A stretch of DNA of 64,000 nucleotides, from positions 1 to 64,000 of the forward strand of contig NZ_JAENRR010000005.1 of NCBI RefSeq assembly GCF_016612505.1, written 5' to 3'. Below, in pieces: positions 1-64,000 of the stretch. This DNA is from Carboxylicivirga marina. GTDB lineage: Bacteria; Bacteroidota; Bacteroidia; Bacteroidales; Marinilabiliaceae. Both the position numbers and the translations under genes were made by a program. Position 1 is the first letter of the stretch. Each line of letters opens with the position of its first letter. The notes under the pieces are model-generated. The model was not told the DNA's origin, made no database searches, and saw only the letters and a program-made list of their open reading frames with translations.

Positions 1-141
1 TCACTTAGCATTCCCTGCAAACCCTTGTTAACTAAGAAATCCATGAGATAGGCATCTGTATTATGGGGTAACTCCAATACTTAATTAGCTTGTTAAAAAG
101 CCACAAAACAATTAATATTACATAACTAAAACAAATAATAC

Positions 142-1671
142 ATGCTAACCAAGGACGACATCAAAAGTATTGAAGAGAAAAATATTTCACGGGAACTAAT
201 AGATAAGCAATTAGGTCAATTCAAAAACGGTTTTGCTTATTCATCATTAAATAAAGCAGCTACCATTAATGATGGAATAATTAAGAATGACCCGGGAACA
301 GAAAGCGAATATATCGAGAAATACAAACAGGCGATTAAGGATGGATTAGACACCATTAAGTTTGTGCCAGCGTCGGGAGCTGCTACACGAATGTTCAAGG
401 CTCTTTTTGAATTTATACAAACTGATAAGAATAATCAAAGTCAATTATTAAATAAAGAACCCTATGCCAGTTTTGTTGTAAAGCTTTCAAAATTTGCATT
501 TTATGATGATCTACTCGAACAACTCGGAAAGGTTAATGAGGATATTATTGACACTAATGAAGCAGCGCGAATCATTGAGTGTTTATTGTTACCGGAAGGC
601 TTGAATTATGGCAAACTACCAAAGGGTTTATTGAAATTTCATAAACAAAATAATTCATGTACCACCCCACTTGAAGAACACTTAAAAGAAGCAGCTCATT
701 ATGCTAGCTTCAATAATAAAGGTAAAGTACATTTTACTGTTAGTCCTGAACATCACGAACTATTTAAAAAACAATTGGCAAAGAGCAGGGCTTCAATCGA
801 GAATGAACTCAATTGTGAATTTACTGTCGATTTCTCATTCCAAAAACAGGCCACTGATACCATAGCTGTTAATCCCGAAAATACCCCTTTCAGGCAAAAT
901 GATGGTTCATTATTATTCAGACCAGCAGGACATGGAGCTTTAATTGAAAACCTCAATGAATTAGAAGAAGAGCTTATTTTCATTAAAAACATTGATAATG
1001 TGGTGCCAGAATACCTATTGCCAGATACCATTAAATACAAGCAACTTCTGGCCGGTATTCTATTATCAAAAAAAGAACAGGCTTTTGAGATTCTTGAAGA
1101 ATTAGATCATGCCAATGCCAATAATATAGGTACAACATTAACTAAAGGACTTGACTTTTTATGTGCTGAACTTCAAATGAACAGAACACAGCTGGAAGCC
1201 CTAAGTAGTGATGAGAAAACAGTAATAATTAAAGAAAAACTTAACAAGCCAATACGTGTTTGTGGTATAGTAAAAAATGAAGGTGAAGCAGGTGGTGGTC
1301 CATTTTGGGTAAATCAGGAAGATGGTAGCATTAGCCTGCAAATTGTTGAAGGTGCACAAATTGATCCTAATGATGCTGAACAACAAAAAATACTACAGTC
1401 GAGTACTCATTTTAATCCGGTGGATTTAGTGTGTTATACCAAAAATTACAAGGGCGAGAAGTTTGACCTTAAAGCATTTGTTGATCCTGCAACTGGTTTC
1501 ATATCGGAGAAAACACAAAGTGGCAGACCATTAAAAGCCCTTGAATTACCAGGACTTTGGAACGGTGCGATGGCTCACTGGCTTACTTTCTTTGTAGAAG
1601 TTCCTGTTAGTACATTTAATCCAGTTAAAACGGTGATGGACTTGCTTCGTCCGCAACATCAACCAGAATAA
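142..1671 (+). CDS. DUF4301 family protein
   Basis: A 509-residue soluble protein that I recognise as the DUF4301 family of Bacteroidota, whose function is unknown. It has no signal peptide or membrane segment. Residues about 74-85 (FVPASGAATRMFK) form a glycine-rich loop like the nucleotide-binding loop of sugar-nucleotide transferases, which fits the nucleotidyltransferase-like fold often suggested for this family. The second half has two further conserved-looking stretches, RVCGIVKNEGEAGGGPFW and LPGLWNGAMAHW. The gene stands alone, is convergent with the next gene, and ends in a strong terminator. The ATG is preceded by an A-rich leader with no clear Shine-Dalgarno. Family call is confident; the enzymatic role is inference. 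Confidence 0.85.
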   Translation: MLTKDDIKSIEEKNISRELIDKQLGQFKNGFAYSSLNKAATINDGIIKNDPGTESEYIEKYKQAIKDGLDTIKFVPASGAATRMFKALFEFIQTDKNNQSQLLNKEPYASFVVKLSKFAFYDDLLEQLGKVNEDIIDTNEAARIIECLLLPEGLNYGKLPKGLLKFHKQNNSCTTPLEEHLKEAAHYASFNNKGKVHFTVSPEHHELFKKQLAKSRASIENELNCEFTVDFSFQKQATDTIAVNPENTPFRQNDGSLLFRPAGHGALIENLNELEEELIFIKNIDNVVPEYLLPDTIKYKQLLAGILLSKKEQAFEILEELDHANANNIGTTLTKGLDFLCAELQMNRTQLEALSSDEKTVIIKEKLNKPIRVCGIVKNEGEAGGGPFWVNQEDGSISLQIVEGAQIDPNDAEQQKILQSSTHFNPVDLVCYTKNYKGEKFDLKAFVDPATGFISEKTQSGRPLKALELPGLWNGAMAHWLTFFVEVPVSTFNPVKTVMDLLRPQHQPE

Positions 1672-1687
1672 TATCTTATTCCTATAC

Positions 1688-1728
1688 AAAAAAGGTCCCC
1701 AACTCAAATTTGAATTGGGGATCTTTTT
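1688..1728. terminator. Bidirectional terminator
   Basis: AAGGTCCCCAA pairs with TTGGGGATCTT (one G-U pair) around a small inner palindrome TCAAATTTGA, with A-rich sequence on the left and T-rich on the right. It lies between two convergent genes and can serve both. Confidence 0.85.
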
Positions 1729-1747
1729 ATATCTAGTTCATAAGCTC

Positions 1748-2887
1748 CTAATAGTCTGAAGGAGGTGGATTTTGATAGTATTGATAGGCAAATACTATTG
1801 CCGCAATAAGCAATAATACTGCAATGACTGTAAAAGTAATTTTAATCCAGGAATACGGACGTTGCCCTTGTACCTCTCCTGTCCTACCATTAACTAAAAA
1901 CTGGTACAATTTGCCTTTAAAAAGGTAAGCACACACAAAAACAGGCAACAACAAGTGTTTAAATGTAATGTCCTTATAGCTCGTATTCAGGGATATGATT
2001 CGCTGCTCATCGCCACCAATATCACGTCTAATCAAACGACGTATTTCAGGCTCTGCAATATCCTTGGCAATCTCAAACCCTTCTTCTAAATTAACCTGAT
2101 ATTTTTCGGCAATAAATCCACTAATATAACTCGGATCAAAGGGCACCAGATTTTCCAGATCCCAGGGTTCCAGTTTATAGATGTATTTTTGAGGTAAAGA
2201 ACGTGTGGCTACCGTAAGTATATCATCAAAAAACCTGTGCACCTGACCAGATGCATGGCTCCAACGTGTTTTTCTAACCTGGCGTGTTTTCGTTACAGAT
2301 TTACCATTTTCTGTAGTTGTGTAAGTTTCTGTTACGTAATAGTAGTCACCACGTTGTCCAATATATTTGGAATACGTATCAGTATCGTATGTCCAATAAG
2401 GAATATAAACACCCATAAAGTGGTCAAAATTAAGGGTAGCTTTCTTTAAGTCATTCGGTGCAAACCATAAACGATTCACCCATTGTTTAAACTGGTCCTT
2501 AGCATCGTTTTTATTGAGCTTAAATGGAAGTAGTGACTTTGGCTGAATGACCTCTTCTTCCTTTGCATGCTCTAGCACCAATGGAGAAGCACAATATGCA
2601 CAGTTAGTGGCGGTTACATCCTCCTCCAAAGTAGCGGAAGCGCCGCAGTTATCACATTTAATGAATTTTGCAGTAATTGACTCTTCTGATTCAGTCTTTT
2701 GAGCCAGGTACTGATGAAAATCCAACTCTTCGATGTCAACATCAATTTGAGGAATATCATTTTCAGCACCGCAATAGGCACAGTTGAGATGCTGCGTACC
2801 AGGTTTATATTTAAGGTCGGCACCACACGATGAGCAAGCAAAGGTACCTACTGCCAACTCTTGTGATTCTATGTTTTCGTTTTCCAT
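1748..2887 (-). CDS. Zinc-ribbon protein with C-terminal membrane anchor
   Basis: A 379-residue protein with two N-terminal zinc ribbons: CSSCGADL...CAYCGAEN near residues 18-45 and CDNCGASA...CAYCASPL near residues 75-100. A long soluble middle part follows, then one hydrophobic helix near the C-terminus (WIKITFTVIAVLLLIAAIVFAYQ) and a short Pro-rich tail. It resembles the zinc-ribbon proteins sometimes annotated as primosomal protein N'-like, although no helicase domain is present. The frame is open upstream, but I place the start at 2887 because the SPFH gene stops at 2889, one base before. This spacing implies translational coupling and shared function. Role unknown; a membrane-associated partner of the SPFH protein is my inference. 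Confidence 0.8.
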   Translation of the reverse strand: MENENIESQELAVGTFACSSCGADLKYKPGTQHLNCAYCGAENDIPQIDVDIEELDFHQYLAQKTESEESITAKFIKCDNCGASATLEEDVTATNCAYCASPLVLEHAKEEEVIQPKSLLPFKLNKNDAKDQFKQWVNRLWFAPNDLKKATLNFDHFMGVYIPYWTYDTDTYSKYIGQRGDYYYVTETYTTTENGKSVTKTRQVRKTRWSHASGQVHRFFDDILTVATRSLPQKYIYKLEPWDLENLVPFDPSYISGFIAEKYQVNLEEGFEIAKDIAEPEIRRLIRRDIGGDEQRIISLNTSYKDITFKHLLLPVFVCAYLFKGKLYQFLVNGRTGEVQGQRPYSWIKITFTVIAVLLLIAAIVFAYQYYQNPPPSDY

Positions 2888-2888
2888 C

Positions 2889-3998
2889 TTACTGTCCTGG
2901 TATTGGTGGTGGGACACTTCCAAATAAGGATTTTAATTCAGCTTGTTCGCCCGCTGCAGCCCAGTTAGCCATACCATCGCGCCAAACAAGCGACTCCCTA
3001 CTAAGTTGGTTTTGCATGGCCATTTGCTTTAACGCCGCCATATCGTAAGGACCAGCCTGCTGCCCATTTACAACCACAAAAAACGTTAATGCTGGTGGTA
3101 CAGGAGGTGGTGTTGATGGAGCCGATTGTTGTGGCTGTTGTTGGTCAGAGGCAAAAGTTTGCCCCATTTGGTTTGCCATAGCAAATCCCATACCCATGCC
3201 CATTCCTGCTCCCGCTGTTCCACTAGGATTACTTGCTGCTGCTTCCATGGCTTTAGCCGCTTTCATCTGTGCCAACTTGTTTAAATCTATGGCATTTAAT
3301 CGACTTAATTCAAAAATCTCTTTTTTGATTTCTTCAGGCATCGACACATTCTCAACCAAAAACTTTGGCAATTCGAGGCCATACTGTGCAAATTCAGGTG
3401 CAATTATGGTCAATACATAATCCGATAATTCATTGATATTACCTGCAAACGCTTCAATAGGAAAACCGGCTTCTCCAGCGGCATCGGTAAAGCGTGTAAC
3501 TATCATACTTTTTAGCTGATCAGCAATTTCATCAGTTGTAAAGTGACCGTCGGTTCCAACTATTTCTTTGATAAATAAAGGGGCATTGCTTACTTTAATC
3601 ACATATGTACCAAAGGCACGTATCTCAAGCATACCAAATCGCTGGTCGCTTAATGTGATGGGATTTTTCGTACCCCATTTCTGTGCTGTGAGGCTACGTG
3701 TACTCACAAAGTATACTTCGGCTTTAAACGGGCTGTTAAAACCATGCTTCCATCCTTGCAAGGTCGACAGTATTGGCAAGTTTTGTGTATTTAAGGTATA
3801 CATGCCAGGCTGAAAGACATCTGCTATCTGCCCTTCATTAATAAAAACAGCAATCTGTCCTTCGCGAACAGTTAACTTAGCACCATTTTTAATTTCGTTC
3901 TGATACCTTTCAAAACGGTAAACCATTGTATCGTTAGAGTCATCGAGCCACTCAATAATATCAATAAATTCACCTCTTAATTTATCGAATAATCCCAT
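2889..3998 (-). CDS. SPFH domain protein with C-terminal GYF_2 domain
   Basis: A 369-residue protein. The first 250 residues form an SPFH (band 7/stomatin-like) domain of the virion-core or YdjI-like type: no N-terminal membrane helix, then a beta-rich region starting near LTVREGQIAVFINEGQIADVF. A Gly/Met-rich and Gln/Pro-rich linker follows (residues about 255-305). The last 60 residues form a GYF_2 domain with the typical pattern FFVVVNGQQAGPYDMAALKQ and LVWRDGMANWAAA. It is the first gene of a two-gene unit with the zinc-ribbon membrane protein. SPFH proteins scaffold membrane microdomains, and GYF domains bind proline-rich peptides; the partner's Pro-rich tail is a possible ligand (inference). 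Confidence 0.85.
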   Translation of the reverse strand: MGLFDKLRGEFIDIIEWLDDSNDTMVYRFERYQNEIKNGAKLTVREGQIAVFINEGQIADVFQPGMYTLNTQNLPILSTLQGWKHGFNSPFKAEVYFVSTRSLTAQKWGTKNPITLSDQRFGMLEIRAFGTYVIKVSNAPLFIKEIVGTDGHFTTDEIADQLKSMIVTRFTDAAGEAGFPIEAFAGNINELSDYVLTIIAPEFAQYGLELPKFLVENVSMPEEIKKEIFELSRLNAIDLNKLAQMKAAKAMEAAASNPSGTAGAGMGMGMGFAMANQMGQTFASDQQQPQQSAPSTPPPVPPALTFFVVVNGQQAGPYDMAALKQMAMQNQLSRESLVWRDGMANWAAAGEQAELKSLFGSVPPPIPGQ

Positions 3999-4053
3999 TT
4001 TCAGTATTTAATTAGGTTATAATCTTTAAATATACAGAATAGTTATAAACGAA

Positions 4054-4079
4054 AAAATCCTCCGGTTTTGGAGGATTTT
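4054..4079 (-). terminator. Terminator of the amtB-glnK unit
   Basis: Perfect 10-bp stem AAAATCCTCC / GGAGGATTTT with a 6-base loop. Read on the minus strand it lies about 50 bases after the P-II stop and is followed by a T-rich stretch. Confidence 0.8.
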
Positions 4080-4128
4080 CATTTTCATAGATTTGGAGTT
4101 GGCAGGTACTTTGTTCGCACCTGTAATT

Positions 4129-4479
4129 TTATATTGCCGTGCTACCTTTTTCTCCCGTTCTTATTCGTATACATTCTTCAAGAGGCGTGATAAAGATTTT
4201 ACCATCACCGATTTCACCTTCGACTTCGCTAACTGACTTAGCGCCATTAATGATGGCATCTACCGTTGTATCGACAAACTCCTCATTAACGGCAATTTCA
4301 ACACGCATTTTTGGTATTAATGCGGGAATCACCTTTTTACCACGATAAACTTCTTCTCGCTTTTGAGCTCCATGTCCTGAAACACGACTCACTGTAATTC
4401 TTGTAATCCCTGCACTTATCAAGCTTTCACGTACCTGATCAAGCTGGTATGAACGTATAATAGCTGTTATTAATTTCAT
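4129..4479 (-). CDS. glnK: P-II family nitrogen regulatory protein
   Basis: A 116-residue P-II signal protein. It senses ATP/ADP and 2-oxoglutarate and is expected to plug the AmtB channel at the inner membrane. The family pattern is clear: MKLITAIIRSYQLDQVRESL, the T-loop region GHGAQKREEVYRGKKV, and the C-terminal GDGKIFITPLEECIRIRTGEKG. The T-loop is about one residue shorter than in E. coli, and the position matching the uridylylated Tyr51 appears to be Val50. GlnD-type modification is therefore not expected (inference from alignment by eye). It follows amtB with a 20-base gap on the same strand, the usual glnK-amtB pairing but with amtB first. Confidence 0.92.
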   Translation of the reverse strand: MKLITAIIRSYQLDQVRESLISAGITRITVSRVSGHGAQKREEVYRGKKVIPALIPKMRVEIAVNEEFVDTTVDAIINGAKSVSEVEGEIGDGKIFITPLEECIRIRTGEKGSTAI

Positions 4480-4499
4480 TGCTTTTTGTGTTTAAATCA

Positions 4500-5846
4500 T
4501 TAATTAGGGTTAAGCATTCCATATCCTCGTTCACCATGGTAGGCGTGATCTAAGCCCTGCATCTCTTCTTCCGGTGATGATTTTAAGCCAAATATTTTCT
4601 CTACAACAACAAGAATAATTAGCGTAAGTACGATTGAATAGACGATGGCAATTCCTACAGCTGCCACCTGAACTCCTAATTGCTGCCAGATAGTCCAGCT
4701 GCCACCTGCTGCTTCTGCAGCATTAGCCATCCAGCTATCGCGAATGAAGAATACAAGTGCAATGGCACCAACAATACCGCCTACACCATGAATGCCAAAG
4801 GCATCTAATGAATCGTCATAACCCATTTTGTCCTTTACAATTAACATCAGGTAGCAAATTATGGTAGCCAAGGCACCTAATAACATAGCTCCTAATGGTT
4901 GTACAACACCAGCTGCCGGTGTTACTGCAACCAAACCAGATAATATACCTGAAGCAAAGCCTAGTGCTGTCATTTTACCTTGGTGAAAACCTTCAATAAT
5001 AATCCAGGTTAACGCACCTGCTGCCGCTGCTACCTGTGTTGCTGTTAATGCCTGTGCCGTACTTAAACCGCTGGATACACTACTTCCGGCATTAAATCCG
5101 AACCAGCCAACCCAAAGTAAGCCAGCTCCCATCATAACCATTACCAGGTTATTAGGCTTCATCTGACGATGTGGATAACCACGACGAGCTCCTAAATAAA
5201 TAGCTGCCACTAATCCACTAATACCAGCAGAAATATGCACCACTGTACCACCAGCAAAATCAATAGCGCCATCGGCACCCATATTAAATAAGAATCCATC
5301 TTCGGCCCACACCCAGTGACATAAAGGATTATAAACCAGTAACCCCCAAAGAGTAATAAACACAAGGTAGCCTCTGAATTTAACACGCTCGGCAAAAGCT
5401 CCGGCGATTAAAGCAGGCGTGATTATAGCAAATTTACCCTGAAACATAGAAAATACATACTCGGGTACGCCACCTTCCATCACTGTTTCATCAATACCTT
5501 GTAAGAAAACGTAATCAGGGTTCCAGCCAAACCAGCCACCCAAAACATTTGAACCAAAGCACATACTATAACTAACAGTTACCCATAGTACACTCATAAC
5601 GCCCATAGCCGCAAAACTATGCATCATAGTCCCCAGAACATTCTTAGAACGAACCAATCCACCATAAAACATGGCTAGTCCGGGCACCATTAATAACACT
5701 AAAGCGGTTGATGTAATCATCCAGGCTGTAGCTCCTGAATCAACTCCGGGTTGCGCACTCAACTCCATAAGGCCCCCCAAACCCATAATAATGGCAAGGG
5801 TAGCCAGCATTCTCTTCTTCAGATTTAAATTTAATTTCAATTTCAT
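4500..5846 (-). CDS. amtB: Ammonium transporter
   Basis: A 448-residue Amt/MEP/Rh ammonium channel. Residues about 1-32 look like a signal peptide or extra first helix (KKRMLATLAIIMGLGGLMELSAQ). Eleven or so hydrophobic helices follow. Hallmarks are FYGGLVRSKNVLGTMMHS, the GAFAERVKFRGY signature, and the two pore histidines in HISAGISG and DAFGIHGVGGIVGA. The C-terminal cytosolic tail (GLDHAYHGERGYGMLNPN) is the segment contacted by P-II proteins. It is the first gene of the amtB-glnK unit, with a long 5' region and a TAnnTTTG box far upstream. Expression under nitrogen limitation is expected from the family. Confidence 0.95.
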   Translation of the reverse strand: MKLKLNLNLKKRMLATLAIIMGLGGLMELSAQPGVDSGATAWMITSTALVLLMVPGLAMFYGGLVRSKNVLGTMMHSFAAMGVMSVLWVTVSYSMCFGSNVLGGWFGWNPDYVFLQGIDETVMEGGVPEYVFSMFQGKFAIITPALIAGAFAERVKFRGYLVFITLWGLLVYNPLCHWVWAEDGFLFNMGADGAIDFAGGTVVHISAGISGLVAAIYLGARRGYPHRQMKPNNLVMVMMGAGLLWVGWFGFNAGSSVSSGLSTAQALTATQVAAAAGALTWIIIEGFHQGKMTALGFASGILSGLVAVTPAAGVVQPLGAMLLGALATIICYLMLIVKDKMGYDDSLDAFGIHGVGGIVGAIALVFFIRDSWMANAAEAAGGSWTIWQQLGVQVAAVGIAIVYSIVLTLIILVVVEKIFGLKSSPEEEMQGLDHAYHGERGYGMLNPN

Positions 5847-6030
5847 GATAAAGTGATATAGGTTAACGATTGCATGTCAATCACACTCATTGAGTGCTTC
5901 AAACAGTTTGGAATCAATCAGCATTATCATTTAAAATAGTTCAGTGAAATTAGTCTTCTTTCACTTCAATTGTGTTGCGCTGCTCTCCCCCGAAATTGTT
6001 TTTTATGACATTTGTCAGTTTTATTGAGTG
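5847..6030 (-). promoter_or_regulatory. Long 5' leader of amtB
   Basis: About 180 bases separate the amtB start from the nearest TAnnTTTG box. The leader holds a near-perfect palindrome CACTCA-T-TGAGTG at 5884-5896, about 40 bases upstream of the start codon. Its one-base centre suits a protein-binding site better than an RNA hairpin. No open frame or known riboswitch motif was seen. Confidence 0.4.
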
Positions 6031-6038
6031 CAAATATA
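6031..6038 (-). promoter_or_regulatory. Promoter -7 box (TATATTTG) for amtB
   Basis: Exact match on the minus strand to the Bacteroidota -7 consensus TAnnTTTG. The -33 element is not obvious. Confidence 0.5.
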
Positions 6039-6188
6039 TAAATGAGGGGTGTATTTACAAATTATTAGTTTATTTTTATTTTTAACCCCTATTTATTTTA
6101 GTACCTATCAATTTAATGTCATATTATTACAACAACACCCCCACTTACAATGAACCACTAACTCAAACATTTAATATTTAAGAAAAAG

Positions 6189-6223
6189 AACGCCACTTTA
6201 TTGCATTACAATAAAGTGGCGTT
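6189..6223 (-). terminator. Terminator of the Lol-like operon
   Basis: Perfect 15-bp stem AACGCCACTTTATTG / CAATAAAGTGGCGTT with a 5-base loop, followed on the minus strand by TTCTTTTTC. It lies about 85 bases after the LolA-like gene, the last of the operon. Confidence 0.88.
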
Positions 6224-6306
6224 ACTTAACCTCGCAATATGCATTAGAAAATCTACTACATTCTAATACATAATCCGGCTTAAAAAAACTTACAATGTAT
6301 TTCTAT

Positions 6307-7041
6307 CTACTGTTTCAATGCTGCCTTTGTAAAAAGGTAGTCAGGAATTTCTTCATCGAATTTTATACTGATTATTTCCCAATCGGTTCCCTTGCCCTGC
6401 TTTAATACATCTTTAAAGTTTAATTTCATAGGATACCAGCGGCCATCAATCTTTTCAAAATTACTTAGCACAGTGCGCTTAAGTAACTGACCACTTTTGG
6501 CGTACATTTCTTCTTTATGTGGCAAATAATATTCGGCATCTACCCATAGTTTGCGCGAATAATAAGCTGCATCATCAACTTTAGCAGTTAATTTGAGAAC
6601 AAAGACTTTACGATTATCCATCATTTCGGTCGACTCTATTTCAGCTGTATAAACATCTGTTAGCTTGCGGTCATCCATCATATCTTCGTATGATAAATCG
6701 GAGCCCATTACCGACTGGCGCAACATGTGCCCCGATATTTGAACAATTCGATCATTCGCAGGGTAATAGGTCCAAAGCTTATCTTCCAGTTTCAGCATTT
6801 TGGTTCCTTTTTCGCGGGCTGGCGACAAGTATTCGGTAAATGATTTTTCAGTACCTACCGTGTAACTGACAGAAGTAATCGTTCGACTGTTTCGGCTCCC
6901 ATGAATGGTCATGCTCGATTCAACCACACGATTTTCAGATGACATGTTCCTGTCAATCTTTTGCATTATTTCATCGGCCGATTGTGCGCAAATGACACCA
7001 TGCAGACCTAATAGTATTATTGCAATTAATAAATGCTTCAT
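6307..7041 (-). CDS. Outer membrane lipoprotein-sorting (LolA-like) protein
   Basis: A 244-residue periplasmic protein with a signal peptide (MKHLLIAIILLGLHGVICAQ). It belongs to the LolA-like family that follows permease operons: the pattern EKGTKMLKLEDKLWTYYPANDRIVQISGHML and the C-terminal WYPMKLNF are typical of 'outer membrane lipoprotein-sorting protein' entries. The fold is a half beta-barrel that shields lipid from water. It is the last gene of a seven-gene unit with an ABC ATPase and three FtsX-type permeases, so it probably receives the exported lipid or lipoprotein and carries it across the periplasm. Cargo is unknown. It is distinct from housekeeping LolA. Confidence 0.85.
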   Translation of the reverse strand: MKHLLIAIILLGLHGVICAQSADEIMQKIDRNMSSENRVVESSMTIHGSRNSRTITSVSYTVGTEKSFTEYLSPAREKGTKMLKLEDKLWTYYPANDRIVQISGHMLRQSVMGSDLSYEDMMDDRKLTDVYTAEIESTEMMDNRKVFVLKLTAKVDDAAYYSRKLWVDAEYYLPHKEEMYAKSGQLLKRTVLSNFEKIDGRWYPMKLNFKDVLKQGKGTDWEIISIKFDEEIPDYLFTKAALKQ

Positions 7042-7150
7042 ATTGCTAGTATTTTATAAGTTCTTCAAAAAATCTCTTCTTAATTTCATTTACATACAAC
7101 AGATCATCCATCGCACATTCTTACAGGCTGATTGTGCCATCTCCAACACC

Positions 7151-7402
7151 TATCTCGCAATCAAAAACATGCGTCTTACATTCGAAAAAATACATCTTAC
7201 ATTCGAAAAATTACTTCTCGCATTATCTAAAACGCTTCTTACAGTGTCAAAAACTCATCTCGCAATGGCTAAATCCATTCTTACATTCAGAAAATACCAT
7301 CTCACATTAAAAAAAATCCTTCTCGCACTAGCTAAAACGCATCTTACAATGTCAAAAACTCATCTCGCAATGGTAAAACCCCATCTTACACACGCATACA
7401 CG
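7151..7402. repeat. Twelve-unit degenerate tandem repeat, period exactly 21 bp
   Basis: Twelve consecutive units of exactly 21 bases run from 7151 to 7402, with a weak thirteenth to 7423 that overlaps the permease stop codon. Each unit begins with a variant of (C/T)(A/T)TCT, then TACA, CGCA or CACA, and ends in an A-rich stretch such as TCAAAAACT. Units with TTACA and with TCGCA tend to alternate. Units 4-6 (7214-7276) are nearly repeated as units 9-11 (7319-7381), a 105-base higher-order shift. Weaker matches may extend upstream to about 7088. The array fills the gap between the 424-residue permease and the LolA-like gene. The plus strand is open through it because 21 is a multiple of 3, but I do not call a gene. 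Confidence 0.9.
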
Positions 7403-7418
7403 TATCTTTCAAGCCAAA

Positions 7419-8693
7419 TTACACTTCCAGCTCTTTAAACAACTGTGCAGTTTTACGTTTATAAATGGCATAACCGGCTAAAGCATTGCCTAATGTCATA
7501 GCCAGCAGACCGGGAATAAAACCAATATAAAACAGTTCCGGCGTTACTTTAGCGCGATAAACCGTTGGCATCATCATCGTTACATTCTCCATCATAGCAC
7601 TAAAATCAATACCGTTTTCCTGCAAATAATAGGATACTCCAATACCTAAGGCTGAACCAACAACAGAACCAATGCTACCGATAATCACAGCCTCATAAAT
7701 AATCGTTCGGAAAATATGTCCTTTTTCTTCGCCCAGAGCCAAACGCACACCATATTCGGTATAACGCCGCAGGCCACCCAACAGACCAGTATTCCACAAT
7801 ACAATAGACATAGCAATCACAAATATTGACACCATCATGGCACTCATATTATCAGCCATATCGAGGTATTGTTTGAGCGTTGCTTCATCGCGAAGACGCA
7901 CCATTTGAGGCGAAAACTCATCAGCTTCATCACTATATTTATTATTAAAATCCTCCCGTATGGCCAAGGCCAATTCATCATCGTACAAACCACTTTTAAA
8001 GTAAGCTAAGAGCTCACCAGCTGCATCACACATATCAAAAGCCAGTTCAGCATCTGTGATATCCATAATAATAGCACCACGATCGAGCATTGCCATTCCG
8101 AAATTAATAGTTCCACACACCTGAAAGGTTGGCACCACCATGCTACCATACATGGTTGAACCCAATATGGAAATATCATCACCCAACTCCACCCCAAAAC
8201 GTTCAGCAAATTCATGACTAATCAGCACTTCACCTTGCTTCTGCGGCAATCGCCCCTTCACTATTGATTTGGGAATATTTAACCGCTCTGCTTCCTTTGA
8301 GCCTGCCGACAATAAATCAACAGCACGACCGGCTGCTGGTCCCTGAGCACGTGTTTCACCATTAGCGTCAGGTACATCAAGCAATCCACCAAACTGAATA
8401 CGTCGTACCCATTCCAAATCGGGGTATTCCTTATTTAATTTCTCTGTAAGCGAACTGACATCAAGTAAAGCCAGGTCATTGGGTATTTGTTCTTCGTTTT
8501 CGGCATATGCACGTGTCATTATTTTGACATGTCCCATGCTATAATTAGCATTCATATCTATCATATCGCCAAACACACCTTTCATCCACCCACTCATAAA
8601 TACAGTGAGGAACACACCCAAAGACACCACTATTACTGGTAGCAAACTCCGGCTTTTATCGCGCAATATACCTTTGATTAGAAATTTGATCAT
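7419..8693 (-). CDS. ABC transporter permease, FtsX/MacB type
   Basis: A 424-residue permease with an N-terminal membrane helix (LLPVIVVSLGVFLTVFMSGWMKGV), a periplasmic MacB_PCD-like domain of about 240 residues, and three C-terminal helices of the FtsX domain. The FtsX block contains GLLGGLRRYTEYGVRLALGEEKGHIFRTIIYE, the usual coupling-helix region (residues given in two parts of the chain around 315-350). The frame extends to 8750, but I start at 8693 (MIKFLIKGILRDK), where AAGAGA precedes the ATG and the protein aligns with its family. It differs clearly from the two tandem permeases upstream, so the transporter has at least two permease types. A dispersed repeat separates it from the preceding gene. 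Confidence 0.85.
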   Translation of the reverse strand: MIKFLIKGILRDKSRSLLPVIVVSLGVFLTVFMSGWMKGVFGDMIDMNANYSMGHVKIMTRAYAENEEQIPNDLALLDVSSLTEKLNKEYPDLEWVRRIQFGGLLDVPDANGETRAQGPAAGRAVDLLSAGSKEAERLNIPKSIVKGRLPQKQGEVLISHEFAERFGVELGDDISILGSTMYGSMVVPTFQVCGTINFGMAMLDRGAIIMDITDAELAFDMCDAAGELLAYFKSGLYDDELALAIREDFNNKYSDEADEFSPQMVRLRDEATLKQYLDMADNMSAMMVSIFVIAMSIVLWNTGLLGGLRRYTEYGVRLALGEEKGHIFRTIIYEAVIIGSIGSVVGSALGIGVSYYLQENGIDFSAMMENVTMMMPTVYRAKVTPELFYIGFIPGLLAMTLGNALAGYAIYKRKTAQLFKELEV

Positions 8694-8707
8694 ATCTCTT
8701 TTTTTTA

Positions 8708-8736
8708 GTCCGAAGTCCGAAGCACTATGTCCGAAG
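8708..8736. repeat. GTCCGAA heptamer repeat
   Basis: GTCCGAA occurs twice in tandem, then one degenerate unit, then again, in a 7-base period, 15 bases upstream of the permease start. The same arrangement occurs at 47539-47567 upstream of the ABC-F gene. Confidence 0.75.
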
Positions 8737-8839
8737 TACGGAAAACCCAAATCATTAAACTCTTTAACTTTTCAAGGCTTAACACTCACCTCCCACTGCA
8801 ATCGCATTTTAGAAATTATTTTACAACTCAAGTCGTTGA

Positions 8840-9018
8840 GGCTTCCCCTTTTTGCCTCCAGCTCAAAAAGGGGAGAAAAAAGCCGCCGACCGAAGCACTC
8901 GTTTACCCATTATGTCAACTCTACGGGAAAAATTTAAAGATTAACAGCTTGGTATCAAATTTTTCTTTCCTCCGTTTGTGTCAATGGGTCCCAAACTACG
9001 CCGCTTATGTCGGTATTA
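8840..9018 (+). repeat. Dispersed hairpin repeat, copy A (hairpin plus tail)
   Basis: An 11-bp stem TCCCCTTTTTG (8844-8854) / CAAAAAGGGGA (8864-8874) encloses CCTCCAGCT. A tail of about 145 bases follows with landmarks CGAAGCACTCG, TACCCATTATGTCA, TACGGGAAAAATT, ATCAAATTTTTCTT, CAATGGGTCCCAA and TATGTCGGTATTA. The same landmarks in the same order occur at 37236-37540 on the minus strand. Short frames across it (8605-9077) are not credible genes. The element lies inside the operon, between two permease genes. Confidence 0.85.
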
Positions 9019-9062
9019 TGCAACACAAAAATAAAATCGTTTTAAATGCGAATTGCCTTGAC

Positions 9063-10217
9063 TCACCTCCCTTTTAACGCATCCGTTGGTTTTAAACGAG
9101 CAATTTTACGTGCCGGAATGTAACTAACAATAGTGGATGAAATAAGAACCACTAAAATTGTTGCAAGCACCAGTCCTACACTGTAAAAAGGATACACACG
9201 CTCTGCAATGGTGATGCCCATATCGGCACTTCCGAAATTGATACCCACAGAATTAATCCATAGAAATAATGGAATACCATAGGCGGCACCAAGCAATGCA
9301 GCCAACACACTGTGCATAGCTCCTTCAATGGTAAAAACACCCACTACCTGTTGTCGGGTTAGCCCCAGAGCAATATAGGTCCCAATCTCTTTCTTGCGTC
9401 TGAATATGGATAATATCTGTGTATCGAAGATGGCCAACAAAGCAATCATCAACAATATCATTTGTACTACCATGCCACTGATACGTTCTGAATTAATGAG
9501 TTCATCCAATTCTTTCAACAGGTAATCAGCAGATTTAAATTCCCATCCTGTAATCACCGGATTTTTATTATCATCATACACCAGAAGGGTCGCTTCATTG
9601 TCGAGGCCCATCATCTGTTGCATTGTTAGGTAATCGATATATATCTGACCATTATCAGCCTCGGCAACATCACAATTAAAAACAGTTGCAACTTTTAATT
9701 GCACGGCATCAAAAGTGCCGTTTTTATCACGCCAGCGAAGCAAAACCCCATCTCCCTCTTTTAGTTTGGCCGCTTTAGCCATGCGCTTTCCAATGATTAC
9801 CTTTACTTCATCTTCAACATTTTGCAGCTTAGCTGTTGGTAATTTTAGTACACTTTGGTTAAATGGTATTCCCCTTAATTGGATGCTTTGCATGCGACCC
9901 TGAGGGTAAATAGTCGCTTGCTGAAGTAATTCAGGCACCAATACACCCTTACGAACCAAGGAGTTCGCCTCATCCGATAGCTTTTGATGGGCATTGTTAA
10001 TGGAATAGAAATCGTATTTATCGTATGAAGGATGCCAATATTGCCCCTGAGCAATCTCCCAATTTTGTGTATCGTTCCTGCTTTGTCGATTCCAGCCATC
10101 AATCATCGCATTGTAAAAGATGATGAGCACAAAAGCCAGCGACAAGACACTCACATTTAACCAGGTTCTTAATCCGGCTCCAAGTAAATTTTTATAGGCT
10201 AGTTTTAATGCAAGCAT
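9063..10217 (-). CDS. ABC transporter permease, FtsX type (tandem paralogue 2)
   Basis: A 384-residue LolC/LolE-like permease: one N-terminal helix (WLNVSVLSLAFVLIIFYNAMIDGW), a periplasmic domain, and three C-terminal helices. The coupling region IFRRKKEIGTYIALGLTRQQ and the ending SYIPARKIARLKPTDALKG are typical of FtsX-family permeases, where the last segment is the conserved 'P..A.r..P..aL' tail. It is a close paralogue of the next gene upstream (10282-11445); nearly every landmark is shared, so the two arose by tandem duplication. It lies 64 bases after that gene and is in the same operon. Two related permeases suggest a heterodimer, as in LolC-LolE. Confidence 0.88.
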   Translation of the reverse strand: MLALKLAYKNLLGAGLRTWLNVSVLSLAFVLIIFYNAMIDGWNRQSRNDTQNWEIAQGQYWHPSYDKYDFYSINNAHQKLSDEANSLVRKGVLVPELLQQATIYPQGRMQSIQLRGIPFNQSVLKLPTAKLQNVEDEVKVIIGKRMAKAAKLKEGDGVLLRWRDKNGTFDAVQLKVATVFNCDVAEADNGQIYIDYLTMQQMMGLDNEATLLVYDDNKNPVITGWEFKSADYLLKELDELINSERISGMVVQMILLMIALLAIFDTQILSIFRRKKEIGTYIALGLTRQQVVGVFTIEGAMHSVLAALLGAAYGIPLFLWINSVGINFGSADMGITIAERVYPFYSVGLVLATILVVLISSTIVSYIPARKIARLKPTDALKGR

Positions 10218-10281
10218 GTTTTGATGTTTGAATTATGATGGATGATTTTCGATTGATAAACTATTATATAATTAAACCTTA

Positions 10282-11445
10282 TTATTGAATCTTTCCTTTT
10301 AAAGCCTCCGTTGGGTTCATTCTGGCAATTTTACGTGCCGGCAGGTAACTAACAAGCGTAGCAGACATCACCACCAACAACATGGTTGAAAGTATTAATC
10401 CGAGACTATAATAAGGGTAGATGGTTTCAGCGATTGTGATGCCAACATCTGCAGCTCCGAAGCTTAAGCCAACAGTATCGAGCCATAGAAAAAATGGTAT
10501 ACCATAGGCCGCACCAACCATTGCCGCTAAAATACTATGAGCACCACCTTCAATGGTGAAGATTCCCACAACCTGCTTACGAGTTAAGCCAAGGGCGATA
10601 TAGGTACCAATTTCTTTTTGTCGTCGGAATATGGACAAGACCTGTGTATCGAATATGGCCAATAAGGCAATCAACAACAACAACACACCTTGCAACACGA
10701 TACCACCACCTTTCTTTGATTCAATCATTTGATCTAATTCTGCCAGCAGAAAATCCAAATCTTTAAAATCCCATCCGTCAAGGGCTATTGGTGCCTCATC
10801 AGCAGTAACCAAGATGGTGGCATTATTTTCAAACCCCATCATGCCTTGCATCACATCAAAATCAATATAAATCTGTCCATTATCAGCACCCGGCACATCG
10901 CAACTAAACACCGCTGCAATGGTCACCTCACGCGCATCAAAAGTCCCGTTTTTATCTCTCCAGCGAATCAACACATTATCTCCAACTTTAAGTCGAGTGG
11001 TTTCCGCCATCCGCTTGCCGATAATTGCCGATACGCCACTATCACTTAACTGCAAAACACTGGTAGGCAATTCCAAAAGCTGTTGATTAGCAGGAATACC
11101 CTTTAGTAAAATGCTTTGCATGTGCCCTTGTGGATAAATAGTTGCCTGCTGAATTAGCAATGGTACTATTTCGCCTTTCGATACACGCTGATGTATTAAT
11201 GGGCTCAATGATTGGTGACCATCTTTAATACTATAAACATCCAACTTGTCGTATTCGGGATGCCAATATTGTCCATTGGCCACTTCCCAGGCTTGCGTAT
11301 CATTACGTCCTTGTCGATTCCAGCCATCGATCATGCCATTGTAAAAGATGATTAATACAAAAGCAAAAGACAGCACGCTCACATTCAGCCAGGTTCTTAG
11401 TCCAGCTCCTATGAGGTTCTTATATGCTAATTTAAATGCTAACAT
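10282..11445 (-). CDS. ABC transporter permease, FtsX type (tandem paralogue 1)
   Basis: A 387-residue permease with the same layout as its downstream paralogue: helix WLNVSVLSFAFVLIIFYNGMIDGW, a periplasmic domain containing QATIYPQGHMQSILLKGIP, then three helices with IFRRQKEIGTYIALGLTRKQ and the tail SYLPARKIARMNPTEALKG. It starts 50 bases after the ATPase gene. Divergence from the paralogue is concentrated in the periplasmic domain, which is the part expected to contact cargo or the LolA-like carrier (inference). Confidence 0.88.
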   Translation of the reverse strand: MLAFKLAYKNLIGAGLRTWLNVSVLSFAFVLIIFYNGMIDGWNRQGRNDTQAWEVANGQYWHPEYDKLDVYSIKDGHQSLSPLIHQRVSKGEIVPLLIQQATIYPQGHMQSILLKGIPANQQLLELPTSVLQLSDSGVSAIIGKRMAETTRLKVGDNVLIRWRDKNGTFDAREVTIAAVFSCDVPGADNGQIYIDFDVMQGMMGFENNATILVTADEAPIALDGWDFKDLDFLLAELDQMIESKKGGGIVLQGVLLLLIALLAIFDTQVLSIFRRQKEIGTYIALGLTRKQVVGIFTIEGGAHSILAAMVGAAYGIPFFLWLDTVGLSFGAADVGITIAETIYPYYSLGLILSTMLLVVMSATLVSYLPARKIARMNPTEALKGKIQ

Positions 11446-11495
11446 TTGTGACGTTCAACGATGGTTTATTTAAGAAATCCTATACTGAATATTTA

Positions 11496-12203
11496 CTATT
11501 GCAACATACTTACCAACTCATCATTTACCACTTTTCCATCTGCCAGTGATATTTTTCGCTTCAGGTACTGCATCACTTTTTCATCATGAGTTGAAAAAAT
11601 GAAAGTTACCCCCAACTCTTCATTCAACTTCTGCATGGTTTGCAAGATGTGATGAGAATTTTTAGAATCCAGGTTTGCTGTTGGCTCATCGGCCAGGACA
11701 ATCTCAGGCTTCTTAACCATGGAGCGTGCAATAGCCACCCGCTGGCATTCACCACCTGACAACATGGATGGCTTGGATTTTTCTTTATCTGTCAAGCCCA
11801 CCCATTCAAGCGCCTGCATCACAGCTTTACGTCGTTCATTGGTCGACATATTTTGCAACAACAAGGCAAACTCAACATTCTCGTAAACGGTATATACTGG
11901 GAGCAAATTGTAAGTTTGAAAGATAAAACCGATGTTATGATTGCGTAGATTAGCAGCCTGCTTCTGATTTAGTGACGCAATGGATTTACCCATAACAGTG
12001 GCACTGCCATCGCTGGGCACATCCAGTGAACCGATTATATTTAGCAATGTTGTTTTTCCCGAACCACTAGGTCCTACCAAGCCAGCAAACTCACCTTTAC
12101 CAAACTCAAGATTTATATCGGTTAACGCGGTGAAAAACCCACTACCAACAGGGAAACGTTTAGTGAGCTGATTAAGCTCTATTATCATATCATTCATCGT
12201 CAT
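11496..12203 (-). CDS. ABC transporter ATP-binding protein, LolD/MacB type
   Basis: A 235-residue ATPase. Walker A is GPSGSGKTTLLN (about residues 43-54), the Q-loop is in GFIFQTYNLLPVYT, the signature is LSGGECQRVAIARS and Walker B is EIVLADEPTANLD. The H-loop is FIFSTHD. Length and motifs match the LolD/FtsE/MacB subfamily, which drives mechanotransmission rather than classic transport. Start codons at 12203, 12194 or 12188 are all possible; the first is used. It supplies the motor for the three downstream permeases. Confidence 0.92.
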   Translation of the reverse strand: MTMNDMIIELNQLTKRFPVGSGFFTALTDINLEFGKGEFAGLVGPSGSGKTTLLNIIGSLDVPSDGSATVMGKSIASLNQKQAANLRNHNIGFIFQTYNLLPVYTVYENVEFALLLQNMSTNERRKAVMQALEWVGLTDKEKSKPSMLSGGECQRVAIARSMVKKPEIVLADEPTANLDSKNSHHILQTMQKLNEELGVTFIFSTHDEKVMQYLKRKISLADGKVVNDELVSMLQ

Positions 12204-12226
12204 TTCGTTTAGTAAGTTGAATTTTA

Positions 12227-13375
12227 TTAAAAATTATATACCAACATCAACTGTATGCCTTTACCTCCAAACAAATTTTCTGCATTGGCCTGTATGGGCA
12301 TATTATAATTTTCAGGATTCCAATACCCCATAATGTTTAGAATGATGGAATCGTATTGCTTACTCCAATTGATGAAGTTATATAGCTGCTTGTCACTCCA
12401 ATTGTAAAATACGATGGTATTCAGGTTATCAAACATACCAATTGGATAGTTTAATGACAAAGCCGTCATTTTAACTGAATTATCAAATACAAAAGCTTGC
12501 TCATCATAAGATGTCAGTAGATGTTCGGCAATTACATTTAAGCCATTTCCAAAACCGAAGGTATAGTCAAGCCCCAGGTTAAGATTCACTTGATTGGTAA
12601 ACATCCCCACATTCTTCGCCATGTTTACCCAGGCCCCTTCAAACCAAAAGCCTACTACTTTGTCAAAGCGTGCATCAATACCTAACCGGTTTTCAGGAAT
12701 CTTTTCATAAGTGGGTATTACACCAACCAAATCGCGACTATCGGCCACGCGATGATGGTATGAAATAGCTGCTTCACCCAACGGTACAGGCATTTGAAAT
12801 CGTCCTCCAAATTCAGGAATGCGATTGTTACTTTCCACAAACTCCCAACCTTTAACATTATTATTGCCATACAAGACCCAAAACCACAGGTTGGCATTAT
12901 TCATAAAATAATAGCGCATTAAACCACCCCAGACACCATCGGTCAATTGAAGCGGATCGCGAGGATCAACCTGATCGAACCACATTAATGGCCTTAATAG
13001 TGAAGCCGAGCCAAAGTTTATTTTTTGTAGTCCGGCACGAACCTCCAACTGCTCACTTGAATAGCGCCCCCAAATACGATAGGGAGATACTTTACCGCTC
13101 CAATCGCTCGAATCAGGAATATGCACACCGACATCACCCACCATATTAGCCGAAGCTTCAAAGTCAATTCGTTGGCTGTTGCCCAAATCTATCTCATAAT
13201 TTAGCTGCGGTATAAAACGAGCACCAAAATAGACTGGGTAAGGATTATCTGGATTATAATGTGTCCAGCCCACCACCTGTCCTTGCCAATCCAGTTTATT
13301 TTTATCGGCAACAAGTTGAGCTTTAACCCAAAATCCAAGCAACAAGAAACTTAATATGGATAAATATTTTATCAC
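12227..13375 (-). CDS. Putative outer membrane beta-barrel protein of the Lol-like operon
   Basis: A 382-residue exported protein with a signal peptide (MIKYLSILSFLLLGFWVKAQ). The rest is rich in alternating aromatic strands (RIDFEASANMVGD, NLWFWVLYGNNNV, ISYHHRV) and ends in MLVYNF, a C-terminal aromatic typical of outer membrane barrels. I do not recognise a named family with certainty. The start is GTG and overlaps the TetR stop codon as GTGA, so the two are translationally coupled. Its place between regulator and ATPase suggests it is the outer membrane end of the exporter, or a porin-like acceptor (inference). Confidence 0.7.
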   Translation of the reverse strand: MIKYLSILSFLLLGFWVKAQLVADKNKLDWQGQVVGWTHYNPDNPYPVYFGARFIPQLNYEIDLGNSQRIDFEASANMVGDVGVHIPDSSDWSGKVSPYRIWGRYSSEQLEVRAGLQKINFGSASLLRPLMWFDQVDPRDPLQLTDGVWGGLMRYYFMNNANLWFWVLYGNNNVKGWEFVESNNRIPEFGGRFQMPVPLGEAAISYHHRVADSRDLVGVIPTYEKIPENRLGIDARFDKVVGFWFEGAWVNMAKNVGMFTNQVNLNLGLDYTFGFGNGLNVIAEHLLTSYDEQAFVFDNSVKMTALSLNYPIGMFDNLNTIVFYNWSDKQLYNFINWSKQYDSIILNIMGYWNPENYNMPIQANAENLFGGKGIQLMLVYNF

Positions 13376-13965
13376 CCTTCTTTATTTATTGGCATTAGTC
13401 CATAAAACAAAAAGCGCATACTTTCCATTATTAATTGATTTGGCGTATCATATTTATCCAGCATTGTTTGATCGTTGACTATCTGCGTCATTAAATTCAT
13501 CTGATAAATGACAAAGTCAATCTTAATATCTGATCGAATTTCACCTTTTTCCTGTTCAGTCTCGAGGAATCGTGTAAACATTTTAGTCGAACGCTTGTGA
13601 GCATGCTCCATTAATTGATGAAGACCAATATCGGGATTTCCATACACATCATTTAAAAACTCAGCACTGATATCCTTTGTGCCTTCCATTTTCATAAGCA
13701 GCATTTGCTCTACTTTATTCTGAAATGTGCTGTCGGATTCAAGTATTAGATCAAATTTCTCAAAAGATTCTTCTAAAATGCTTTCCAATATACTTTTTGC
13801 CAAGTCTATTTTGTTGGGGAAGTATTTATAGAAGGTCATTTTGCTCACAGAGGCATCTTTACAAATTTCTTCGAGACTCACTCTTTTAATTCCATAGCGC
13901 CAGAATAACTCTTTGCCGGTAGCTACAATTGACTGATACTTTTTGCTCTTGTTTTTATCTCTCAT
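13372..13965 (-). CDS. TetR/AcrR family transcriptional regulator
   Basis: A 197-residue regulator. The N-terminal helix-turn-helix is clear: ELFWRYGIKRVSLEEICKDASV followed by the recognition helix SKMTFYKYFPNKIDLAKSIL (split here for length). The C-terminal ligand domain is variable, as usual. It is the first gene of the operon, overlaps the next one by 4 bases and has its own TAnnTTTG box 20 bases upstream, so autoregulation of the whole export operon is the simplest model. Ligand unknown. Confidence 0.9.
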   Translation of the reverse strand: MRDKNKSKKYQSIVATGKELFWRYGIKRVSLEEICKDASVSKMTFYKYFPNKIDLAKSILESILEESFEKFDLILESDSTFQNKVEQMLLMKMEGTKDISAEFLNDVYGNPDIGLHQLMEHAHKRSTKMFTRFLETEQEKGEIRSDIKIDFVIYQMNLMTQIVNDQTMLDKYDTPNQLIMESMRFLFYGLMPINKEG

Positions 13966-13985
13966 GACAAAATATACTTATCATG

Positions 13986-13993
13986 CAAATATA
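13986..13993 (-). promoter_or_regulatory. Promoter -7 box (TATATTTG) of the tetR/Lol-like operon
   Basis: Exact TAnnTTTG match on the minus strand, 21 bases upstream of the TetR start. The TetR operator is expected to overlap it; no convincing perfect palindrome was found. Confidence 0.6.
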
Positions 13994-14050
13994 GACTATT
14001 TATTTACTTTGTTACTAAATTCGTACACTTTTAACTTTTTCACATAAAAA

Positions 14051-14078
14051 AACCGGAACCATAAACATGATTCCGGTT
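14051..14078 (-). terminator. Terminator after lgt
   Basis: Stem AACCGGAA / TTCCGGTT with a 12-base loop, followed on the minus strand by a T-run (TTTTTTTATG). It lies just after the lgt stop. Confidence 0.85.
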
Positions 14079-14096
14079 GCCTTTATTATAGTTATG

Positions 14097-14882
14097 TTAC
14101 TTCTTAAGAGCCTTATAAATGTAATACACACCAGCAATTACAAATGGCACACTTAACAACTGCCCCATATTAAAGGTCATCCCCTCTTCAAAATTTTCTT
14201 GATTCTCCTTTACAAATTCAATAAAGAAACGCGAAGCAAAAATGCCAATCAGAAAGATTCCAAAAATTAGCCCTTGCTTTGCTTTAGCCTTAGTTTTCCA
14301 ATACGTAAAGAAGGTAACCACAAATGTTATCAAATAACAAAGGGCCTCATACAATTGAGTTGGGTGCTTTGCTAATTCTTCGCCACGACGCTCAAATACA
14401 AATCCCCATGGTAAATCAGTAGCATGACCATAAATTTCTGAATTCATTAGGTTGCCTAAGCGAATAAAAACAGCAGTTAAAGCCACCGGCACAACCAGGC
14501 GATCCAATGTCCAAATCATACTTTTCCTGGTCACCTTTTTAGAATAGTAATAGAGTGCTATTAGTATTCCGATGGCACCACCATGACTGGCCAGTCCACC
14601 TTCCCAGATTTTAATAATATCACCAGGATGTTGCGAATAATAATCCCATCCGTAAAAAATCACATGTCCTAAGCGAGCGCCTACAATAGTAGCAATGACC
14701 ACATACATAAATAATTTGTCGAGCCACTCCTGCTGAATACCCTCTGACTTAAACATCTTCTCAATAATGTAATAACCCAGCATAAAACCCATGGCAAACA
14801 ACAGGCCATAGTATCGTACATGAATTGGTCCTACTGAGAAAATTTCGGGATCAACATTCCAATTGATTGAATTGAGTATCAT
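14097..14882 (-). CDS. lgt: Prolipoprotein diacylglyceryl transferase
   Basis: A 261-residue inner membrane enzyme that transfers diacylglycerol from phosphatidylglycerol to the lipobox cysteine of prolipoproteins, the first step of lipoprotein maturation. Seven or so membrane helices are visible. Landmarks are IHVRYYGLLFAMGFMLGY, the EGGLASHGGAIGI motif, RLGNLMNSEIYG and HPTQLYEALCYL. Length is normal. It lies about 145 bases after secA on the same strand and is followed by a terminator. The linkage to secA fits a secretion and lipoprotein theme. Confidence 0.95.
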   Translation of the reverse strand: MILNSINWNVDPEIFSVGPIHVRYYGLLFAMGFMLGYYIIEKMFKSEGIQQEWLDKLFMYVVIATIVGARLGHVIFYGWDYYSQHPGDIIKIWEGGLASHGGAIGILIALYYYSKKVTRKSMIWTLDRLVVPVALTAVFIRLGNLMNSEIYGHATDLPWGFVFERRGEELAKHPTQLYEALCYLITFVVTFFTYWKTKAKAKQGLIFGIFLIGIFASRFFIEFVKENQENFEEGMTFNMGQLLSVPFVIAGVYYIYKALKK

Positions 14883-15026
14883 ATTTTTAGTATTATAATT
14901 TAAGCATTAAGTATCAAGATGATTTAATCCTTGGTTATTCGTCCAATACGCTAAGCTCAGGGAGCAATATTCAGAATATTATGACGCAAAACCTTAAGCT
15001 TGATACCTATGCCTTATATCTATTTC

Positions 15027-18000
15027 TTAAGCAGGTAATCCTTTACCATGACACTGCTTATATTTTTTACCACTACCACACGGACAAGGCTCATTACGAC
15101 CTACCTTTTTCTCTACTCGTACCGGCTCAACACGCTCAGGTTTTTTCTGACCACCTTGCTGAGAACCATTACCTCGTGAGAATTCGTCTTTTCGCGTTTG
15201 CATCTTACTATAATCCTGACGCTTGCGCTCCTGAGCTTCCTGAACACCATCGGCATTTTGAATAGGAATATGCCCCTTTGAAAGCAATGAAACAACCGCT
15301 TTATTGTTTTCACCAACCATGGTCTTAAACAAGTTAAAAGACTCAAACTTGTATATTAACAATGGATCTTTCTGCTCGTAAGTAGCATTCTGTACGGCCT
15401 GACGCAAATCATCCAACTCACGCAAGTGCTCTTTCCAAGCATCATCAATGGTTACTAACATGGAAGCCTTCTGGAACGAACGAACCAACTCTTGTGATTC
15501 TGTTTCATAAGCTTTTTTCAGATTGGTCGTAATCTGATATACTTTTTGACCATCGCTGATAGGCACCACAATATTCTTGTACATTTCAGCTTTAGTCTCG
15601 TATACATCTTTAATAACAGGATTAGCCTGCTGAGCAATCATTTCGCCTTTGCGCTTGTAGGCTTCCCACATTTTATCAAACAGCTGAGTTGATAATTCAT
15701 CAGCTCTTCCTTTTAAGAACTCTTCTTCAGCAAATGGGGATTGTGCCGAGAAAACACGAATCAATTCTAATTTGAAACCTTCATAATCGCCTGCTTCTTG
15801 ATATTCGGCCACAATATCCGAACATGTATCAGCCATCATATTGGAAATATCTACCTGAATACGTTCTCCGTACAAGGCATGTCGACGCTTGGTGTATATC
15901 ACTTCACGCTGCGAATTCATCACATCATCATATTCCAATAATCGCTTACGAATACCGAAGTTATTTTCTTCTACTTTCTTCTGTGCGCGCTCAATGGATT
16001 TAGTAATCATGCTATGCTGAATCATCTCACCATCTTCTAATCCAAGACGGTCCATCGTTTTCACGATCCTATCTGACCCGAACATACGCATTAAATCATC
16101 TTCCAATGACACAAAGAACTGAGAAGAACCCGGATCACCCTGACGACCCGCACGACCACGCAACTGACGATCGACACGTCGTGATTCATGACGCTCGGTA
16201 CCTATAATGGCCAAACCACCTGCATCTTTCACTTCTTTAGATAGCTTAATATCGGTACCTCGACCTGCCATGTTGGTAGCAATAGTTACAATACCAGCAG
16301 CACCGGCTTCTGCAACTACTTCTGCTTCACGTTGGTGTAATTTCGCATTCAGTACATTATGCTTAATTCCACGCATCTTTAAAGTACGGCTTAACAGCTC
16401 CGAAACTTCAACCGATGTGGTACCAACCAATACCGGGCGTCCTGCTTCAACTAAACGAATGATTTCAGCACTTACAGCATTGTATTTCTCACGCTTGGTT
16501 TTATACACGATATCTTCCATATCGTGACGTTGAATTGGGCGATTAGTAGGTATTACAACCACATCCAACTCATAGATATCCCAAAGTTCGCCTGCTTCTG
16601 TTTCCGCTGTACCAGTCATACCTGATAACTTGTTGTACATACGGAAGTAGTTCTGCAAAGTAATGGTTGCATATGTCTGTGTAGCTGCCTCAACCGTCAC
16701 GCGTTCTTTTGCTTCAATTGCCTGGTGTAAACCATCTGAGTAACGTCGCCCTTCCATGATACGACCTGTTTGCTCATCAACAATCTTCACCTTGTTTTCC
16801 ATTACCACATACTCCACATCCTTTTCAAATAAAGTATAGGCTTTTAATAGCTGGTTGATGGTATGTACACGCTCTGATTTGATAGAGAAATTTTGAAGAA
16901 TCGCATCCTTTTTCTTCGTACGCTCTTCTTCAGACATTGTCTCTTTTTCCAGAATTGCAATATCAGAACCTACATCGGGCAATACGAAGAAATCAGGATC
17001 CTCCGACGAACCTGTTATTAAATCGAGACCTTGATCTGTTAATTCAATAGAGTTATTTTTTTCATCAATAACAAAGAATAAAGGATCTGTAACCACATGC
17101 ATGTTTTTACTATTCTCCTGCATGTAGAAGTTTTCAGTTTTAAGCATACTGGCTTTAACACCAACCTCACTTAAAAACTTAATGATAGCTTTATTTTTTG
17201 GTAAACCTTTAAATGCACGAAGCAATAATAGTGCACCTTCTTCTTGTACTTTTTTGTCTGATGACTTCATTTTTTGCTTGGCTTCTGCCAAAACACCAGT
17301 CACCAATTTTCTTTGAGCCTCAACTATCTTTTCAATTTTTGGTTTTAAATCGCCAAACAACTGATCATCCCCCTTTGGTACCGGACCAGAAATAATCAAT
17401 GGCGTACGAGCATCATCAATTAATACCGAGTCAACCTCATCGACAATGGCATAATTGTGCGGACGCTGCACTAAATCGTCAGGCGAAATAGCCATGTTAT
17501 CACGCAAATAATCGAAACCAAACTCATTGTTGGTACCAAATGTAATATCTGCTTTGTATGCCGCACGACGCTCAGGAGAATTAGGGCGGTGCTTATCAAT
17601 ACAATCAACTGACAAACCGTGGAATTGGTATAAAGGCCCCATCCATTCCGAGTCACGCTTAGCCAGGTAATCATTCACCGTTACCACATGCACACCACGA
17701 CCAGCCAATGCATTTAGGAACACTGGTAATGTCGCCACCAATGTTTTACCTTCACCAGTAGCCATCTCGGCAATTTTACCACTATGAAGCACCACACCAC
17801 CAATTAGCTGCACATCGTAATGAATCATGTCCCAGGTAATTTCATTACCACCAGCTGACCATGAGTTATAATAAATGGCATTATCACCTTCTATTTCAAC
17901 AAAATCTTTGGTTGTGGATAAATCACGGTCGAATTGTGTAGCAGCCACTTCAATCGATTGATTTTGTGACAAGCGACGAGCCGTATCTTTCACAATTGAA

Positions 18001-18338
18001 AAAGCTTCAGGCAAAGCCTCTGTTAAAGCTGTTTCTAATTTCTCTGTGATGTCTTTTTCTAGCTTATCAACTTCTTTGTAAATCTTTTCTTTTTCAGCAA
18101 CCGGAACATCTAGCGAATCGGTTTTTGCTTTTAATTCAGCAATTTTATCCTGTTCGGCTTTTACTGCTCCCTGAATGCGTTCACGTAATTCAGTTGACTT
18201 CTGACGCAATTCATTGTGCGATAACTTTTCAATCTGTGGGTAAACCTCTTTGATTTGTTTTACCAAAGGTTGTACCTCTTTCATATCTCTGTCGTACTTG
18301 TTTCCAAACAACTTGGAAATCAAACCACTCAATGCCAT
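15027..18338 (-). CDS. secA: Preprotein translocase ATPase SecA
   Basis: The 1103-residue motor of the Sec translocon, which drives unfolded preproteins through SecYEG using ATP. Walker A is [14 protein letters not shown] (about residue 200), followed by the DEAD-like [20 protein letters not shown], the GTTSVE and NMAGRGTDI helicase motifs and [14 protein letters not shown]. The C-terminus carries the zinc-binding tail [14 protein letters not shown]. The length above 1000 residues is normal for Bacteroidota, which have an insertion in the first nucleotide-binding domain. It starts 95 bases after the stop of a small exported protein ending in RAGP; see that entry for possible secretion-responsive control. 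Confidence 0.97.
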
Positions 18339-18377
18339 AATATTATGTGTTATTTATTTACTAATTTATTGAATATG

Positions 18378-18398
18378 AGTCTAAGCGATTGTTAGACT
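18378..18398 (-). promoter_or_regulatory. Hairpin in the leader between the secM-like gene and secA
   Basis: On the minus strand AGTCTAA pairs with TTAGACT around a 7-base loop, 40-60 bases upstream of the secA start. A competing pairing GAGTC / GACTC shares the right arm. Such mutually exclusive pairing is what a translational switch would need, but the stem is short and does not itself cover the start codon. Confidence 0.45.
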
Positions 18399-18433
18399 TT
18401 GACTCTATGAGTTAAAAACTTTAGTCTGATTAA

Positions 18434-18874
18434 TTATACCAAAGGTCCGGCACGAGTTACAAGCGAATACTTGTTTCTGTTTTGAAGAATTAACGCATCA
18501 TTAAATGCGTAATAAGAAGTACAACAGCTAGCTTCATCAGGAATTGATTCAGGTTTTACACCTATGCTCTCAGCATTAAAATCGGGCAAAGAACCTTTGG
18601 TCTCAACAACTTTATACTCTGTAGCTTTAAGTGTTTGAAAGCGCTCTATTGGTAATTCGCTCGCATGCTTTATAGCATTATCCCATTCAATAACCTCGGC
18701 CAGATGACCTGATGAAAGCAATTGAAACTGTTCAAGGATAATTTCACGAACATTATCTTCAGCAAAGGTAAGACCACGTTTGTTGTTACCATCAGCAACA
18801 CAAGTAGCAGTCATCATTAGGGTCACCCCAATGAGCTTTAAATAATAGGCGTCTATTTTTTGCTTTTGCATCAT
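18434..18874 (-). CDS. Small exported protein upstream of secA with C-terminal RAGP (SecM-like candidate)
   Basis: A 146-residue protein of no family I recognise. The N-terminus is a signal sequence: basic MMQKQK, then a hydrophobic stretch (YYLKLIGVTLMMTATCVA). The middle is soluble with a CC pair near residue 117. The C-terminus reads YSLVTRAGPLV, so RAGP occupies residues 141-144, two residues before the stop. RAGP is the core of the E. coli SecM arrest motif, which also ends shortly before its stop and lies directly upstream of secA. The upstream SecM residues (Phe150, Trp155, Ile156) are not matched. Gene order, export signal and RAGP position together make a secretion-monitoring arrest peptide plausible; stalling itself is inference. 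Confidence 0.7.
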   Translation of the reverse strand: MMQKQKIDAYYLKLIGVTLMMTATCVADGNNKRGLTFAEDNVREIILEQFQLLSSGHLAEVIEWDNAIKHASELPIERFQTLKATEYKVVETKGSLPDFNAESIGVKPESIPDEASCCTSYYAFNDALILQNRNKYSLVTRAGPLV

Positions 18875-18975
18875 TCTTACTAAACTGCATGTAAAGATGC
18901 GAAAAGATTTTCATAATCAAACGACACTAAGGATGACTATTTCAAAAAGAAACATCATCCTTAGCGGTTTTAATA

Positions 18976-19215
18976 ACCTCAGTTCGACATAAAATCAATA
19001 GCTCAGACCGCTTGCAAACAATTGGTTTCAAGGAGTTTTTGCGAGAGCATAGCGGGCTATGGTAAGCAAAGATGACGAAGAAAACAGTTGTTTACAAGTG
19101 GAAAAACATGCTTCTCATTAAATAACAGATCTACTTCTCTAAATTTTATCACCATAGCTTGGTATATCAGTCATTTAATAAAATCTGAGCTGTTTATTTT
19201 TAATCGAACTGAGGT
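18976..19215. mobile_element. MITE-like element with 32-bp terminal inverted repeats
   Basis: A 240-bp element with ends ACCTCAGTTCGA (18976-18987) and TCGAACTGAGGT (19204-19215). The inverted similarity runs 32 bases, 27 of them matching, through AGCTCAGA / TCTGAGCT. It is flanked by the direct repeat TAATA at 18971-18975 and 19216-19220, a probable 5-bp target duplication. An inner inverted pair, CTTGCAAACAATTG (19011-19024) and CAGTTGTTTACAAG (19085-19098), is also present. No transposase frame exists, so it would be mobilised in trans. It lies between the secM-like gene and the DUF4907 gene. Confidence 0.85.
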
Positions 19216-19235
19216 TAATAGGTAATTGAACAGAT

Positions 19236-19580
19236 TTATTGAATAATATTTTCGATTTCCAGGTTAGTTAAAGCCGGTCGTTGTTTATCTTTCAATTTAC
19301 TAATAACCAATTTGGCAGCAGCTTCTGCTTTATTCTTTTCATCAAATGGAATATAGCCTTCAAGCGTTGGTATAAAGTCCTGTTGAATCAACAACTTATC
19401 ATTATTAAATACCTGATAGCCATACCCAGATTCTACTTTATGAATTTTATAAGAATAAGCTTCAGCGTTAAGCTCCAGAAAATATGCCACTAAGCTTACA
19501 ACCACTAAAAAAGCGATTCCCCATTTTAAAAAGACTTGTATACTCAAGCTACTTTCCTGAAAAGCCTTAATCGTCGTCAT
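19236..19580 (-). CDS. DUF4907 domain protein
   Basis: A 114-residue protein with one N-terminal membrane segment (WGIAFLVVVSLVAYFLEL) and a small periplasmic domain. The pattern SGYGYQVFNNDKLLIQQDFIP ... KAEAAAKLVISKL is the DUF4907 family of Bacteroidota, of unknown function. The frame is open to 19661, but I start at 19580 (MTTIKAFQESS), which overlaps the kelch gene stop by 14 bases and has GAAG a short distance upstream; 19592 is an alternative. It is coupled to the kelch lipoprotein gene and divergent from the DUF4270 pair. Confidence 0.75.
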   Translation of the reverse strand: MTTIKAFQESSLSIQVFLKWGIAFLVVVSLVAYFLELNAEAYSYKIHKVESGYGYQVFNNDKLLIQQDFIPTLEGYIPFDEKNKAEAAAKLVISKLKDKQRPALTNLEIENIIQ

Positions 19581-20583
19581 CTTGTTCTTCATTAGGCTTA
19601 AACGTCCATACATCATCGAAATAATAACCTGAACTTCGTCCGGTTGCGATATACGGCTCATTGTTGATTACAAAAGAAACAGCATCGTAGCGTGGCGAAC
19701 CTTCATGGTTACTGCGCTGCTCCCACACATCACTATCGGGATTATACTCCCATGTTAAAGCACCTGGTGCGCCCGGACCTCCTGTTGTGATATACCCTAA
19801 GCCATTAATCGAAAATGAAACACTTTTAATACCTACAATTTCGTACTCATCGTCATAACTCTCATCTTCATTTGCATCTTTATCAATATCACGTTTAGCA
19901 TTCCAAATATCGTTAGCAGCGTCATACTCCCACATATCATCCAGATACTGCCCATTATCCGAGCCTGTTAATACATAGGCCTTATCATCAATAACAAACG
20001 CTGTTGCATCACGTCTTTTTTTACCTCCAATACTCACACGTTGCTCCCAGGAATCCGTTACAGGATCGTATTGCCAGAAATCTTTTAAAAGATTACCATC
20101 ATACCCCGTTCCGACATAGCCTTTATTGTTTAAAGCAAACGAAACTGCATCGTATCGGGCAGAACCACCAAAATCACTCTTCTGCGTCCAGCTATTAGCC
20201 GATGCATTATACTCCCATGTGTCATTGAGGCGATTTTTACCATCATACCCTGTTGTTACATATCCTTTTCCATTGGCTCCGAAGCCAACAGCACCATTAC
20301 GCGCGGCGCCTTCAAATGGTGCTATCTGCGTCCAAAAATCCTTCTCTGCATCATAGCGCCAGAAATCATTTAATCGTTCATCTTCAACGCCATCATAGCC
20401 TGTACCTACATAGGCGTAATTGTCGATTACGAAGGCCACCGCATCACAACGCGGCACACCTTCAAAAGAGCCCATTTCAACCCAATTGCCCATTAAATCT
20501 TCGTCATCATCACTGGATGAACAAGCGCTTAAAATCATTAATGATAGCAAAATCAAAATACTTAATTGCTGTGTATAATTCAT
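19567..20583 (-). CDS. Kelch-repeat lipoprotein
   Basis: A 338-residue lipoprotein. The signal ends in the lipobox LSAC (SLMILSACSSSDDDE), and the acidic residues after Cys are the usual surface or outer membrane sorting region in Bacteroidota. Five to six kelch-like blades follow, each with a variant of RYDAVSFVINNKGYVGTGYDG and a later W-x-Y/K motif, building a beta-propeller. I start at 20583 rather than the upstream Met at 20607 because only that start gives a proper signal peptide. It is probably involved in envelope protein or polysaccharide interactions. It forms a unit with DUF4907. Confidence 0.85.
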   Translation of the reverse strand: MNYTQQLSILILLSLMILSACSSSDDDEDLMGNWVEMGSFEGVPRCDAVAFVIDNYAYVGTGYDGVEDERLNDFWRYDAEKDFWTQIAPFEGAARNGAVGFGANGKGYVTTGYDGKNRLNDTWEYNASANSWTQKSDFGGSARYDAVSFALNNKGYVGTGYDGNLLKDFWQYDPVTDSWEQRVSIGGKKRRDATAFVIDDKAYVLTGSDNGQYLDDMWEYDAANDIWNAKRDIDKDANEDESYDDEYEIVGIKSVSFSINGLGYITTGGPGAPGALTWEYNPDSDVWEQRSNHEGSPRYDAVSFVINNEPYIATGRSSGYYFDDVWTFKPNEEQDDDD

Positions 20584-20843
20584 TGTTAGATATATTTTAA
20601 AATTCATCCAAAACTAGAACACACACCATGCAGAACTAAAACATTTCGATTAATACTCCTATTTTATCTTCAGGACTCCAGTTTTCTTCAATAAACGTCG
20701 ATACAATTAATAACGACCAACAAACAACCGTTAGTTGAAACTCTCCTGCCATTGGCATATTCAGTTTCTGTCTTCATTGATAAAATTTAGTGACGAAGCG
20801 CAGGAAACCTTTATTTGTGCCAAAATAATTTCAATCAGAACAT

Positions 20844-22172
20844 ATGATTATGAAAAAACATAAAGCATGGCTGAGTTCTCTTTCATTTTTAGTTATTATA
20901 TGCTTTTCTGCATGTCAGGAAGGTAGTTTAGATATGGCCGATAGCTTTGTTTATACGTCAACCTATACGGCATTAATTGATACAGTCACCATCCAACTTT
21001 CCACCATTGTAGATACGGTAAAAACCTCTAATACGTCCAATGCACTTATTGGCTACTACGAAAATCCGATTTTGGGCGGACAGGAAGCAAAAACTTATTT
21101 CTCATTAAGTGCACCCGGAAGTTTTACTTGGGATACTGAAAAGGAAGTTTTTGACAGCCTGGTTATGGTACTTCATCCAAATTCGTATGCCATAGGCGAC
21201 ACAACAGTTGATGCTTATTTTAAACTCCACAAACTTTCAGAAACAATAGAATTGAACGACGATGGTTCATTGTATAACACAAATTCCTTTAGTTACGATG
21301 CCACCCCAATAAGTACTCATACATTCAGACCTTACCCTCAGGCCAAAGAAGAAATAATAATGCGGCTTGATGATAGTTTCTCGAAAAGCATAATTGACTT
21401 TTTAAATACTTATAAAAACCACACCGACAAATACAGCCTTTTTGAAGAGGAGTTTAAGGGTTTTATTGTGGCTTGTGACACCAACTTAAGCAAGGTAGCT
21501 TTAGGTTTTGAGGTCAGTGATTCGACATCGTACCTGCGATTATATTCACACACCATTGGGCTAGAAAAAGTTGAAAACCAACAAACATTCAGCCTTCAAC
21601 AAACCACGCATTTTAATGAAATACAAACACACAACTCAGATGTAATCTATAATCAATTAACCGATAAAAAAGAGCGATTACCTGAACAACAAGCCAATGG
21701 TAAGGCCATATTACAATCCGGGCTGGGTCACAAGTTAAGGGTCGATTTGCCAACCATTAATAATTTACTGGAATTAAAAGCAAAAGGTCATGTAGTTAAA
21801 GCTGAACTACGTATCCATCCCGACCTAGATATAATGGAAACAGATGAACTCCCATCCACTCTGTACATAGGAGATATTTATCGTGCCAACGAAATTTGGG
21901 GATACCTTTCAGATGTCAATGGTAATGCCTTAACCAGCAACCTGGTTATTGATCCTATTTACAATGAAGACACCTACTATTCATTTGACTTAACTACATA
22001 TATCAATAGCCGTCTAGAGGAGTCTATCATTGATGCCGATCAAGGATTGTTCATTACCATTCCGGAGAGTCAAATTGGTAGTTCATTAACCTGGTTATGC
22101 GTTAACGGACATACTATTACAAAAAACAAGTCGAAGCTTCTTTTATACTACTATTATTATGACATTGAATAA
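20844..22172 (+). CDS. DUF4270 family lipoprotein
   Basis: A 442-residue lipoprotein with signal LSFLVIICFSACQ (lipobox FSAC). The segment after it, YTALIDTVTIQLSTIVDTVKTSN and later LIGYYENPILGGQEAKTYFSL, is the hallmark of DUF4270, a Bacteroidota envelope family. The central region ends with an element resembling KAELRIHPDLD. Function is unknown. It is translated before, and overlaps by 14 bases, an outer membrane barrel gene, so the two are probably coupled and act together at the outer membrane. The start could also be the Met at 20850. Confidence 0.85.
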   Translation: MIMKKHKAWLSSLSFLVIICFSACQEGSLDMADSFVYTSTYTALIDTVTIQLSTIVDTVKTSNTSNALIGYYENPILGGQEAKTYFSLSAPGSFTWDTEKEVFDSLVMVLHPNSYAIGDTTVDAYFKLHKLSETIELNDDGSLYNTNSFSYDATPISTHTFRPYPQAKEEIIMRLDDSFSKSIIDFLNTYKNHTDKYSLFEEEFKGFIVACDTNLSKVALGFEVSDSTSYLRLYSHTIGLEKVENQQTFSLQQTTHFNEIQTHNSDVIYNQLTDKKERLPEQQANGKAILQSGLGHKLRVDLPTINNLLELKAKGHVVKAELRIHPDLDIMETDELPSTLYIGDIYRANEIWGYLSDVNGNALTSNLVIDPIYNEDTYYSFDLTTYINSRLEESIIDADQGLFITIPESQIGSSLTWLCVNGHTITKNKSKLLLYYYYYDIE

Positions 22173-23397
22173 AACACCTTTTTTATTGCTACTTTTTACG
22201 CTCTCGCAGTTGGCATTGAGTCAAAACAATACATCATCAACTTACTCGCGATATGGCATTGGTTTACTTAACTCAAAGGCCGATGCATCAACGGCCGGAA
22301 TGGGTTATGCCGGCATTGCATTGCCCTCCGAAGTTTATTTAAACAAATTAAACCCAGCCTCATACAGCGCCATGGACAGTGTGAAGTTTTTATTTAACCT
22401 ACAAGGAAACATAGCCTTTTCGAACTACCAAACGTCAAGTGATGAACAGAATAATACCAATGCAAATATAGAATCACTAGGCTTTGGGTTTAAAGCAGGT
22501 AAAAACTGGGGCATGGGATTTAGCTTATCCCCATATTCGAGTATTGGCTACAACATAAATGGTGAGAAGTACATACTTGGCACAACTGATAAATACCCGG
22601 TCAACTATTATGGTGAAGGAGGTATATCTCAACTATCGTGGTACAATGGTTTTTCTATTGGCAAAAGGTTATCCTTAGGTATCAACGCCTCCTATTTGTG
22701 GGGCTCCACTGACGTTATTGAAGTATCTTATTACCCGAGTATTATTGGCGAAACCATATACAACGAACGTAATTACCATGTCAGCAGCTTGTTGTTTGAA
22801 TATGGATTCCAGTACCATCAACCAATAGGCTTATCAACCCTTTCAATAGGTGGCATAATTAATATGTCGACAGAGTTAGACACCTATTACAAACAACGCA
22901 TTTACAATGATATCACATCCGACCTGAGCACTACAGAAACAGACGTCAACAATTTGTTTATTCCTTTAAGTTATCAGGGAGGACTAGCTTTACAAACCGC
23001 CAAAGGTTTAACAGTAGCGGCAGATTATCGTTATGGCGATTGGTCTAACTCTAAACTATTAATATCAGGCGGTGAAGCCAGAAATACTCATGGTGGTAGT
23101 TTTGGTATCCAATATGCAGCACAACGTCACCATCGTTCAGTATTTAAACGGATGCATTATCGTATAGGTACATTTTACAACCAACAATACCTGACGGTTC
23201 AAGGTAAAGACATTGATGAAAGAGGTATAACTGCCGGTTTCACCATACCAATGCGTGATGGTTCTCGAATAAACTTAGGATATGAATATAAAGAAACCGG
23301 AACTACTGATGCCGGCCTTGTTAAAGAAACTTACAATACTATCAAACTAGGTATCACCTTTAATGAAAACTGGTTTCAAAAGCGAAAATTCAATTAA
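22159..23397 (+). CDS. Outer membrane beta-barrel protein (partner of DUF4270)
   Basis: A 412-residue protein with a signal peptide (MTLNKTPFLLLLFTLSQLALSQ). After it comes SSTYSRYGIGLLNSKADAS..AGMGYAGIA and LNPASYSAMDSVKF, a start typical of FadL/PorV-like barrels of Bacteroidota. Alternating aromatic strands run to the end (TIKLGITFNENWFQKRKFN). The start codon lies inside the DUF4270 gene. The function is not known; the DUF4270 coupling suggests a lipoprotein-barrel complex (inference). A perfect terminator follows. Confidence 0.75.
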   Translation: MTLNKTPFLLLLFTLSQLALSQNNTSSTYSRYGIGLLNSKADASTAGMGYAGIALPSEVYLNKLNPASYSAMDSVKFLFNLQGNIAFSNYQTSSDEQNNTNANIESLGFGFKAGKNWGMGFSLSPYSSIGYNINGEKYILGTTDKYPVNYYGEGGISQLSWYNGFSIGKRLSLGINASYLWGSTDVIEVSYYPSIIGETIYNERNYHVSSLLFEYGFQYHQPIGLSTLSIGGIINMSTELDTYYKQRIYNDITSDLSTTETDVNNLFIPLSYQGGLALQTAKGLTVAADYRYGDWSNSKLLISGGEARNTHGGSFGIQYAAQRHHRSVFKRMHYRIGTFYNQQYLTVQGKDIDERGITAGFTIPMRDGSRINLGYEYKETGTTDAGLVKETYNTIKLGITFNENWFQKRKFN

Positions 23398-23416
23398 TCT
23401 TTCATCTTTCCAACTT

Positions 23417-23461
23417 AAAAATCCCAACTATAGTCTGGCTGACACAATAGTTGGGATTTTT
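23417..23461 (+). terminator. Terminator after the DUF4270 pair
   Basis: Perfect 15-bp stem AAAAATCCCAACTAT / ATAGTTGGGATTTTT with a 15-base loop and terminal T-run. Confidence 0.9.
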
Positions 23462-23593
23462 CAATAACCAATTTGATTAATCGCTTGTAATAATATGACT
23501 TGTTTTGTAATAACCGCAACAAATATAGTATCACACTCAAAATGATACAATCACCATTTATAGGGATTTTTTCATAAAACGAAAGATTTCTCC

Positions 23594-23601
23594 TATATTT
23601 G
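23594..23601 (+). promoter_or_regulatory. Promoter -7 box (TATATTTG) of the rsgA transcript
   Basis: Exact TAnnTTTG match. Transcription would begin near 23607, giving a 5' leader of about 160 bases before rsgA. Confidence 0.6.
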
Positions 23602-23607
23602 CAACTT

Positions 23608-23697
23608 ATGACAGAAACTATTGCTATCCTGGTAAAGTAAAGGCAGGCAAGTCTTTACTAATTCTCATTAGTCGTTATTCACTATCGGCCTGTCTTT
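23608..23697 (+). promoter_or_regulatory. Structured leader of rsgA with a possible 10-residue leader peptide
   Basis: A mini-frame at 23608-23640 encodes MTETIAILVK. Directly after it, AAAGGCAGGC (23639-23648) pairs with GCCTGTCTTT (23688-23697; one G-U pair), enclosing a second perfect hairpin ACTAAT-TCTC-ATTAGT (23657-23672). The layout resembles an attenuator or a structured RNA. The ATG would lie at or near the transcript end, so translation of the peptide is uncertain. Confidence 0.4.
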
Positions 23698-23768
23698 TGC
23701 ACACCATTATTTCTTTCAAAATTAAATTAGTATTACCATGTATTTGGTATAAGTAATTCGGATTAGCA

Positions 23769-24827
23769 ATGAATCAAAACATACAACTATACGGTTGGAA
23801 ACACTTCCAGTTAAAAACAAATATCTCAATTGATGACAACGAAATCGGACGCATTCGTAATGTTAATAAAACCAACTATGATATTCTTACCAATCAAGGT
23901 ATTTTAAAAGGGGAATTAACTGGTCAGCTATTATTTACGGCCTCCAATGAAGAACGACCACAAACCGGCGATTGGGTTAAAATAATGCCTTTCGACCAGC
24001 AGTGCATTATCACCGAAGTATTGACGCGCTATAACCAATTGGCAAGAAAAGAACTTGGTAAAAAAACAGACAAACAAATATTAGCTACCAATATTAATGG
24101 GGCTTTTATTGTACAAGGCCTTGATCGTGATTTCAACCCACGACGATTGGAACGCATGCTTACAACACTTAACGATGCCAATATTGAGCCTTTCATCCTT
24201 CTTAATAAAGCTGATATAGCAGAAGAAGCGGAAGAAAATGTCCAATTGATTCGAGAGAATCACCCAAACATTCCGGTTCTTAAAATAAGTGCTTTAACCA
24301 AAGAGGGGCTTGAACAGATTGAATCTTTGCTTCAACCACAATTGACCTATATAATGATTGGCTCATCGGGCGTTGGCAAAAGCACCATACTAAACAACCT
24401 AATGCACAATGAAGTACAAAAAACAAACACCATTAGCGAGGCCGTTGGAAAAGGAAAGCATACTACTACCAGTCGCGAATTATTTCTTCTCGACAATGGC
24501 AGTGTTTTGATTGACACTGCAGGAATGCGGGAATTTGGCCTGGCCCTGGATGATATCGAGTCAGTTACTTTATCGTTTGACGACATCAATCAACTCGGTA
24601 AAGGATGCAGGTATAGTGATTGTACACACATCGATGAGCCTGGTTGCACTGTATTGGAGGCTATTGACAAGGGTAAGCTTGAAGAATCGGTTTACCACAG
24701 TTACATAAAGCTTAGAAGTGAAGCAGAGCATTATGCGGCATCAACACAAGATAAAAAACGAAAGGGTAAAGATTTATCAAAGCTTGTGCGTAATATGAAG
24801 CGTTATAACATCAAAAAAAGGTATTAA
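23769..24827 (+). CDS. rsgA: Ribosome small-subunit-dependent GTPase A
   Basis: A 352-residue circularly permuted GTPase that checks late maturation of the 30S subunit. Order: N-terminal OB-fold (about 1-100), then G4 (LLNKADIA), G5 (ISALTKEGLEQ), G1 (IGSSGVGKSTILNNL), the HTTTSRE switch region (G2) and G3 (IDTAGMREFGL). The C-terminal zinc site is CRYSDCTHIDEPGC. Length is normal. It is followed after one base by a GNAT acetyltransferase gene, which is probably co-transcribed. The leader has structure of its own. Confidence 0.95.
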   Translation: MNQNIQLYGWKHFQLKTNISIDDNEIGRIRNVNKTNYDILTNQGILKGELTGQLLFTASNEERPQTGDWVKIMPFDQQCIITEVLTRYNQLARKELGKKTDKQILATNINGAFIVQGLDRDFNPRRLERMLTTLNDANIEPFILLNKADIAEEAEENVQLIRENHPNIPVLKISALTKEGLEQIESLLQPQLTYIMIGSSGVGKSTILNNLMHNEVQKTNTISEAVGKGKHTTTSRELFLLDNGSVLIDTAGMREFGLALDDIESVTLSFDDINQLGKGCRYSDCTHIDEPGCTVLEAIDKGKLEESVYHSYIKLRSEAEHYAASTQDKKRKGKDLSKLVRNMKRYNIKKRY

Positions 24828-24828
24828 A

Positions 24829-26091
24829 ATGGATAATTACATATTTACAAAAGCAAATAACAAAGAAGAATTAAGCCAATTAGTCAAATTATATAATACA
24901 GTTTTTGCACCCGAAGAAGTTGGGAAACTGGCAGATACGCTCACACATCATTTTCCAAACATGGGCTTTAACAATTGGTACATTGCCAAAGACAAAAACA
25001 CAGATGAAGTAGTATCTGGTTTTGCTTTTATTCCGTGGCAATGGCAGTTTAATGGTCTGAAATTAAAAGTTGCTGAATTGGGCATTCTGGGCACCTACGA
25101 ACTCCATCGTGGGAAAGGCTTATTCAAGCAATGCAATGCATTATTCGAGAATGATTTAAAAGAAAATGATTTTGATCTAGCGGTCATCCAGGGCATTCCC
25201 GGAATATATCATCGCTTAGGTTATCATTATGCCATCCCCATGGAAAATCATACTGAATTGCCCTTGCAAGGCTTAACAATTGATGATTCAATTGAGTTTA
25301 GAAAGATTAATAAAGACAACTATGCTTTGTTGAATGATGAAGAGGACCTTTTCAATGAAAGATATCATATAGGTGTTAATCGCACATGTGATCATTGGGA
25401 TTACATCCAGACAAAGGGCTTGAAAACCGAATATGCCAGCGAGTTATATATATTTGACTACAAAGAAAAAAGTTATTACCTACGACTATTAAAGCAAGGA
25501 TTTGGGCAAGGGTTAATTCTGTCAGAAATAAGCTTTAAGATGCCAGCAGATGCTCACCAAAAAGTATTTAGCTTTCTTAAAAAAAGGGCAACTATTTTAA
25601 ACAAGCCATATATCAGGCTTAATTTACCCGATTCACATCCGCTTATAAAAAGCGCACTTGCATGTGGCGCGACAATACGACCTTCGTATGCCTGGCAGGT
25701 TAAAATTGTAGATAAAGTAAAGTTCCTGAATAAGATTAAACCAATACTTGAACAACGCATTGCCGATAGTCAATACAATGGTTTATCCTCAACGATTTCA
25801 ATTAATATGTACAACTATCAAATCATTTTAAAATGGACAAATGGGCAATTGGTTGATATAACAAACGAAGGTGATGTTCAAGCTGACTTCACTCTAAGTA
25901 TTCGTGAAGAATTGCTTACTCAATTGCTATTAGGGTATCGTACATGGCAAGAACTGCAATACATTCACCATGATGTATTTCCGGCAGATCAATATTTACG
26001 AATGGATGTCAATCATCCCTCAGAAATGGTAGGTTTATTATTTGATGTGCTTTTTCCTAAATTAAATAACTGGATTAACGGGCAATATTAA
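24829..26091 (+). CDS. GNAT acetyltransferase, Eis-like
   Basis: A 420-residue protein. The N-terminal GNAT fold has the acetyl-CoA loop region ELGILGTYELHRGKGLFKQC (the R-G-K-G motif) near residues 85-105, and a second GNAT-like half follows. The last 100 residues (from about 310) resemble the sterol-carrier (SCP2-like) domain found at the end of Eis-type enzymes: ISINMYNYQIILKWTNGQL ... ADFTLSIREELLTQLLLGY. Eis-type enzymes acetylate amines on small molecules or proteins; the substrate here is unknown. It starts one base after the rsgA stop. Confidence 0.85.
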   Translation: MDNYIFTKANNKEELSQLVKLYNTVFAPEEVGKLADTLTHHFPNMGFNNWYIAKDKNTDEVVSGFAFIPWQWQFNGLKLKVAELGILGTYELHRGKGLFKQCNALFENDLKENDFDLAVIQGIPGIYHRLGYHYAIPMENHTELPLQGLTIDDSIEFRKINKDNYALLNDEEDLFNERYHIGVNRTCDHWDYIQTKGLKTEYASELYIFDYKEKSYYLRLLKQGFGQGLILSEISFKMPADAHQKVFSFLKKRATILNKPYIRLNLPDSHPLIKSALACGATIRPSYAWQVKIVDKVKFLNKIKPILEQRIADSQYNGLSSTISINMYNYQIILKWTNGQLVDITNEGDVQADFTLSIREELLTQLLLGYRTWQELQYIHHDVFPADQYLRMDVNHPSEMVGLLFDVLFPKLNNWINGQY

Positions 26092-26107
26092 AAACGGTTT
26101 AGAAACT

Positions 26108-26138
26108 TCCCCACAACATACAATCTGTGGGGATTTTT
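26108..26138 (+). terminator. Terminator after rsgA-GNAT unit
   Basis: Stem TCCCCACA / TGTGGGGA with a 10-base loop, followed by TTTTTCTTT. Confidence 0.85.
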
Positions 26139-26182
26139 CTTTAAACAGTAAATAACTACCGAATAGTTTATATTTTCGCGCT

Positions 26183-27694
26183 ATGAAATTCTGGCGCAAA
26201 TATCACAAATGGGGAGGCATCATTTTAAGCTTCTTCTTACTACTATTTTCCATTTCTGGCATTGTACTCAACCATCGTAAACAAGTAAGTTCGGTTGATA
26301 TTTCACGCCAATATTTAACTTCTAGTTTTCAGTATGACAATTGGAACAACGCTGCCCTTAAAGGCAGTATTAGACTGGACAGTACTCAAACTTTGTTTTA
26401 TGGCAATGTAGGCTGTTGGATAAACACAAATAAGACAAATGAATGGAATGATTTTAATACCGGATTTCCAAAAGGCATTGATAATCGAAAAGTCTCAAAG
26501 GTTATACGCACTAAAAATGGTCGCCTTTTTGCCGGCACATTGTTTGGTTTGTATGAATATAAGAGTGAATCATGGTCACCCATCAAACTAGAAATAGAAC
26601 ATCCTCGAATTTCGGATTTAATTGAAGTTAATGGTAAACTTACTATACTAACACGCAGCGAACTTGGCCAGTTGGACCTTATTAATGACTCTGTAGTATT
26701 CAATATTTTGCCAAGTCCGGAAGGCTATAAAAACACAACGAGCCTGTTTAAAACCATTTGGATACTTCACAGTGGCGAAATACTTGGTATTACCGGTAAA
26801 ATACTGGTGGATATTATTGCTGGCATCTTTATTTTCTTAATTATTACCGGCATCATTTGGTTTGCATCACCTTCCTTAATAAAAAGAGCGAGAAAAAAAC
26901 TTTTAGCAGCTAAACGGAAGAAACAGCTTTTTCGTTTCTCGGTAAAATGGCATAATAAAATTGGGTATTATGCTATTATATTTTTGATTTTCACAACGTT
27001 TACAGGCATCTTTTTGCGACCGCCTCTGTTAATCGCCATTGCCAATTCTGAAGCGAAAAGTATTCCATTTACCGTTCTGGACTCACCTAACGCCTGGTAT
27101 GATCAATTACGGGCCATTCGATACAATAGGCAATACAATGTATACCTTGTATCAAGCTCAAAAGGCATGTATGCCTTAACCAACAATTTTGAACAAATAG
27201 TTAAAATACCAAATCAACCGCCTGTTTCGGTTATGGGCATAAATGTATTTGAGGAACAAAAAAATAATAATTACTTAATTGGTTCCTTTAGCGGTTTATA
27301 TCTCTGGAATCCTTTTACCAGTTCGTGCATCAACTATGTTACAAAACAAGCTCATATACCTCAAGTTGGCATGAGCAGGCCTATTGGTGTCCATATGGCA
27401 ACCGGCTATCATCAATTGGATCATAACGAAGTGTATTTCGATTATAACCAAGGTGCTGTTAGTTTAAATAGGAAAAGCTCCTTTGGAACGATGCCAAATA
27501 AAATAAAAACAGCTTCACCCTTATCTATATGGAACCTGGCACTTGAAGTTCATACAGGACGGATCTTTCAGGATCTCATTGGAGCATTCTACATATTAAT
27601 TGTACCACTTACTGGCATCACTACCATCCTACTACTATTATCTGGGCTATGGATTTATTGGAAGAAATATAAAAAACAAACCTCTAAAATATAA
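26183..27694 (+). CDS. PepSY-associated membrane protein
   Basis: A 503-residue inner membrane protein. The N-terminus KFWRKYHKWGGIILSFFLL..SISGIVLNHRK is the standard PepSY_TM start, where the His residues may bind haem or metal. A periplasmic segment (about 40-200) follows, then paired helices near residues 205-230 and 260-285, with KWHNKIGYYAIIFLIF repeating the His-helix pattern. A second periplasmic part has sensor-propeller-like phrases (FAGTLFGLYEYKSESW, LIGSFSGLYLWNP), and a last helix ends in GLWIYWKKYKK. Related proteins act in iron or siderophore reduction. No receptor gene is adjacent. Confidence 0.8.
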   Translation: MKFWRKYHKWGGIILSFFLLLFSISGIVLNHRKQVSSVDISRQYLTSSFQYDNWNNAALKGSIRLDSTQTLFYGNVGCWINTNKTNEWNDFNTGFPKGIDNRKVSKVIRTKNGRLFAGTLFGLYEYKSESWSPIKLEIEHPRISDLIEVNGKLTILTRSELGQLDLINDSVVFNILPSPEGYKNTTSLFKTIWILHSGEILGITGKILVDIIAGIFIFLIITGIIWFASPSLIKRARKKLLAAKRKKQLFRFSVKWHNKIGYYAIIFLIFTTFTGIFLRPPLLIAIANSEAKSIPFTVLDSPNAWYDQLRAIRYNRQYNVYLVSSSKGMYALTNNFEQIVKIPNQPPVSVMGINVFEEQKNNNYLIGSFSGLYLWNPFTSSCINYVTKQAHIPQVGMSRPIGVHMATGYHQLDHNEVYFDYNQGAVSLNRKSSFGTMPNKIKTASPLSIWNLALEVHTGRIFQDLIGAFYILIVPLTGITTILLLLSGLWIYWKKYKKQTSKI

Positions 27695-27794
27695 CTCCTA
27701 CCAAAAGCCAAAATAAGTTCATTAATACAATGAGTTATTTTTCCATAACCTAATTCTATATTTTACGTATCCGCCATTAAAAAGGGATATTGAC

Positions 27795-29323
27795 ATGTGG
27801 GGTAAACATCAAATGGCGGGTGTTAAGAGGTTATTTTTTATACGTGCAGATGAATATGAAATCCAGAACCTGGTACTTATTCATATGCTGCACATAACCT
27901 TCTTTTTGTCTTTATTTTCGGCATTTACCAATCCTTTTTTAGGCCTCCCATTAAGTGTTATTTATGTCAATTTTCTGGCGTTTGTACTTATCGTATTTAA
28001 TTATTGGCTTGTTAGAGTAAAAAAGAAGTATAAACAAGGACGCTTTTTTTATTTATCCTTTGTTATCCTAATGCTTAACTTTTTATGGTTAGAAACAGGC
28101 GGCAGTACCGGACCAACATTATTTTATATACTTGCGTTTGTTCCAATGTTTATTTTCCTCGTTGATAAAAAACGCTTAATAATCGGTTTTATCATTATCA
28201 GCATTAACATTCCTATTCTACTCCTCATAGAAGCCTACTACCCTGAGTTAATCACTTACTATTCCAATAATATCGATAGAATATTAGATATCCTATTGGT
28301 TTGTATAATTTTTGTGATTTTTGAAATTCCACTAATTATTTACGTGAAGAATACAATTATAGAGGTCGGTAGATACCTACTTAACCAATTGAAAATTAAC
28401 ATGATTTGCTAATCCTCTAGCCGGATGGGCTTTTACTTTTTGCCATTGCCGCAAAAAGTAAACAAAAAAGTCTAGTCAAAAAGATGCTTCTTCCCACCAG
28501 CCATCGCCGGCCCGCCTTTTTGACTGGCCTACGCACTAAAAACAATGCATCAGCCAATTTCTCTTATAAGTAATTAACTACTGAGCTCAGTACAATTATT
28601 AAACAACGTAACGCAGCAAGGCATTCTGAAAGAGTAAAAACATCATATATTACCAACTTAAGTCATGAGATTCGAACACCAATGAATGGTATTTTGGGCT
28701 TTGCTGAATTACTAAAGCAAGAAGATCTTTCTGACGCCGACAAAAAAACATATATCAATTTAATAAATGAGAATGGTAATACACTTCTCAACCTGCTAAA
28801 TAACATTATCAGCTTTTCGAAAATTGAAGATAAACATACAAGCATCTCTCTTTCTAAATTTCACGCATCAGAGGTATTAAAGCGCGTCTATTCAGCTCTA
28901 TCATACAAACCAAGCGAACTAGTTGACTTTAAAGTTTTAGCCAGCGAAAGTGATGAGGATCTTATACAATCCGACATGGTGTTGCTCTACCAAATCATTA
29001 GTAATCTATGCTTTAATGCCCTTAAAGTTACAAAAGAAGGCTTTGTTCACCTTGATCTGAACATAGAAGACCAACATATCACCTTTATCATTAAAGATAC
29101 CGGATTAGGTATATGCCAAACGAAACATGCCAACCTTTTTAAGCAGTTTGAGCAAGATCGAAGCAATAATGACACGCTTAACCTCGAAGAAAGTGGCTTG
29201 GGATTAACAATAAGCTATAAATTATCGCAACTACTTGAGGGTGAGTTGAATTTCGAATCGAAAAAAGGACTTGGCTCTACTTTCTATTTAAAACTACCCA
29301 AAACCAAGAGCCCAAGTACTTAA
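27795..29323 (+). pseudogene. Sensor histidine kinase split by a small insertion
   Basis: The 5' part (27795-28412, 205 codons) encodes five or six membrane helices of a sensor domain, ending in LLNQLKIN then foreign sequence and a stop. The 3' part reopens at 28574 in another frame as LTTELSTIIKQRN and continues to the H-box SHEIRTPMNGI, then N-box (IISNLCFNALKV), G1 (DTGLGI), F-box (FKQFEQ) and G2 (GLGLTI), ending at 29323. All kinase motifs survive, so the break is recent. The intervening 170-180 bases contain two hairpins of a dispersed repeat. No response regulator lies nearby. The C-terminal piece alone might be made from the Met at 28682, but it would lack the H-box. Confidence 0.85.
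28401..28578 (+). mobile_element. Small hairpin element (copy C) inserted in the histidine kinase gene
   Basis: Two perfect hairpins: TTTACTTTTTGC / GCAAAAAGTAAA (28432-28443, 28451-28462) and AGTCAAAAAG / CTTTTTGACT (28474-28483, 28516-28525). AATTAAC occurs at 28394-28400 and 28572-28578 and may be the target duplication, but simple removal does not restore the frame, so the exact ends are uncertain. The first hairpin belongs to the dispersed family with copies near 8.8, 37.5 and 62.9 kb. Confidence 0.7.
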
Positions 29324-29456
29324 TTATGTGTTATTTACACATACGCAGCAATATTTTTTAGCAAACAGAATTATTCTTTAACAATTAATAACATCCAAAT
29401 TGTCACCTCATGTTGTATAACAAGTGTCTATATAGATGTAAATGTCACAATACCCA

Positions 29457-29464
29457 TATATTTG
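29457..29464 (+). promoter_or_regulatory. Promoter -7 box (TATATTTG) for the FecR-like gene
   Basis: Exact TAnnTTTG match 41 bases upstream of the Met at 29505; it rules against the earlier Met at 29442 as the start. Confidence 0.5.
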
Positions 29465-29504
29465 GGAAATATTTTTAACAATACAACAGATAAATAATCG
29501 TTTA

Positions 29505-29927
29505 ATGCACCATATAATTACACTTTTCAACAACACATTATCAATTGGTATTCTGAACATTAGAAAGTTATTTACTAATACGACATCTTCTTCCAACTTC
29601 AAATTAGTTGGAATCATTGTATTACTGCTACTATCCTTTGGCTTAAGTACATCTGCTCAACTAAATAAAGATAAAAAAGGTGATGGCATAAAACCTGGCA
29701 AAAGACAGGCGGTTTTAGTGTTATCGGATGGCAGAACAATTGTACTATCGGCAAATGACTCACTAAATTATTCGAATAAGGATAAATTTAAGAGTGCCCC
29801 AGATTCTTTAAAGGCGTTTCCCTTGAGCAATGCGACAAAAAAGCCAACAACCACAAGCTATCTTCTTCCTAACAACAACTGTATTAAAAACACCTCAAAA
29901 CACAAAAACGAAATTACTAAGGAGTAA
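29505..29927 (+). CDS. Short membrane or exported protein, possibly a truncated FecR-like protein
   Basis: A 140-residue product. A basic N-terminus leads into one hydrophobic segment (LVGIIVLLLLSFGLSTSAQ), followed by GIKPGKRQAVLVLSDGRTIVLSAND. The latter resembles the start of the FecR periplasmic domain of Bacteroidota anti-sigma factors ('kA.LtLaDG..i.L'), which also follows a single membrane helix. The remaining 60 residues are Lys/Thr/Asn-rich and not FecR-like, and the N-terminal sigma-binding region is missing. It may be a fragment or an unrelated small exported protein. A promoter box and a terminator frame it, so it is probably transcribed. No sigma factor or receptor gene is adjacent. 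Confidence 0.45.
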   Translation: MHHIITLFNNTLSIGILNIRKLFTNTTSSSNFKLVGIIVLLLLSFGLSTSAQLNKDKKGDGIKPGKRQAVLVLSDGRTIVLSANDSLNYSNKDKFKSAPDSLKAFPLSNATKKPTTTSYLLPNNNCIKNTSKHKNEITKE

Positions 29928-29943
29928 AGCCCTACTCCTTTTC
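29919..29943. terminator. Terminator after the FecR-like gene
   Basis: Perfect 8-bp stem AAGGAGTA / TACTCCTT with a 6-base loop and following TT; overlaps the stop of the plus-strand gene and the end of the minus-strand symporter remnant. Confidence 0.65.
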
Positions 29944-30084
29944 GTCGTTAGCTAATTCTGTATTTAGTATTATTTCTGTTTGATTCTTTCCTTCAGTATT
30001 AATTTCGCCAATTACCGTTGCAACAGTTGTATCTGCTGTAGTTTGTTTGGTGCAAGTGTTATTGATGAAAATTAATCTATCAAA
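29932..30084 (-). pseudogene. Remnant of the C-terminal tail of a dicarboxylate/amino-acid symporter
   Basis: The minus strand reads, in one frame of 50 codons, DRLIFINNTCTKQTTADTTVATVIGEI and on to an acidic tail ending NDEKE. The intact symporter at 30774-32183 ends DRILDMVRTVVNVTGDATVASVIGEV, with the same spacing and a similar acidic tail (both quoted in part; alignment by eye). Upstream of DR the frame is closed. It is therefore the 3' end of a second symporter copy, or of a misplaced duplicate, left on the same strand about 700 bases downstream of the intact gene. Confidence 0.65.
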
Positions 30085-30154
30085 TTAACCTCCATCACAT
30101 ACTGTCTCAACTCACACATTAATCATGGTATTTTAACAAGCATTGTCCCCCCCC

Positions 30155-30676
30155 TCAAGACTCTCGTACATAAATAGCTATTTCGTCTTCATCGTTGTAG
30201 TCACCATCATCATTCATATCCTCTTTTATAATAAGCTGGTCGTTTATCAGTTCAAAAGTAATTGTAAAATCATCTTCTATTTCGAACCACTCCCACTCTT
30301 CCTCATTAATGGTGTACCATCTAATCTCATCCAATAATTGCTCTTCATCAAATTCTATTAATTGAGATCCCCATTGTTTTACAGTGGGAATTATCATATT
30401 GTCTTTAACTACAAATGTTGCTTTTGCAGCTAACAATGTTATGTAGCTTTCAGCCTCTGAATCTCTATAATTCCAATAATATTCGAGGTTGCCTGAACGT
30501 TCATTGTTTTTTTCAAATATAAATCTGTTTTCAACTCCATCTTCCGACACATAATTTGTCCAAGCCCCAACTAAATCATCGGGTATAATATCAAATGAAG
30601 GGTCGTCATCTTTGTTGCAAGCTGCAACAAAAAATAGCAGTATTGTAAATACCATCAATATCCTGTTCTTTTTCAT
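30155..30676 (-). CDS. Lipocalin-like or hypothetical lipoprotein
   Basis: A 173-residue lipoprotein with signal MKKNRILMVFTILLFFVAACNKDDD (lipobox VAAC, acidic sorting residues). The mature part starts DLVGAWTNYVSEDGVENRFIFEKNN, a pattern seen in small Bacteroidota lipoproteins of lipocalin-like type in which W is near the start of the first strand. The end is very acidic (DMNDDGDYNDEDE). The frame extends to 30802, overlapping the symporter, but only the Met at 30676 gives a signal peptide. Function unknown. It sits between the intact symporter and the symporter remnant. Confidence 0.75.
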   Translation of the reverse strand: MKKNRILMVFTILLFFVAACNKDDDPSFDIIPDDLVGAWTNYVSEDGVENRFIFEKNNERSGNLEYYWNYRDSEAESYITLLAAKATFVVKDNMIIPTVKQWGSQLIEFDEEQLLDEIRWYTINEEEWEWFEIEDDFTITFELINDQLIIKEDMNDDGDYNDEDEIAIYVRES

Positions 30677-30773
30677 AGCTTTATCTTTTAGTATAAATAA
30701 AGTTACGAAGGAATACATCATATGTAAACGACAAAACTTACTTTTACCTGTTGCATTAACTACCATCGGACAC

Positions 30774-32183
30774 TCATACAACCTCCTCACTATCAACTTC
30801 ACTCACCTCTCCTATTACGCTCGCTACAGTTGCATCTCCGGTTACATTAACCACTGTTCGTACCATATCTAAAATCCTATCAACCGGAAGGATAATACCA
30901 ATCCATGCAGGATTAAGACCTACCGAACTTAATACAATCATTAACATGACCAATCCGGCACTAGGAATGGCTGCAGATCCAATACTTGCCAAGGTGGCAG
31001 TTAGTATAATGGTAATTTGCTGACCAAAACTTAAATCAATCATGTGCATTTGAGCCAGGAATACCACTGCAACCGCCTGATATAAACTGGTACCATCCAT
31101 ATTAACGGTTGCCCCAATCGGCAAAACAAAACTTGACACCTTTGGGTCGACTTTTAGATTATCTTCGACGCACTCTAAGGTAACGGGCAGTGTTGCAGCA
31201 CTTGAACTGGTAGAAAACGCTAACATTTGAGCGGGACTTATGCCTTTTAGGAATCCAAAATAACTCAAACGCTTTACAAAAAATTTCATGATAGTTGGAT
31301 AAATAACAAACGCCATTATTAGCAATCCTGTTAATACAGCTAAAGAATACCAGGTAAGACCTTTAAACAATTCAAACACCTTTGCAGGGTCATCTTCGGC
31401 CATCTCTGACACTAATCCGGCTAATAAAGCAAATACAAAAAATGGGGCTCCCTGCATTATCAACTCAACCATTTTAAGAAATACTTCGGTTAACCCGCTA
31501 ACGACATCAATTACCGGTTTTGAATGCTTCTCTGGGATATACAGTAATGCAATTCCAAAAAACAGTGCAAAAAAGATAATTTTTAACATACTTCCGTTAT
31601 CAGACATGGCCATAAAAACATTGCTTGGTACCATATCTTCAATAAACGTAAGTGGTCCACTTTCTTTTTGATTTTTAGCTAATTTTAAGCGCGACTGAAC
31701 ACTCTCGTCTTCATCATACCCCCTACGCTTAGCTACTTCGGCAATTAAAGTTTCATTGGCGGCATCATCCAGGTAGTTTTTATGATCATGCACCGGTTGC
31801 CCTTCCTGTTGAGCCCACAATTCATATGCTATCCGATTTTCCGTTCTAATATCATCATCCATCCACTTACCTGGCTTTGCAATATTAACAATTAGCAAGC
31901 CCATTGAAACGGCAATAATAGTGGTACATAAATACAATAGTAAGGTACGTAAACCCATTCGTCCCAATTGCTTAGGATCACCTAAACCAACAATACCTCC
32001 AATAATTGAAAACAAAACTAATGGAATCGCTATGAGTTTTAGAAGGTTAATAAAAATTCGTCCCCACGGAGCTAACCAATTAGTTGTAAAATCACTCCAC
32101 CCAAAAAAACCAGATAATACTGCCCATAATATACCTAATACTAATCCAATAATAATTTTCCAATGCAATGCCAGTTTTCTCAT
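30774..32183 (-). CDS. Dicarboxylate/amino acid:cation symporter
   Basis: A 469-residue member of the DAACS (GltP/DctA) family, importing dicarboxylates or glutamate/aspartate with sodium or protons. Landmarks are FINLLKLIAIPLVLFSIIGGI, the re-entrant loop FSTSSSAATLPVTLECVE, GATVNMDGTSLYQAVAVVFLAQ and GLVMLMIVLSSVGL. An extra hydrophilic segment of about 70 residues (starting KPGKWMDDD) lies between helices 3 and 4, common in Bacteroidota versions. The substrate cannot be fixed from sequence. The C-terminal acidic tail has a second degraded copy at 29932-30084. Confidence 0.92.
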   Translation of the reverse strand: MRKLALHWKIIIGLVLGILWAVLSGFFGWSDFTTNWLAPWGRIFINLLKLIAIPLVLFSIIGGIVGLGDPKQLGRMGLRTLLLYLCTTIIAVSMGLLIVNIAKPGKWMDDDIRTENRIAYELWAQQEGQPVHDHKNYLDDAANETLIAEVAKRRGYDEDESVQSRLKLAKNQKESGPLTFIEDMVPSNVFMAMSDNGSMLKIIFFALFFGIALLYIPEKHSKPVIDVVSGLTEVFLKMVELIMQGAPFFVFALLAGLVSEMAEDDPAKVFELFKGLTWYSLAVLTGLLIMAFVIYPTIMKFFVKRLSYFGFLKGISPAQMLAFSTSSSAATLPVTLECVEDNLKVDPKVSSFVLPIGATVNMDGTSLYQAVAVVFLAQMHMIDLSFGQQITIILTATLASIGSAAIPSAGLVMLMIVLSSVGLNPAWIGIILPVDRILDMVRTVVNVTGDATVASVIGEVSEVDSEEVV

Positions 32184-32264
32184 ATCTGATGTACCATTTG
32201 TTATGTCAATACGCTAATGTACAAAAAAAGCACAAAAGGTTATTGGATGCCGCTTTACACAACA

Positions 32265-32293
32265 AAAGCTGCTTCAGAAATTGAAACAGCTTT
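32265..32293 (-). terminator. Terminator after the LVIVD lipoprotein gene
   Basis: Stem AAAGCTG / CAGCTTT with a 15-base loop, about 35 bases after the minus-strand stop at 32326; A-run on the left acts as the T-run on the minus strand. Confidence 0.6.
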
Positions 32294-32325
32294 GTTTATA
32301 AAATTGTCGTAAACGTCATTATGAC

Positions 32326-33597
32326 TTACATGCCATTGATACGGATGTGGCTTAACTGTTTTATATTGTCTAAATCAGAATAGTCATATTGATACAGACC
32401 ATCTTCTCCTATTAAGAGTAATATTTCTCCCAAGGGAATCACATCAAAAGCATCAACTGTTGGATAATGCGCTATTTGATTGGCAGCAAGAGTCATTGGA
32501 TCGGCAGCATTGTATATTTTCAATCCTTCGTAGCCATCACAAACAAATAACACCTCGTCATCAATTCCCAAGCCATACGGTTCCTTCATAGGATATGATT
32601 TTAGCATTTGAGGCGATTCAATATTCGATATATTTATCACTTCGAGCTGACTCTCGATGGCGCCACATAAATTACCCCCTCGTAATGTTACATAGGCATA
32701 ATCCCCCTCTACAACAACCGGGTCACAGGCTGTAGCATGTCGAAATTCAGAAATAAATTCTGGATTTGCAGGGTTCTGCAAGCTGTAGATAAACATCCCA
32801 TTCTGAGCACCTATAAATAATTTCTCATCGTATGGGAAAAGGGTTTCAATCTGCCAACTAATGGCAATTTGCTTCATCCGATTTGGATTCGTATTATCAG
32901 ACACATCAAACAAATGTAAAGATGCATTATCTATTGCGTAAAGATAATCATCGTATAATGTAAAGCGAGCCATTGAACCACCAGTACCTGCACCCGAAGA
33001 ACTTATTTTACTACCATTCATGGCATCTACAGCAACAAAACTAGACTCCCATGCCGGAAAAAACTGATACGAAATATCATCTCCCTTTATTTCAACTGTT
33101 TCTGTAGTTACGGTATATCCGGTTATTACCCCCTTTTGAGCATCAATACCATAGGCAACGCCTTCGCGAATTTCAGGAATAGTATAAGGAAACACCTCTT
33201 CATCACGATCGACTTCTACAATGTTATTCATATCACTGATATCAATCGTCAGCAAATCAATGTAGCTATCGGCGTAAAGCATATTACCTTTTATAGCCAT
33301 ATCTATATTCCCCGGAATTTCCAGAAAAGTAACTTTTTCAGGATTCTCTGGATTTGAATTATTGATAATATGAATACCTTTCAAATATTCGTTAACGAAG
33401 ATAAAATCATCTTTAAAATAGATTTTACCGGGTTGCAATATAACTTGTGCACTTTTCATTTGAAAAGAATTACGCAAATCATCATAACTCATGTATTCGG
33501 GTGTATTCAGCGTGTAAGTTTCTTCGATTTTATCGCTGCATGAAAAGCTGCTGGTTAAAATGATAGCAATAACTAAGAATTTGACTATTGTTTTCAT
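32326..33597 (-). CDS. LVIVD-repeat lipoprotein
   Basis: A 423-residue lipoprotein with signal MKTIVKFLVIAIILTSSFSCSD (lipobox FSC preceded by S). The mature part has repeated blades of the LVIVD type, for example GIHIINNSNPENPEKVTFLEIPG, HLFDVSDNTNPNRMKQI, FIYSLQNPANPEFISEF and EVINISNIESPQMLKSY, each with D/N-x-x-x-P-x. They predict a beta-propeller facing the periplasm or cell surface. The start is placed at 33597; the frame's earlier Met at 33651 would add a non-signal extension. Function unknown. Confidence 0.85.
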   Translation of the reverse strand: MKTIVKFLVIAIILTSSFSCSDKIEETYTLNTPEYMSYDDLRNSFQMKSAQVILQPGKIYFKDDFIFVNEYLKGIHIINNSNPENPEKVTFLEIPGNIDMAIKGNMLYADSYIDLLTIDISDMNNIVEVDRDEEVFPYTIPEIREGVAYGIDAQKGVITGYTVTTETVEIKGDDISYQFFPAWESSFVAVDAMNGSKISSSGAGTGGSMARFTLYDDYLYAIDNASLHLFDVSDNTNPNRMKQIAISWQIETLFPYDEKLFIGAQNGMFIYSLQNPANPEFISEFRHATACDPVVVEGDYAYVTLRGGNLCGAIESQLEVINISNIESPQMLKSYPMKEPYGLGIDDEVLFVCDGYEGLKIYNAADPMTLAANQIAHYPTVDAFDVIPLGEILLLIGEDGLYQYDYSDLDNIKQLSHIRINGM

Positions 33598-33750
33598 AAC
33601 ATCTGGAATTTGGTTAATAGGTAATGTGTATAAAATTAACACCCACCTCATTAGATGGAGAATGACTTAAAGGGTTGCGTCTAATTAAAAAAACAATCTT
33701 CACGCAACTATTTAATATTTTAACACTCTTAGATATTAAACCTCATAACT

Positions 33751-34320
33751 ATGAAACAAATTCTACTCTTATTTTTATGGCTCATACCTATGCTGGCGCT
33801 GACACAAAATGAAGCTATTGAAGCACCTGTAAAAAGCAAAGGTTATTACAATTACACTTCGATTGGTTCTTTAATTGGTTCGAAAAATGATTTAAAAACC
33901 TATATCACTTCCATAATAATGGAGCACAACTACCAGTTTAACAAGCATTTTTCTACTGGAATAGTTACGGGCGTTGAATGGTTTGACGTAACAGTTATGC
34001 CAATTGGACCTAATGTTAAGGTCTTGTTTCCTGGCGAGAAGCAATCTTCTTTTTACTGGGGTGCTTCGGGTGGTTATGCCATTGCTTTAGAAGATATGGA
34101 TTTCGGGAATTATGAAATTATTGATACCAAAGGGGGCACTTTCTTTAATAGCGAAATAGGTTATGTTTTTCCCACAAAGCAACACTTTAATTTATTCATT
34201 GCCATTGGTTACCGTTACCACGAATTTGCATTTGTACGCAGCGATTGGCGCTTGAATGAAGTAGAACGAAAAACAAGCTACAATCGTTTTTCGATAAGGC
34301 TTGGCGTACGAGTCTTTTAG
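33751..34320 (+). CDS. Small outer membrane beta-barrel protein
   Basis: A 189-residue protein with a signal peptide (MKQILLLFLWLIPMLALTQ). Alternating strands follow (HFSTGIVTGVEWFDVTVMP, QSSFYWGASGGYAIALE, FNLFIAIGYRYHEFAF) and the end RFSIRLGVRVF has the terminal Phe of barrel proteins. It is too short for more than about eight strands. Family not recognised. It is convergent with the TonB receptor gene, and the two share a bidirectional terminator. Confidence 0.7.
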   Translation: MKQILLLFLWLIPMLALTQNEAIEAPVKSKGYYNYTSIGSLIGSKNDLKTYITSIIMEHNYQFNKHFSTGIVTGVEWFDVTVMPIGPNVKVLFPGEKQSSFYWGASGGYAIALEDMDFGNYEIIDTKGGTFFNSEIGYVFPTKQHFNLFIAIGYRYHEFAFVRSDWRLNEVERKTSYNRFSIRLGVRVF

Positions 34321-34335
34321 TTTTATAAAAAGCAA

Positions 34336-34390
34336 AAAGCTTAGTTTCTTGCAATATCAGATTGGATAATATTACAAAAAACTAAGCTTT
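34336..34390. terminator. Bidirectional terminator between convergent genes
   Basis: Perfect 12-bp stem AAAGCTTAGTTT / AAACTAAGCTTT with a 31-base loop that can itself fold (AATAT / ATATT). Confidence 0.75.
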
Positions 34391-34414
34391 CAATTCTGGA
34401 ACCAGTGTGTAATC

Positions 34415-37018
34415 CTAGAAATAATCGTCGCCAATATGTTTCTTCTTTTTGGCTTTATACTTATTACTATTGAAAGAATAACTTATCCCTAATTCAACAA
34501 TCTGACCTTCGTAGTCGTAGACATAATCACGTCGCAACAAAATCTGCTCTCCTTCATATGCTGCAGTATATCCTCCGGCCTGATTGGTTCCCAGAATATC
34601 TAATACTTTAGCTGAGAAAGTCCATCCATTAAGCTTTTCTGGTTTGTAGTTCACGGCCGCATTTAATGCCTGAAACTCTAAGCTCTTTCCTTGTGGTGTA
34701 ACCGAGCCTGATTTTATAGAGTAATCTACCGTTAGTTTTAATGGATTGCTTATCATCCACGATGCATTCGTTTTAAGATTCCAGTTAGTACTGCGGCTAT
34801 CCCGGCTTTCTCCTAATAATTCATCATCAGCAATTACTTTAAAATCATAAAGAGAACCACCTACAAACAGTTTCACTTTGCTAAAAATGTCCATATTTAG
34901 CCCCATTTCTGCCCCTAAAGACGTTTGGTTTCCTGCGTTGGTATAACTTCTTAAAAGAACTCCACCAGGGTTACCCATATCGTAAGCAACTCTGTTAACA
35001 CGGTAAATAGCATTATCAACTCCGCGGTAGAAACCTGTTAGGGTCATGTTACTTTTACCGAATTTGCGAGTATAATTAAGCTCGACATTTAAAGTATATT
35101 CTGGTTCAAGCAATGGGTCACCCATTTCATATATCTCTTGGTGACGGCGATATAAATATGGCGCCATATCTTTAGCTGGCGGACGATTAATACGACGACT
35201 AGCTGCCAGGGAGATACTATTTAATTCATTCATATCGTATTTAGCATGTAGTGTTGGAAACAGATCAAACTTACGTTGCTCAAAATCCGTTTGATCAAAA
35301 TCACGACCATTACCCACATCATTAAAATACCCATAAACATATTCAAAGTACTCCGTACTGCTTACGGTCATTAACTGATCCATATATTCGGCACGCAAGC
35401 CTAAAATGTAGCTTAATTTACCACTTGTTCCGTTATAATCGATGTATGCAGAGTACACATCACGCTTAAGGTCTATGCTATTATCATAGCTTTCAATACT
35501 TGGGTCACCCCAATAGCCATTTCCGATAATTGTATCATAGGCAAATGCACCATCCAGACGAATTAATTGCGGTTGTACCCCAACATTAATTGTATTTCCA
35601 TTATCGTATATATGCTGATAATCCAGTTCAAAACGATAGGCATCGATAGGCGTTTCATCACTTTGGAATGAATGAAAATCAGGTGTATCATTGTAATAAT
35701 ACCGTTCTCCATTGTAAGGAAATTCCTTATTATCTATTGTTTGGTCAAGATTTGATGTTTCATAGATAAAGGTGGTACTCAACTTTGAATTCTCATTGAC
35801 TTTCTGAATATAATCGACGCTCAGGTTACTAAACCAACCATCACGATGAATATCATTGGGATTAAAAATTTCTTTTCTTGTACCTTCCTGGAGTACGCCA
35901 TCTTTATCTAGAAAATAAGTATCATACACGTAGTTAGCCGTGCGACCACTGGTGCGATTTGAATACTGGTAATTAACGGCTATCTCAGCATCTTCACTCA
36001 GTTGATAGTTAACCCCCATATTAGCCATCATATTGGTATACCATTTAGGACGCGAACCTTCACCATCAAACACGTAGTAGCCACCAGGATATCCGCTCAC
36101 CGATTCTTCCGGATCCTGATAAATGTATGGGTCAATAATACCCCTTCCCTTATTATTACGCGACTGCATGGATAATGCACCACTAATAGATAGTTTATCT
36201 TTGTTATACATCATGCTTATACTGGCATTGTAACGGTTATTATCCAGTTTTTGATGACTGTATACATCGTCTTTATTAGTCCATGGCGTTCCACCTACCA
36301 TACCATTGGCCACGATTGAAAGGCCATCTAAGCCACCTTTTTGAGTGGTAATATTAATAATTCCTCCTTTTCCCTGAGCATCAAAGCGTGCTCCAGGTAC
36401 GGTAATTATCTCAACATCTTTGATTTGATCAGCCGGTATTTGGTTTAATATTTCCGTCGCACCTGCCTGTGTTGGTTTTCCGTTAATATATACTAAGAAA
36501 TCACTCGTACCACGTACCGAAACAGTACCTTCACCATCGACCGATACAGCAGGCAATTTATCTAAGACATCAACAGCAGATCCTCCGCTTGCTGTGGCAA
36601 AATCTTGTGCACGATAGGTTTTTCGGTCTATCTTTGTTTTGGCGGTTTGTGCCATCGCCTTTACCTCTACCCCTTCAATATTAAGTGATGAAACAGAAAG
36701 TCCTATTTTCTTCAAATCAACAACTCTTGATTCTTTTGATACTGTTACATCTTTAACTTCACTCGCCTCATAACCCAAAAATGATACAGAGAGGCTGTAA
36801 GTTCCTTCTGCAATATTATCTAGTCTAAAAGCACCGTTGTCGTTAGTTACTGAACCTTTTACGATAATACCATTCTCCATTAGGGCAATATTGGCAAAGG
36901 GTATTTCTTCGTTATTTTGAGCATCAACAATGCGCCCTTTAATTATTCCTGTTTGTGCAAATGCTGAAAGCGATAACAATAAACCGCAAACAACACCTGT
37001 GATTTTTGTGTAATTCAT
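34415..37018 (-). CDS. TonB-dependent receptor, OMP_b-brl_3 type
   Basis: An 867-residue outer membrane protein. Order: signal peptide (MNYTKITGVVCGLLLSLSAFAQ), a carboxypeptidase-regulatory-like domain (GIIKGRIVDAQNNEEIPFANIA ... LDNIAEGTYSLSVSFLGYE), a plug domain (VDVLDKLPAVSVDGEGTVSVRG, then ITVPGARFDAQGKGGIINI) and a 22-strand barrel. The plug motif and the end ELGISYSFNS match the 'outer membrane beta-barrel family' found alone, without a SusD partner. Ligand unknown. A third receptor of the same type occurs at 57251. Confidence 0.9.
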   Translation of the reverse strand: MNYTKITGVVCGLLLSLSAFAQTGIIKGRIVDAQNNEEIPFANIALMENGIIVKGSVTNDNGAFRLDNIAEGTYSLSVSFLGYEASEVKDVTVSKESRVVDLKKIGLSVSSLNIEGVEVKAMAQTAKTKIDRKTYRAQDFATASGGSAVDVLDKLPAVSVDGEGTVSVRGTSDFLVYINGKPTQAGATEILNQIPADQIKDVEIITVPGARFDAQGKGGIINITTQKGGLDGLSIVANGMVGGTPWTNKDDVYSHQKLDNNRYNASISMMYNKDKLSISGALSMQSRNNKGRGIIDPYIYQDPEESVSGYPGGYYVFDGEGSRPKWYTNMMANMGVNYQLSEDAEIAVNYQYSNRTSGRTANYVYDTYFLDKDGVLQEGTRKEIFNPNDIHRDGWFSNLSVDYIQKVNENSKLSTTFIYETSNLDQTIDNKEFPYNGERYYYNDTPDFHSFQSDETPIDAYRFELDYQHIYDNGNTINVGVQPQLIRLDGAFAYDTIIGNGYWGDPSIESYDNSIDLKRDVYSAYIDYNGTSGKLSYILGLRAEYMDQLMTVSSTEYFEYVYGYFNDVGNGRDFDQTDFEQRKFDLFPTLHAKYDMNELNSISLAASRRINRPPAKDMAPYLYRRHQEIYEMGDPLLEPEYTLNVELNYTRKFGKSNMTLTGFYRGVDNAIYRVNRVAYDMGNPGGVLLRSYTNAGNQTSLGAEMGLNMDIFSKVKLFVGGSLYDFKVIADDELLGESRDSRSTNWNLKTNASWMISNPLKLTVDYSIKSGSVTPQGKSLEFQALNAAVNYKPEKLNGWTFSAKVLDILGTNQAGGYTAAYEGEQILLRRDYVYDYEGQIVELGISYSFNSNKYKAKKKKHIGDDYF

Positions 37019-37235
37019 TATTTGTGTAGTTAATTATCTTCCTGACAAAAGTATATTTTACTTTTACTAAGCCATAGTAGATATTAACTAAATTGTGGTA
37101 AGTTTTGTTGACTACTAGACATAAGTATGTTAAAAGATGAAAAAATCGCTATTTAAGGCATACGTATTTCACATTTAAACTTCTTCCGGCATTCTAATGG
37201 CGTAAGGTTTGTTTTCCTGGGAAATCACTTTTAAG

Positions 37236-37540
37236 TAATATCGACCTAAGCAATGTAGCTTGGGACCCATCGTCGTATGTGGAGGGAAGAAAAATTTGAT
37301 GCATGATTTGTGAATCTTTAAATTATTGCGAAAAATGAAGACAGTATCAAACTTGTTTGAATAATGTTGAATAGAGCAATAATCAAGCATTAATTTTTCC
37401 CGTAACAATGACGTAATGGGTATGCGAATGCTTTAGTCGACGGCATTTTTGTCTACTTTTTGGGCTGGAGGCAATTGGAGCGTAGCGTAAATCGTGAATA
37501 CCTATTAAAGTTAATTTTTGATGAACAAAAAGTAGAAGCC
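37236..37540 (-). repeat. Dispersed hairpin repeat, copy B (hairpin plus tail)
   Basis: On the minus strand the 11-bp stem TCTACTTTTTG / CAAAAAGTAGA (arms at 37526-37536 and 37452-37462) has a 63-base loop. The tail carries the same landmarks as copy A in the same order: TACCCATTACGTCA, TACGGGAAAAATT, ATCAAATTTTTCTT, ATGGGTCCCAAGCTAC and a final TAGGTCGATATTA. Relative to copy A it has an insertion in the loop and another after TACGGGAAAAATT. Short frames in this region are not genes. The rest of 37019-37579 shows nothing else I can name. Confidence 0.8.
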
Positions 37541-37579
37541 ATTCCGGCTTGAGGAAATAAGCTAAGTACAATGTAATTT

Positions 37580-38273
37580 TTAAAAGGGATAGCCCTGGTT
37601 TGTTTTCGATTTGAAAAACTTCACAAAACGGGATGGTTTGATATATTGTAACTCAAAAGCAGTTTCAGAGTTAGTATTATCTGTATATCGTAATAAACCT
37701 TTACTTTCCATCACTAATCGCTCCAATATAAGTGAAATAGCCTGGTAACCAAACTATTTGAAACAAACTACTGTTAGTTTGTGCTTCGTCAGGTTTAATT
37801 GCTCAACATAATAAGTTAGCTCCTTATCTGATTTGTAACACTTATAAACTAAAGTTTTAAAGGCACTAATTGTTTTATTCTCACCTAATGATTGATATCA
37901 TTGAGCAATTCGGTGATTTTATAAATAATCACAATCAAATAACTCTTTAAAACCCGTAGATTGGTATTGGCAATTCAAATTCATTCATCATCAACTCAAA
38001 ATCGCTAAATAAGTTTTTATGATGCTTACTCAAATGCATATTTATTGGAATCCTTGCCAGTAATTGCGCCACATCATTAAACTCATCCATAAAAGCTTCT
38101 TTAAATATCATCACATAGCCATTGAGAATCTGTGTAATATCGCAATCGTACACCTGCCCAACTTTTAAATAAAACAAAATGGGTGAGTTGGCTTCATAGT
38201 CGGTTTCATCGATTGTATGTCGTGCCAAAAATCCCCATTTGTAGGGATTTGGCTGATTAAAGATTTTTTTCAT
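37580..38273 (-). pseudogene. Decayed AraC-family transcriptional regulator
   Basis: The N-terminal part (38273 down to 37947) is an intact frame with the cupin-like sensor of Bacteroidota AraC regulators: SPILFYLKVGQVYDC and GYVMIFKEAFMDEF. It then stops. In other frames downstream the DNA-binding half is still readable: KTISAFKTLVYKCYKSDKEL, YYVEQLNLTKHKL, then an in-frame TAG, then GYQAISLILERLVMESKGLL, RYTDN and PSRFVKFFKS, ending GYPF and a natural stop at 37580. At least two frameshifts and one stop are present. It is divergent from the His-rich protein and receptor, which it may once have controlled. Confidence 0.85.
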
Positions 38274-38282
38274 TTTTACATC

Positions 38283-38627
38283 GTGGTATTTAAGCATATA
38301 AAACACCAAAAAGTCTTTAATAGATTATCATTACTATTGGTAATGATGTTTGCAATTCAAACTGCAAGCAATGCCTTGTTTTATCACACCCATAATATTG
38401 ATGGAAAATCATACAGCCACGCACACCCAGGTTGCGACGGACATTCGCACGCACCTACTGATTTTGCCTTTTATCAACAATTACAAACATCAGTATCGAA
38501 AGAAGCGCCAGCATTGCTATCCGACATATTGCTAGTATACCATGAACGCTCTGCTGTTGAATGCACATTTCTTTACAATCAGAGGCACATATCTCAATGC
38601 ACAGGAAGAGCACCTCCTGTTGCATAA
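38283..38627 (+). CDS. His-rich small exported protein next to a TonB receptor
   Basis: A 114-residue product starting at a GTG (38283), which gives a good signal sequence: KHIKHQKVFNRLSLLLVMMFAIQTASNA. The mature protein begins LFYHTHNIDGKSYSHAHPGCDGHSHAP, with seven His residues in 27, and the rest has two more Cys. Proteins of this type occur beside metal-linked TonB receptors in Bacteroidota. I infer binding of zinc, copper or another transition metal in the periplasm. The ATG at 38217 would add a non-signal extension and overlap the divergent regulator. The start is uncertain. Confidence 0.6.
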   Translation: MVFKHIKHQKVFNRLSLLLVMMFAIQTASNALFYHTHNIDGKSYSHAHPGCDGHSHAPTDFAFYQQLQTSVSKEAPALLSDILLVYHERSAVECTFLYNQRHISQCTGRAPPVA

Positions 38628-38659
38628 TTTCTTCAACTGAACATTGGAATCGTACCATA

Positions 38660-38689
38660 GTGACAGGCATATATAAATGCTTATGTCAC
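38660..38689 (+). promoter_or_regulatory. Hairpin upstream of the TonB receptor gene
   Basis: GTGACA (38660-38665) pairs with TGTCAC (38684-38689), with GCAT / ATGC inside, about 75 bases upstream of the receptor start. It does not match the cobalamin riboswitch core. It may be an operator, a leader hairpin or a weak terminator. Confidence 0.35.
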
Positions 38690-38763
38690 CATTGTTTCTG
38701 CTTTGAAACAAAACCTAATTATTAACTCAAGATCTGATTGACAGATTACTAAAAGATTTTAAG

Positions 38764-41181
38764 ATGAAGTATTGTATTGCGAAAGCATTATTACTAATCA
38801 GTTTATTTATATCAACTATTACAATTGCACAAACTCCACCACCAGAGCCTATGTGCGATTTAAATGGTACAATTACTGCCGCAGGAAAACCACTACCACT
38901 TGCAACGGTAACAATCAACAACACCACACTTGGCGTGGCATCTGACATGGATGGTGAATTTGAATTAGGTTTTATACCTGAAGGTGAATTCATTGTAAAA
39001 GCGCAGGCAATGGGTTATAAACCTATAGAGAAAACGGTAAGCTTTAAAAAGGGTGCATCGATAAAACTATCCTTTGAATTGGAGGAGGATGTTCTAGGCT
39101 TGGAACAGGTAGTTGTGACGGCAGATAGAAATGAGCGAAAGCGCAAAGAAGCTTCCACTATTGTAAATACTCTTACTCCAAAACTGTTAGAAAACACACA
39201 ATCAGTATCTATTGGCGAAGGATTAAATTATGTACCGGGCTTACGCTTGGAAAATAATTGTCAGAATTGTGGGTTCACACAAGTTCGTATGAACGGATTA
39301 GATGGTGCTCACTCACAGGTATTAATAAATAATCGTGCTGTTTTTAGTAATCTGGCAGGTGTATATGGTTTAGAGTTGATACCATCGAGCATGATTGAGC
39401 GCATTGAAGTGGTTCGTGGTGGTGGCTCAGCCCTATATGGAAGTAACGCGGTTGCTGGAACCATTAACCTGATTACAAAAGATCCAATGGTTAACTCATA
39501 CGATTTAACTGCACAATACAACTCAGTTGGTGCTGGAACCGATGGTGAAGCTCAAGGCGATTATTCAGTTAACATGAATACCACCATTGTAAGTGACGAT
39601 AAAAAAACCGGCTTAGCCTTGTATGGCTTCTATCGCGATAAAGACCCCTATGATGCCAATAACGATGGCTTCTCTGAAATATCGCAAATTGAAAACCTGA
39701 CTTTAGGAGCTAGATTATATCATCGAATAGACTACCGCAATAAAATCACCTTTGATTTTATGCGTGTAAATGAAGAACGCCGAGGCGGAAATGACTTTGA
39801 TAAATTAAATCATGAAGCTGAAATTTCAGAAGCAGTCGATCATAAAATCACAACCATTGCAGGTACCTACGAGCGTTTTGTAGGAACAGGTAGTATGTGG
39901 TCGGTATACGGTTCTACTCAGAATGTTGATCGCGCATCTTATTATGGTGCTGATAAAAGTTTACAAGACTATGGTCAAACAGATGGGATGACTTACAATA
40001 TTGGAATACAGTTTAAATCTGATTTTGGAAAAAACAGCATTGTAACAGGTATTGAGTTAGTACACGACGACATGCTTGACCAAAAACTGGGATATCCTGA
40101 TTATGAAAATCCTATTTATGCTGGTGACGGAACAACTATTGAAGGCTTTGAGCATATCCCTAATACCACCATTACTGACCAGAACAAGAATGTATATGGC
40201 GTGTTCGCTCAGTACGATCGCCAACTAGGCCCTGTAAAAGCATCGCTTGGAGCTCGATTTGACCGCTATAAGATTACCGACTTAGATCATAAAGAAGGTA
40301 ACAACGATGGCAATGTGTTTAGCCCCCGCGTAAACTTATTATGGGATGTTATTCCATCCTTACAATGGCGTGTTAGCTATTCACAAGGTTATCGTGCCCC
40401 TCAGGTATTTGATGAAGATTTACACATCGAAACTTCAGGTTCTCGTAAAGTGATTCATGCAAATGACCCGAACCTTAAGCAAGAAACAAGTCATTCATAC
40501 ATGACTTCATTTGATTTTAATCGCCGCTTTGGTGTCTGGAATGTTGGTCTATTGGTAGAAGGATTTTACACCAACCTGGATGATGCCTTTGCTCAATCGC
40601 CAGAGCATGATGAGGATACTGGTGTTACAACATACATTCGCAGTAATGCAGAAAATGGCGCTGAAGTTAAAGGTGTGAATTTTGAATTAACAGCCTCGCC
40701 CAACAACAAATTCTATATAAGAGCCGGATATACCACTCAATCAAGTGAATTTGGCGAAGCTGTTGAGCTTGGTGAAAGTGACTTTTTACGTACACCAAAT
40801 GATTACGGATTCTTTGCAGTAGATTATATAGTTGGAGAAAAATTAACCTTAATAGCTAGTGGTACTTACACAGGTAAGATGAAGATTGCCTACTATGGTG
40901 AGGAGCTTAAGCCAGGTGAAACACCTATTATCATCGGCGATGAAGACCCGGGAGTAATTCGTACTACACCAACCTTTTTCGACCTTGGGTTAAAAGCTGA
41001 GTATCAATTAAAAGTAGGTGGACTTCCATTAACCGCTTTTGCGGGTGTTAAAAACATCTTTAACTCATACCAGGATGACTTTGATTCAGGCTTCAATCGT
41101 GACCCGGCATATGTTTATGGACCTACCAACCCACGAACGGTGTATGCAGGCATCAAGCTTAGCAATGTTTTCGGACATTAA
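38764..41181 (+). CDS. TonB-dependent receptor, probable metal or metal-complex uptake
   Basis: An 805-residue receptor: signal peptide, carboxypeptidase-like domain (LNGTITAAGKPLPLATVTINN ... SDMDGEFELGFIPEGEF), plug and barrel. The plug has LRLENNCQNCGFTQVRMNGL, a CxxC-containing motif that I know from a distinct Bacteroidota receptor clade related to CirA/BtuB, then SSMIERIEVVRGGGSALYGSNAVAGTINLIT. The end AGIKLSNVFGH is barrel-like. The preceding His-rich exported protein suggests a transition-metal substrate (inference). A perfect terminator follows. Confidence 0.9.
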   Translation: MKYCIAKALLLISLFISTITIAQTPPPEPMCDLNGTITAAGKPLPLATVTINNTTLGVASDMDGEFELGFIPEGEFIVKAQAMGYKPIEKTVSFKKGASIKLSFELEEDVLGLEQVVVTADRNERKRKEASTIVNTLTPKLLENTQSVSIGEGLNYVPGLRLENNCQNCGFTQVRMNGLDGAHSQVLINNRAVFSNLAGVYGLELIPSSMIERIEVVRGGGSALYGSNAVAGTINLITKDPMVNSYDLTAQYNSVGAGTDGEAQGDYSVNMNTTIVSDDKKTGLALYGFYRDKDPYDANNDGFSEISQIENLTLGARLYHRIDYRNKITFDFMRVNEERRGGNDFDKLNHEAEISEAVDHKITTIAGTYERFVGTGSMWSVYGSTQNVDRASYYGADKSLQDYGQTDGMTYNIGIQFKSDFGKNSIVTGIELVHDDMLDQKLGYPDYENPIYAGDGTTIEGFEHIPNTTITDQNKNVYGVFAQYDRQLGPVKASLGARFDRYKITDLDHKEGNNDGNVFSPRVNLLWDVIPSLQWRVSYSQGYRAPQVFDEDLHIETSGSRKVIHANDPNLKQETSHSYMTSFDFNRRFGVWNVGLLVEGFYTNLDDAFAQSPEHDEDTGVTTYIRSNAENGAEVKGVNFELTASPNNKFYIRAGYTTQSSEFGEAVELGESDFLRTPNDYGFFAVDYIVGEKLTLIASGTYTGKMKIAYYGEELKPGETPIIIGDEDPGVIRTTPTFFDLGLKAEYQLKVGGLPLTAFAGVKNIFNSYQDDFDSGFNRDPAYVYGPTNPRTVYAGIKLSNVFGH

Positions 41182-41204
41182 TTATAATAGAATTCATAAT
41201 ACTG

Positions 41205-41234
41205 AAAGCCCGGCTCATTTCGGGCTTTTTTTTG
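41205..41234 (+). terminator. Terminator after the TonB receptor gene
   Basis: Perfect 8-bp stem AAAGCCCG / CGGGCTTT with an 8-base loop and a run of nine T. Confidence 0.92.
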
Positions 41235-41261
41235 CTCAAGCCAAGCGAAAATCAATCGTAA

Positions 41262-41509
41262 AATGGCACTCTTCTAAAGAAACAGCCTTTGACTAAATAG
41301 TCATTGCTCAATTCACTAGTGAAACATAGCGTGACTAAATAGTTAAAGCTTCAATCAGCAGTGAAACAAGCTTTGACTAAATAGTCACAGCCCTTTTCAA
41401 TACGTAAATGGCCTTTAACTAAATAGTCATGCGTTCCGGAAAGAGTAAAACATACTTTGACTATTTAGTCATAAGAAAAAACTTAAACAGCGTCATGACT
41501 AAATAGTCA
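41262..41509. repeat. Array of six TGACTAAATAGTCA palindromes at 42-bp spacing
   Basis: The 14-bp near-perfect palindrome starts at 41290, 41332 (TGACTAAATAGTTA), 41374, 41416 (TAACTAAATAGTCA), 41458 (TGACTATTTAGTCA) and 41496. The first five are exactly 42 bases apart; the last step is 38. The 28-base spacers are degenerate copies of each other, with a shared AGTGAAACA-like block about 5 bases before each palindrome, also seen before the first copy. The array follows a terminator and lies between convergent genes. It is not a CRISPR: the repeat is too short and the spacers are related. Confidence 0.92.
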
Positions 41510-41568
41510 TTACTCATTGTCAATCCTGTTGCAAATCACAATGGTGATGCTTTTCTACATAATGTAAC

Positions 41569-42396
41569 TTAGCTTATTAAACGATTAATGGCATTGTACA
41601 TAAACACGCCATCAATGTTTTTAAAGAGCTGTGCATCTGAATCAAATCCTTCTCTGAATAAACTAATCTGATCTTTAAATGCTTCAGTGGAGGCGATATT
41701 ATTAATTTTCAGTTTATATTTTTTATTACCCGATGTAAAATACACATGCTCATTGGTCAATGCACAGGTGCCATCACCCATATGTTGCATCTGAACCATT
41801 TTAACGGTTTCACTTTTCTCATCAACTTTACGGTAATAATGCCTTTTTTCATTCTTACCAAGCATCCGAAGGCTTGTATCAGCCTGCAAATTGGGATTTT
41901 GCTTATAACACTCCACGTCATTGAAAATCCAAATAAGCTGTTCTGTATTTTGCAGATGAAATGGCAGGTAAGACTCAACAACCATTCTTGGCTCGGGAAT
42001 TAGCCCTTTGTCCAAATCACGTATAATCGATAATTTAGCTACTCTCTTTAAGGTGCCGTCCTGATCCAGCATCTCTTGCGACAATTGAAACGCTTGCTGA
42101 AATTCAGCTATTCGATCTTCAATGGCTTCGGTAAAATGCCCCTCTTCAATCAAACTGTTAACAGCCTTATTAAAGGTTTTAATATAAATTGCATCGAGCT
42201 CTTGTAATCGAACAGCACTAGAAATTGCGATTTCTTTAATACGTTTTTTGAGGCTACTAAACTCACCTCCGTTGCGCAATATATATTCCACCATTTGAGC
42301 TACTCTCTGTTTCCCCTGTTTGTATTTAAGTTCACAGAAATAATGCTTGTTACTTAAAAAGCCGGCTTTCTCACCACAATATTTACATGCTGCCAT
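41569..42396 (-). CDS. Zinc-ribbon protein with C-terminal PH-like region
   Basis: A 275-residue soluble protein. The N-terminus MAACKYCGEKAGFLSNKHYFC is a small treble-clef or ribbon. A helical middle follows (about 30-135), then a beta-rich domain from about 150 (IPEPRMVVESYLPFHLQNTEQLIWIF) with TCALTNEHVYFTSGNKKYKLKI, resembling the bacterial PH-like domains of such proteins. The frame opens at 42525, but the start at 42396 puts Cys-4 near the N-terminus as in similar proteins. Function unknown. It is convergent with the receptor gene across the palindrome array. Confidence 0.7.
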   Translation of the reverse strand: MAACKYCGEKAGFLSNKHYFCELKYKQGKQRVAQMVEYILRNGGEFSSLKKRIKEIAISSAVRLQELDAIYIKTFNKAVNSLIEEGHFTEAIEDRIAEFQQAFQLSQEMLDQDGTLKRVAKLSIIRDLDKGLIPEPRMVVESYLPFHLQNTEQLIWIFNDVECYKQNPNLQADTSLRMLGKNEKRHYYRKVDEKSETVKMVQMQHMGDGTCALTNEHVYFTSGNKKYKLKINNIASTEAFKDQISLFREGFDSDAQLFKNIDGVFMYNAINRLIS

Positions 42397-42646
42397 ATCA
42401 ATAAATTTTATCGTACTTGAATGACTAATCATCAATATCCTTTCCAAAAATGGCTTTGCCGTAGGCCAATCTGCAAACACCATAATCCTAATACCTCCTA
42501 CTTCATCTGTATCAACACTATACACTATTAAAAATACACCGGTGCATTTATCATACTACACCGCTATTGGCACTCAACATTTAGCAAAACAGGAAAATGC
42601 ATACAACAAGAAGTAAAATTTATACAGCTGCGCACAAAACACCCAC

Positions 42647-42654
42647 TACTTTTG
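42647..42654 (+). promoter_or_regulatory. Promoter -7 box (TACTTTTG) for the metallo-hydrolase gene
   Basis: Exact TAnnTTTG match 18 bases upstream of the start chosen at 42672; it excludes the upstream Met at 42597. Confidence 0.5.
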
Positions 42655-42671
42655 TTATGGTTAATAATGAA

Positions 42672-43850
42672 ATGGATATGCGTAAAAGAAAGAAGACAAT
42701 GATTATAATCGTTAGCATCCTTTGTACCATCATTCTGCCAGTTGTAGCTTTTATGGCATTAAGTCCTCAATTTGGCGGTACAGCAACTAAAACTATCCAA
42801 AATACCTATAGTCAATCACCACAGTATCGTAACGGAAAATTTGCAAATATCGGCGACGTTAAGATGGAGATGTCTGGTTCTAAGTTTTGGGCGTTGATTA
42901 AAGAACAGTTTAATACCCACCCTAATGCCACTCCAAAAAAGACACCTCAAATTGTCCAAATGGATTCCTCTAATATGGCTGAATACAACGGCGATATGCG
43001 CCTCTTTTGGTTTGGTCACTCATCCTTTTTGATTCAGACCAACGGTAAAAACATATTGATTGATCCCATGTTGGGACAGTCAGCATCTCCAGTCCCTTTC
43101 GTAGGCGTTAAACGATTTAATAAACAGCTACCTATTGATATCGAAAAATTACCAAAAATTGACCTTATCATTATTTCTCACGATCACTACGACCATTTAG
43201 ATTATGGTTCAATTACACGACTTAAGGACAAAACAGAAGCTTTTTATACACCTTTGGGTGTTGGTTCCCATCTCGTATCATGGGGCGTTGATAAACATCG
43301 CATAAGCGAATTAGACTGGTGGCAAGAAATAAAACTTGATAAACTGACGCTTGCCTGTACACCTGCTCAGCATTTCTCGGGTCGTGGCAAATGGTTTAAT
43401 GATCAGGCATCTACCTTATGGTGTTCGTGGGTAATTAAAACACCCGAAAAAAACATTTTCTTTAGTGGAGATAGTGGATATGGTCAGCATTTTAAAACCA
43501 TCGGTGAAAAATACGGGCCGTTTGATTTGGCTCTGATGGAATGTGGTCAGTATAACGAGCTTTGGAAAGAAATACACATGATGCCTGAAGAAACGATTCA
43601 GGCAGGGAAAGATGTTCAAGCATCTGTAGTAATGCCCATTCATTGGGGTGGTTTTAAATTAGCCATGCACGATTGGCTCGAGCCAATTACCAGAGCATCT
43701 ATAGCTGCTAATAAACTTGAAGTTAAAATCATAAGTCCTCAAATTGGGGAAGGTATCATTCTAAATGGAGAAACACCAGTTACCGTAAAATGGTGGGAAG
43801 CGTCTAATAGGAACCTAATCATTGATATAAATGCTGTAGCTAAAGATTAA
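42672..43850 (+). CDS. MBL-fold metallo-hydrolase, NAPE-PLD/UlaG-like
   Basis: A 392-residue enzyme anchored by one N-terminal helix (MIIIVSILCTIILPVVAFMAL). The metallo-beta-lactamase fold starts at LFWFGHSSFLIQTNGKNILIDP; the metal ligands are in SHDHYDHLD, later in PAQHFSGRG, in FSGDSGYG and in MPIHWGGF. The order and the GHSSFLI start match the branch with N-acyl phosphatidylethanolamine phospholipase D and UlaG, often membrane-bound in Gram-negatives. Substrate unknown; a lipid or phosphodiester is likely by family. The start is set by the promoter box just upstream; Met 42678 is also possible. Confidence 0.85.
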   Translation: MDMRKRKKTMIIIVSILCTIILPVVAFMALSPQFGGTATKTIQNTYSQSPQYRNGKFANIGDVKMEMSGSKFWALIKEQFNTHPNATPKKTPQIVQMDSSNMAEYNGDMRLFWFGHSSFLIQTNGKNILIDPMLGQSASPVPFVGVKRFNKQLPIDIEKLPKIDLIIISHDHYDHLDYGSITRLKDKTEAFYTPLGVGSHLVSWGVDKHRISELDWWQEIKLDKLTLACTPAQHFSGRGKWFNDQASTLWCSWVIKTPEKNIFFSGDSGYGQHFKTIGEKYGPFDLALMECGQYNELWKEIHMMPEETIQAGKDVQASVVMPIHWGGFKLAMHDWLEPITRASIAANKLEVKIISPQIGEGIILNGETPVTVKWWEASNRNLIIDINAVAKD

Positions 43851-44033
43851 TTGCTAACATCGTACTTCAATCAATAATTGCAATTAGCTTCTGACAGAAC
43901 ATGACTGTTAACCAACAAGAACAATCTATTTTTTTGGACAAATATTGAAGTAACAGATGACAACAATCGTTATTTTATCCATTTTTTGATTAACAAAACA
44001 TGACTTAATCACACCACGGTTTAATTAAAAATT

Positions 44034-44041
44034 TATATTTG
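44034..44041 (+). promoter_or_regulatory. Promoter -7 box (TATATTTG) for the acyl-CoA synthetase gene
   Basis: Exact TAnnTTTG match, about 80 bases upstream of the GTG start. The rest of the 270-base gap before it shows no gene. Confidence 0.5.
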
Positions 44042-44122
44042 TAACAGTACATTACTACTAATTTCGTTTTAATTTATAGTAATTACTTCCAGAACAAAAC
44101 ATAACTAATTAAACCAGACATT

Positions 44123-45751
44123 GTGAATAATCATTTATCGTACGACCACGGAACGTCGGACACGCCCCTTTTGGGCATTACCATATCAGAACAACTTAAA
44201 CAAACTGTTGACAAATTCCCAAACAGCGACGCCCTCGTAGTTCCTTATCAGAACTACAAAGCCACCTATAAAGAATTTTGGGAGCAGGTAGAAGAAGTTG
44301 CTAAAGGGATATTATCCTATGGTGTAAAAAAAGGTGATCGCGTCGGTATTTGGTCACCCAATCGTTACGAGTGGGTTTTGGTCCAGTTCGCCACTGCACG
44401 CATTGGTGTAATCCTGGTGAATGTCAATCCGGCCTATAAGTCAGCCGAATTAAAATACGCACTAAAGCAATCTGAAACGAGCCTGCTGATCATGTCTAAA
44501 GGTTTTCGTCAGACCAACTATTTGGACATTTTAAACGAAGTGAGAGGTGAATGTATTCATCTAAAAAGCATCATTGTCATTGACCACGATTGGCAAAGCC
44601 TGCTGGATGCAGCAAAAAAGGTATCAAGCAAACAACTTGTCGAACTAGAAAAAACGCTTCAGTTTGATGAAGCCATCAATATCCAATACACATCAGGCAC
44701 CACAGGTTTTCCTAAAGGTGCTACCCTGTCCCACCACAATATTATAAACAATGGCTATTTTATTGGTCAGCGCTTAAAATACACCGAGAAAGATCGTGTG
44801 TGTATTCCAGTTCCATTATATCATTGCTTTGGCATGGTATTGGCTAACCTGGCATGCATCACTCACGGAGCGTGCATGGTGCTCACAGGAGAAGCCTTTG
44901 TACCTGAAACAGTGCTTCAAACGGTTCAGAATGAAAAGTGCACCTCATTATATGGCGTACCTCTCATGTTTATCGCAGAGCTAAATGATCCGAATTTTGA
45001 CAAGTACGACTATTCAAGCTTACGAACAGGTATTATGGCCGGTGCTTCTTGCCCCGAATCAACCATGAAGGCAGTCCGTGAAAAGATGAATATGCGGGAG
45101 GTTGGCATCTGCTATGGAATGACTGAAACCTCGCCCGTTAGTACTCAAACATTTGTTGATGACAACGAATATCGTCGCTGTGCAACAGTTGGCATGGTGC
45201 ATCCTCACATTGAAATTAAAATCATTAACCCTGAAACCGGCGCCATTGTAACACGTGGTGAGCGAGGTGAATTCTGTACACGCGGCTATTCGGTGATGCT
45301 GAAATATTGGAACAATCCAGAAGCTACTGCATCAGTAATTGATGAAGGACGATGGATGCATACAGGTGATCTGGCCGAAATGGATGAAAGTGGATACGTC
45401 AAAATTGTAGGGCGAATCAAAGATTTAATTATTCGAGGTGGTGAAAATATCTCACCCTTTGAAATTGAAGAATTTCTGCATCAGCATGATGCCATCAAAG
45501 ACATTCAGGTTATTGGTGTTCCTTCGGCTAAATATGGCGAAGAAGTGATGGCATGGGTTATCATGAAAAATGGGGATAAGATTTCTGGTGAAGACTTACA
45601 AGCCTATTGTAAAGGACAAATAGCCACCTTTAAAATTCCTAAATACTGGAAATTTGTAGAGGAGTTTCCGACAACGGTAACCGGTAAAGTACGAAAAGTA
45701 GAAATGAGGGAAATATCAGCGAAAGAACTTGGATTGGTTCAACGCAATTAA
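44123..45751 (+). CDS. AMP-binding acyl-CoA synthetase
   Basis: A 542-residue adenylate-forming enzyme that activates a carboxylic acid with ATP and transfers it to CoA. Motifs: NIQYTSGTTGFPKGATLSHH (P-loop-like A3), YGMTETSPVS (A5), WMHTGDLAEMDE (A7), GRIKDLIIRGGENISPFEIE (A8) and the C-terminal catalytic lysine in TVTGKVRKVEM. Length and motifs match medium- or long-chain fatty acyl-CoA ligases, as in FadD/AcsM-like proteins. The start is GTG at 44123. It stands alone; chain-length preference is unknown. Confidence 0.9.
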   Translation: MNNHLSYDHGTSDTPLLGITISEQLKQTVDKFPNSDALVVPYQNYKATYKEFWEQVEEVAKGILSYGVKKGDRVGIWSPNRYEWVLVQFATARIGVILVNVNPAYKSAELKYALKQSETSLLIMSKGFRQTNYLDILNEVRGECIHLKSIIVIDHDWQSLLDAAKKVSSKQLVELEKTLQFDEAINIQYTSGTTGFPKGATLSHHNIINNGYFIGQRLKYTEKDRVCIPVPLYHCFGMVLANLACITHGACMVLTGEAFVPETVLQTVQNEKCTSLYGVPLMFIAELNDPNFDKYDYSSLRTGIMAGASCPESTMKAVREKMNMREVGICYGMTETSPVSTQTFVDDNEYRRCATVGMVHPHIEIKIINPETGAIVTRGERGEFCTRGYSVMLKYWNNPEATASVIDEGRWMHTGDLAEMDESGYVKIVGRIKDLIIRGGENISPFEIEEFLHQHDAIKDIQVIGVPSAKYGEEVMAWVIMKNGDKISGEDLQAYCKGQIATFKIPKYWKFVEEFPTTVTGKVRKVEMREISAKELGLVQRN

Positions 45752-45781
45752 CTCGTAATTATTCCTTAAACAAAATTCGCT

Positions 45782-45832
45782 CACTGAGCGTAGTCGGGAT
45801 GAAAACAACAATCACTTCGACTACGTCCAGTG
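45782..45832. repeat. REP-like inverted repeat
   Basis: CACTGAGCGTAGTCG (45782-45796) and CGACTACGTCCAGTG (45818-45832) form a 13-of-15 inverted repeat with a 21-base loop between two convergent genes. Similar 'TTCGACTACG..CAGTG' hairpins are common in Bacteroidota; here it may also terminate transcription. Confidence 0.75.
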
Positions 45833-45864
45833 GCTAATAAATATATTTTAGAGAACTTCGAAAA

Positions 45865-47502
45865 TTAGTTCTTCCTTTCCAATTCATTCAAATGCGCCAT
45901 CTTTTTCATCTCAAGGAAGCTTTGAATACCTCCAAGATGCTCTTTCACGCGTTGATTACCAAATTCATATACCTTATCAACCAAACCATCCAGAAAATCT
46001 CTATCATGAGATACCAGTATTAGCGTTCCATCAAAGGCCTTAAGGGCATCTTTAAGCACATCTTTTGTTTTCATATCCAAGTGATTGGTTGGCTCATCCA
46101 GAATTAACAAGTTAACCGGCTCAAGCAGTAATTTAACCATCGCTAATCGTGTTTTCTCACCTCCTGACAATACGCGTACCTTCTTATCAATATCTTCGCC
46201 ACCAAACATAAAGGCACCGAGCATATCTTTAATTTTTGTCCGAATATCACCAACGGCAATATCATCAATGCTTTGAAAAACCGTTAGTTCCTCATCCAAC
46301 ATAGAAGCCTGATTTTGTGCAAAATAGCCAATCATGGTATTGTGCCCCAATTGCAGTTCGCCCTTATAATCAATTTCGCTCATAATGGCTTTTACCAGAG
46401 TGGATTTACCTTCTCCATTTCGACCTACAAACGCTATTTTCTCACCACGCTCCAAGGTTAACGAAGCATCGGCAAAAACCAGATGTTCATCGTAATACTT
46501 TGTTACTTCTGTGGCTATTAAAGGATAATTTCCCGAACGAGGTGCCGGAGGAAATTTAAGGCGCAGTGATGAACGATCCTCTTCATCGACTTCTACCCTA
46601 TCGAGTTTTTCAAGCATCTTTACCCGACTTTGCACCTGAAGTGTTTTGGAATATGTACCCTTAAAACGCTCTATAAAAGCCTCATTCTCAGCAATCATCT
46701 TCTGCTGCTCTTCAAACGCTTTCAATTGATGCACACGACGCTCCTGACGCAGCACTAAATATTGAGAATAATTGACTTTATAATCGTAAATACGTCCCAT
46801 GGTAACTTCAATGGTACGCGTAGTGATATTATCAACAAAAGCCCTGTCGTGAGAAATCACAATCACCGCTTTACCACAGTTTATCAGGAATTCCTCGAGC
46901 CACTGAATCGACTCAATATCCAGGTGGTTAGTTGGCTCATCGAGCAATATTAAGTCTGGTTTTTGAAGCAATATCTTAGCGAGCTCAATACGCATTCGCC
47001 AACCTCCTGAAAACTCGCTGGTTGGGCGCTGTAAATCATCGCGCATAAAACCAAGGCCCAACAATACCTTTTCAACTTCGGCATCAAAATTCGTTTCCTC
47101 AATCGAATAAAATTTCTCACTGAGTGTCGATACCTTTTCTATTAATTCGTAGTAGCTCTCCGACTCATAATCAGTACGTGACTCCAGCTCTTTATTAATT
47201 TCAGCAATCTCCTTCTCCATCGCGAAGATATGAGCAAAAGCCTGAGAGGCTTCTTCAAACACTGTCCGGTTATCCTCCGTCATCAAATGCTGAGGCAAGT
47301 AGGCCACAACCTTATCATTAGGCACCGCCACATGACCTTTGTTAGCCTCACGTGCTCCGGCAAGAATCTTCAATAAAGTTGATTTCCCGGCTCCATTCTT
47401 CCCCATCAAGGCAATACGGTCCTTTTCATTAATTACAAAAGAGATATTCTTAAACAGTGTGGTAGCACCAAATTCTACCGTCAATCCATCTACCGAAATC
47501 AT
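45865..47502 (-). CDS. ABC-F family ATPase
   Basis: A 545-residue cytosolic protein with two ABC ATPase domains and no membrane segment. Domain 1: GKNGAGKSTLLKILAG, FSGGWRMRIELA, LLDEPTNHLDIESIQWLEEFL. A charged linker of about 80 residues follows (LRQERRVHQLKAFEEQQ), the arm that reaches the ribosomal peptidyl-transferase region. Domain 2: GRNGEGKSTLVKAI, LSGGEKTRLAM, LILDEPTNHLDMKTKDVL. ABC-F proteins act on ribosomes, as translation factors or antibiotic protection. This one resembles housekeeping Uup/YdiF types. The start is 47502; the upstream frame lies ahead of a promoter box. Confidence 0.92.
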   Translation of the reverse strand: MISVDGLTVEFGATTLFKNISFVINEKDRIALMGKNGAGKSTLLKILAGAREANKGHVAVPNDKVVAYLPQHLMTEDNRTVFEEASQAFAHIFAMEKEIAEINKELESRTDYESESYYELIEKVSTLSEKFYSIEETNFDAEVEKVLLGLGFMRDDLQRPTSEFSGGWRMRIELAKILLQKPDLILLDEPTNHLDIESIQWLEEFLINCGKAVIVISHDRAFVDNITTRTIEVTMGRIYDYKVNYSQYLVLRQERRVHQLKAFEEQQKMIAENEAFIERFKGTYSKTLQVQSRVKMLEKLDRVEVDEEDRSSLRLKFPPAPRSGNYPLIATEVTKYYDEHLVFADASLTLERGEKIAFVGRNGEGKSTLVKAIMSEIDYKGELQLGHNTMIGYFAQNQASMLDEELTVFQSIDDIAVGDIRTKIKDMLGAFMFGGEDIDKKVRVLSGGEKTRLAMVKLLLEPVNLLILDEPTNHLDMKTKDVLKDALKAFDGTLILVSHDRDFLDGLVDKVYEFGNQRVKEHLGGIQSFLEMKKMAHLNELERKN

Positions 47503-47522
47503 ATTATCTATTTTTAGCGCCG

Positions 47523-47530
47523 CAAAGATA
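47523..47530 (-). promoter_or_regulatory. Promoter -7 box (TATCTTTG) of the ABC-F gene
   Basis: Exact TAnnTTTG match on the minus strand, 21 bases upstream of the start. The GTCCGAA heptamer repeat begins 9 bases further upstream and covers the -33 area. Confidence 0.6.
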
Positions 47531-47538
47531 AAACTATA

Positions 47539-47567
47539 GTCCGAAGTCCGAAGTTTGCAGTCCGAAG
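47539..47567. repeat. GTCCGAA heptamer repeat
   Basis: Two tandem GTCCGAA units, one degenerate unit and a further GTCCGAA in 7-base register, identical in layout to 8708-8736. It lies in the promoter region of the ABC-F gene. Confidence 0.75.
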
Positions 47568-47617
47568 AATTCGTCATTTGATGGACAGAATAACAACAAC
47601 TCCTCCACAGTGATTGA

Positions 47618-50482
<2,865 letters not shown>

Positions 50483-50514
50483 CCACATACTAATTCATAT
50501 TACACACAGGATAA

Positions 50515-51060
50515 ATGAGCAATTTCATTGAAACAATACGACAGAAAGTCGCCATATATAAACTAGAAAGCCAGCATAAAAAAGCACCTCGAAAAAAGAG
50601 GATGCACAACCTGGAAACGGCTCAAAGTGCTGGTATACTATACGATGCAACAGACGACCGCAACCTTAAAGTTGTAAAAGAACTCATTAATGAGTTAAAG
50701 GATGCCAATATCACCTCAGAAGCTTTAGGCTTTATCGATAAAAAGAAAAGAGATGATAATTACATTGGTGACAGCACTTACACCTTCGCTTGCAGAAGTG
50801 ATTTTAGTTTTTTCTATGCATTAAAAAATGATGCACTTCAAGAATTTGTGAATAAGCCCTTTCATCTCTTATTCATTTTGGTGGACAAACAGCCTTTTGC
50901 TATTGATTACCTGGGTCAGCTTTCGAAGGCTGAATTTAAAATGGGTAAAGCCGGATTGGATAATGAGTTATACGACTTCATGATAGAATTAAAAAATGAA
51001 AGCGACACTTCTGAGTTAAAAAAGCAAATCATCCGTTACCTGAAACTAATCAACAACTAA
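50515..51060 (+). CDS. DUF6913 family protein
   Basis: A 181-residue soluble protein, basic at the N-terminus (HKKAPRKKRMHNLETAQSAGILYDAT). The pattern of a basic start, AGILYDATDDRN and ending in a FxxDYLGQLSKAEFKMGK block is the Bacteroidota DUF6913 family, which commonly lies directly before dapA. Function unknown. It is 32 bases after ligA and 9 bases before dapA. Confidence 0.8.
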   Translation: MSNFIETIRQKVAIYKLESQHKKAPRKKRMHNLETAQSAGILYDATDDRNLKVVKELINELKDANITSEALGFIDKKKRDDNYIGDSTYTFACRSDFSFFYALKNDALQEFVNKPFHLLFILVDKQPFAIDYLGQLSKAEFKMGKAGLDNELYDFMIELKNESDTSELKKQIIRYLKLINN

Positions 51061-51069
51061 AGACAATCC

Positions 51070-51954
51070 ATGATATCTCCCCAACAACTTACCGGAACAG
51101 GTGTAGCTCTGGTAACACCTTTTGATAACAATAAAGCTGTTGACCATTCGGCGCTTAAAAAGCTAGTGAATTATGTGATTGATGGTGGCGTTAATTACCT
51201 CGTGGCACTTGGTACAACAGCCGAAACGGCCACTCTGAGTAATAAAGAAAAGCTGGAAGTCATACATACCATCAAGGAAGCTAATAGCAATCGGCTTCCT
51301 GTAATATTAGGTATGGGTAGCAATAATACTGACGAACTGATTGACACCATTAACCGTACCGATTTTGATGGCGTTGATGCGATCTTATCTGTTACTCCAT
51401 TTTACAACAAACCAACACAAGAAGGCTTATATCAACATTACAAAGCCATTGCTGATGTTTCGCCGGTGCCAGTAATCTTGTACAACGTACCGTCGCGCAC
51501 AGGCTGTAATCTAAATGCAGATACCTGCTTAAAATTAGCCAGTAACATAGAAAATGTCGTTGCAGTAAAGGAAGCTTCTGGTAATTGGGAACAAATAATG
51601 CAAATCATCAAGCATAAGCCGCAGGATTTTGCAGTTCTTTCGGGAGATGACGCCACCACCTTACCGCTTATTGCCTCTGGTGCCAATGGTGTTATTTCTG
51701 TGATTGCAAATGCATGTCCGGTTGAATTCAGTAGCATGGTGAATGCTGCCGTAGAAAACAATATGCCTAAAGCACGTCAGATACATTATTCTCTCATTGA
51801 TTTAATTAATAACATTTTTGTTGAAGGAAATCCTGCTGGCATAAAAGCACTATTAGAAATGCGACAAATAATTGACAACCAATTGCGTCTGCCACTTGTT
51901 TCTACAACTGACAAATTATATAATGAATTAAAGGGTTATTTTAATGCATTCTAA
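51070..51954 (+). CDS. dapA: 4-hydroxy-tetrahydrodipicolinate synthase
   Basis: A 294-residue TIM-barrel enzyme condensing pyruvate with aspartate semialdehyde, the first step of the diaminopimelate/lysine branch. Landmarks: GTGVALVTPFDNN, the GTTAE loop, the catalytic Tyr in VILYNVPSRTGCN and the Schiff-base lysine in VVAVKEASGNW. The length is normal. It is the third gene of the ligA unit, so cell-wall precursor supply and a replication gene share transcription. Confidence 0.95.
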   Translation: MISPQQLTGTGVALVTPFDNNKAVDHSALKKLVNYVIDGGVNYLVALGTTAETATLSNKEKLEVIHTIKEANSNRLPVILGMGSNNTDELIDTINRTDFDGVDAILSVTPFYNKPTQEGLYQHYKAIADVSPVPVILYNVPSRTGCNLNADTCLKLASNIENVVAVKEASGNWEQIMQIIKHKPQDFAVLSGDDATTLPLIASGANGVISVIANACPVEFSSMVNAAVENNMPKARQIHYSLIDLINNIFVEGNPAGIKALLEMRQIIDNQLRLPLVSTTDKLYNELKGYFNAF

Positions 51955-52030
51955 ACCGTTTTTTGGAATGCTTTTTGATTAACCAAACACGGATTAAAAA
52001 GGAATATCCATAAATCTAAACTTATTACTT

Positions 52031-52624
52031 ATGAAACGAAATTTAACCTTCGTATTAGCAATTGTATTAACTGCAACTTTCATCAAAGGATGTTCAAGCC
52101 ATAAGGTTGAACGCGTTGACACCAAAGAAACGATCGATTTAAGTGGTCGCTGGAATGATACCGACTCACGATTAGTAGCCGAAGAAATGGTTAATCAAGT
52201 ACTAGGCGGCGCCTGGATTGGTAATCATCAGGAAGACAACAATGGTAAAAAGCCAGTGGTAGTTGTTGGTTTAGTTTACAATAAATCACATGAGCACATT
52301 AGCGCTGAAACCTTTGTTAAAGATGTTGAAAAAGCCTTTATCAATAGCGGCCGTGTCAGATTAGTTCAGGCAGGTGAAAAACGTGAGGAATTGCGTCGCG
52401 AAAGAGCTACTCAACAAGAAATGTCGAGTATGGAAACAGCCAAAGCATGGGGTAAAGAATTAGGTGCCGATTTTATGCTGAATGGAGATATTAACTCCAT
52501 TGTTGACACTTACAAAAAGGAGCGCGTTAACTTCTACAAAATCAACATGGAACTATCTAATCTTGAGACCAATGAAATTGTATGGATTGGTGACAAAGAA
52601 ATTAAAAAGTACATAAATAAATAA
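52031..52624 (+). CDS. lpoB: Penicillin-binding protein activator LpoB-like lipoprotein
   Basis: A 197-residue outer membrane lipoprotein (signal NLTFVLAIVLTATFIKGCSS; Cys at about 21). The domain with VETKETIDLSGRWNDTDSRLVAEEMVNQVL-type start and GADFMLNGDINSIVDTYK is the LpoB activator of class A penicillin-binding proteins (quoted in parts). In E. coli LpoB spans the periplasm to stimulate PBP1b. It is followed by a COG3014-type lipoprotein, a pairing seen in many Gram-negative genomes. Confidence 0.88.
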   Translation: MKRNLTFVLAIVLTATFIKGCSSHKVERVDTKETIDLSGRWNDTDSRLVAEEMVNQVLGGAWIGNHQEDNNGKKPVVVVGLVYNKSHEHISAETFVKDVEKAFINSGRVRLVQAGEKREELRRERATQQEMSSMETAKAWGKELGADFMLNGDINSIVDTYKKERVNFYKINMELSNLETNEIVWIGDKEIKKYINK

Positions 52625-52625
52625 T

Positions 52626-52717
52626 GGTTAATGGTTAATTACTAATGGTTAATTACTAATAATCAATAACTTATCGTTGATAATTGATAATTAATCATTG
52701 ATAATTAACCATTAACC
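52626..52717. repeat. TTAATGGTTAATTA repeat with perfect 16-bp inverted arms
   Basis: GGTTAATGGTTAATTA (52626-52641) is perfectly complemented by TAATTAACCATTAACC (52702-52717); between them are more direct copies of ATGGTTAATTACTA and TTGATAATTGATAATTAATC. The block starts at the lpoB stop and fills most of the gap to the next gene. Confidence 0.85.
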
Positions 52718-52758
52718 CCTTTAACTTAAAATCTACACCTCTGCCCACACTTCGACCT

Positions 52759-54141
52759 ATGAAATCCAAAATTCTCACCATATTTCTTTCCCTCTTCTTT
52801 TTTGGCTGTGCCACTTATTACGAACAAAACATTAAGCTACAAAGCCTGATTGCCTCCGGGCAGTTTGAGGCTGCCGACAAAGAATTATCAAATGATTCTA
52901 AAGGCGCCGAAGGAAAGAATCGTTATCTGTATTTTTGTAACCGTGGCGTTGTCTGTTTTATGAACGGGCAATATGAGTTGAGTAATAATTACTTTAATCA
53001 GGCCGATTATTATGTGGAAGATTTCAGTAAATCATTTGGTAACGAAGCATTAGCCCTAATAACGAATCCGATGGTTAAACCCTATAGACCAGAAGATTTC
53101 GAAGCTGTATTGATACATTTTTACAAGGCCCTTAATTATATCTATCTCAAAGATTATGAAGGTGCATTAGTAGAATGCCGCCGTGTGAATATTGTACTGC
53201 AAAAGCTCAATGACAAATACAAGAAGAACAAAAATAAATATTCGCGAGATGCTTTTGCACATTGTATGATGGGCTTGATATATGAAGCTGCAGGAAATAC
53301 CAATGATGCATTTATTGCTTACCGAAATGCCTTAGAAATATACGAGGAAGACTACAAAGAGCTTTTTGGCGTTAACGTACCAGAGCAATTAAAACAAGAC
53401 TTAATGCGTACCGCTCAACAGCTGGGATTCGGTTCTGAACTAAACTTTTATGAAAATAAATTTGACCTTAAATACGAACCTGAAGACAATGAGAAAGGTC
53501 ATTTGGTTTTTTTCTGGTTAAATGGTTTTGGTCCTGTGAAAGATGAGTGGAGCATTAATTTCACCAACACTGGCTATAACGATGGTTGGATAACCTTAGC
53601 CAACGAAGAACATGATTTTTCATTTCCGATTTACATTGGTAATAAATCAAGAAACGACCAGGCAGCCTTTAAAAACCTGTCATTCTTAAGGGTTGCTTTT
53701 CCTAAATATCACGAGCGCAAACCCATTTTTACAAAAGCAACGATCTCCGCCAATAGTGAAGAGTATGACTTACAGTTGGGAGAAGATATTAATGCCGTTG
53801 CTTTTCAATGTTTGAGCGATCGGATGATGCGTGAGATGGCAGCTGGAATTGCTCGATTGGCTACTAAGAAAGCATTGGAGGAAGTAGCCCGTAACGAGAA
53901 TGAAAACCTGGGAACAATTGTTAGCATCGTTAATGCTATGACCGAAAAAGCCGATACACGAAACTGGCAATCATTGCCATATAGTATTTCTTATTGTCGC
54001 ATACCACTTGATGAAGGAATGAACAGCGTACAATTAAACACCAGTGGCCGCATGCAGAATTCAGTTCCTTTTAATTTTGACATTAAAAAGAATCAAACAA
54101 CATTTTTTGCTTTCCACAATCTTGAAAGCGACCAACGATAA
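52759..54141 (+). CDS. COG3014-family lipoprotein
   Basis: A 460-residue lipoprotein (signal ending FFFGCATYY, lipobox FGC). The first 230 residues are helical with TPR-like repeats (ASGQFEAADKELSND, LNYIYLKDYEGALVECRRV, CMMGLIYEAAGNTNDAFIAYRNALEIY). The C-terminal part is beta-rich and ends LPYSISYCRIPLDEGMNSVQ. It matches the family commonly adjacent to lpoB, which suggests a role in periplasmic peptidoglycan synthesis control, although none is proven. The repeat block between it and lpoB makes co-transcription uncertain. Confidence 0.8.
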   Translation: MKSKILTIFLSLFFFGCATYYEQNIKLQSLIASGQFEAADKELSNDSKGAEGKNRYLYFCNRGVVCFMNGQYELSNNYFNQADYYVEDFSKSFGNEALALITNPMVKPYRPEDFEAVLIHFYKALNYIYLKDYEGALVECRRVNIVLQKLNDKYKKNKNKYSRDAFAHCMMGLIYEAAGNTNDAFIAYRNALEIYEEDYKELFGVNVPEQLKQDLMRTAQQLGFGSELNFYENKFDLKYEPEDNEKGHLVFFWLNGFGPVKDEWSINFTNTGYNDGWITLANEEHDFSFPIYIGNKSRNDQAAFKNLSFLRVAFPKYHERKPIFTKATISANSEEYDLQLGEDINAVAFQCLSDRMMREMAAGIARLATKKALEEVARNENENLGTIVSIVNAMTEKADTRNWQSLPYSISYCRIPLDEGMNSVQLNTSGRMQNSVPFNFDIKKNQTTFFAFHNLESDQR

Positions 54142-54143
54142 GT

Positions 54144-54674
54144 TTACTCTATAAACAAGGGGATTGCAGCGATTACTAAGCCAATGGCGGTAAGTACCAG
54201 TCCTCTTTTAAACTTCTTCGAACTTGGTTTATACATCCACAGCGAAGAGATGGCTAAAAACAGCAATAACACACCATAGACAACAGCCAACCAATGGCTC
54301 ATATAACGACTTTTTATCTTATGAAAGCTATTGATGGTCCACACAATATCTGGGTAAGTTTTAATGGTATAATTAGCCTCTCCACTAGAACGGCAATAAC
54401 TACCATAATTGAAATAAATGCTATCGTTACTCACCTTTAACACATGTAAGCGTCTCAATTTAAGTGCTGACCCCAATTCATGTGGCCGTCTGTTTTTTCC
54501 AATATTTTCAGAGTAATGCTTGTCTATGATAAATACATCAGTATCGCGATAAACCAATACGATACCACTAACACAATAAACAATGGTTAAACCAATCATT
54601 AGAAAACCAATATCGCGGTGCAAAACACGCATGATTTTGGTAACAGAATTCTTCGAAATCGCCTTTTTACTCAT
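54144..54674 (-). CDS. PepSY-associated membrane protein, short form
   Basis: A 176-residue inner membrane protein. The first helix (MRVLHRDIGFLMIGLTIVYCVSGIVLVYRD) has the His and SG positions of PepSY_TM proteins; a periplasmic loop with two Cys-free strands follows, then a second His-containing helix (YMSHWLAVVYGVLLLFLAISSLWMY) and a third (LTAIGLVIAAIPLF). It resembles the 'PepSY domain' reductase relatives but is far shorter than the 503-residue protein at 26183. It is convergent with the lipoprotein gene with only 2 bases between stops. Function unknown. Confidence 0.7.
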   Translation of the reverse strand: MSKKAISKNSVTKIMRVLHRDIGFLMIGLTIVYCVSGIVLVYRDTDVFIIDKHYSENIGKNRRPHELGSALKLRRLHVLKVSNDSIYFNYGSYCRSSGEANYTIKTYPDIVWTINSFHKIKSRYMSHWLAVVYGVLLLFLAISSLWMYKPSSKKFKRGLVLTAIGLVIAAIPLFIE

Positions 54675-54731
54675 ACCTTCATAAAATCAGGCGGCAAATA
54701 TAAATATTCAGTTCGGAATGACAATTCTAAA

Positions 54732-55628
54732 TTATCCTGTCAGATATTCTTCCACATTATCCAACACCTTATAAGAAAGGCGTTCTTTCGCCTCCTTGGT
54801 CCATCCGGAAGTATGTTCACTATAAATCAGGTTATCGCATTTCGATAGTTCATCTAAAAAGGGACCAAACCCACAGACATCAAAAATGGCGTAGTTGTTA
54901 CTTTTTAATAACCATTTCTTGAATGGCTCCTTATTAAATGGTAATCCTAATGAAGTATTAACAAGTATTTTCCCACTACCTAATTGCATTAAATTGTCGT
55001 CGCTCAAAACTTTTGTATGACGAGGCAAATGGAAAGAAATAATATCACAAGTATTTAACAGTTCCTCCAAAGGCAGGTGTTCGATTCCTAGCCCATGAGC
55101 TTCTTCCTTTTTTGAGCGGCTATAGTAAAACAGTTTTGCACCAAAGGCCTGCAGTCTTTTGGAGGTCATCAAACCAGTCGTTCCCATGCCTATTATTCCT
55201 ACTTTTCGCCCTGTTAACTCAACAGGTTCTAATTGCCACTGATACTTGCCAAGTCCTTTTAGCAGTTGTATTAATTCAGAAACAATAAATTCTGCTACTC
55301 CTTCATCGCCATAATCGCGTATACCTTTAACCACTATTCCTTTCGTTTTGGCAAAACGGACATCTACATTCGCCGAATCTTCGTCAATCAGGCTGCAACA
55401 CATACCAATGTACTTTAGGTTTGTACAAGCGCTTATAACATCTTTAGTAACCGGCGTATTCCATGATACAAATAAACAGTCAGCATTACCTATTCTGCTA
55501 ATAATCTCTTCATCTGTTTTAGGTATATCGTTAAACATTTTGATTGGACTATCAGAAATAGCTTGCAATTTATCAATAGCAAAACCTTGCAAACCGGTAT
55601 AATCAAGAATAACAATCTGGCGGAACAT
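54732..55628 (-). CDS. NAD(P)-dependent 2-hydroxyacid dehydrogenase
   Basis: A 298-residue member of the D-isomer-specific 2-hydroxyacid dehydrogenase family. The Rossmann motif is KVGIIGMGTTGLMTSKRLQAFG; the catalytic Arg is expected in the NTSLGLPFNKEPF block and the His in EHTSGWTKEA. The N-terminal catalytic half is short (ends near residue 95). Substrate not determinable. The dehydrogenase gene is independent of its neighbours: 57 bases before the PepSY gene on the same strand and 230 bases after moeB. Confidence 0.85.
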   Translation of the reverse strand: MFRQIVILDYTGLQGFAIDKLQAISDSPIKMFNDIPKTDEEIISRIGNADCLFVSWNTPVTKDVISACTNLKYIGMCCSLIDEDSANVDVRFAKTKGIVVKGIRDYGDEGVAEFIVSELIQLLKGLGKYQWQLEPVELTGRKVGIIGMGTTGLMTSKRLQAFGAKLFYYSRSKKEEAHGLGIEHLPLEELLNTCDIISFHLPRHTKVLSDDNLMQLGSGKILVNTSLGLPFNKEPFKKWLLKSNNYAIFDVCGFGPFLDELSKCDNLIYSEHTSGWTKEAKERLSYKVLDNVEEYLTG

Positions 55629-55858
55629 TACTTTCTATATTTTAGCAGTTTGTATGCATTGTGGGGTTGTTACAAAGTTGCACGCAAACTTCATGTTTAT
55701 TTAACTTTAAATTTACGACAAGCGTATCTCTAATTTATATTTTGGCAACCACTATTAAACAAGCCAAATCTTAACCCCAAAAGCATTCATGGAGAGACTC
55801 AGTAGCATTTCCATCCACTTCTTTTTCGTAATGAGTTTTTCCATGATTGTGGGTGTTT

Positions 55859-56968
55859 CTAGTTTACCGACTCCCAGGCATCGTAACCTCCTTCAAGATT
55901 AATCAGCTTTTTATAACCTTGTGATTTAAGATATTCAATAACATGTGCACTTCTAATTCCCAAATGACAATAAACAACAACAGGTACTTCTTTAGGAATC
56001 TCAGCTAAGCGATTTGGAATCTGTTGCATGGGTATATTAATTGAATTAGCAATCAAGCCTTGCTGAAGTTCAATGGGTTCACGTACATCTATCAATACAG
56101 TATTTTCATTCCCAGATAAAATGTGTTTTAACTCATCTGCAGATATTTCCTCAACCGATTCATTCGTTGCCTGCTGACCGCAAAAAGCATCATAATCAAT
56201 CAATTCTTTAATGCTTGGTTCATTTCCACAACACGGACAATCGGGATCTTTCATAAACTTTATTTCACCGAATTGCATTTTAAGTGCATCGTAGTTCAAT
56301 AATCGACCTACCAATGGTTCACCAATACCCACAATTTGTTTAATCACTTCGGTAGCTTGCAGTGTACCAATTACACCAGGTAACACTCCCATTACGCCCG
56401 CTTCGGCACATGATGGTACAGTCCCTGGTTCTGGCGGTTCCGGAAAAAGGCAACGATAACATGGTCCATCGCTGGCGCCAGAAACACTTACTTGTCCTTC
56501 AAACTGTCGAATAGAGCCAAATACATTTATTTTACCACTCAATACACAGGCATCATTGACCAAATATCGCGTGGCAAAGTTATCAGTACCATCTGTTACA
56601 ATATCGTACGATTTGATTATTTCTATAGCATTATCAGAAGTTAATGCTTCGTTATATAAGGTGATATTAATGTAAGGATTTATCTCCTTTAGAGTCGCAT
56701 ATGCTGATTCTGTCTTAGCTTCACCAACGCTGCTTGATTTGTGAATAATCTGCCGTTGAAGGTTAGATTCATCAACCACATCAAAATCAACTAAACCAAT
56801 GTGCCCTACTCCAGAAGCTGCTAAATACATCGCTATAGGTGAACCTAATCCACCGGTGCCAACAATTAAAACTGATGCCGCTTTAAGCTTCTTCTGTCCC
56901 TCTGTTCCAATCTCAGGTAATAGAGTATGACGCTTGTAGCGCTCTAACTCTTCTTTTGTTAATGACAT
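55859..56968 (-). CDS. moeB: MoeB/ThiF-like adenylyltransferase with rhodanese domain
   Basis: A 369-residue E1-like enzyme that adenylates the C-terminus of a small sulfur carrier such as MoaD or ThiS. The ATP loop is VGTGGLGSPIAMYLAASG, followed by DFDVVDESNLQRQI, the catalytic Cys region and zinc ligands CYRC and CPCC. A C-terminal rhodanese domain (about 275-369) holds the sulfur-accepting Cys in VYCHLGIRSAHV. This fusion is the standard MoeB-rhodanese form. No moaD or thiS gene is in the window, so thiamine versus molybdopterin use is open. Confidence 0.88.
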   Translation of the reverse strand: MSLTKEELERYKRHTLLPEIGTEGQKKLKAASVLIVGTGGLGSPIAMYLAASGVGHIGLVDFDVVDESNLQRQIIHKSSSVGEAKTESAYATLKEINPYINITLYNEALTSDNAIEIIKSYDIVTDGTDNFATRYLVNDACVLSGKINVFGSIRQFEGQVSVSGASDGPCYRCLFPEPPEPGTVPSCAEAGVMGVLPGVIGTLQATEVIKQIVGIGEPLVGRLLNYDALKMQFGEIKFMKDPDCPCCGNEPSIKELIDYDAFCGQQATNESVEEISADELKHILSGNENTVLIDVREPIELQQGLIANSINIPMQQIPNRLAEIPKEVPVVVYCHLGIRSAHVIEYLKSQGYKKLINLEGGYDAWESVN

Positions 56969-57250
56969 GTTAAATAATAATGTTTCGGTCGTGAAGATAA
57001 TTACTTTAGCCCATACAATTATGACTATAGAGAAATCGTTTGTTTCCTTTGAACAACAAAGGAAAGCGATAGGAGTAATAATTACACACAGTCAGGATTC
57101 ATAAGTTATTATAGCTCTGCAGCTTTAAATTGCAGCAAAAGTTCATTAATCCTTTTAGGTAACTTTTTGTTGAACTAATGCGCAGGATTAAAAAAACATC
57201 AGCGTCAGAGATAAGTAAAAAAGTAACGGATTTTAAATACAAAAACGAAA

Positions 57251-59695
57251 GTGAAGATTTTAACCCTCTTATTAGGAATGCTTATTCCTCTTTCATTAAT
57301 GGCAAATTCACCCGAGAAAGAAGGAATAGTTAAAGGAAAAGTGTACGATGGCAATTCAAAAAAACCTGTGGAATATGCCACAGTGGCTATCTATAATGCA
57401 CAAGACAATAGCGTTATTAATGGTACCATTAGTGATGAGAATGGTAACTTTAAAATCAAAGGACTCAAAGAAGGTAACTTCTATGTGGTTGTATCATTCT
57501 TAGGTTATGAGAACAAACGCTACGACGACATTGTGGTTGATGGCGGTCGTGATATGATAAATTTAGGTAACATCACTCTCGGTTCTGCCAATCAATCGCT
57601 CGAAGAAGTAGAAGTAATTGCCGAACGACAATCTGTTGAATTTCACATCGATAAAAAAGTCGTATCAGTTGGAGAGCAGATGACATCTGCCTCCCTGTCT
57701 GCTGTTGAAGTACTTGAAAATGTGCCTTCAATCAAAGTTGATATTGAAGGTAACGTATCATTGAGAGGAAGTACAGGTATAACCGTACTCATCGATGGTA
57801 AACCTACAGTATTGGATGCAAGTGACGTATTACGTCAAACGCCGGCTTCAACTATTGAAAACATTGAGATTATTACCAATCCATCGGCCAAATACCAGCC
57901 AGACGGAACGGGAGGAATCATTAATATTATCACAAAGAAAAACCGAACTCCCGGAGTACAAGGCCTTGCTAATTTAAAGGCTGGCAACTTTAATATGTAT
58001 GGTGGCGACTTTCTTTTAAACTGGCGCAAAAAAAATATCAATTTTAACATAGGTGCCGACTATAATAATAGTCCACGAACAGGCACTAGCTATACTCGTC
58101 GTGAAACAACCCGTAATAATGAGACTACCATAATAGAAGCTGAAGGCGATAATGAAAGAAGTTTTGGTGGTGGTGGTGCCAGAGCCGGTTTTGATTGGGA
58201 CATCACACCGAGAGATAACTTTAGCATTAATGCACGCCTTGGTAATTTTAAGATGTCAGGAAATTCTGATTTGGAATACCTTGAGCAAATACCTGGCATG
58301 GAAAATCAGACGTATCATAGCATAAACGATTCAGAACGCTCTGGCTTGTATTATTCGATAACAAGTAATTACGTGCATAAATTTGCACAAAAGGGTCATG
58401 AAATTGCAGCTCAAATTAACCATCGCGGTTACGATGGCGATGAGTTCTCAGAGAACTATCGCTCTCAGAATAATTCCATTGTAGATGGCACCCGCACTAC
58501 TGAAGTGGGACCAAACAACCGGTGGGAATTGCGCCTTGACTATAGTAAACCCATTGGCGAAGACGACGTTTTTGAAGCCGGTTTTCAGGGTCGAATGGGT
58601 TTAGGTGATGATGTATCAAGAGTATATAATTGGGATGTCAATCAAGGTGGTTTTGTTGAAAACGATACCAGCAGAAACATGACTGAGATGCATCGAAATA
58701 TATATGGACTCTACAGTGTTTATAAAGGAAATGTTGACAAATTTGGCTATCAATTAGGTTTACGTGCTGAATATACCGATCGACGTACCGATTTTGATTA
58801 CCAATACAAAGAATCGCCAGACGATACTGAAGCCATTCCCGTTAATGAAACGTATACGGTTGAGCGCTGGGATTTCTTCCCCACAGTACATGTGTCGTAC
58901 CAGCTACCAAAGGACAATCAGTTAATGGCCAGTTATTCAAGACGCATTGATCGGCCCAGAGGCTGGTACCTTGAGCCTTTTATAACCTGGCAGGATCAAT
59001 ATAACGTTCGTCAGGGAAATCCGAATTTGGAACCCGAATACATTGATGCCTTTGAACTGGGTTACCTAAAAGAATGGGAGAAAATTTCTTTATCACTTGA
59101 AGGCTATTACAGAATAACTCACGATAAAATACAGGGCATACAGTTACCTTATGATGAAAATGGTGAAATCTGGCTACGTACATACGATAACATTGGCAAA
59201 GACTATTCCTTAGGTGTCGAAACCATGTTGAACATGTCTTTAACGAAATGGTGGCAAATGAACATCATGGGTAATTTGTACGACTATCGTATCGAAAACT
59301 ACTATTCACCCAGCGAAAGCAGGTCGTCTTTCAACTGGAGTTCAAGGGTTAACAACTCGTTTACCTTACGAAAAAACATCAAGCTTCAAATCGATGGAAA
59401 CTACGATAGTCCGACAGTAACAGCACAGGGAGAAAATAAATCCAATTATTACATGAATGCAGCCATACGCATGGACTTTATGGACCGTAAACTTTCAGCT
59501 GTTCTGCAGGCACGAAACGTACTAGGTACATCGCGACGCATTTCTATTATAGATAATCCTAACTCATATAGTTACCAGGAAATGATACCTGACTCCCCAA
59601 TGTTTTCTGTAACACTAAGCTACCGACTGAATAACTTCATTCAGAAACGCAGTAAAAACGGTGGTGACAGCGGTGGAATGGGTGAAGAATTTTAG
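57251..59695 (+). CDS. TonB-dependent receptor, OMP_b-brl_3 type
   Basis: An 814-residue outer membrane receptor starting at GTG: signal peptide (KILTLLLGMLIPLSLMANS), carboxypeptidase-like domain (GIVKGKVYDGNSKKPVEYATVA), plug (SAVEVLENVPSIKVDIEGNVSL and ITNPSAKYQPDGTGGIINII) and barrel. It shares all landmarks with the 867-residue receptor at 34415. The end PMFSVTLSYRLNNFIQ is followed by a Gly-rich tail. No SusD or regulator gene lies next to it. Ligand unknown. Confidence 0.9.
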   Translation: MKILTLLLGMLIPLSLMANSPEKEGIVKGKVYDGNSKKPVEYATVAIYNAQDNSVINGTISDENGNFKIKGLKEGNFYVVVSFLGYENKRYDDIVVDGGRDMINLGNITLGSANQSLEEVEVIAERQSVEFHIDKKVVSVGEQMTSASLSAVEVLENVPSIKVDIEGNVSLRGSTGITVLIDGKPTVLDASDVLRQTPASTIENIEIITNPSAKYQPDGTGGIINIITKKNRTPGVQGLANLKAGNFNMYGGDFLLNWRKKNINFNIGADYNNSPRTGTSYTRRETTRNNETTIIEAEGDNERSFGGGGARAGFDWDITPRDNFSINARLGNFKMSGNSDLEYLEQIPGMENQTYHSINDSERSGLYYSITSNYVHKFAQKGHEIAAQINHRGYDGDEFSENYRSQNNSIVDGTRTTEVGPNNRWELRLDYSKPIGEDDVFEAGFQGRMGLGDDVSRVYNWDVNQGGFVENDTSRNMTEMHRNIYGLYSVYKGNVDKFGYQLGLRAEYTDRRTDFDYQYKESPDDTEAIPVNETYTVERWDFFPTVHVSYQLPKDNQLMASYSRRIDRPRGWYLEPFITWQDQYNVRQGNPNLEPEYIDAFELGYLKEWEKISLSLEGYYRITHDKIQGIQLPYDENGEIWLRTYDNIGKDYSLGVETMLNMSLTKWWQMNIMGNLYDYRIENYYSPSESRSSFNWSSRVNNSFTLRKNIKLQIDGNYDSPTVTAQGENKSNYYMNAAIRMDFMDRKLSAVLQARNVLGTSRRISIIDNPNSYSYQEMIPDSPMFSVTLSYRLNNFIQKRSKNGGDSGGMGEEF

Positions 59696-59718
59696 TAAGA
59701 CAAACAATTATAAAATAC

Positions 59719-59752
59719 AAAGGAAGGTTCACATCGAGCCTTCCTTTTTTTT
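59719..59752 (+). terminator. Terminator after the TonB receptor gene
   Basis: Perfect 9-bp stem AAAGGAAGG / CCTTCCTTT with an 11-base loop and a T-run. Confidence 0.9.
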
Positions 59753-59851
59753 ATGCCTTAACAAATCAAAAACGGATAACGATCCGTGTGCGATTCGATC
59801 ACTCTATTTTTTAAAACCAATTGAGTTCGAGTAAGCTTATAATATACATTG

Positions 59852-60063
59852 CAATGTCGTTTAGTTAAAAAAAATTATATAATCTTGAATGAATAGTACA
59901 CAATCCAACTTCTTTCCCCCTTCGCCTCCGGCACTTCCCCACGGGGAAGATTTGATTAGCAGTTTGGTATAAATGCATAAAAGACAAGCTGTGCATAAAT
60001 GCTCCACTTGGGGAGCTACCCGAAGGGTTGAGGGGGATTTTTACCCTTAACTAAACGGCATTG
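59852..60063. mobile_element. MITE-like element with 10-bp target duplication
   Basis: A 212-bp element with terminal inverted repeats CAATGTCGTTTAGTTAA (59852-59868) and, at the right end (60047-60063), the complement of CAATGCCGTTTAGTTAA (16 of 17). ATATACATTG flanks it on both sides at 59842-59851 and 60064-60073, an exact 10-bp target duplication. Inside, a CCCCCT-rich arm and a matching GGGGG arm form a long imperfect hairpin. It has no open frame of note and must depend on a transposase elsewhere. Confidence 0.88.
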
Positions 60064-60078
60064 ATATACATTGTTTAA

Positions 60079-60109
60079 AAAGCCTTCGGTAATAACTATT
60101 GAAGGCTTT
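60079..60109. terminator. Hairpin terminator, probably bidirectional
   Basis: Perfect 9-bp stem AAAGCCTTC / GAAGGCTTT with a 13-base loop, just right of the MITE-like element. Confidence 0.65.
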
Positions 60110-60196
60110 GTTGTATCCTTTCATCGACCATACAAAGTCATTAAAACAATTCCAATGATTTATGCAGATTAAGGTTTGACAAAGCATTAAATAACC

Positions 60197-60290
60197 TCCC
60201 GTGGGTTGGGAGTGCACGCTCCCGGGTGGTGCATACTATCCCTCCCTGGGTAAGGGATAGTATACTCCCAGAGTCAGGGAGCGAACTATA
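60197..60290. repeat. Cluster of GGGA..TCCC short palindromes
   Basis: Four related palindromic motifs lie in 90 bases: GGGAGTGCACGCTCCC (60208-60223), a perfect stem ATACTATCCC / GGGATAGTAT (60233-60242, 60254-60263), GGGATAGTATACTCCC (60254-60269) and GGGAGCGAACTATAC (60278-60292). They lie just after the minus-strand DUF4382 stop. GC content is much higher than in the surroundings. Confidence 0.7.
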
Positions 60291-60308
60291 CTTGAAGATT
60301 TATTATTG

Positions 60309-61091
60309 CTACTGAGGCTGCATCATCAATGTAATTGTCCCTAAATCAGTCACTTCTCCGAGAATAACACTTACACCTTCAAACTCCTGTTCTTCATAAT
60401 CGCTGCCAGGTTCAATCTCGACTTCATAGTTACCAGCTTCAATACCTCTTAGCAGAAACTCACCACTTATGGTATCATTAAAAGTTCCAATGGTATCATT
60501 AGCTGCAGAAATGGCGGCTATGTATGATCGCACATTAACCGGATTTATAATGCCTTTAATACTTCCGCTGGTCGCTTCAGTAAAAGTTCTGATTACCGGT
60601 TTTAATGAATAGGTTCCATTGCCTTTTTCAACAATTGAACGCCCCGCATCAAAATCAATCCAAATCTTATAGTTTACACCTTCTACCAGTTCGGCGTTAA
60701 TATTAAATTTTAAGCCCGATTGTTGTGCCGATGGTGTTTCTAATGGATAGGTCGATCCTTCTTTTACTAAACTATTATCATCGCCCAGTATTAATCGCAT
60801 TTGAGATATTTGACCAACAGGTAAATCTTCTCCAGCCAATAGCGTATCATTACCATTGGTAAACTCAAGCAAGTCATAAATACCGTCTTCTGTACTCAAG
60901 GTTTGCCACCCTCCTTCATCATCCGACGATGCATTAATTCTCACTTCTTCCACGTCAATTAACACCTTTTCATACTCTGCAGGACTATCAGTTAAACGAA
61001 CTTCAATGCTCGACATCTTGTCGTCATCATCATCATTACATCCTACAAATACAAACAAAAAACACAACAATAATCCAGTTATCAACTTCAT
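60309..61091 (-). CDS. DUF4382 domain lipoprotein
   Basis: A 260-residue lipoprotein with signal MKLITGLLLCFLFVFVGCNDDDDD (lipobox FVGC and a five-Asp sorting run). The DUF4382 domain begins IEVRLTDSPAEYEKVLIDVEEVRI and includes LLAGEDLPVGQISQMRLIL and SLKPVIRTF. The last 70 residues (GSIKGIINPVNVRSYIAAIS ... RGIEAGNYEVEIEP) are a carboxypeptidase-like beta-sandwich. DUF4382 proteins are surface or periplasmic, with no known function. The gene is monocistronic. Confidence 0.87.
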   Translation of the reverse strand: MKLITGLLLCFLFVFVGCNDDDDDKMSSIEVRLTDSPAEYEKVLIDVEEVRINASSDDEGGWQTLSTEDGIYDLLEFTNGNDTLLAGEDLPVGQISQMRLILGDDNSLVKEGSTYPLETPSAQQSGLKFNINAELVEGVNYKIWIDFDAGRSIVEKGNGTYSLKPVIRTFTEATSGSIKGIINPVNVRSYIAAISAANDTIGTFNDTISGEFLLRGIEAGNYEVEIEPGSDYEEQEFEGVSVILGEVTDLGTITLMMQPQ

Positions 61092-61276
61092 AACAATACG
61101 GTTTTATATTTAACTTCAAATTACAATGAATAAAGCGCCATTAATATAATAGCCTTTCGTCCGAATGTCCAGATTAAAATGGATTTAATAACTGATTGTC
61201 ATTTTTACACTTGTCAAGCTGGTCAACATTATGCAACTTAGCTTAAGCATTACCATATTGAACAAAAAACCAAACC

Positions 61277-61984
61277 ATGACAGCACAAGAAATACTAAAG
61301 CAACTGGAAGCATTCGGCAATGAACAAACAAAAAGTGTTTTGATTAAGCATGGTGCCAAAGAACCATTCTTTGGTGTTAAAGTTCAGGATTTAAAAAAGA
61401 TATTAAAGCAAACGAAGAAGAACCATGAGCTATCGCTAGAGTTATATGCCACCGGTAATTCTGATGCCATGTACCTGGCCGGCCTAATGGCTGATGAAAA
61501 ACAAATTACGAAAGAAAACCTGAACGAGTGGGTCAATCAAGCCTATTGGTATTACCTGAGTGAATATGCTGTGCCTTGGGTAGCAGCTGAAACTCCGTTT
61601 GGCTTTGATTTAGGACTCGAATGGATTGAATCAGATATTGAAACAACAGCAGCTGCTGGCTGGGCAACATTGTCAAATTATGCAGCAGTTAATGCCGATG
61701 ATGTCTTAAACATTAATAAGTATAGTAAACTGCTTGATTTCGTTGAAAACAACATCCACCTTTCACCCAATAGGGTAAGGTATACGATGAATGGTTTTGT
61801 AATAGCCGTTGGCACTTATATCGAAAGCTTAACGAGTAAATCGCAGCAGATTGCCCAAAACATTGGAAAGGTAAAGGTCGATGTGGGTGGAACAGCTTGT
61901 AAAGTACCTCTGGCAAGCGATTACATTACAAAAGTTATTAATAAAGGTAATATCGGTAAAAAGCGAAAAACGGCCAGGTGCTAA
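61277..61984 (+). CDS. DNA alkylation repair protein, AlkD-like
   Basis: A 235-residue all-helical protein of the HEAT-repeat AlkD superfamily. It starts MTAQEILKQLEAFGNEQTKSVLIKHGAKEPFFGVKV..LKKILKQ, the family's N-terminal pattern, and has SDAMYLAGLMADEKQIT and WAAETPFGFDLGLEWIES-like blocks. AlkD excises bulky alkylated purines without base flipping. Many relatives of this shorter form have unproven activity; catalytic residues cannot be assigned with confidence here. It is 4 bases before a QueG-like gene and co-transcribed. Confidence 0.8.
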   Translation: MTAQEILKQLEAFGNEQTKSVLIKHGAKEPFFGVKVQDLKKILKQTKKNHELSLELYATGNSDAMYLAGLMADEKQITKENLNEWVNQAYWYYLSEYAVPWVAAETPFGFDLGLEWIESDIETTAAAGWATLSNYAAVNADDVLNINKYSKLLDFVENNIHLSPNRVRYTMNGFVIAVGTYIESLTSKSQQIAQNIGKVKVDVGGTACKVPLASDYITKVINKGNIGKKRKTARC

Positions 61985-61988
61985 AAGT

Positions 61989-62678
61989 ATGATTAATCAA
62001 AGCCAAATAATTGAATTCCTAGGATTCAAAGGGATGGATTTTATCCACTTTGTTGATATAACTCAACTGCCAGAAGAGCAAACTCAAGGGTATTGTTCGG
62101 CTATCCTTTTTGGTAAAGCATTAACAAAGCCTTATTTGCAAAAAGTAGCAAGCACCAAAGATTATGTGGCGCAAATGATTCGACGAAATGAGATTGATAC
62201 TGATGAATTTCACAATACTGAAATTACCACAGACAAAATAGCTGACGAATTAAGCATCTTTCTTGCTGATAGGAACACAAATGCATTCTCTCAATCAGAG
62301 GCTAACATCGAACAAAGCGGCTTATATAACACTAATGAGCATCGTACGCCTCTCCCCCACAAAACCATTGCTTTATTGGCAGGCATGGGTTGGATAGGTA
62401 AAAATGATTTATTAATAACACCCCATTATGGCAGCGCAATTAGTATGTGTTCTGTCTTGACAGATACACCACTAGATACAACCAATAAAACAAGCCCTCA
62501 ACCAACATGCGGCACCTGCTCTATTTGTCAGGATAATTGTAAAACCGGCGCGATTAAAGGTCACACATGGACTAAACTAAGTAATCGAGACATGCTCATT
62601 AATGTCCATCAATGTAAGCCTTGTTTACAATGTATGGTAACATGCCCACATACGGTTAAGTATTTTAACAAAAAATAG
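61989..62678 (+). CDS. 4Fe-4S protein, epoxyqueuosine reductase-like
   Basis: A 229-residue protein with the QueG-type arrangement: an N-terminal domain with RTPLPHKTIALLAGMGWIGKNDLLI..HYGSAISMCSVLTD, then two 4Fe-4S clusters, CGTCSICQDNCKTGAIKG and CKPCLQCMVTCPHTV. QueG is about 350 residues, uses cobalamin and ends in HEAT repeats; this protein is shorter and lacks them, so it is a relative ('4Fe-4S double-cluster domain' protein) rather than QueG itself. The start is 61989, 4 bases after the AlkD-like stop; the frame upstream is a shadow of that gene. Confidence 0.82.
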   Translation: MINQSQIIEFLGFKGMDFIHFVDITQLPEEQTQGYCSAILFGKALTKPYLQKVASTKDYVAQMIRRNEIDTDEFHNTEITTDKIADELSIFLADRNTNAFSQSEANIEQSGLYNTNEHRTPLPHKTIALLAGMGWIGKNDLLITPHYGSAISMCSVLTDTPLDTTNKTSPQPTCGTCSICQDNCKTGAIKGHTWTKLSNRDMLINVHQCKPCLQCMVTCPHTVKYFNKK

Positions 62679-62751
62679 CGTCCTAAATGATTTGTAGATA
62701 TGAACCGCACTGATATGAAATAAAGTTCGATATTAGTATTTTGTTAAAAAC

Positions 62752-62790
62752 AGAGGCCCTAATAAGCATCTTGCCTTGTGGCCTCTCTTT
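62752..62790 (+). terminator. Probable terminator of the AlkD-QueG-like unit
   Basis: Stem AGAGGCC / GGCCTCT with a 21-base loop, followed by CTTTT. Confidence 0.7.
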
Positions 62791-62907
62791 TAAATAGCTT
62801 ACGTTTTATCGAAAGCTTTAGTAAGACCGGGAAGCTTAGAACTTGTTCGAAGATCACCCGGCCACACTTAAGATTGAGATTAATAAGAAAGCAATTTAAA
62901 AGGTAGC

Positions 62908-62958
62908 CTTGAACTTTTTTCCTTAGTTTTTTAGGTCAAGCTAAAAAAGTAAGTCCGG
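62908..62958 (-). repeat. Dispersed hairpin repeat, copy D
   Basis: CTTAGTTTTTTAG (62922-62934) pairs with CTAAAAAAGTAAG (62941-62953), one mismatch, loop GTCAAG. An alternative pairing CTTGA (62909-62913) / TCAAG (62936-62940) competes. Flanks ACTTTTTT upstream and GTCCGG downstream match copy C read in reverse. Confidence 0.65.
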
Positions 62959-63309
62959 TTTGGGCGGATAGCCCAATTGATAAAATGAATTAGTTCAACA
63001 TTGTTTATACTAATAAAGCACGTATTACCTAATGCTCGTTAACACATAAGTTATACCATTCAAGTAGAATTGTATAGCAATGAAACAAACTTATTACTCA
63101 AAAAACTCTTTGAGCATTGAACTTTTTTTCGCTTCCTCTGTCTTTTTATTACAATTGATTATATGGTTCTAAAAAAACTCATTTACTTTGTTTTTTTACG
63201 ACCATATGGCAGTCATCATGAATCATTGTCAGTTATATGTAATTGGCCTGGTAATTGATATAATATAGACCATTAGATAAGAAATAATAACAATACTAAA
63301 TTTTATAAA

Positions 63310-63846
63310 ATGGAAATAGGAAGAAATAAATTTGTTACCCTTTCCTACGAATTGCGTGCAAACAGTGCTGAAGGCGAAGTTGTTGAGAAAACAGAAGCTG
63401 CAGCACCACTAGGTTTTGTATTTGGCGCAGGCAAAATGTTGGAAATGTTTGAAACTAAGCTGGAAGGATTAGCTAAAGGTTCAGCCTTCGATTTTGAATT
63501 GAAAGCTGCAGAAGCTTATGGCGAAGTTAACCCAAATGCTGTTGTTGAAATTCCAAAGAACATTTTCGAGGTAGAAGGACAAATTGATGAGAATCTTCTA
63601 ACTGTTGGGAATCATGTTCCTATGCAAGATGCACACGGTAATCGCTTAAACGGACTTGTTCTTGAAGTTGGCGACGAAAAAGTAAAAATGGATTTCAATC
63701 ACCCATTAGCTGGTGATAATCTTTTCTTTAAAGGTGAAGTACTTGAAATTCGTGAAGCATCTGAAGATGAATTAACCGAAGCATGTGGTTCAGGAAGTTG
63801 TGGCACTGGTTCTGGTGGCTGCGGTGGCGGTTGCTCATGCGGATAA
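63310..63846 (+). CDS. slyD: FKBP-type peptidyl-prolyl isomerase, SlyD-like
   Basis: A 178-residue SlyD: FKBP half-domains (KFVTLSYELRANSAEGEVVEKT ... LGFVFGAGKMLEMFETKLEGL), the inserted IF chaperone domain (about 70-125, starting DFELKAAEAYGEVNPNAV), and a metal-binding tail rich in Cys and Gly (ACGSGSCGTGSGGCGGGCSCG is the end; six Cys). The tail replaces the usual His-rich tail of E. coli SlyD and may bind nickel, zinc or a cluster. It is monocistronic with a strong terminator. Confidence 0.92.
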   Translation: MEIGRNKFVTLSYELRANSAEGEVVEKTEAAAPLGFVFGAGKMLEMFETKLEGLAKGSAFDFELKAAEAYGEVNPNAVVEIPKNIFEVEGQIDENLLTVGNHVPMQDAHGNRLNGLVLEVGDEKVKMDFNHPLAGDNLFFKGEVLEIREASEDELTEACGSGSCGTGSGGCGGGCSCG

Positions 63847-63868
63847 TCAATCGAATACAATAGATATA

Positions 63869-63902
63869 AAGGGAGGTGCTATAGCACTTCCCTTTTTTTT
63901 CA
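63869..63902 (+). terminator. Terminator after slyD
   Basis: 11-bp stem AAGGGAGGTGC / GCACTTCCCTT (one G-U pair) with a 4-base loop and a run of T. Nothing further is supported to the window end. Confidence 0.92.
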
Positions 63903-64000
63903 TTAAATCAATACTAAACACATGTTCTTTTTAACTCTTCAACATATCTACTTGGGCAATCACTTATAAACAACTATTTTTACGCTTCATTTTTTAACAA

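Follow-up and report, generated by a model that had tools for sequence, protein, structure and literature searches.

Arrest peptides encoded in the leaders of secA, secDF and yidC were surveyed by Fujiwara et al. (2024; PMC10987492), who screened more than 30,000 genomes with RAGP as one of the query motifs and defined the RQH family; only proteins of less than 300 aa and of unknown function, or known monitors, were retained. The part of that article drawn upon here describes secA-leader arrest peptides with RAPP-like motifs that were tested in vitro, including the group uA_RQH_Bacteroidales. It reports that all tested RQH-class members stall B. subtilis ribosomes, many of them those of E. coli too, and that two members from upstream of secA in Bacteroidales did so efficiently, E. 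coli ribosomes being stalled less. For Bacteroidales_2 (R102 and P104 of a RAPG motif), it gives no toeprint at the motif that accounts for arrest in the E. coli system. According to the portion used of a second article (PMC12992588), RAGP supports arrest in the contexts of ApdP and ApcA, except for ApdP with E. coli ribosomes in vitro.

The secA uORF and the described arrest peptides

We analysed a window of 64,000 nt from Carboxylicivirga marina, in which all features described below lie on the minus strand. An upstream ORF (uORF) of 146 aa (18434-18874), a candidate secretion-monitoring arrest peptide by its ORF and by its homologues upstream of secA, is separated by a leader of 95 nt (18339..18433) from secA (15027..18338, 1103 aa), the presumed regulated gene, whose product was identified by NCBIfam NF009536 at 1879.5 bits. 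The uORF occurs in single copy in this genome (G000), and its product ends in TRAGPLV, with RAGP, the arrest motif predicted from conservation, at residues 141-144 (18443..18454) and the stop two residues later; length, C-terminus, gap and shared strand all agree with the first-pass annotation. Over its six frames the window has 49 ORFs that start with ATG and reach 140 aa or more (18,250 aa together), and the uORF alone contains RAGP. By analogy with the toeprints in the part of PMC10987492 used here, the predicted P-site residue is Gly143, the third of the motif.

A hydrophobic export-signal-like segment covers residues 10-26 (18797..18847), with a Cys at residue 25. The best hydropathy window has a mean of 1.86 and lies 116 aa N-terminal of Gly143; hydropathy and homology make the product a putative exported protein. 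Residues 42-50 (18725..18751) form VREIILEQF, a segment conserved in the genus according to the alignment of homologues. Since a hydrophobic segment, RAGP at the end and secA behind are found together, the uORF has the anatomy of a monitoring substrate. As to a second monitor in this genome, nothing arrest-like was seen by eye among ORFs of at least 50 aa located 5' of secDF or yidC.

E. coli SecM likewise has secA downstream, RAGP shortly before its stop and an export signal, and the locus had first been proposed as a SecM-type candidate in which the key upstream residues of SecM were absent. At the positions of the SecM arrest sequence FxxxxWIxxxxGIRAGP, the window peptide has L128, R133, N134, V139 and T140, i.e. 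none of the five key residues, and RAGP alone matches. Pfam includes a SecM model, and the product gave no Pfam match at E <= 1 and no NCBIfam match at E <= 0.01; the best E against solved structures was 0.34. On the arrest sequence and the absence of Pfam and NCBIfam matches we reject SecM homology, and a leader that sequesters a Shine-Dalgarno sequence, as in SecM, finds no support in the folding predictions for this locus. What stands of the proposal is a secA-leader candidate independent of SecM, which fits the RQH class and not SecM proper.

The nearest described group is uA_RQH_Bacteroidales, which shares with the uORF its position in the secA leader, the phylum, the order (as placed in GTDB release 202), an N-terminal localisation signal (in the uORF a putative one), a long spacer and a C-terminal RAPP-like motif; its description in the cited part of PMC10987492 supersedes the earlier remark that the annotator knew of no described analogue in this phylum. 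The uORF is a small ORF without annotated function directly upstream of secA on the same strand, its C-terminal RAPP-like motif is conserved (17 of 17 homologues and 55 of 66 leaders, see below), its spacer between signal and motif exceeds 30 aa (116 aa) and its N-terminal segment is hydrophobic. On sequence, the window peptide thus fits the RQH class, with the signal judged by hydropathy only, and not SecM. The tested Bacteroidales_2 differs in that its RAPG at R102 fits family f106 and not the window family; it probably belongs to the f106 lineage, because a 106-aa f106 ORF (G274) has an R at exactly position 102. ApcA, ApdA and ApdP resemble the window peptide in their RAPG or RAPP core at the P-site, but they precede yidC2 or secDF2 and belong to other phyla. 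The uA_NSP-stop peptide of Sphingobacteriaceae is also a secA-leader arrest peptide of Bacteroidota; as characterised in the part of the source considered here, its arrest takes place at the stop codon, Pro being the last residue, and it has no RAGP, whereas the window peptide ends in RAGPLV and not in NSP.

We consider it very probable that the window uORF encodes a Sec-exported monitoring peptide of the RQH class (RAPP-like), most likely of uA_RQH_Bacteroidales, from which we infer stalling and control of secA; that it adds to a published kind of arrest peptide is well supported. RAGP at the peptidyl-transferase centre would stall the ribosome, Gly143 then occupying the P-site and Pro144 the A-site; active SecA/SecYEG would pull the nascent peptide and release the stall, and when export is short the stalled ribosome would raise secA expression. 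The step from stall to secA is probably unlike that of E. coli SecM, i.e. without Shine-Dalgarno unmasking, and could proceed by leader RNA refolding, transcription attenuation or translational coupling.

Conservation of RAGP before secA

A first homologue set was obtained by searching 60 relatives by overall similarity, of which 25 matched at E <= 1. Sixteen homologues with E up to 3.7e-5 were used together with the window sequence (17 in all), and 11 rows with E > 0.005 were dropped. RAGP is kept in 17 of these 17 sequences, as are one E column and one Q column, in which the placing of the long forms is doubtful.

A motif-blind sample was then built from all 71 genomes of the family Marinilabiliaceae, which we take to be placed in Bacteroidales in GTDB release 202. 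A secA match was found in 67 of them and upstream DNA in 66, the contig of the remaining one beginning about 10 nt before the secA match. In 55 of the 66 leaders and in 17 of 20 genera, an ORF a short way before secA has RAGP near its end (53 by an automatic rule, plus G088 and G093, which were read separately as the rule had missed their secA start). It lies 2-5 residues before the stop in the short forms (once 10), and 43-47 residues before the ORF end in six of the 55. All 14 genomes of the window genus, the window genome included, carry such a uORF before secA. The 11 leaders without RAGP are those of G028 (KAGP), G020, G031 and eight genomes of genus g6, among which the contig of G018 reaches just ~266 nt upstream of secA. 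In the secA leaders of 77 other families of the order, RAGP was found in none of 86 (26 + 60 loci); the two f106 genomes read have RAPG in one case and RAPE in the other.

The motif is encoded by 41 different 12-mers among the 53 genomes retained by the automatic rule, and on these comparisons RAGP is under selection at the protein level. In the same 53 cases all positions from -14 to +7 outside the motif vary, the invariance of the motif itself being there by selection of the set. The expectation that RAGP would be conserved among homologues was borne out. Other parts are kept besides it: the E and Q columns and, within the genus, the signal segment together with [VIA]REIIL[ED]Q, found in 14 of 14 sequences. 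VREIILEQF is absent from the three aligned homologues of other genera. Since the residues N-terminal to RAGP differ between genera, arrest strength is not predictable.

The remaining anatomy is kept as well. Each of the 47 short forms has a hydrophobic segment in the first half of its open frame, at a distance of 104-187 aa from the predicted P-site (in G002, G034 and G030 the best window may precede the true start), and uORF and secA are on the same strand, with a gap of 75-417 nt (median 111).

Leader RNA and possible routes to secA

The AGTCTAA/TTAGACT stem on which the first-pass annotation had built a leader hairpin is present (18378..18398), but it overlaps an alternative pairing, GAGTC/GACTC (18405-18401 with 18381-18377), and it is the latter that the minimum-energy fold of the whole window leader picks, at -9.7 kcal/mol and z -1.96 with the stop codon included. 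Negative z was obtained for 47 of 52 leaders (mean -1.73). The mean z of the 47 short-form leaders was -1.46, against -0.50 in 58 secA leaders of other families (Mann-Whitney p 1.7e-4, the rows being related) and -0.74 in ten family leaders without RAGP. Two leaders, L004 and L005 (G010 and G004), contain long near-perfect palindromes between uORF and secA (-52.9 and -52.1 kcal/mol), which resemble each other by eye and are possibly a repeat element.

The greater structure of the short-form leaders counts in favour of transcription attenuation, i.e. a stalled ribosome preventing the formation of a weak intrinsic-terminator-like hairpin. Terminator-like hairpins were predicted in 12 of the 47 short-form leaders, where shuffled sequences gave an expectation of 3.4, but also in 7 of the 58 leaders from other families (3.9 expected), while the family leaders without RAGP had none in ten (1.2 expected). 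The window leader has no terminator-like site between uORF and secA, the only one found lying inside the uORF, and several of the genus's leaders have, by eye, a T-run that is about 10 nt or more away from the stem. The modelled leaders speak weakly for attenuation, which we regard as an unlikely route.

Refolding of the leader RNA in the manner of E. coli SecM, so that the secA start is exposed, would equally draw on the structure of the leaders and on the alternative pairings of the window leader. When the footprint of the stalled ribosome was masked, however, only 2 of 51 leaders showed a rise of over 0.1 in the predicted openness of the secA start, 2 of 51 showed a fall, and the mean unpaired value moved from 0.53 to 0.55; SecM-like unmasking is thus unsupported by folding over these 51 leaders, and so is the hairpin control first suggested for this locus. 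Furthermore, Bacteroidia ribosomes do not recognise Shine-Dalgarno sequences, as stated in the portion consulted of PMC9976891. Because masking barely opens the secA start and these ribosomes are blind to Shine-Dalgarno sequences, the SecM output mode is doubtful, and we judge refolding of this kind quite unlikely.

Enzyme-like secA neighbours carrying the motif

Six of the 55 RAGP-bearing secA-leader ORFs carry an FGE-sulfatase (SUMF1-like) domain: G023, G065, G066 and G067 (g11), G024 (g12) and G029 (g17), at loci L053, L016, L058, L059, L062 and L094 (L058 being that of G065). PF03781 was matched in the two forms scanned (E 2.7e-59 and 1.8e-61), and a custom HMM recovered all six, five whole and one with an internal deletion. 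RAGP is located inside the domain, in a loop 43-47 residues before the stop; in the five forms with the flanking GNVW motif, it is preceded by GNVW[EQ]W and followed by [RH]V[LI]RGGS. These proteins start with an N-terminal hydrophobic segment, which by eye resembles in g11 and g12 that of short forms of g1, g10 and g12, G029 being less alike. The motif persists even where the gene includes an entire additional domain, and over 17 genera despite changing spacer sequence and length. This makes it very improbable that the window uORF encodes just a small exported protein of the usual kind, which shares a transcript with secA and bears RAGP incidentally, even though its signal segment and VREIILEQF are likewise conserved within the genus and stalling is a prediction.

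RAGP was found in none of the 10 other FGE-domain proteins read in five family genomes (7 of the 17 matches were left unread), nor in any of 28 from the order (30 loci, 2 without the pattern being dropped). In the tree, the five whole FGEs linked to secA group together as one clade (100/98), whose nearest relatives there, L303 and L304, are 38-53% identical FGE lipoproteins away from secA and have no RAGP. Two solved FGEs have GP in the aligned loop where the secA-leader forms have RAGP; since G-P is already there, two changes could make RAGP. The Cys residues of the segment that follows in the two solved FGEs are absent from the secA-leader forms, and Cys residues after the GP loop matter for catalysis.

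We read the FGE form as having come first, and the short form as having arisen from it by erosion, on the following comparisons. In G065 about 117 model positions are missing inside the FGE domain while signal and RAGP are kept (an assembly error is possible), and of two sister species, G072 has the short form and G024 the FGE form. In addition, [YF]xG is found at -8 to -6 in 6 of 6 FGE forms and in 9 of 47 short forms, eight of which belong to one genus; when 21 other offsets were examined in the short forms, they gave a single match altogether. Repeated gain or transfer may instead account for the distribution. On the secA tree the FGE forms do not group together but are dispersed, and short forms have no FGE homology elsewhere: an HMM search of 53 sequences for residual homology in the spacers, with filters off, returned the six FGE forms only, the best short form having an E of 0.22. 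In G065 and G072 (L344 and L345), a gene for a rhomboid-like membrane protein was seen by eye upstream of the uORF, which is not the case in the window.

In many other families, the gene before secA encodes a type I phosphodiesterase of ~500 aa related to PafA (PF01663 in the one such neighbour scanned), and this protein has IR[ASPG]P[NSTG] near its C-terminus when beside secA. In the order sample (39 matches beside secA and 32 others, further matches being left unread), R[ASPG]P was present in 37 of the 39 adjoining copies, the exceptions being G306 (RICSP) and G257 (no Arg). Among named genomes, which may share species with the order sample, the motif was present in 31 of 31 secA-linked copies found among 80 loci by a pattern in which the Pro was fixed, while Arg and the second residue were left free, encoded by 30 different 15-mers; carriers include B. 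fragilis (L273) and Porphyromonas (L207). Other carriers beside secA were noted at L203 and L097-L141. The part used of PMC12992588 indicates that A, S, P and G as second residue keep arrest wholly or partly in ApdA/ApdP, while Asn at the fourth place, seen in the PafA-like motif, is not included among the RQH motifs named in the corresponding part of PMC10987492.

The motif was absent from the 49 PafA-like copies read that are not beside secA, mostly distant paralogues. These 49 comprise 29 copies from the order (one more being unreadable) and 20 from Marinilabiliaceae (f1), one of which is that of G026, where secA itself had no match; two order copies ~3 kb upstream of secA lack the motif too. 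Almost all copies away from secA are only ~30% identical, so that the motif may be characteristic of one clade of the enzyme; the sole close one, G212 (47%), has RVPN. In Marinifilum, Ancylomarina and Prevotella vespertina, ORFs of 131-137 codons occupy this place, and IRAPG or IRAPS is found no more than five residues from their ends. The frame of P. vespertina (L237), of 131 codons, ends in KIRAPSFTF 133 nt before secA, has by eye a signal-like N-terminus and is itself a short arrest-peptide candidate.

From these forms we tentatively propose, as a reading somewhat short of an even chance, that Bacteroidales often sense secretion, at the gene before secA, with a complete enzyme-like protein that is exported and has the arrest motif in its own domain, i.e. 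an FGE-fold lipoprotein in some Marinilabiliaceae and a PafA-like phosphatase in many families, B. fragilis included. Short monitors would then be remnants, signal plus motif, left after erosion of the enzyme domain. An arrest-like motif inside enzyme-like secA-leader proteins looks new by sequence comparison: in the PMC literature searched, no FGE-borne or PafA-borne secA arrest motif is named in titles or abstract openings, and PafA-like enzymes were excluded from the published screen because of its limits, as given in the part of PMC10987492 used here, of less than 300 aa and unknown function.

The family offers a testable set of candidate secA monitors. Since ribosomes of this phylum take no account of Shine-Dalgarno sequences, the published SecM output mode cannot simply apply. 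If the enzyme-borne forms stall, they would show from where arrest peptides can originate, namely by few changes beside a G-P or P already present in an exported enzyme, and screens for small proteins of unknown function would miss secretion monitors in gut and oral Bacteroidales.
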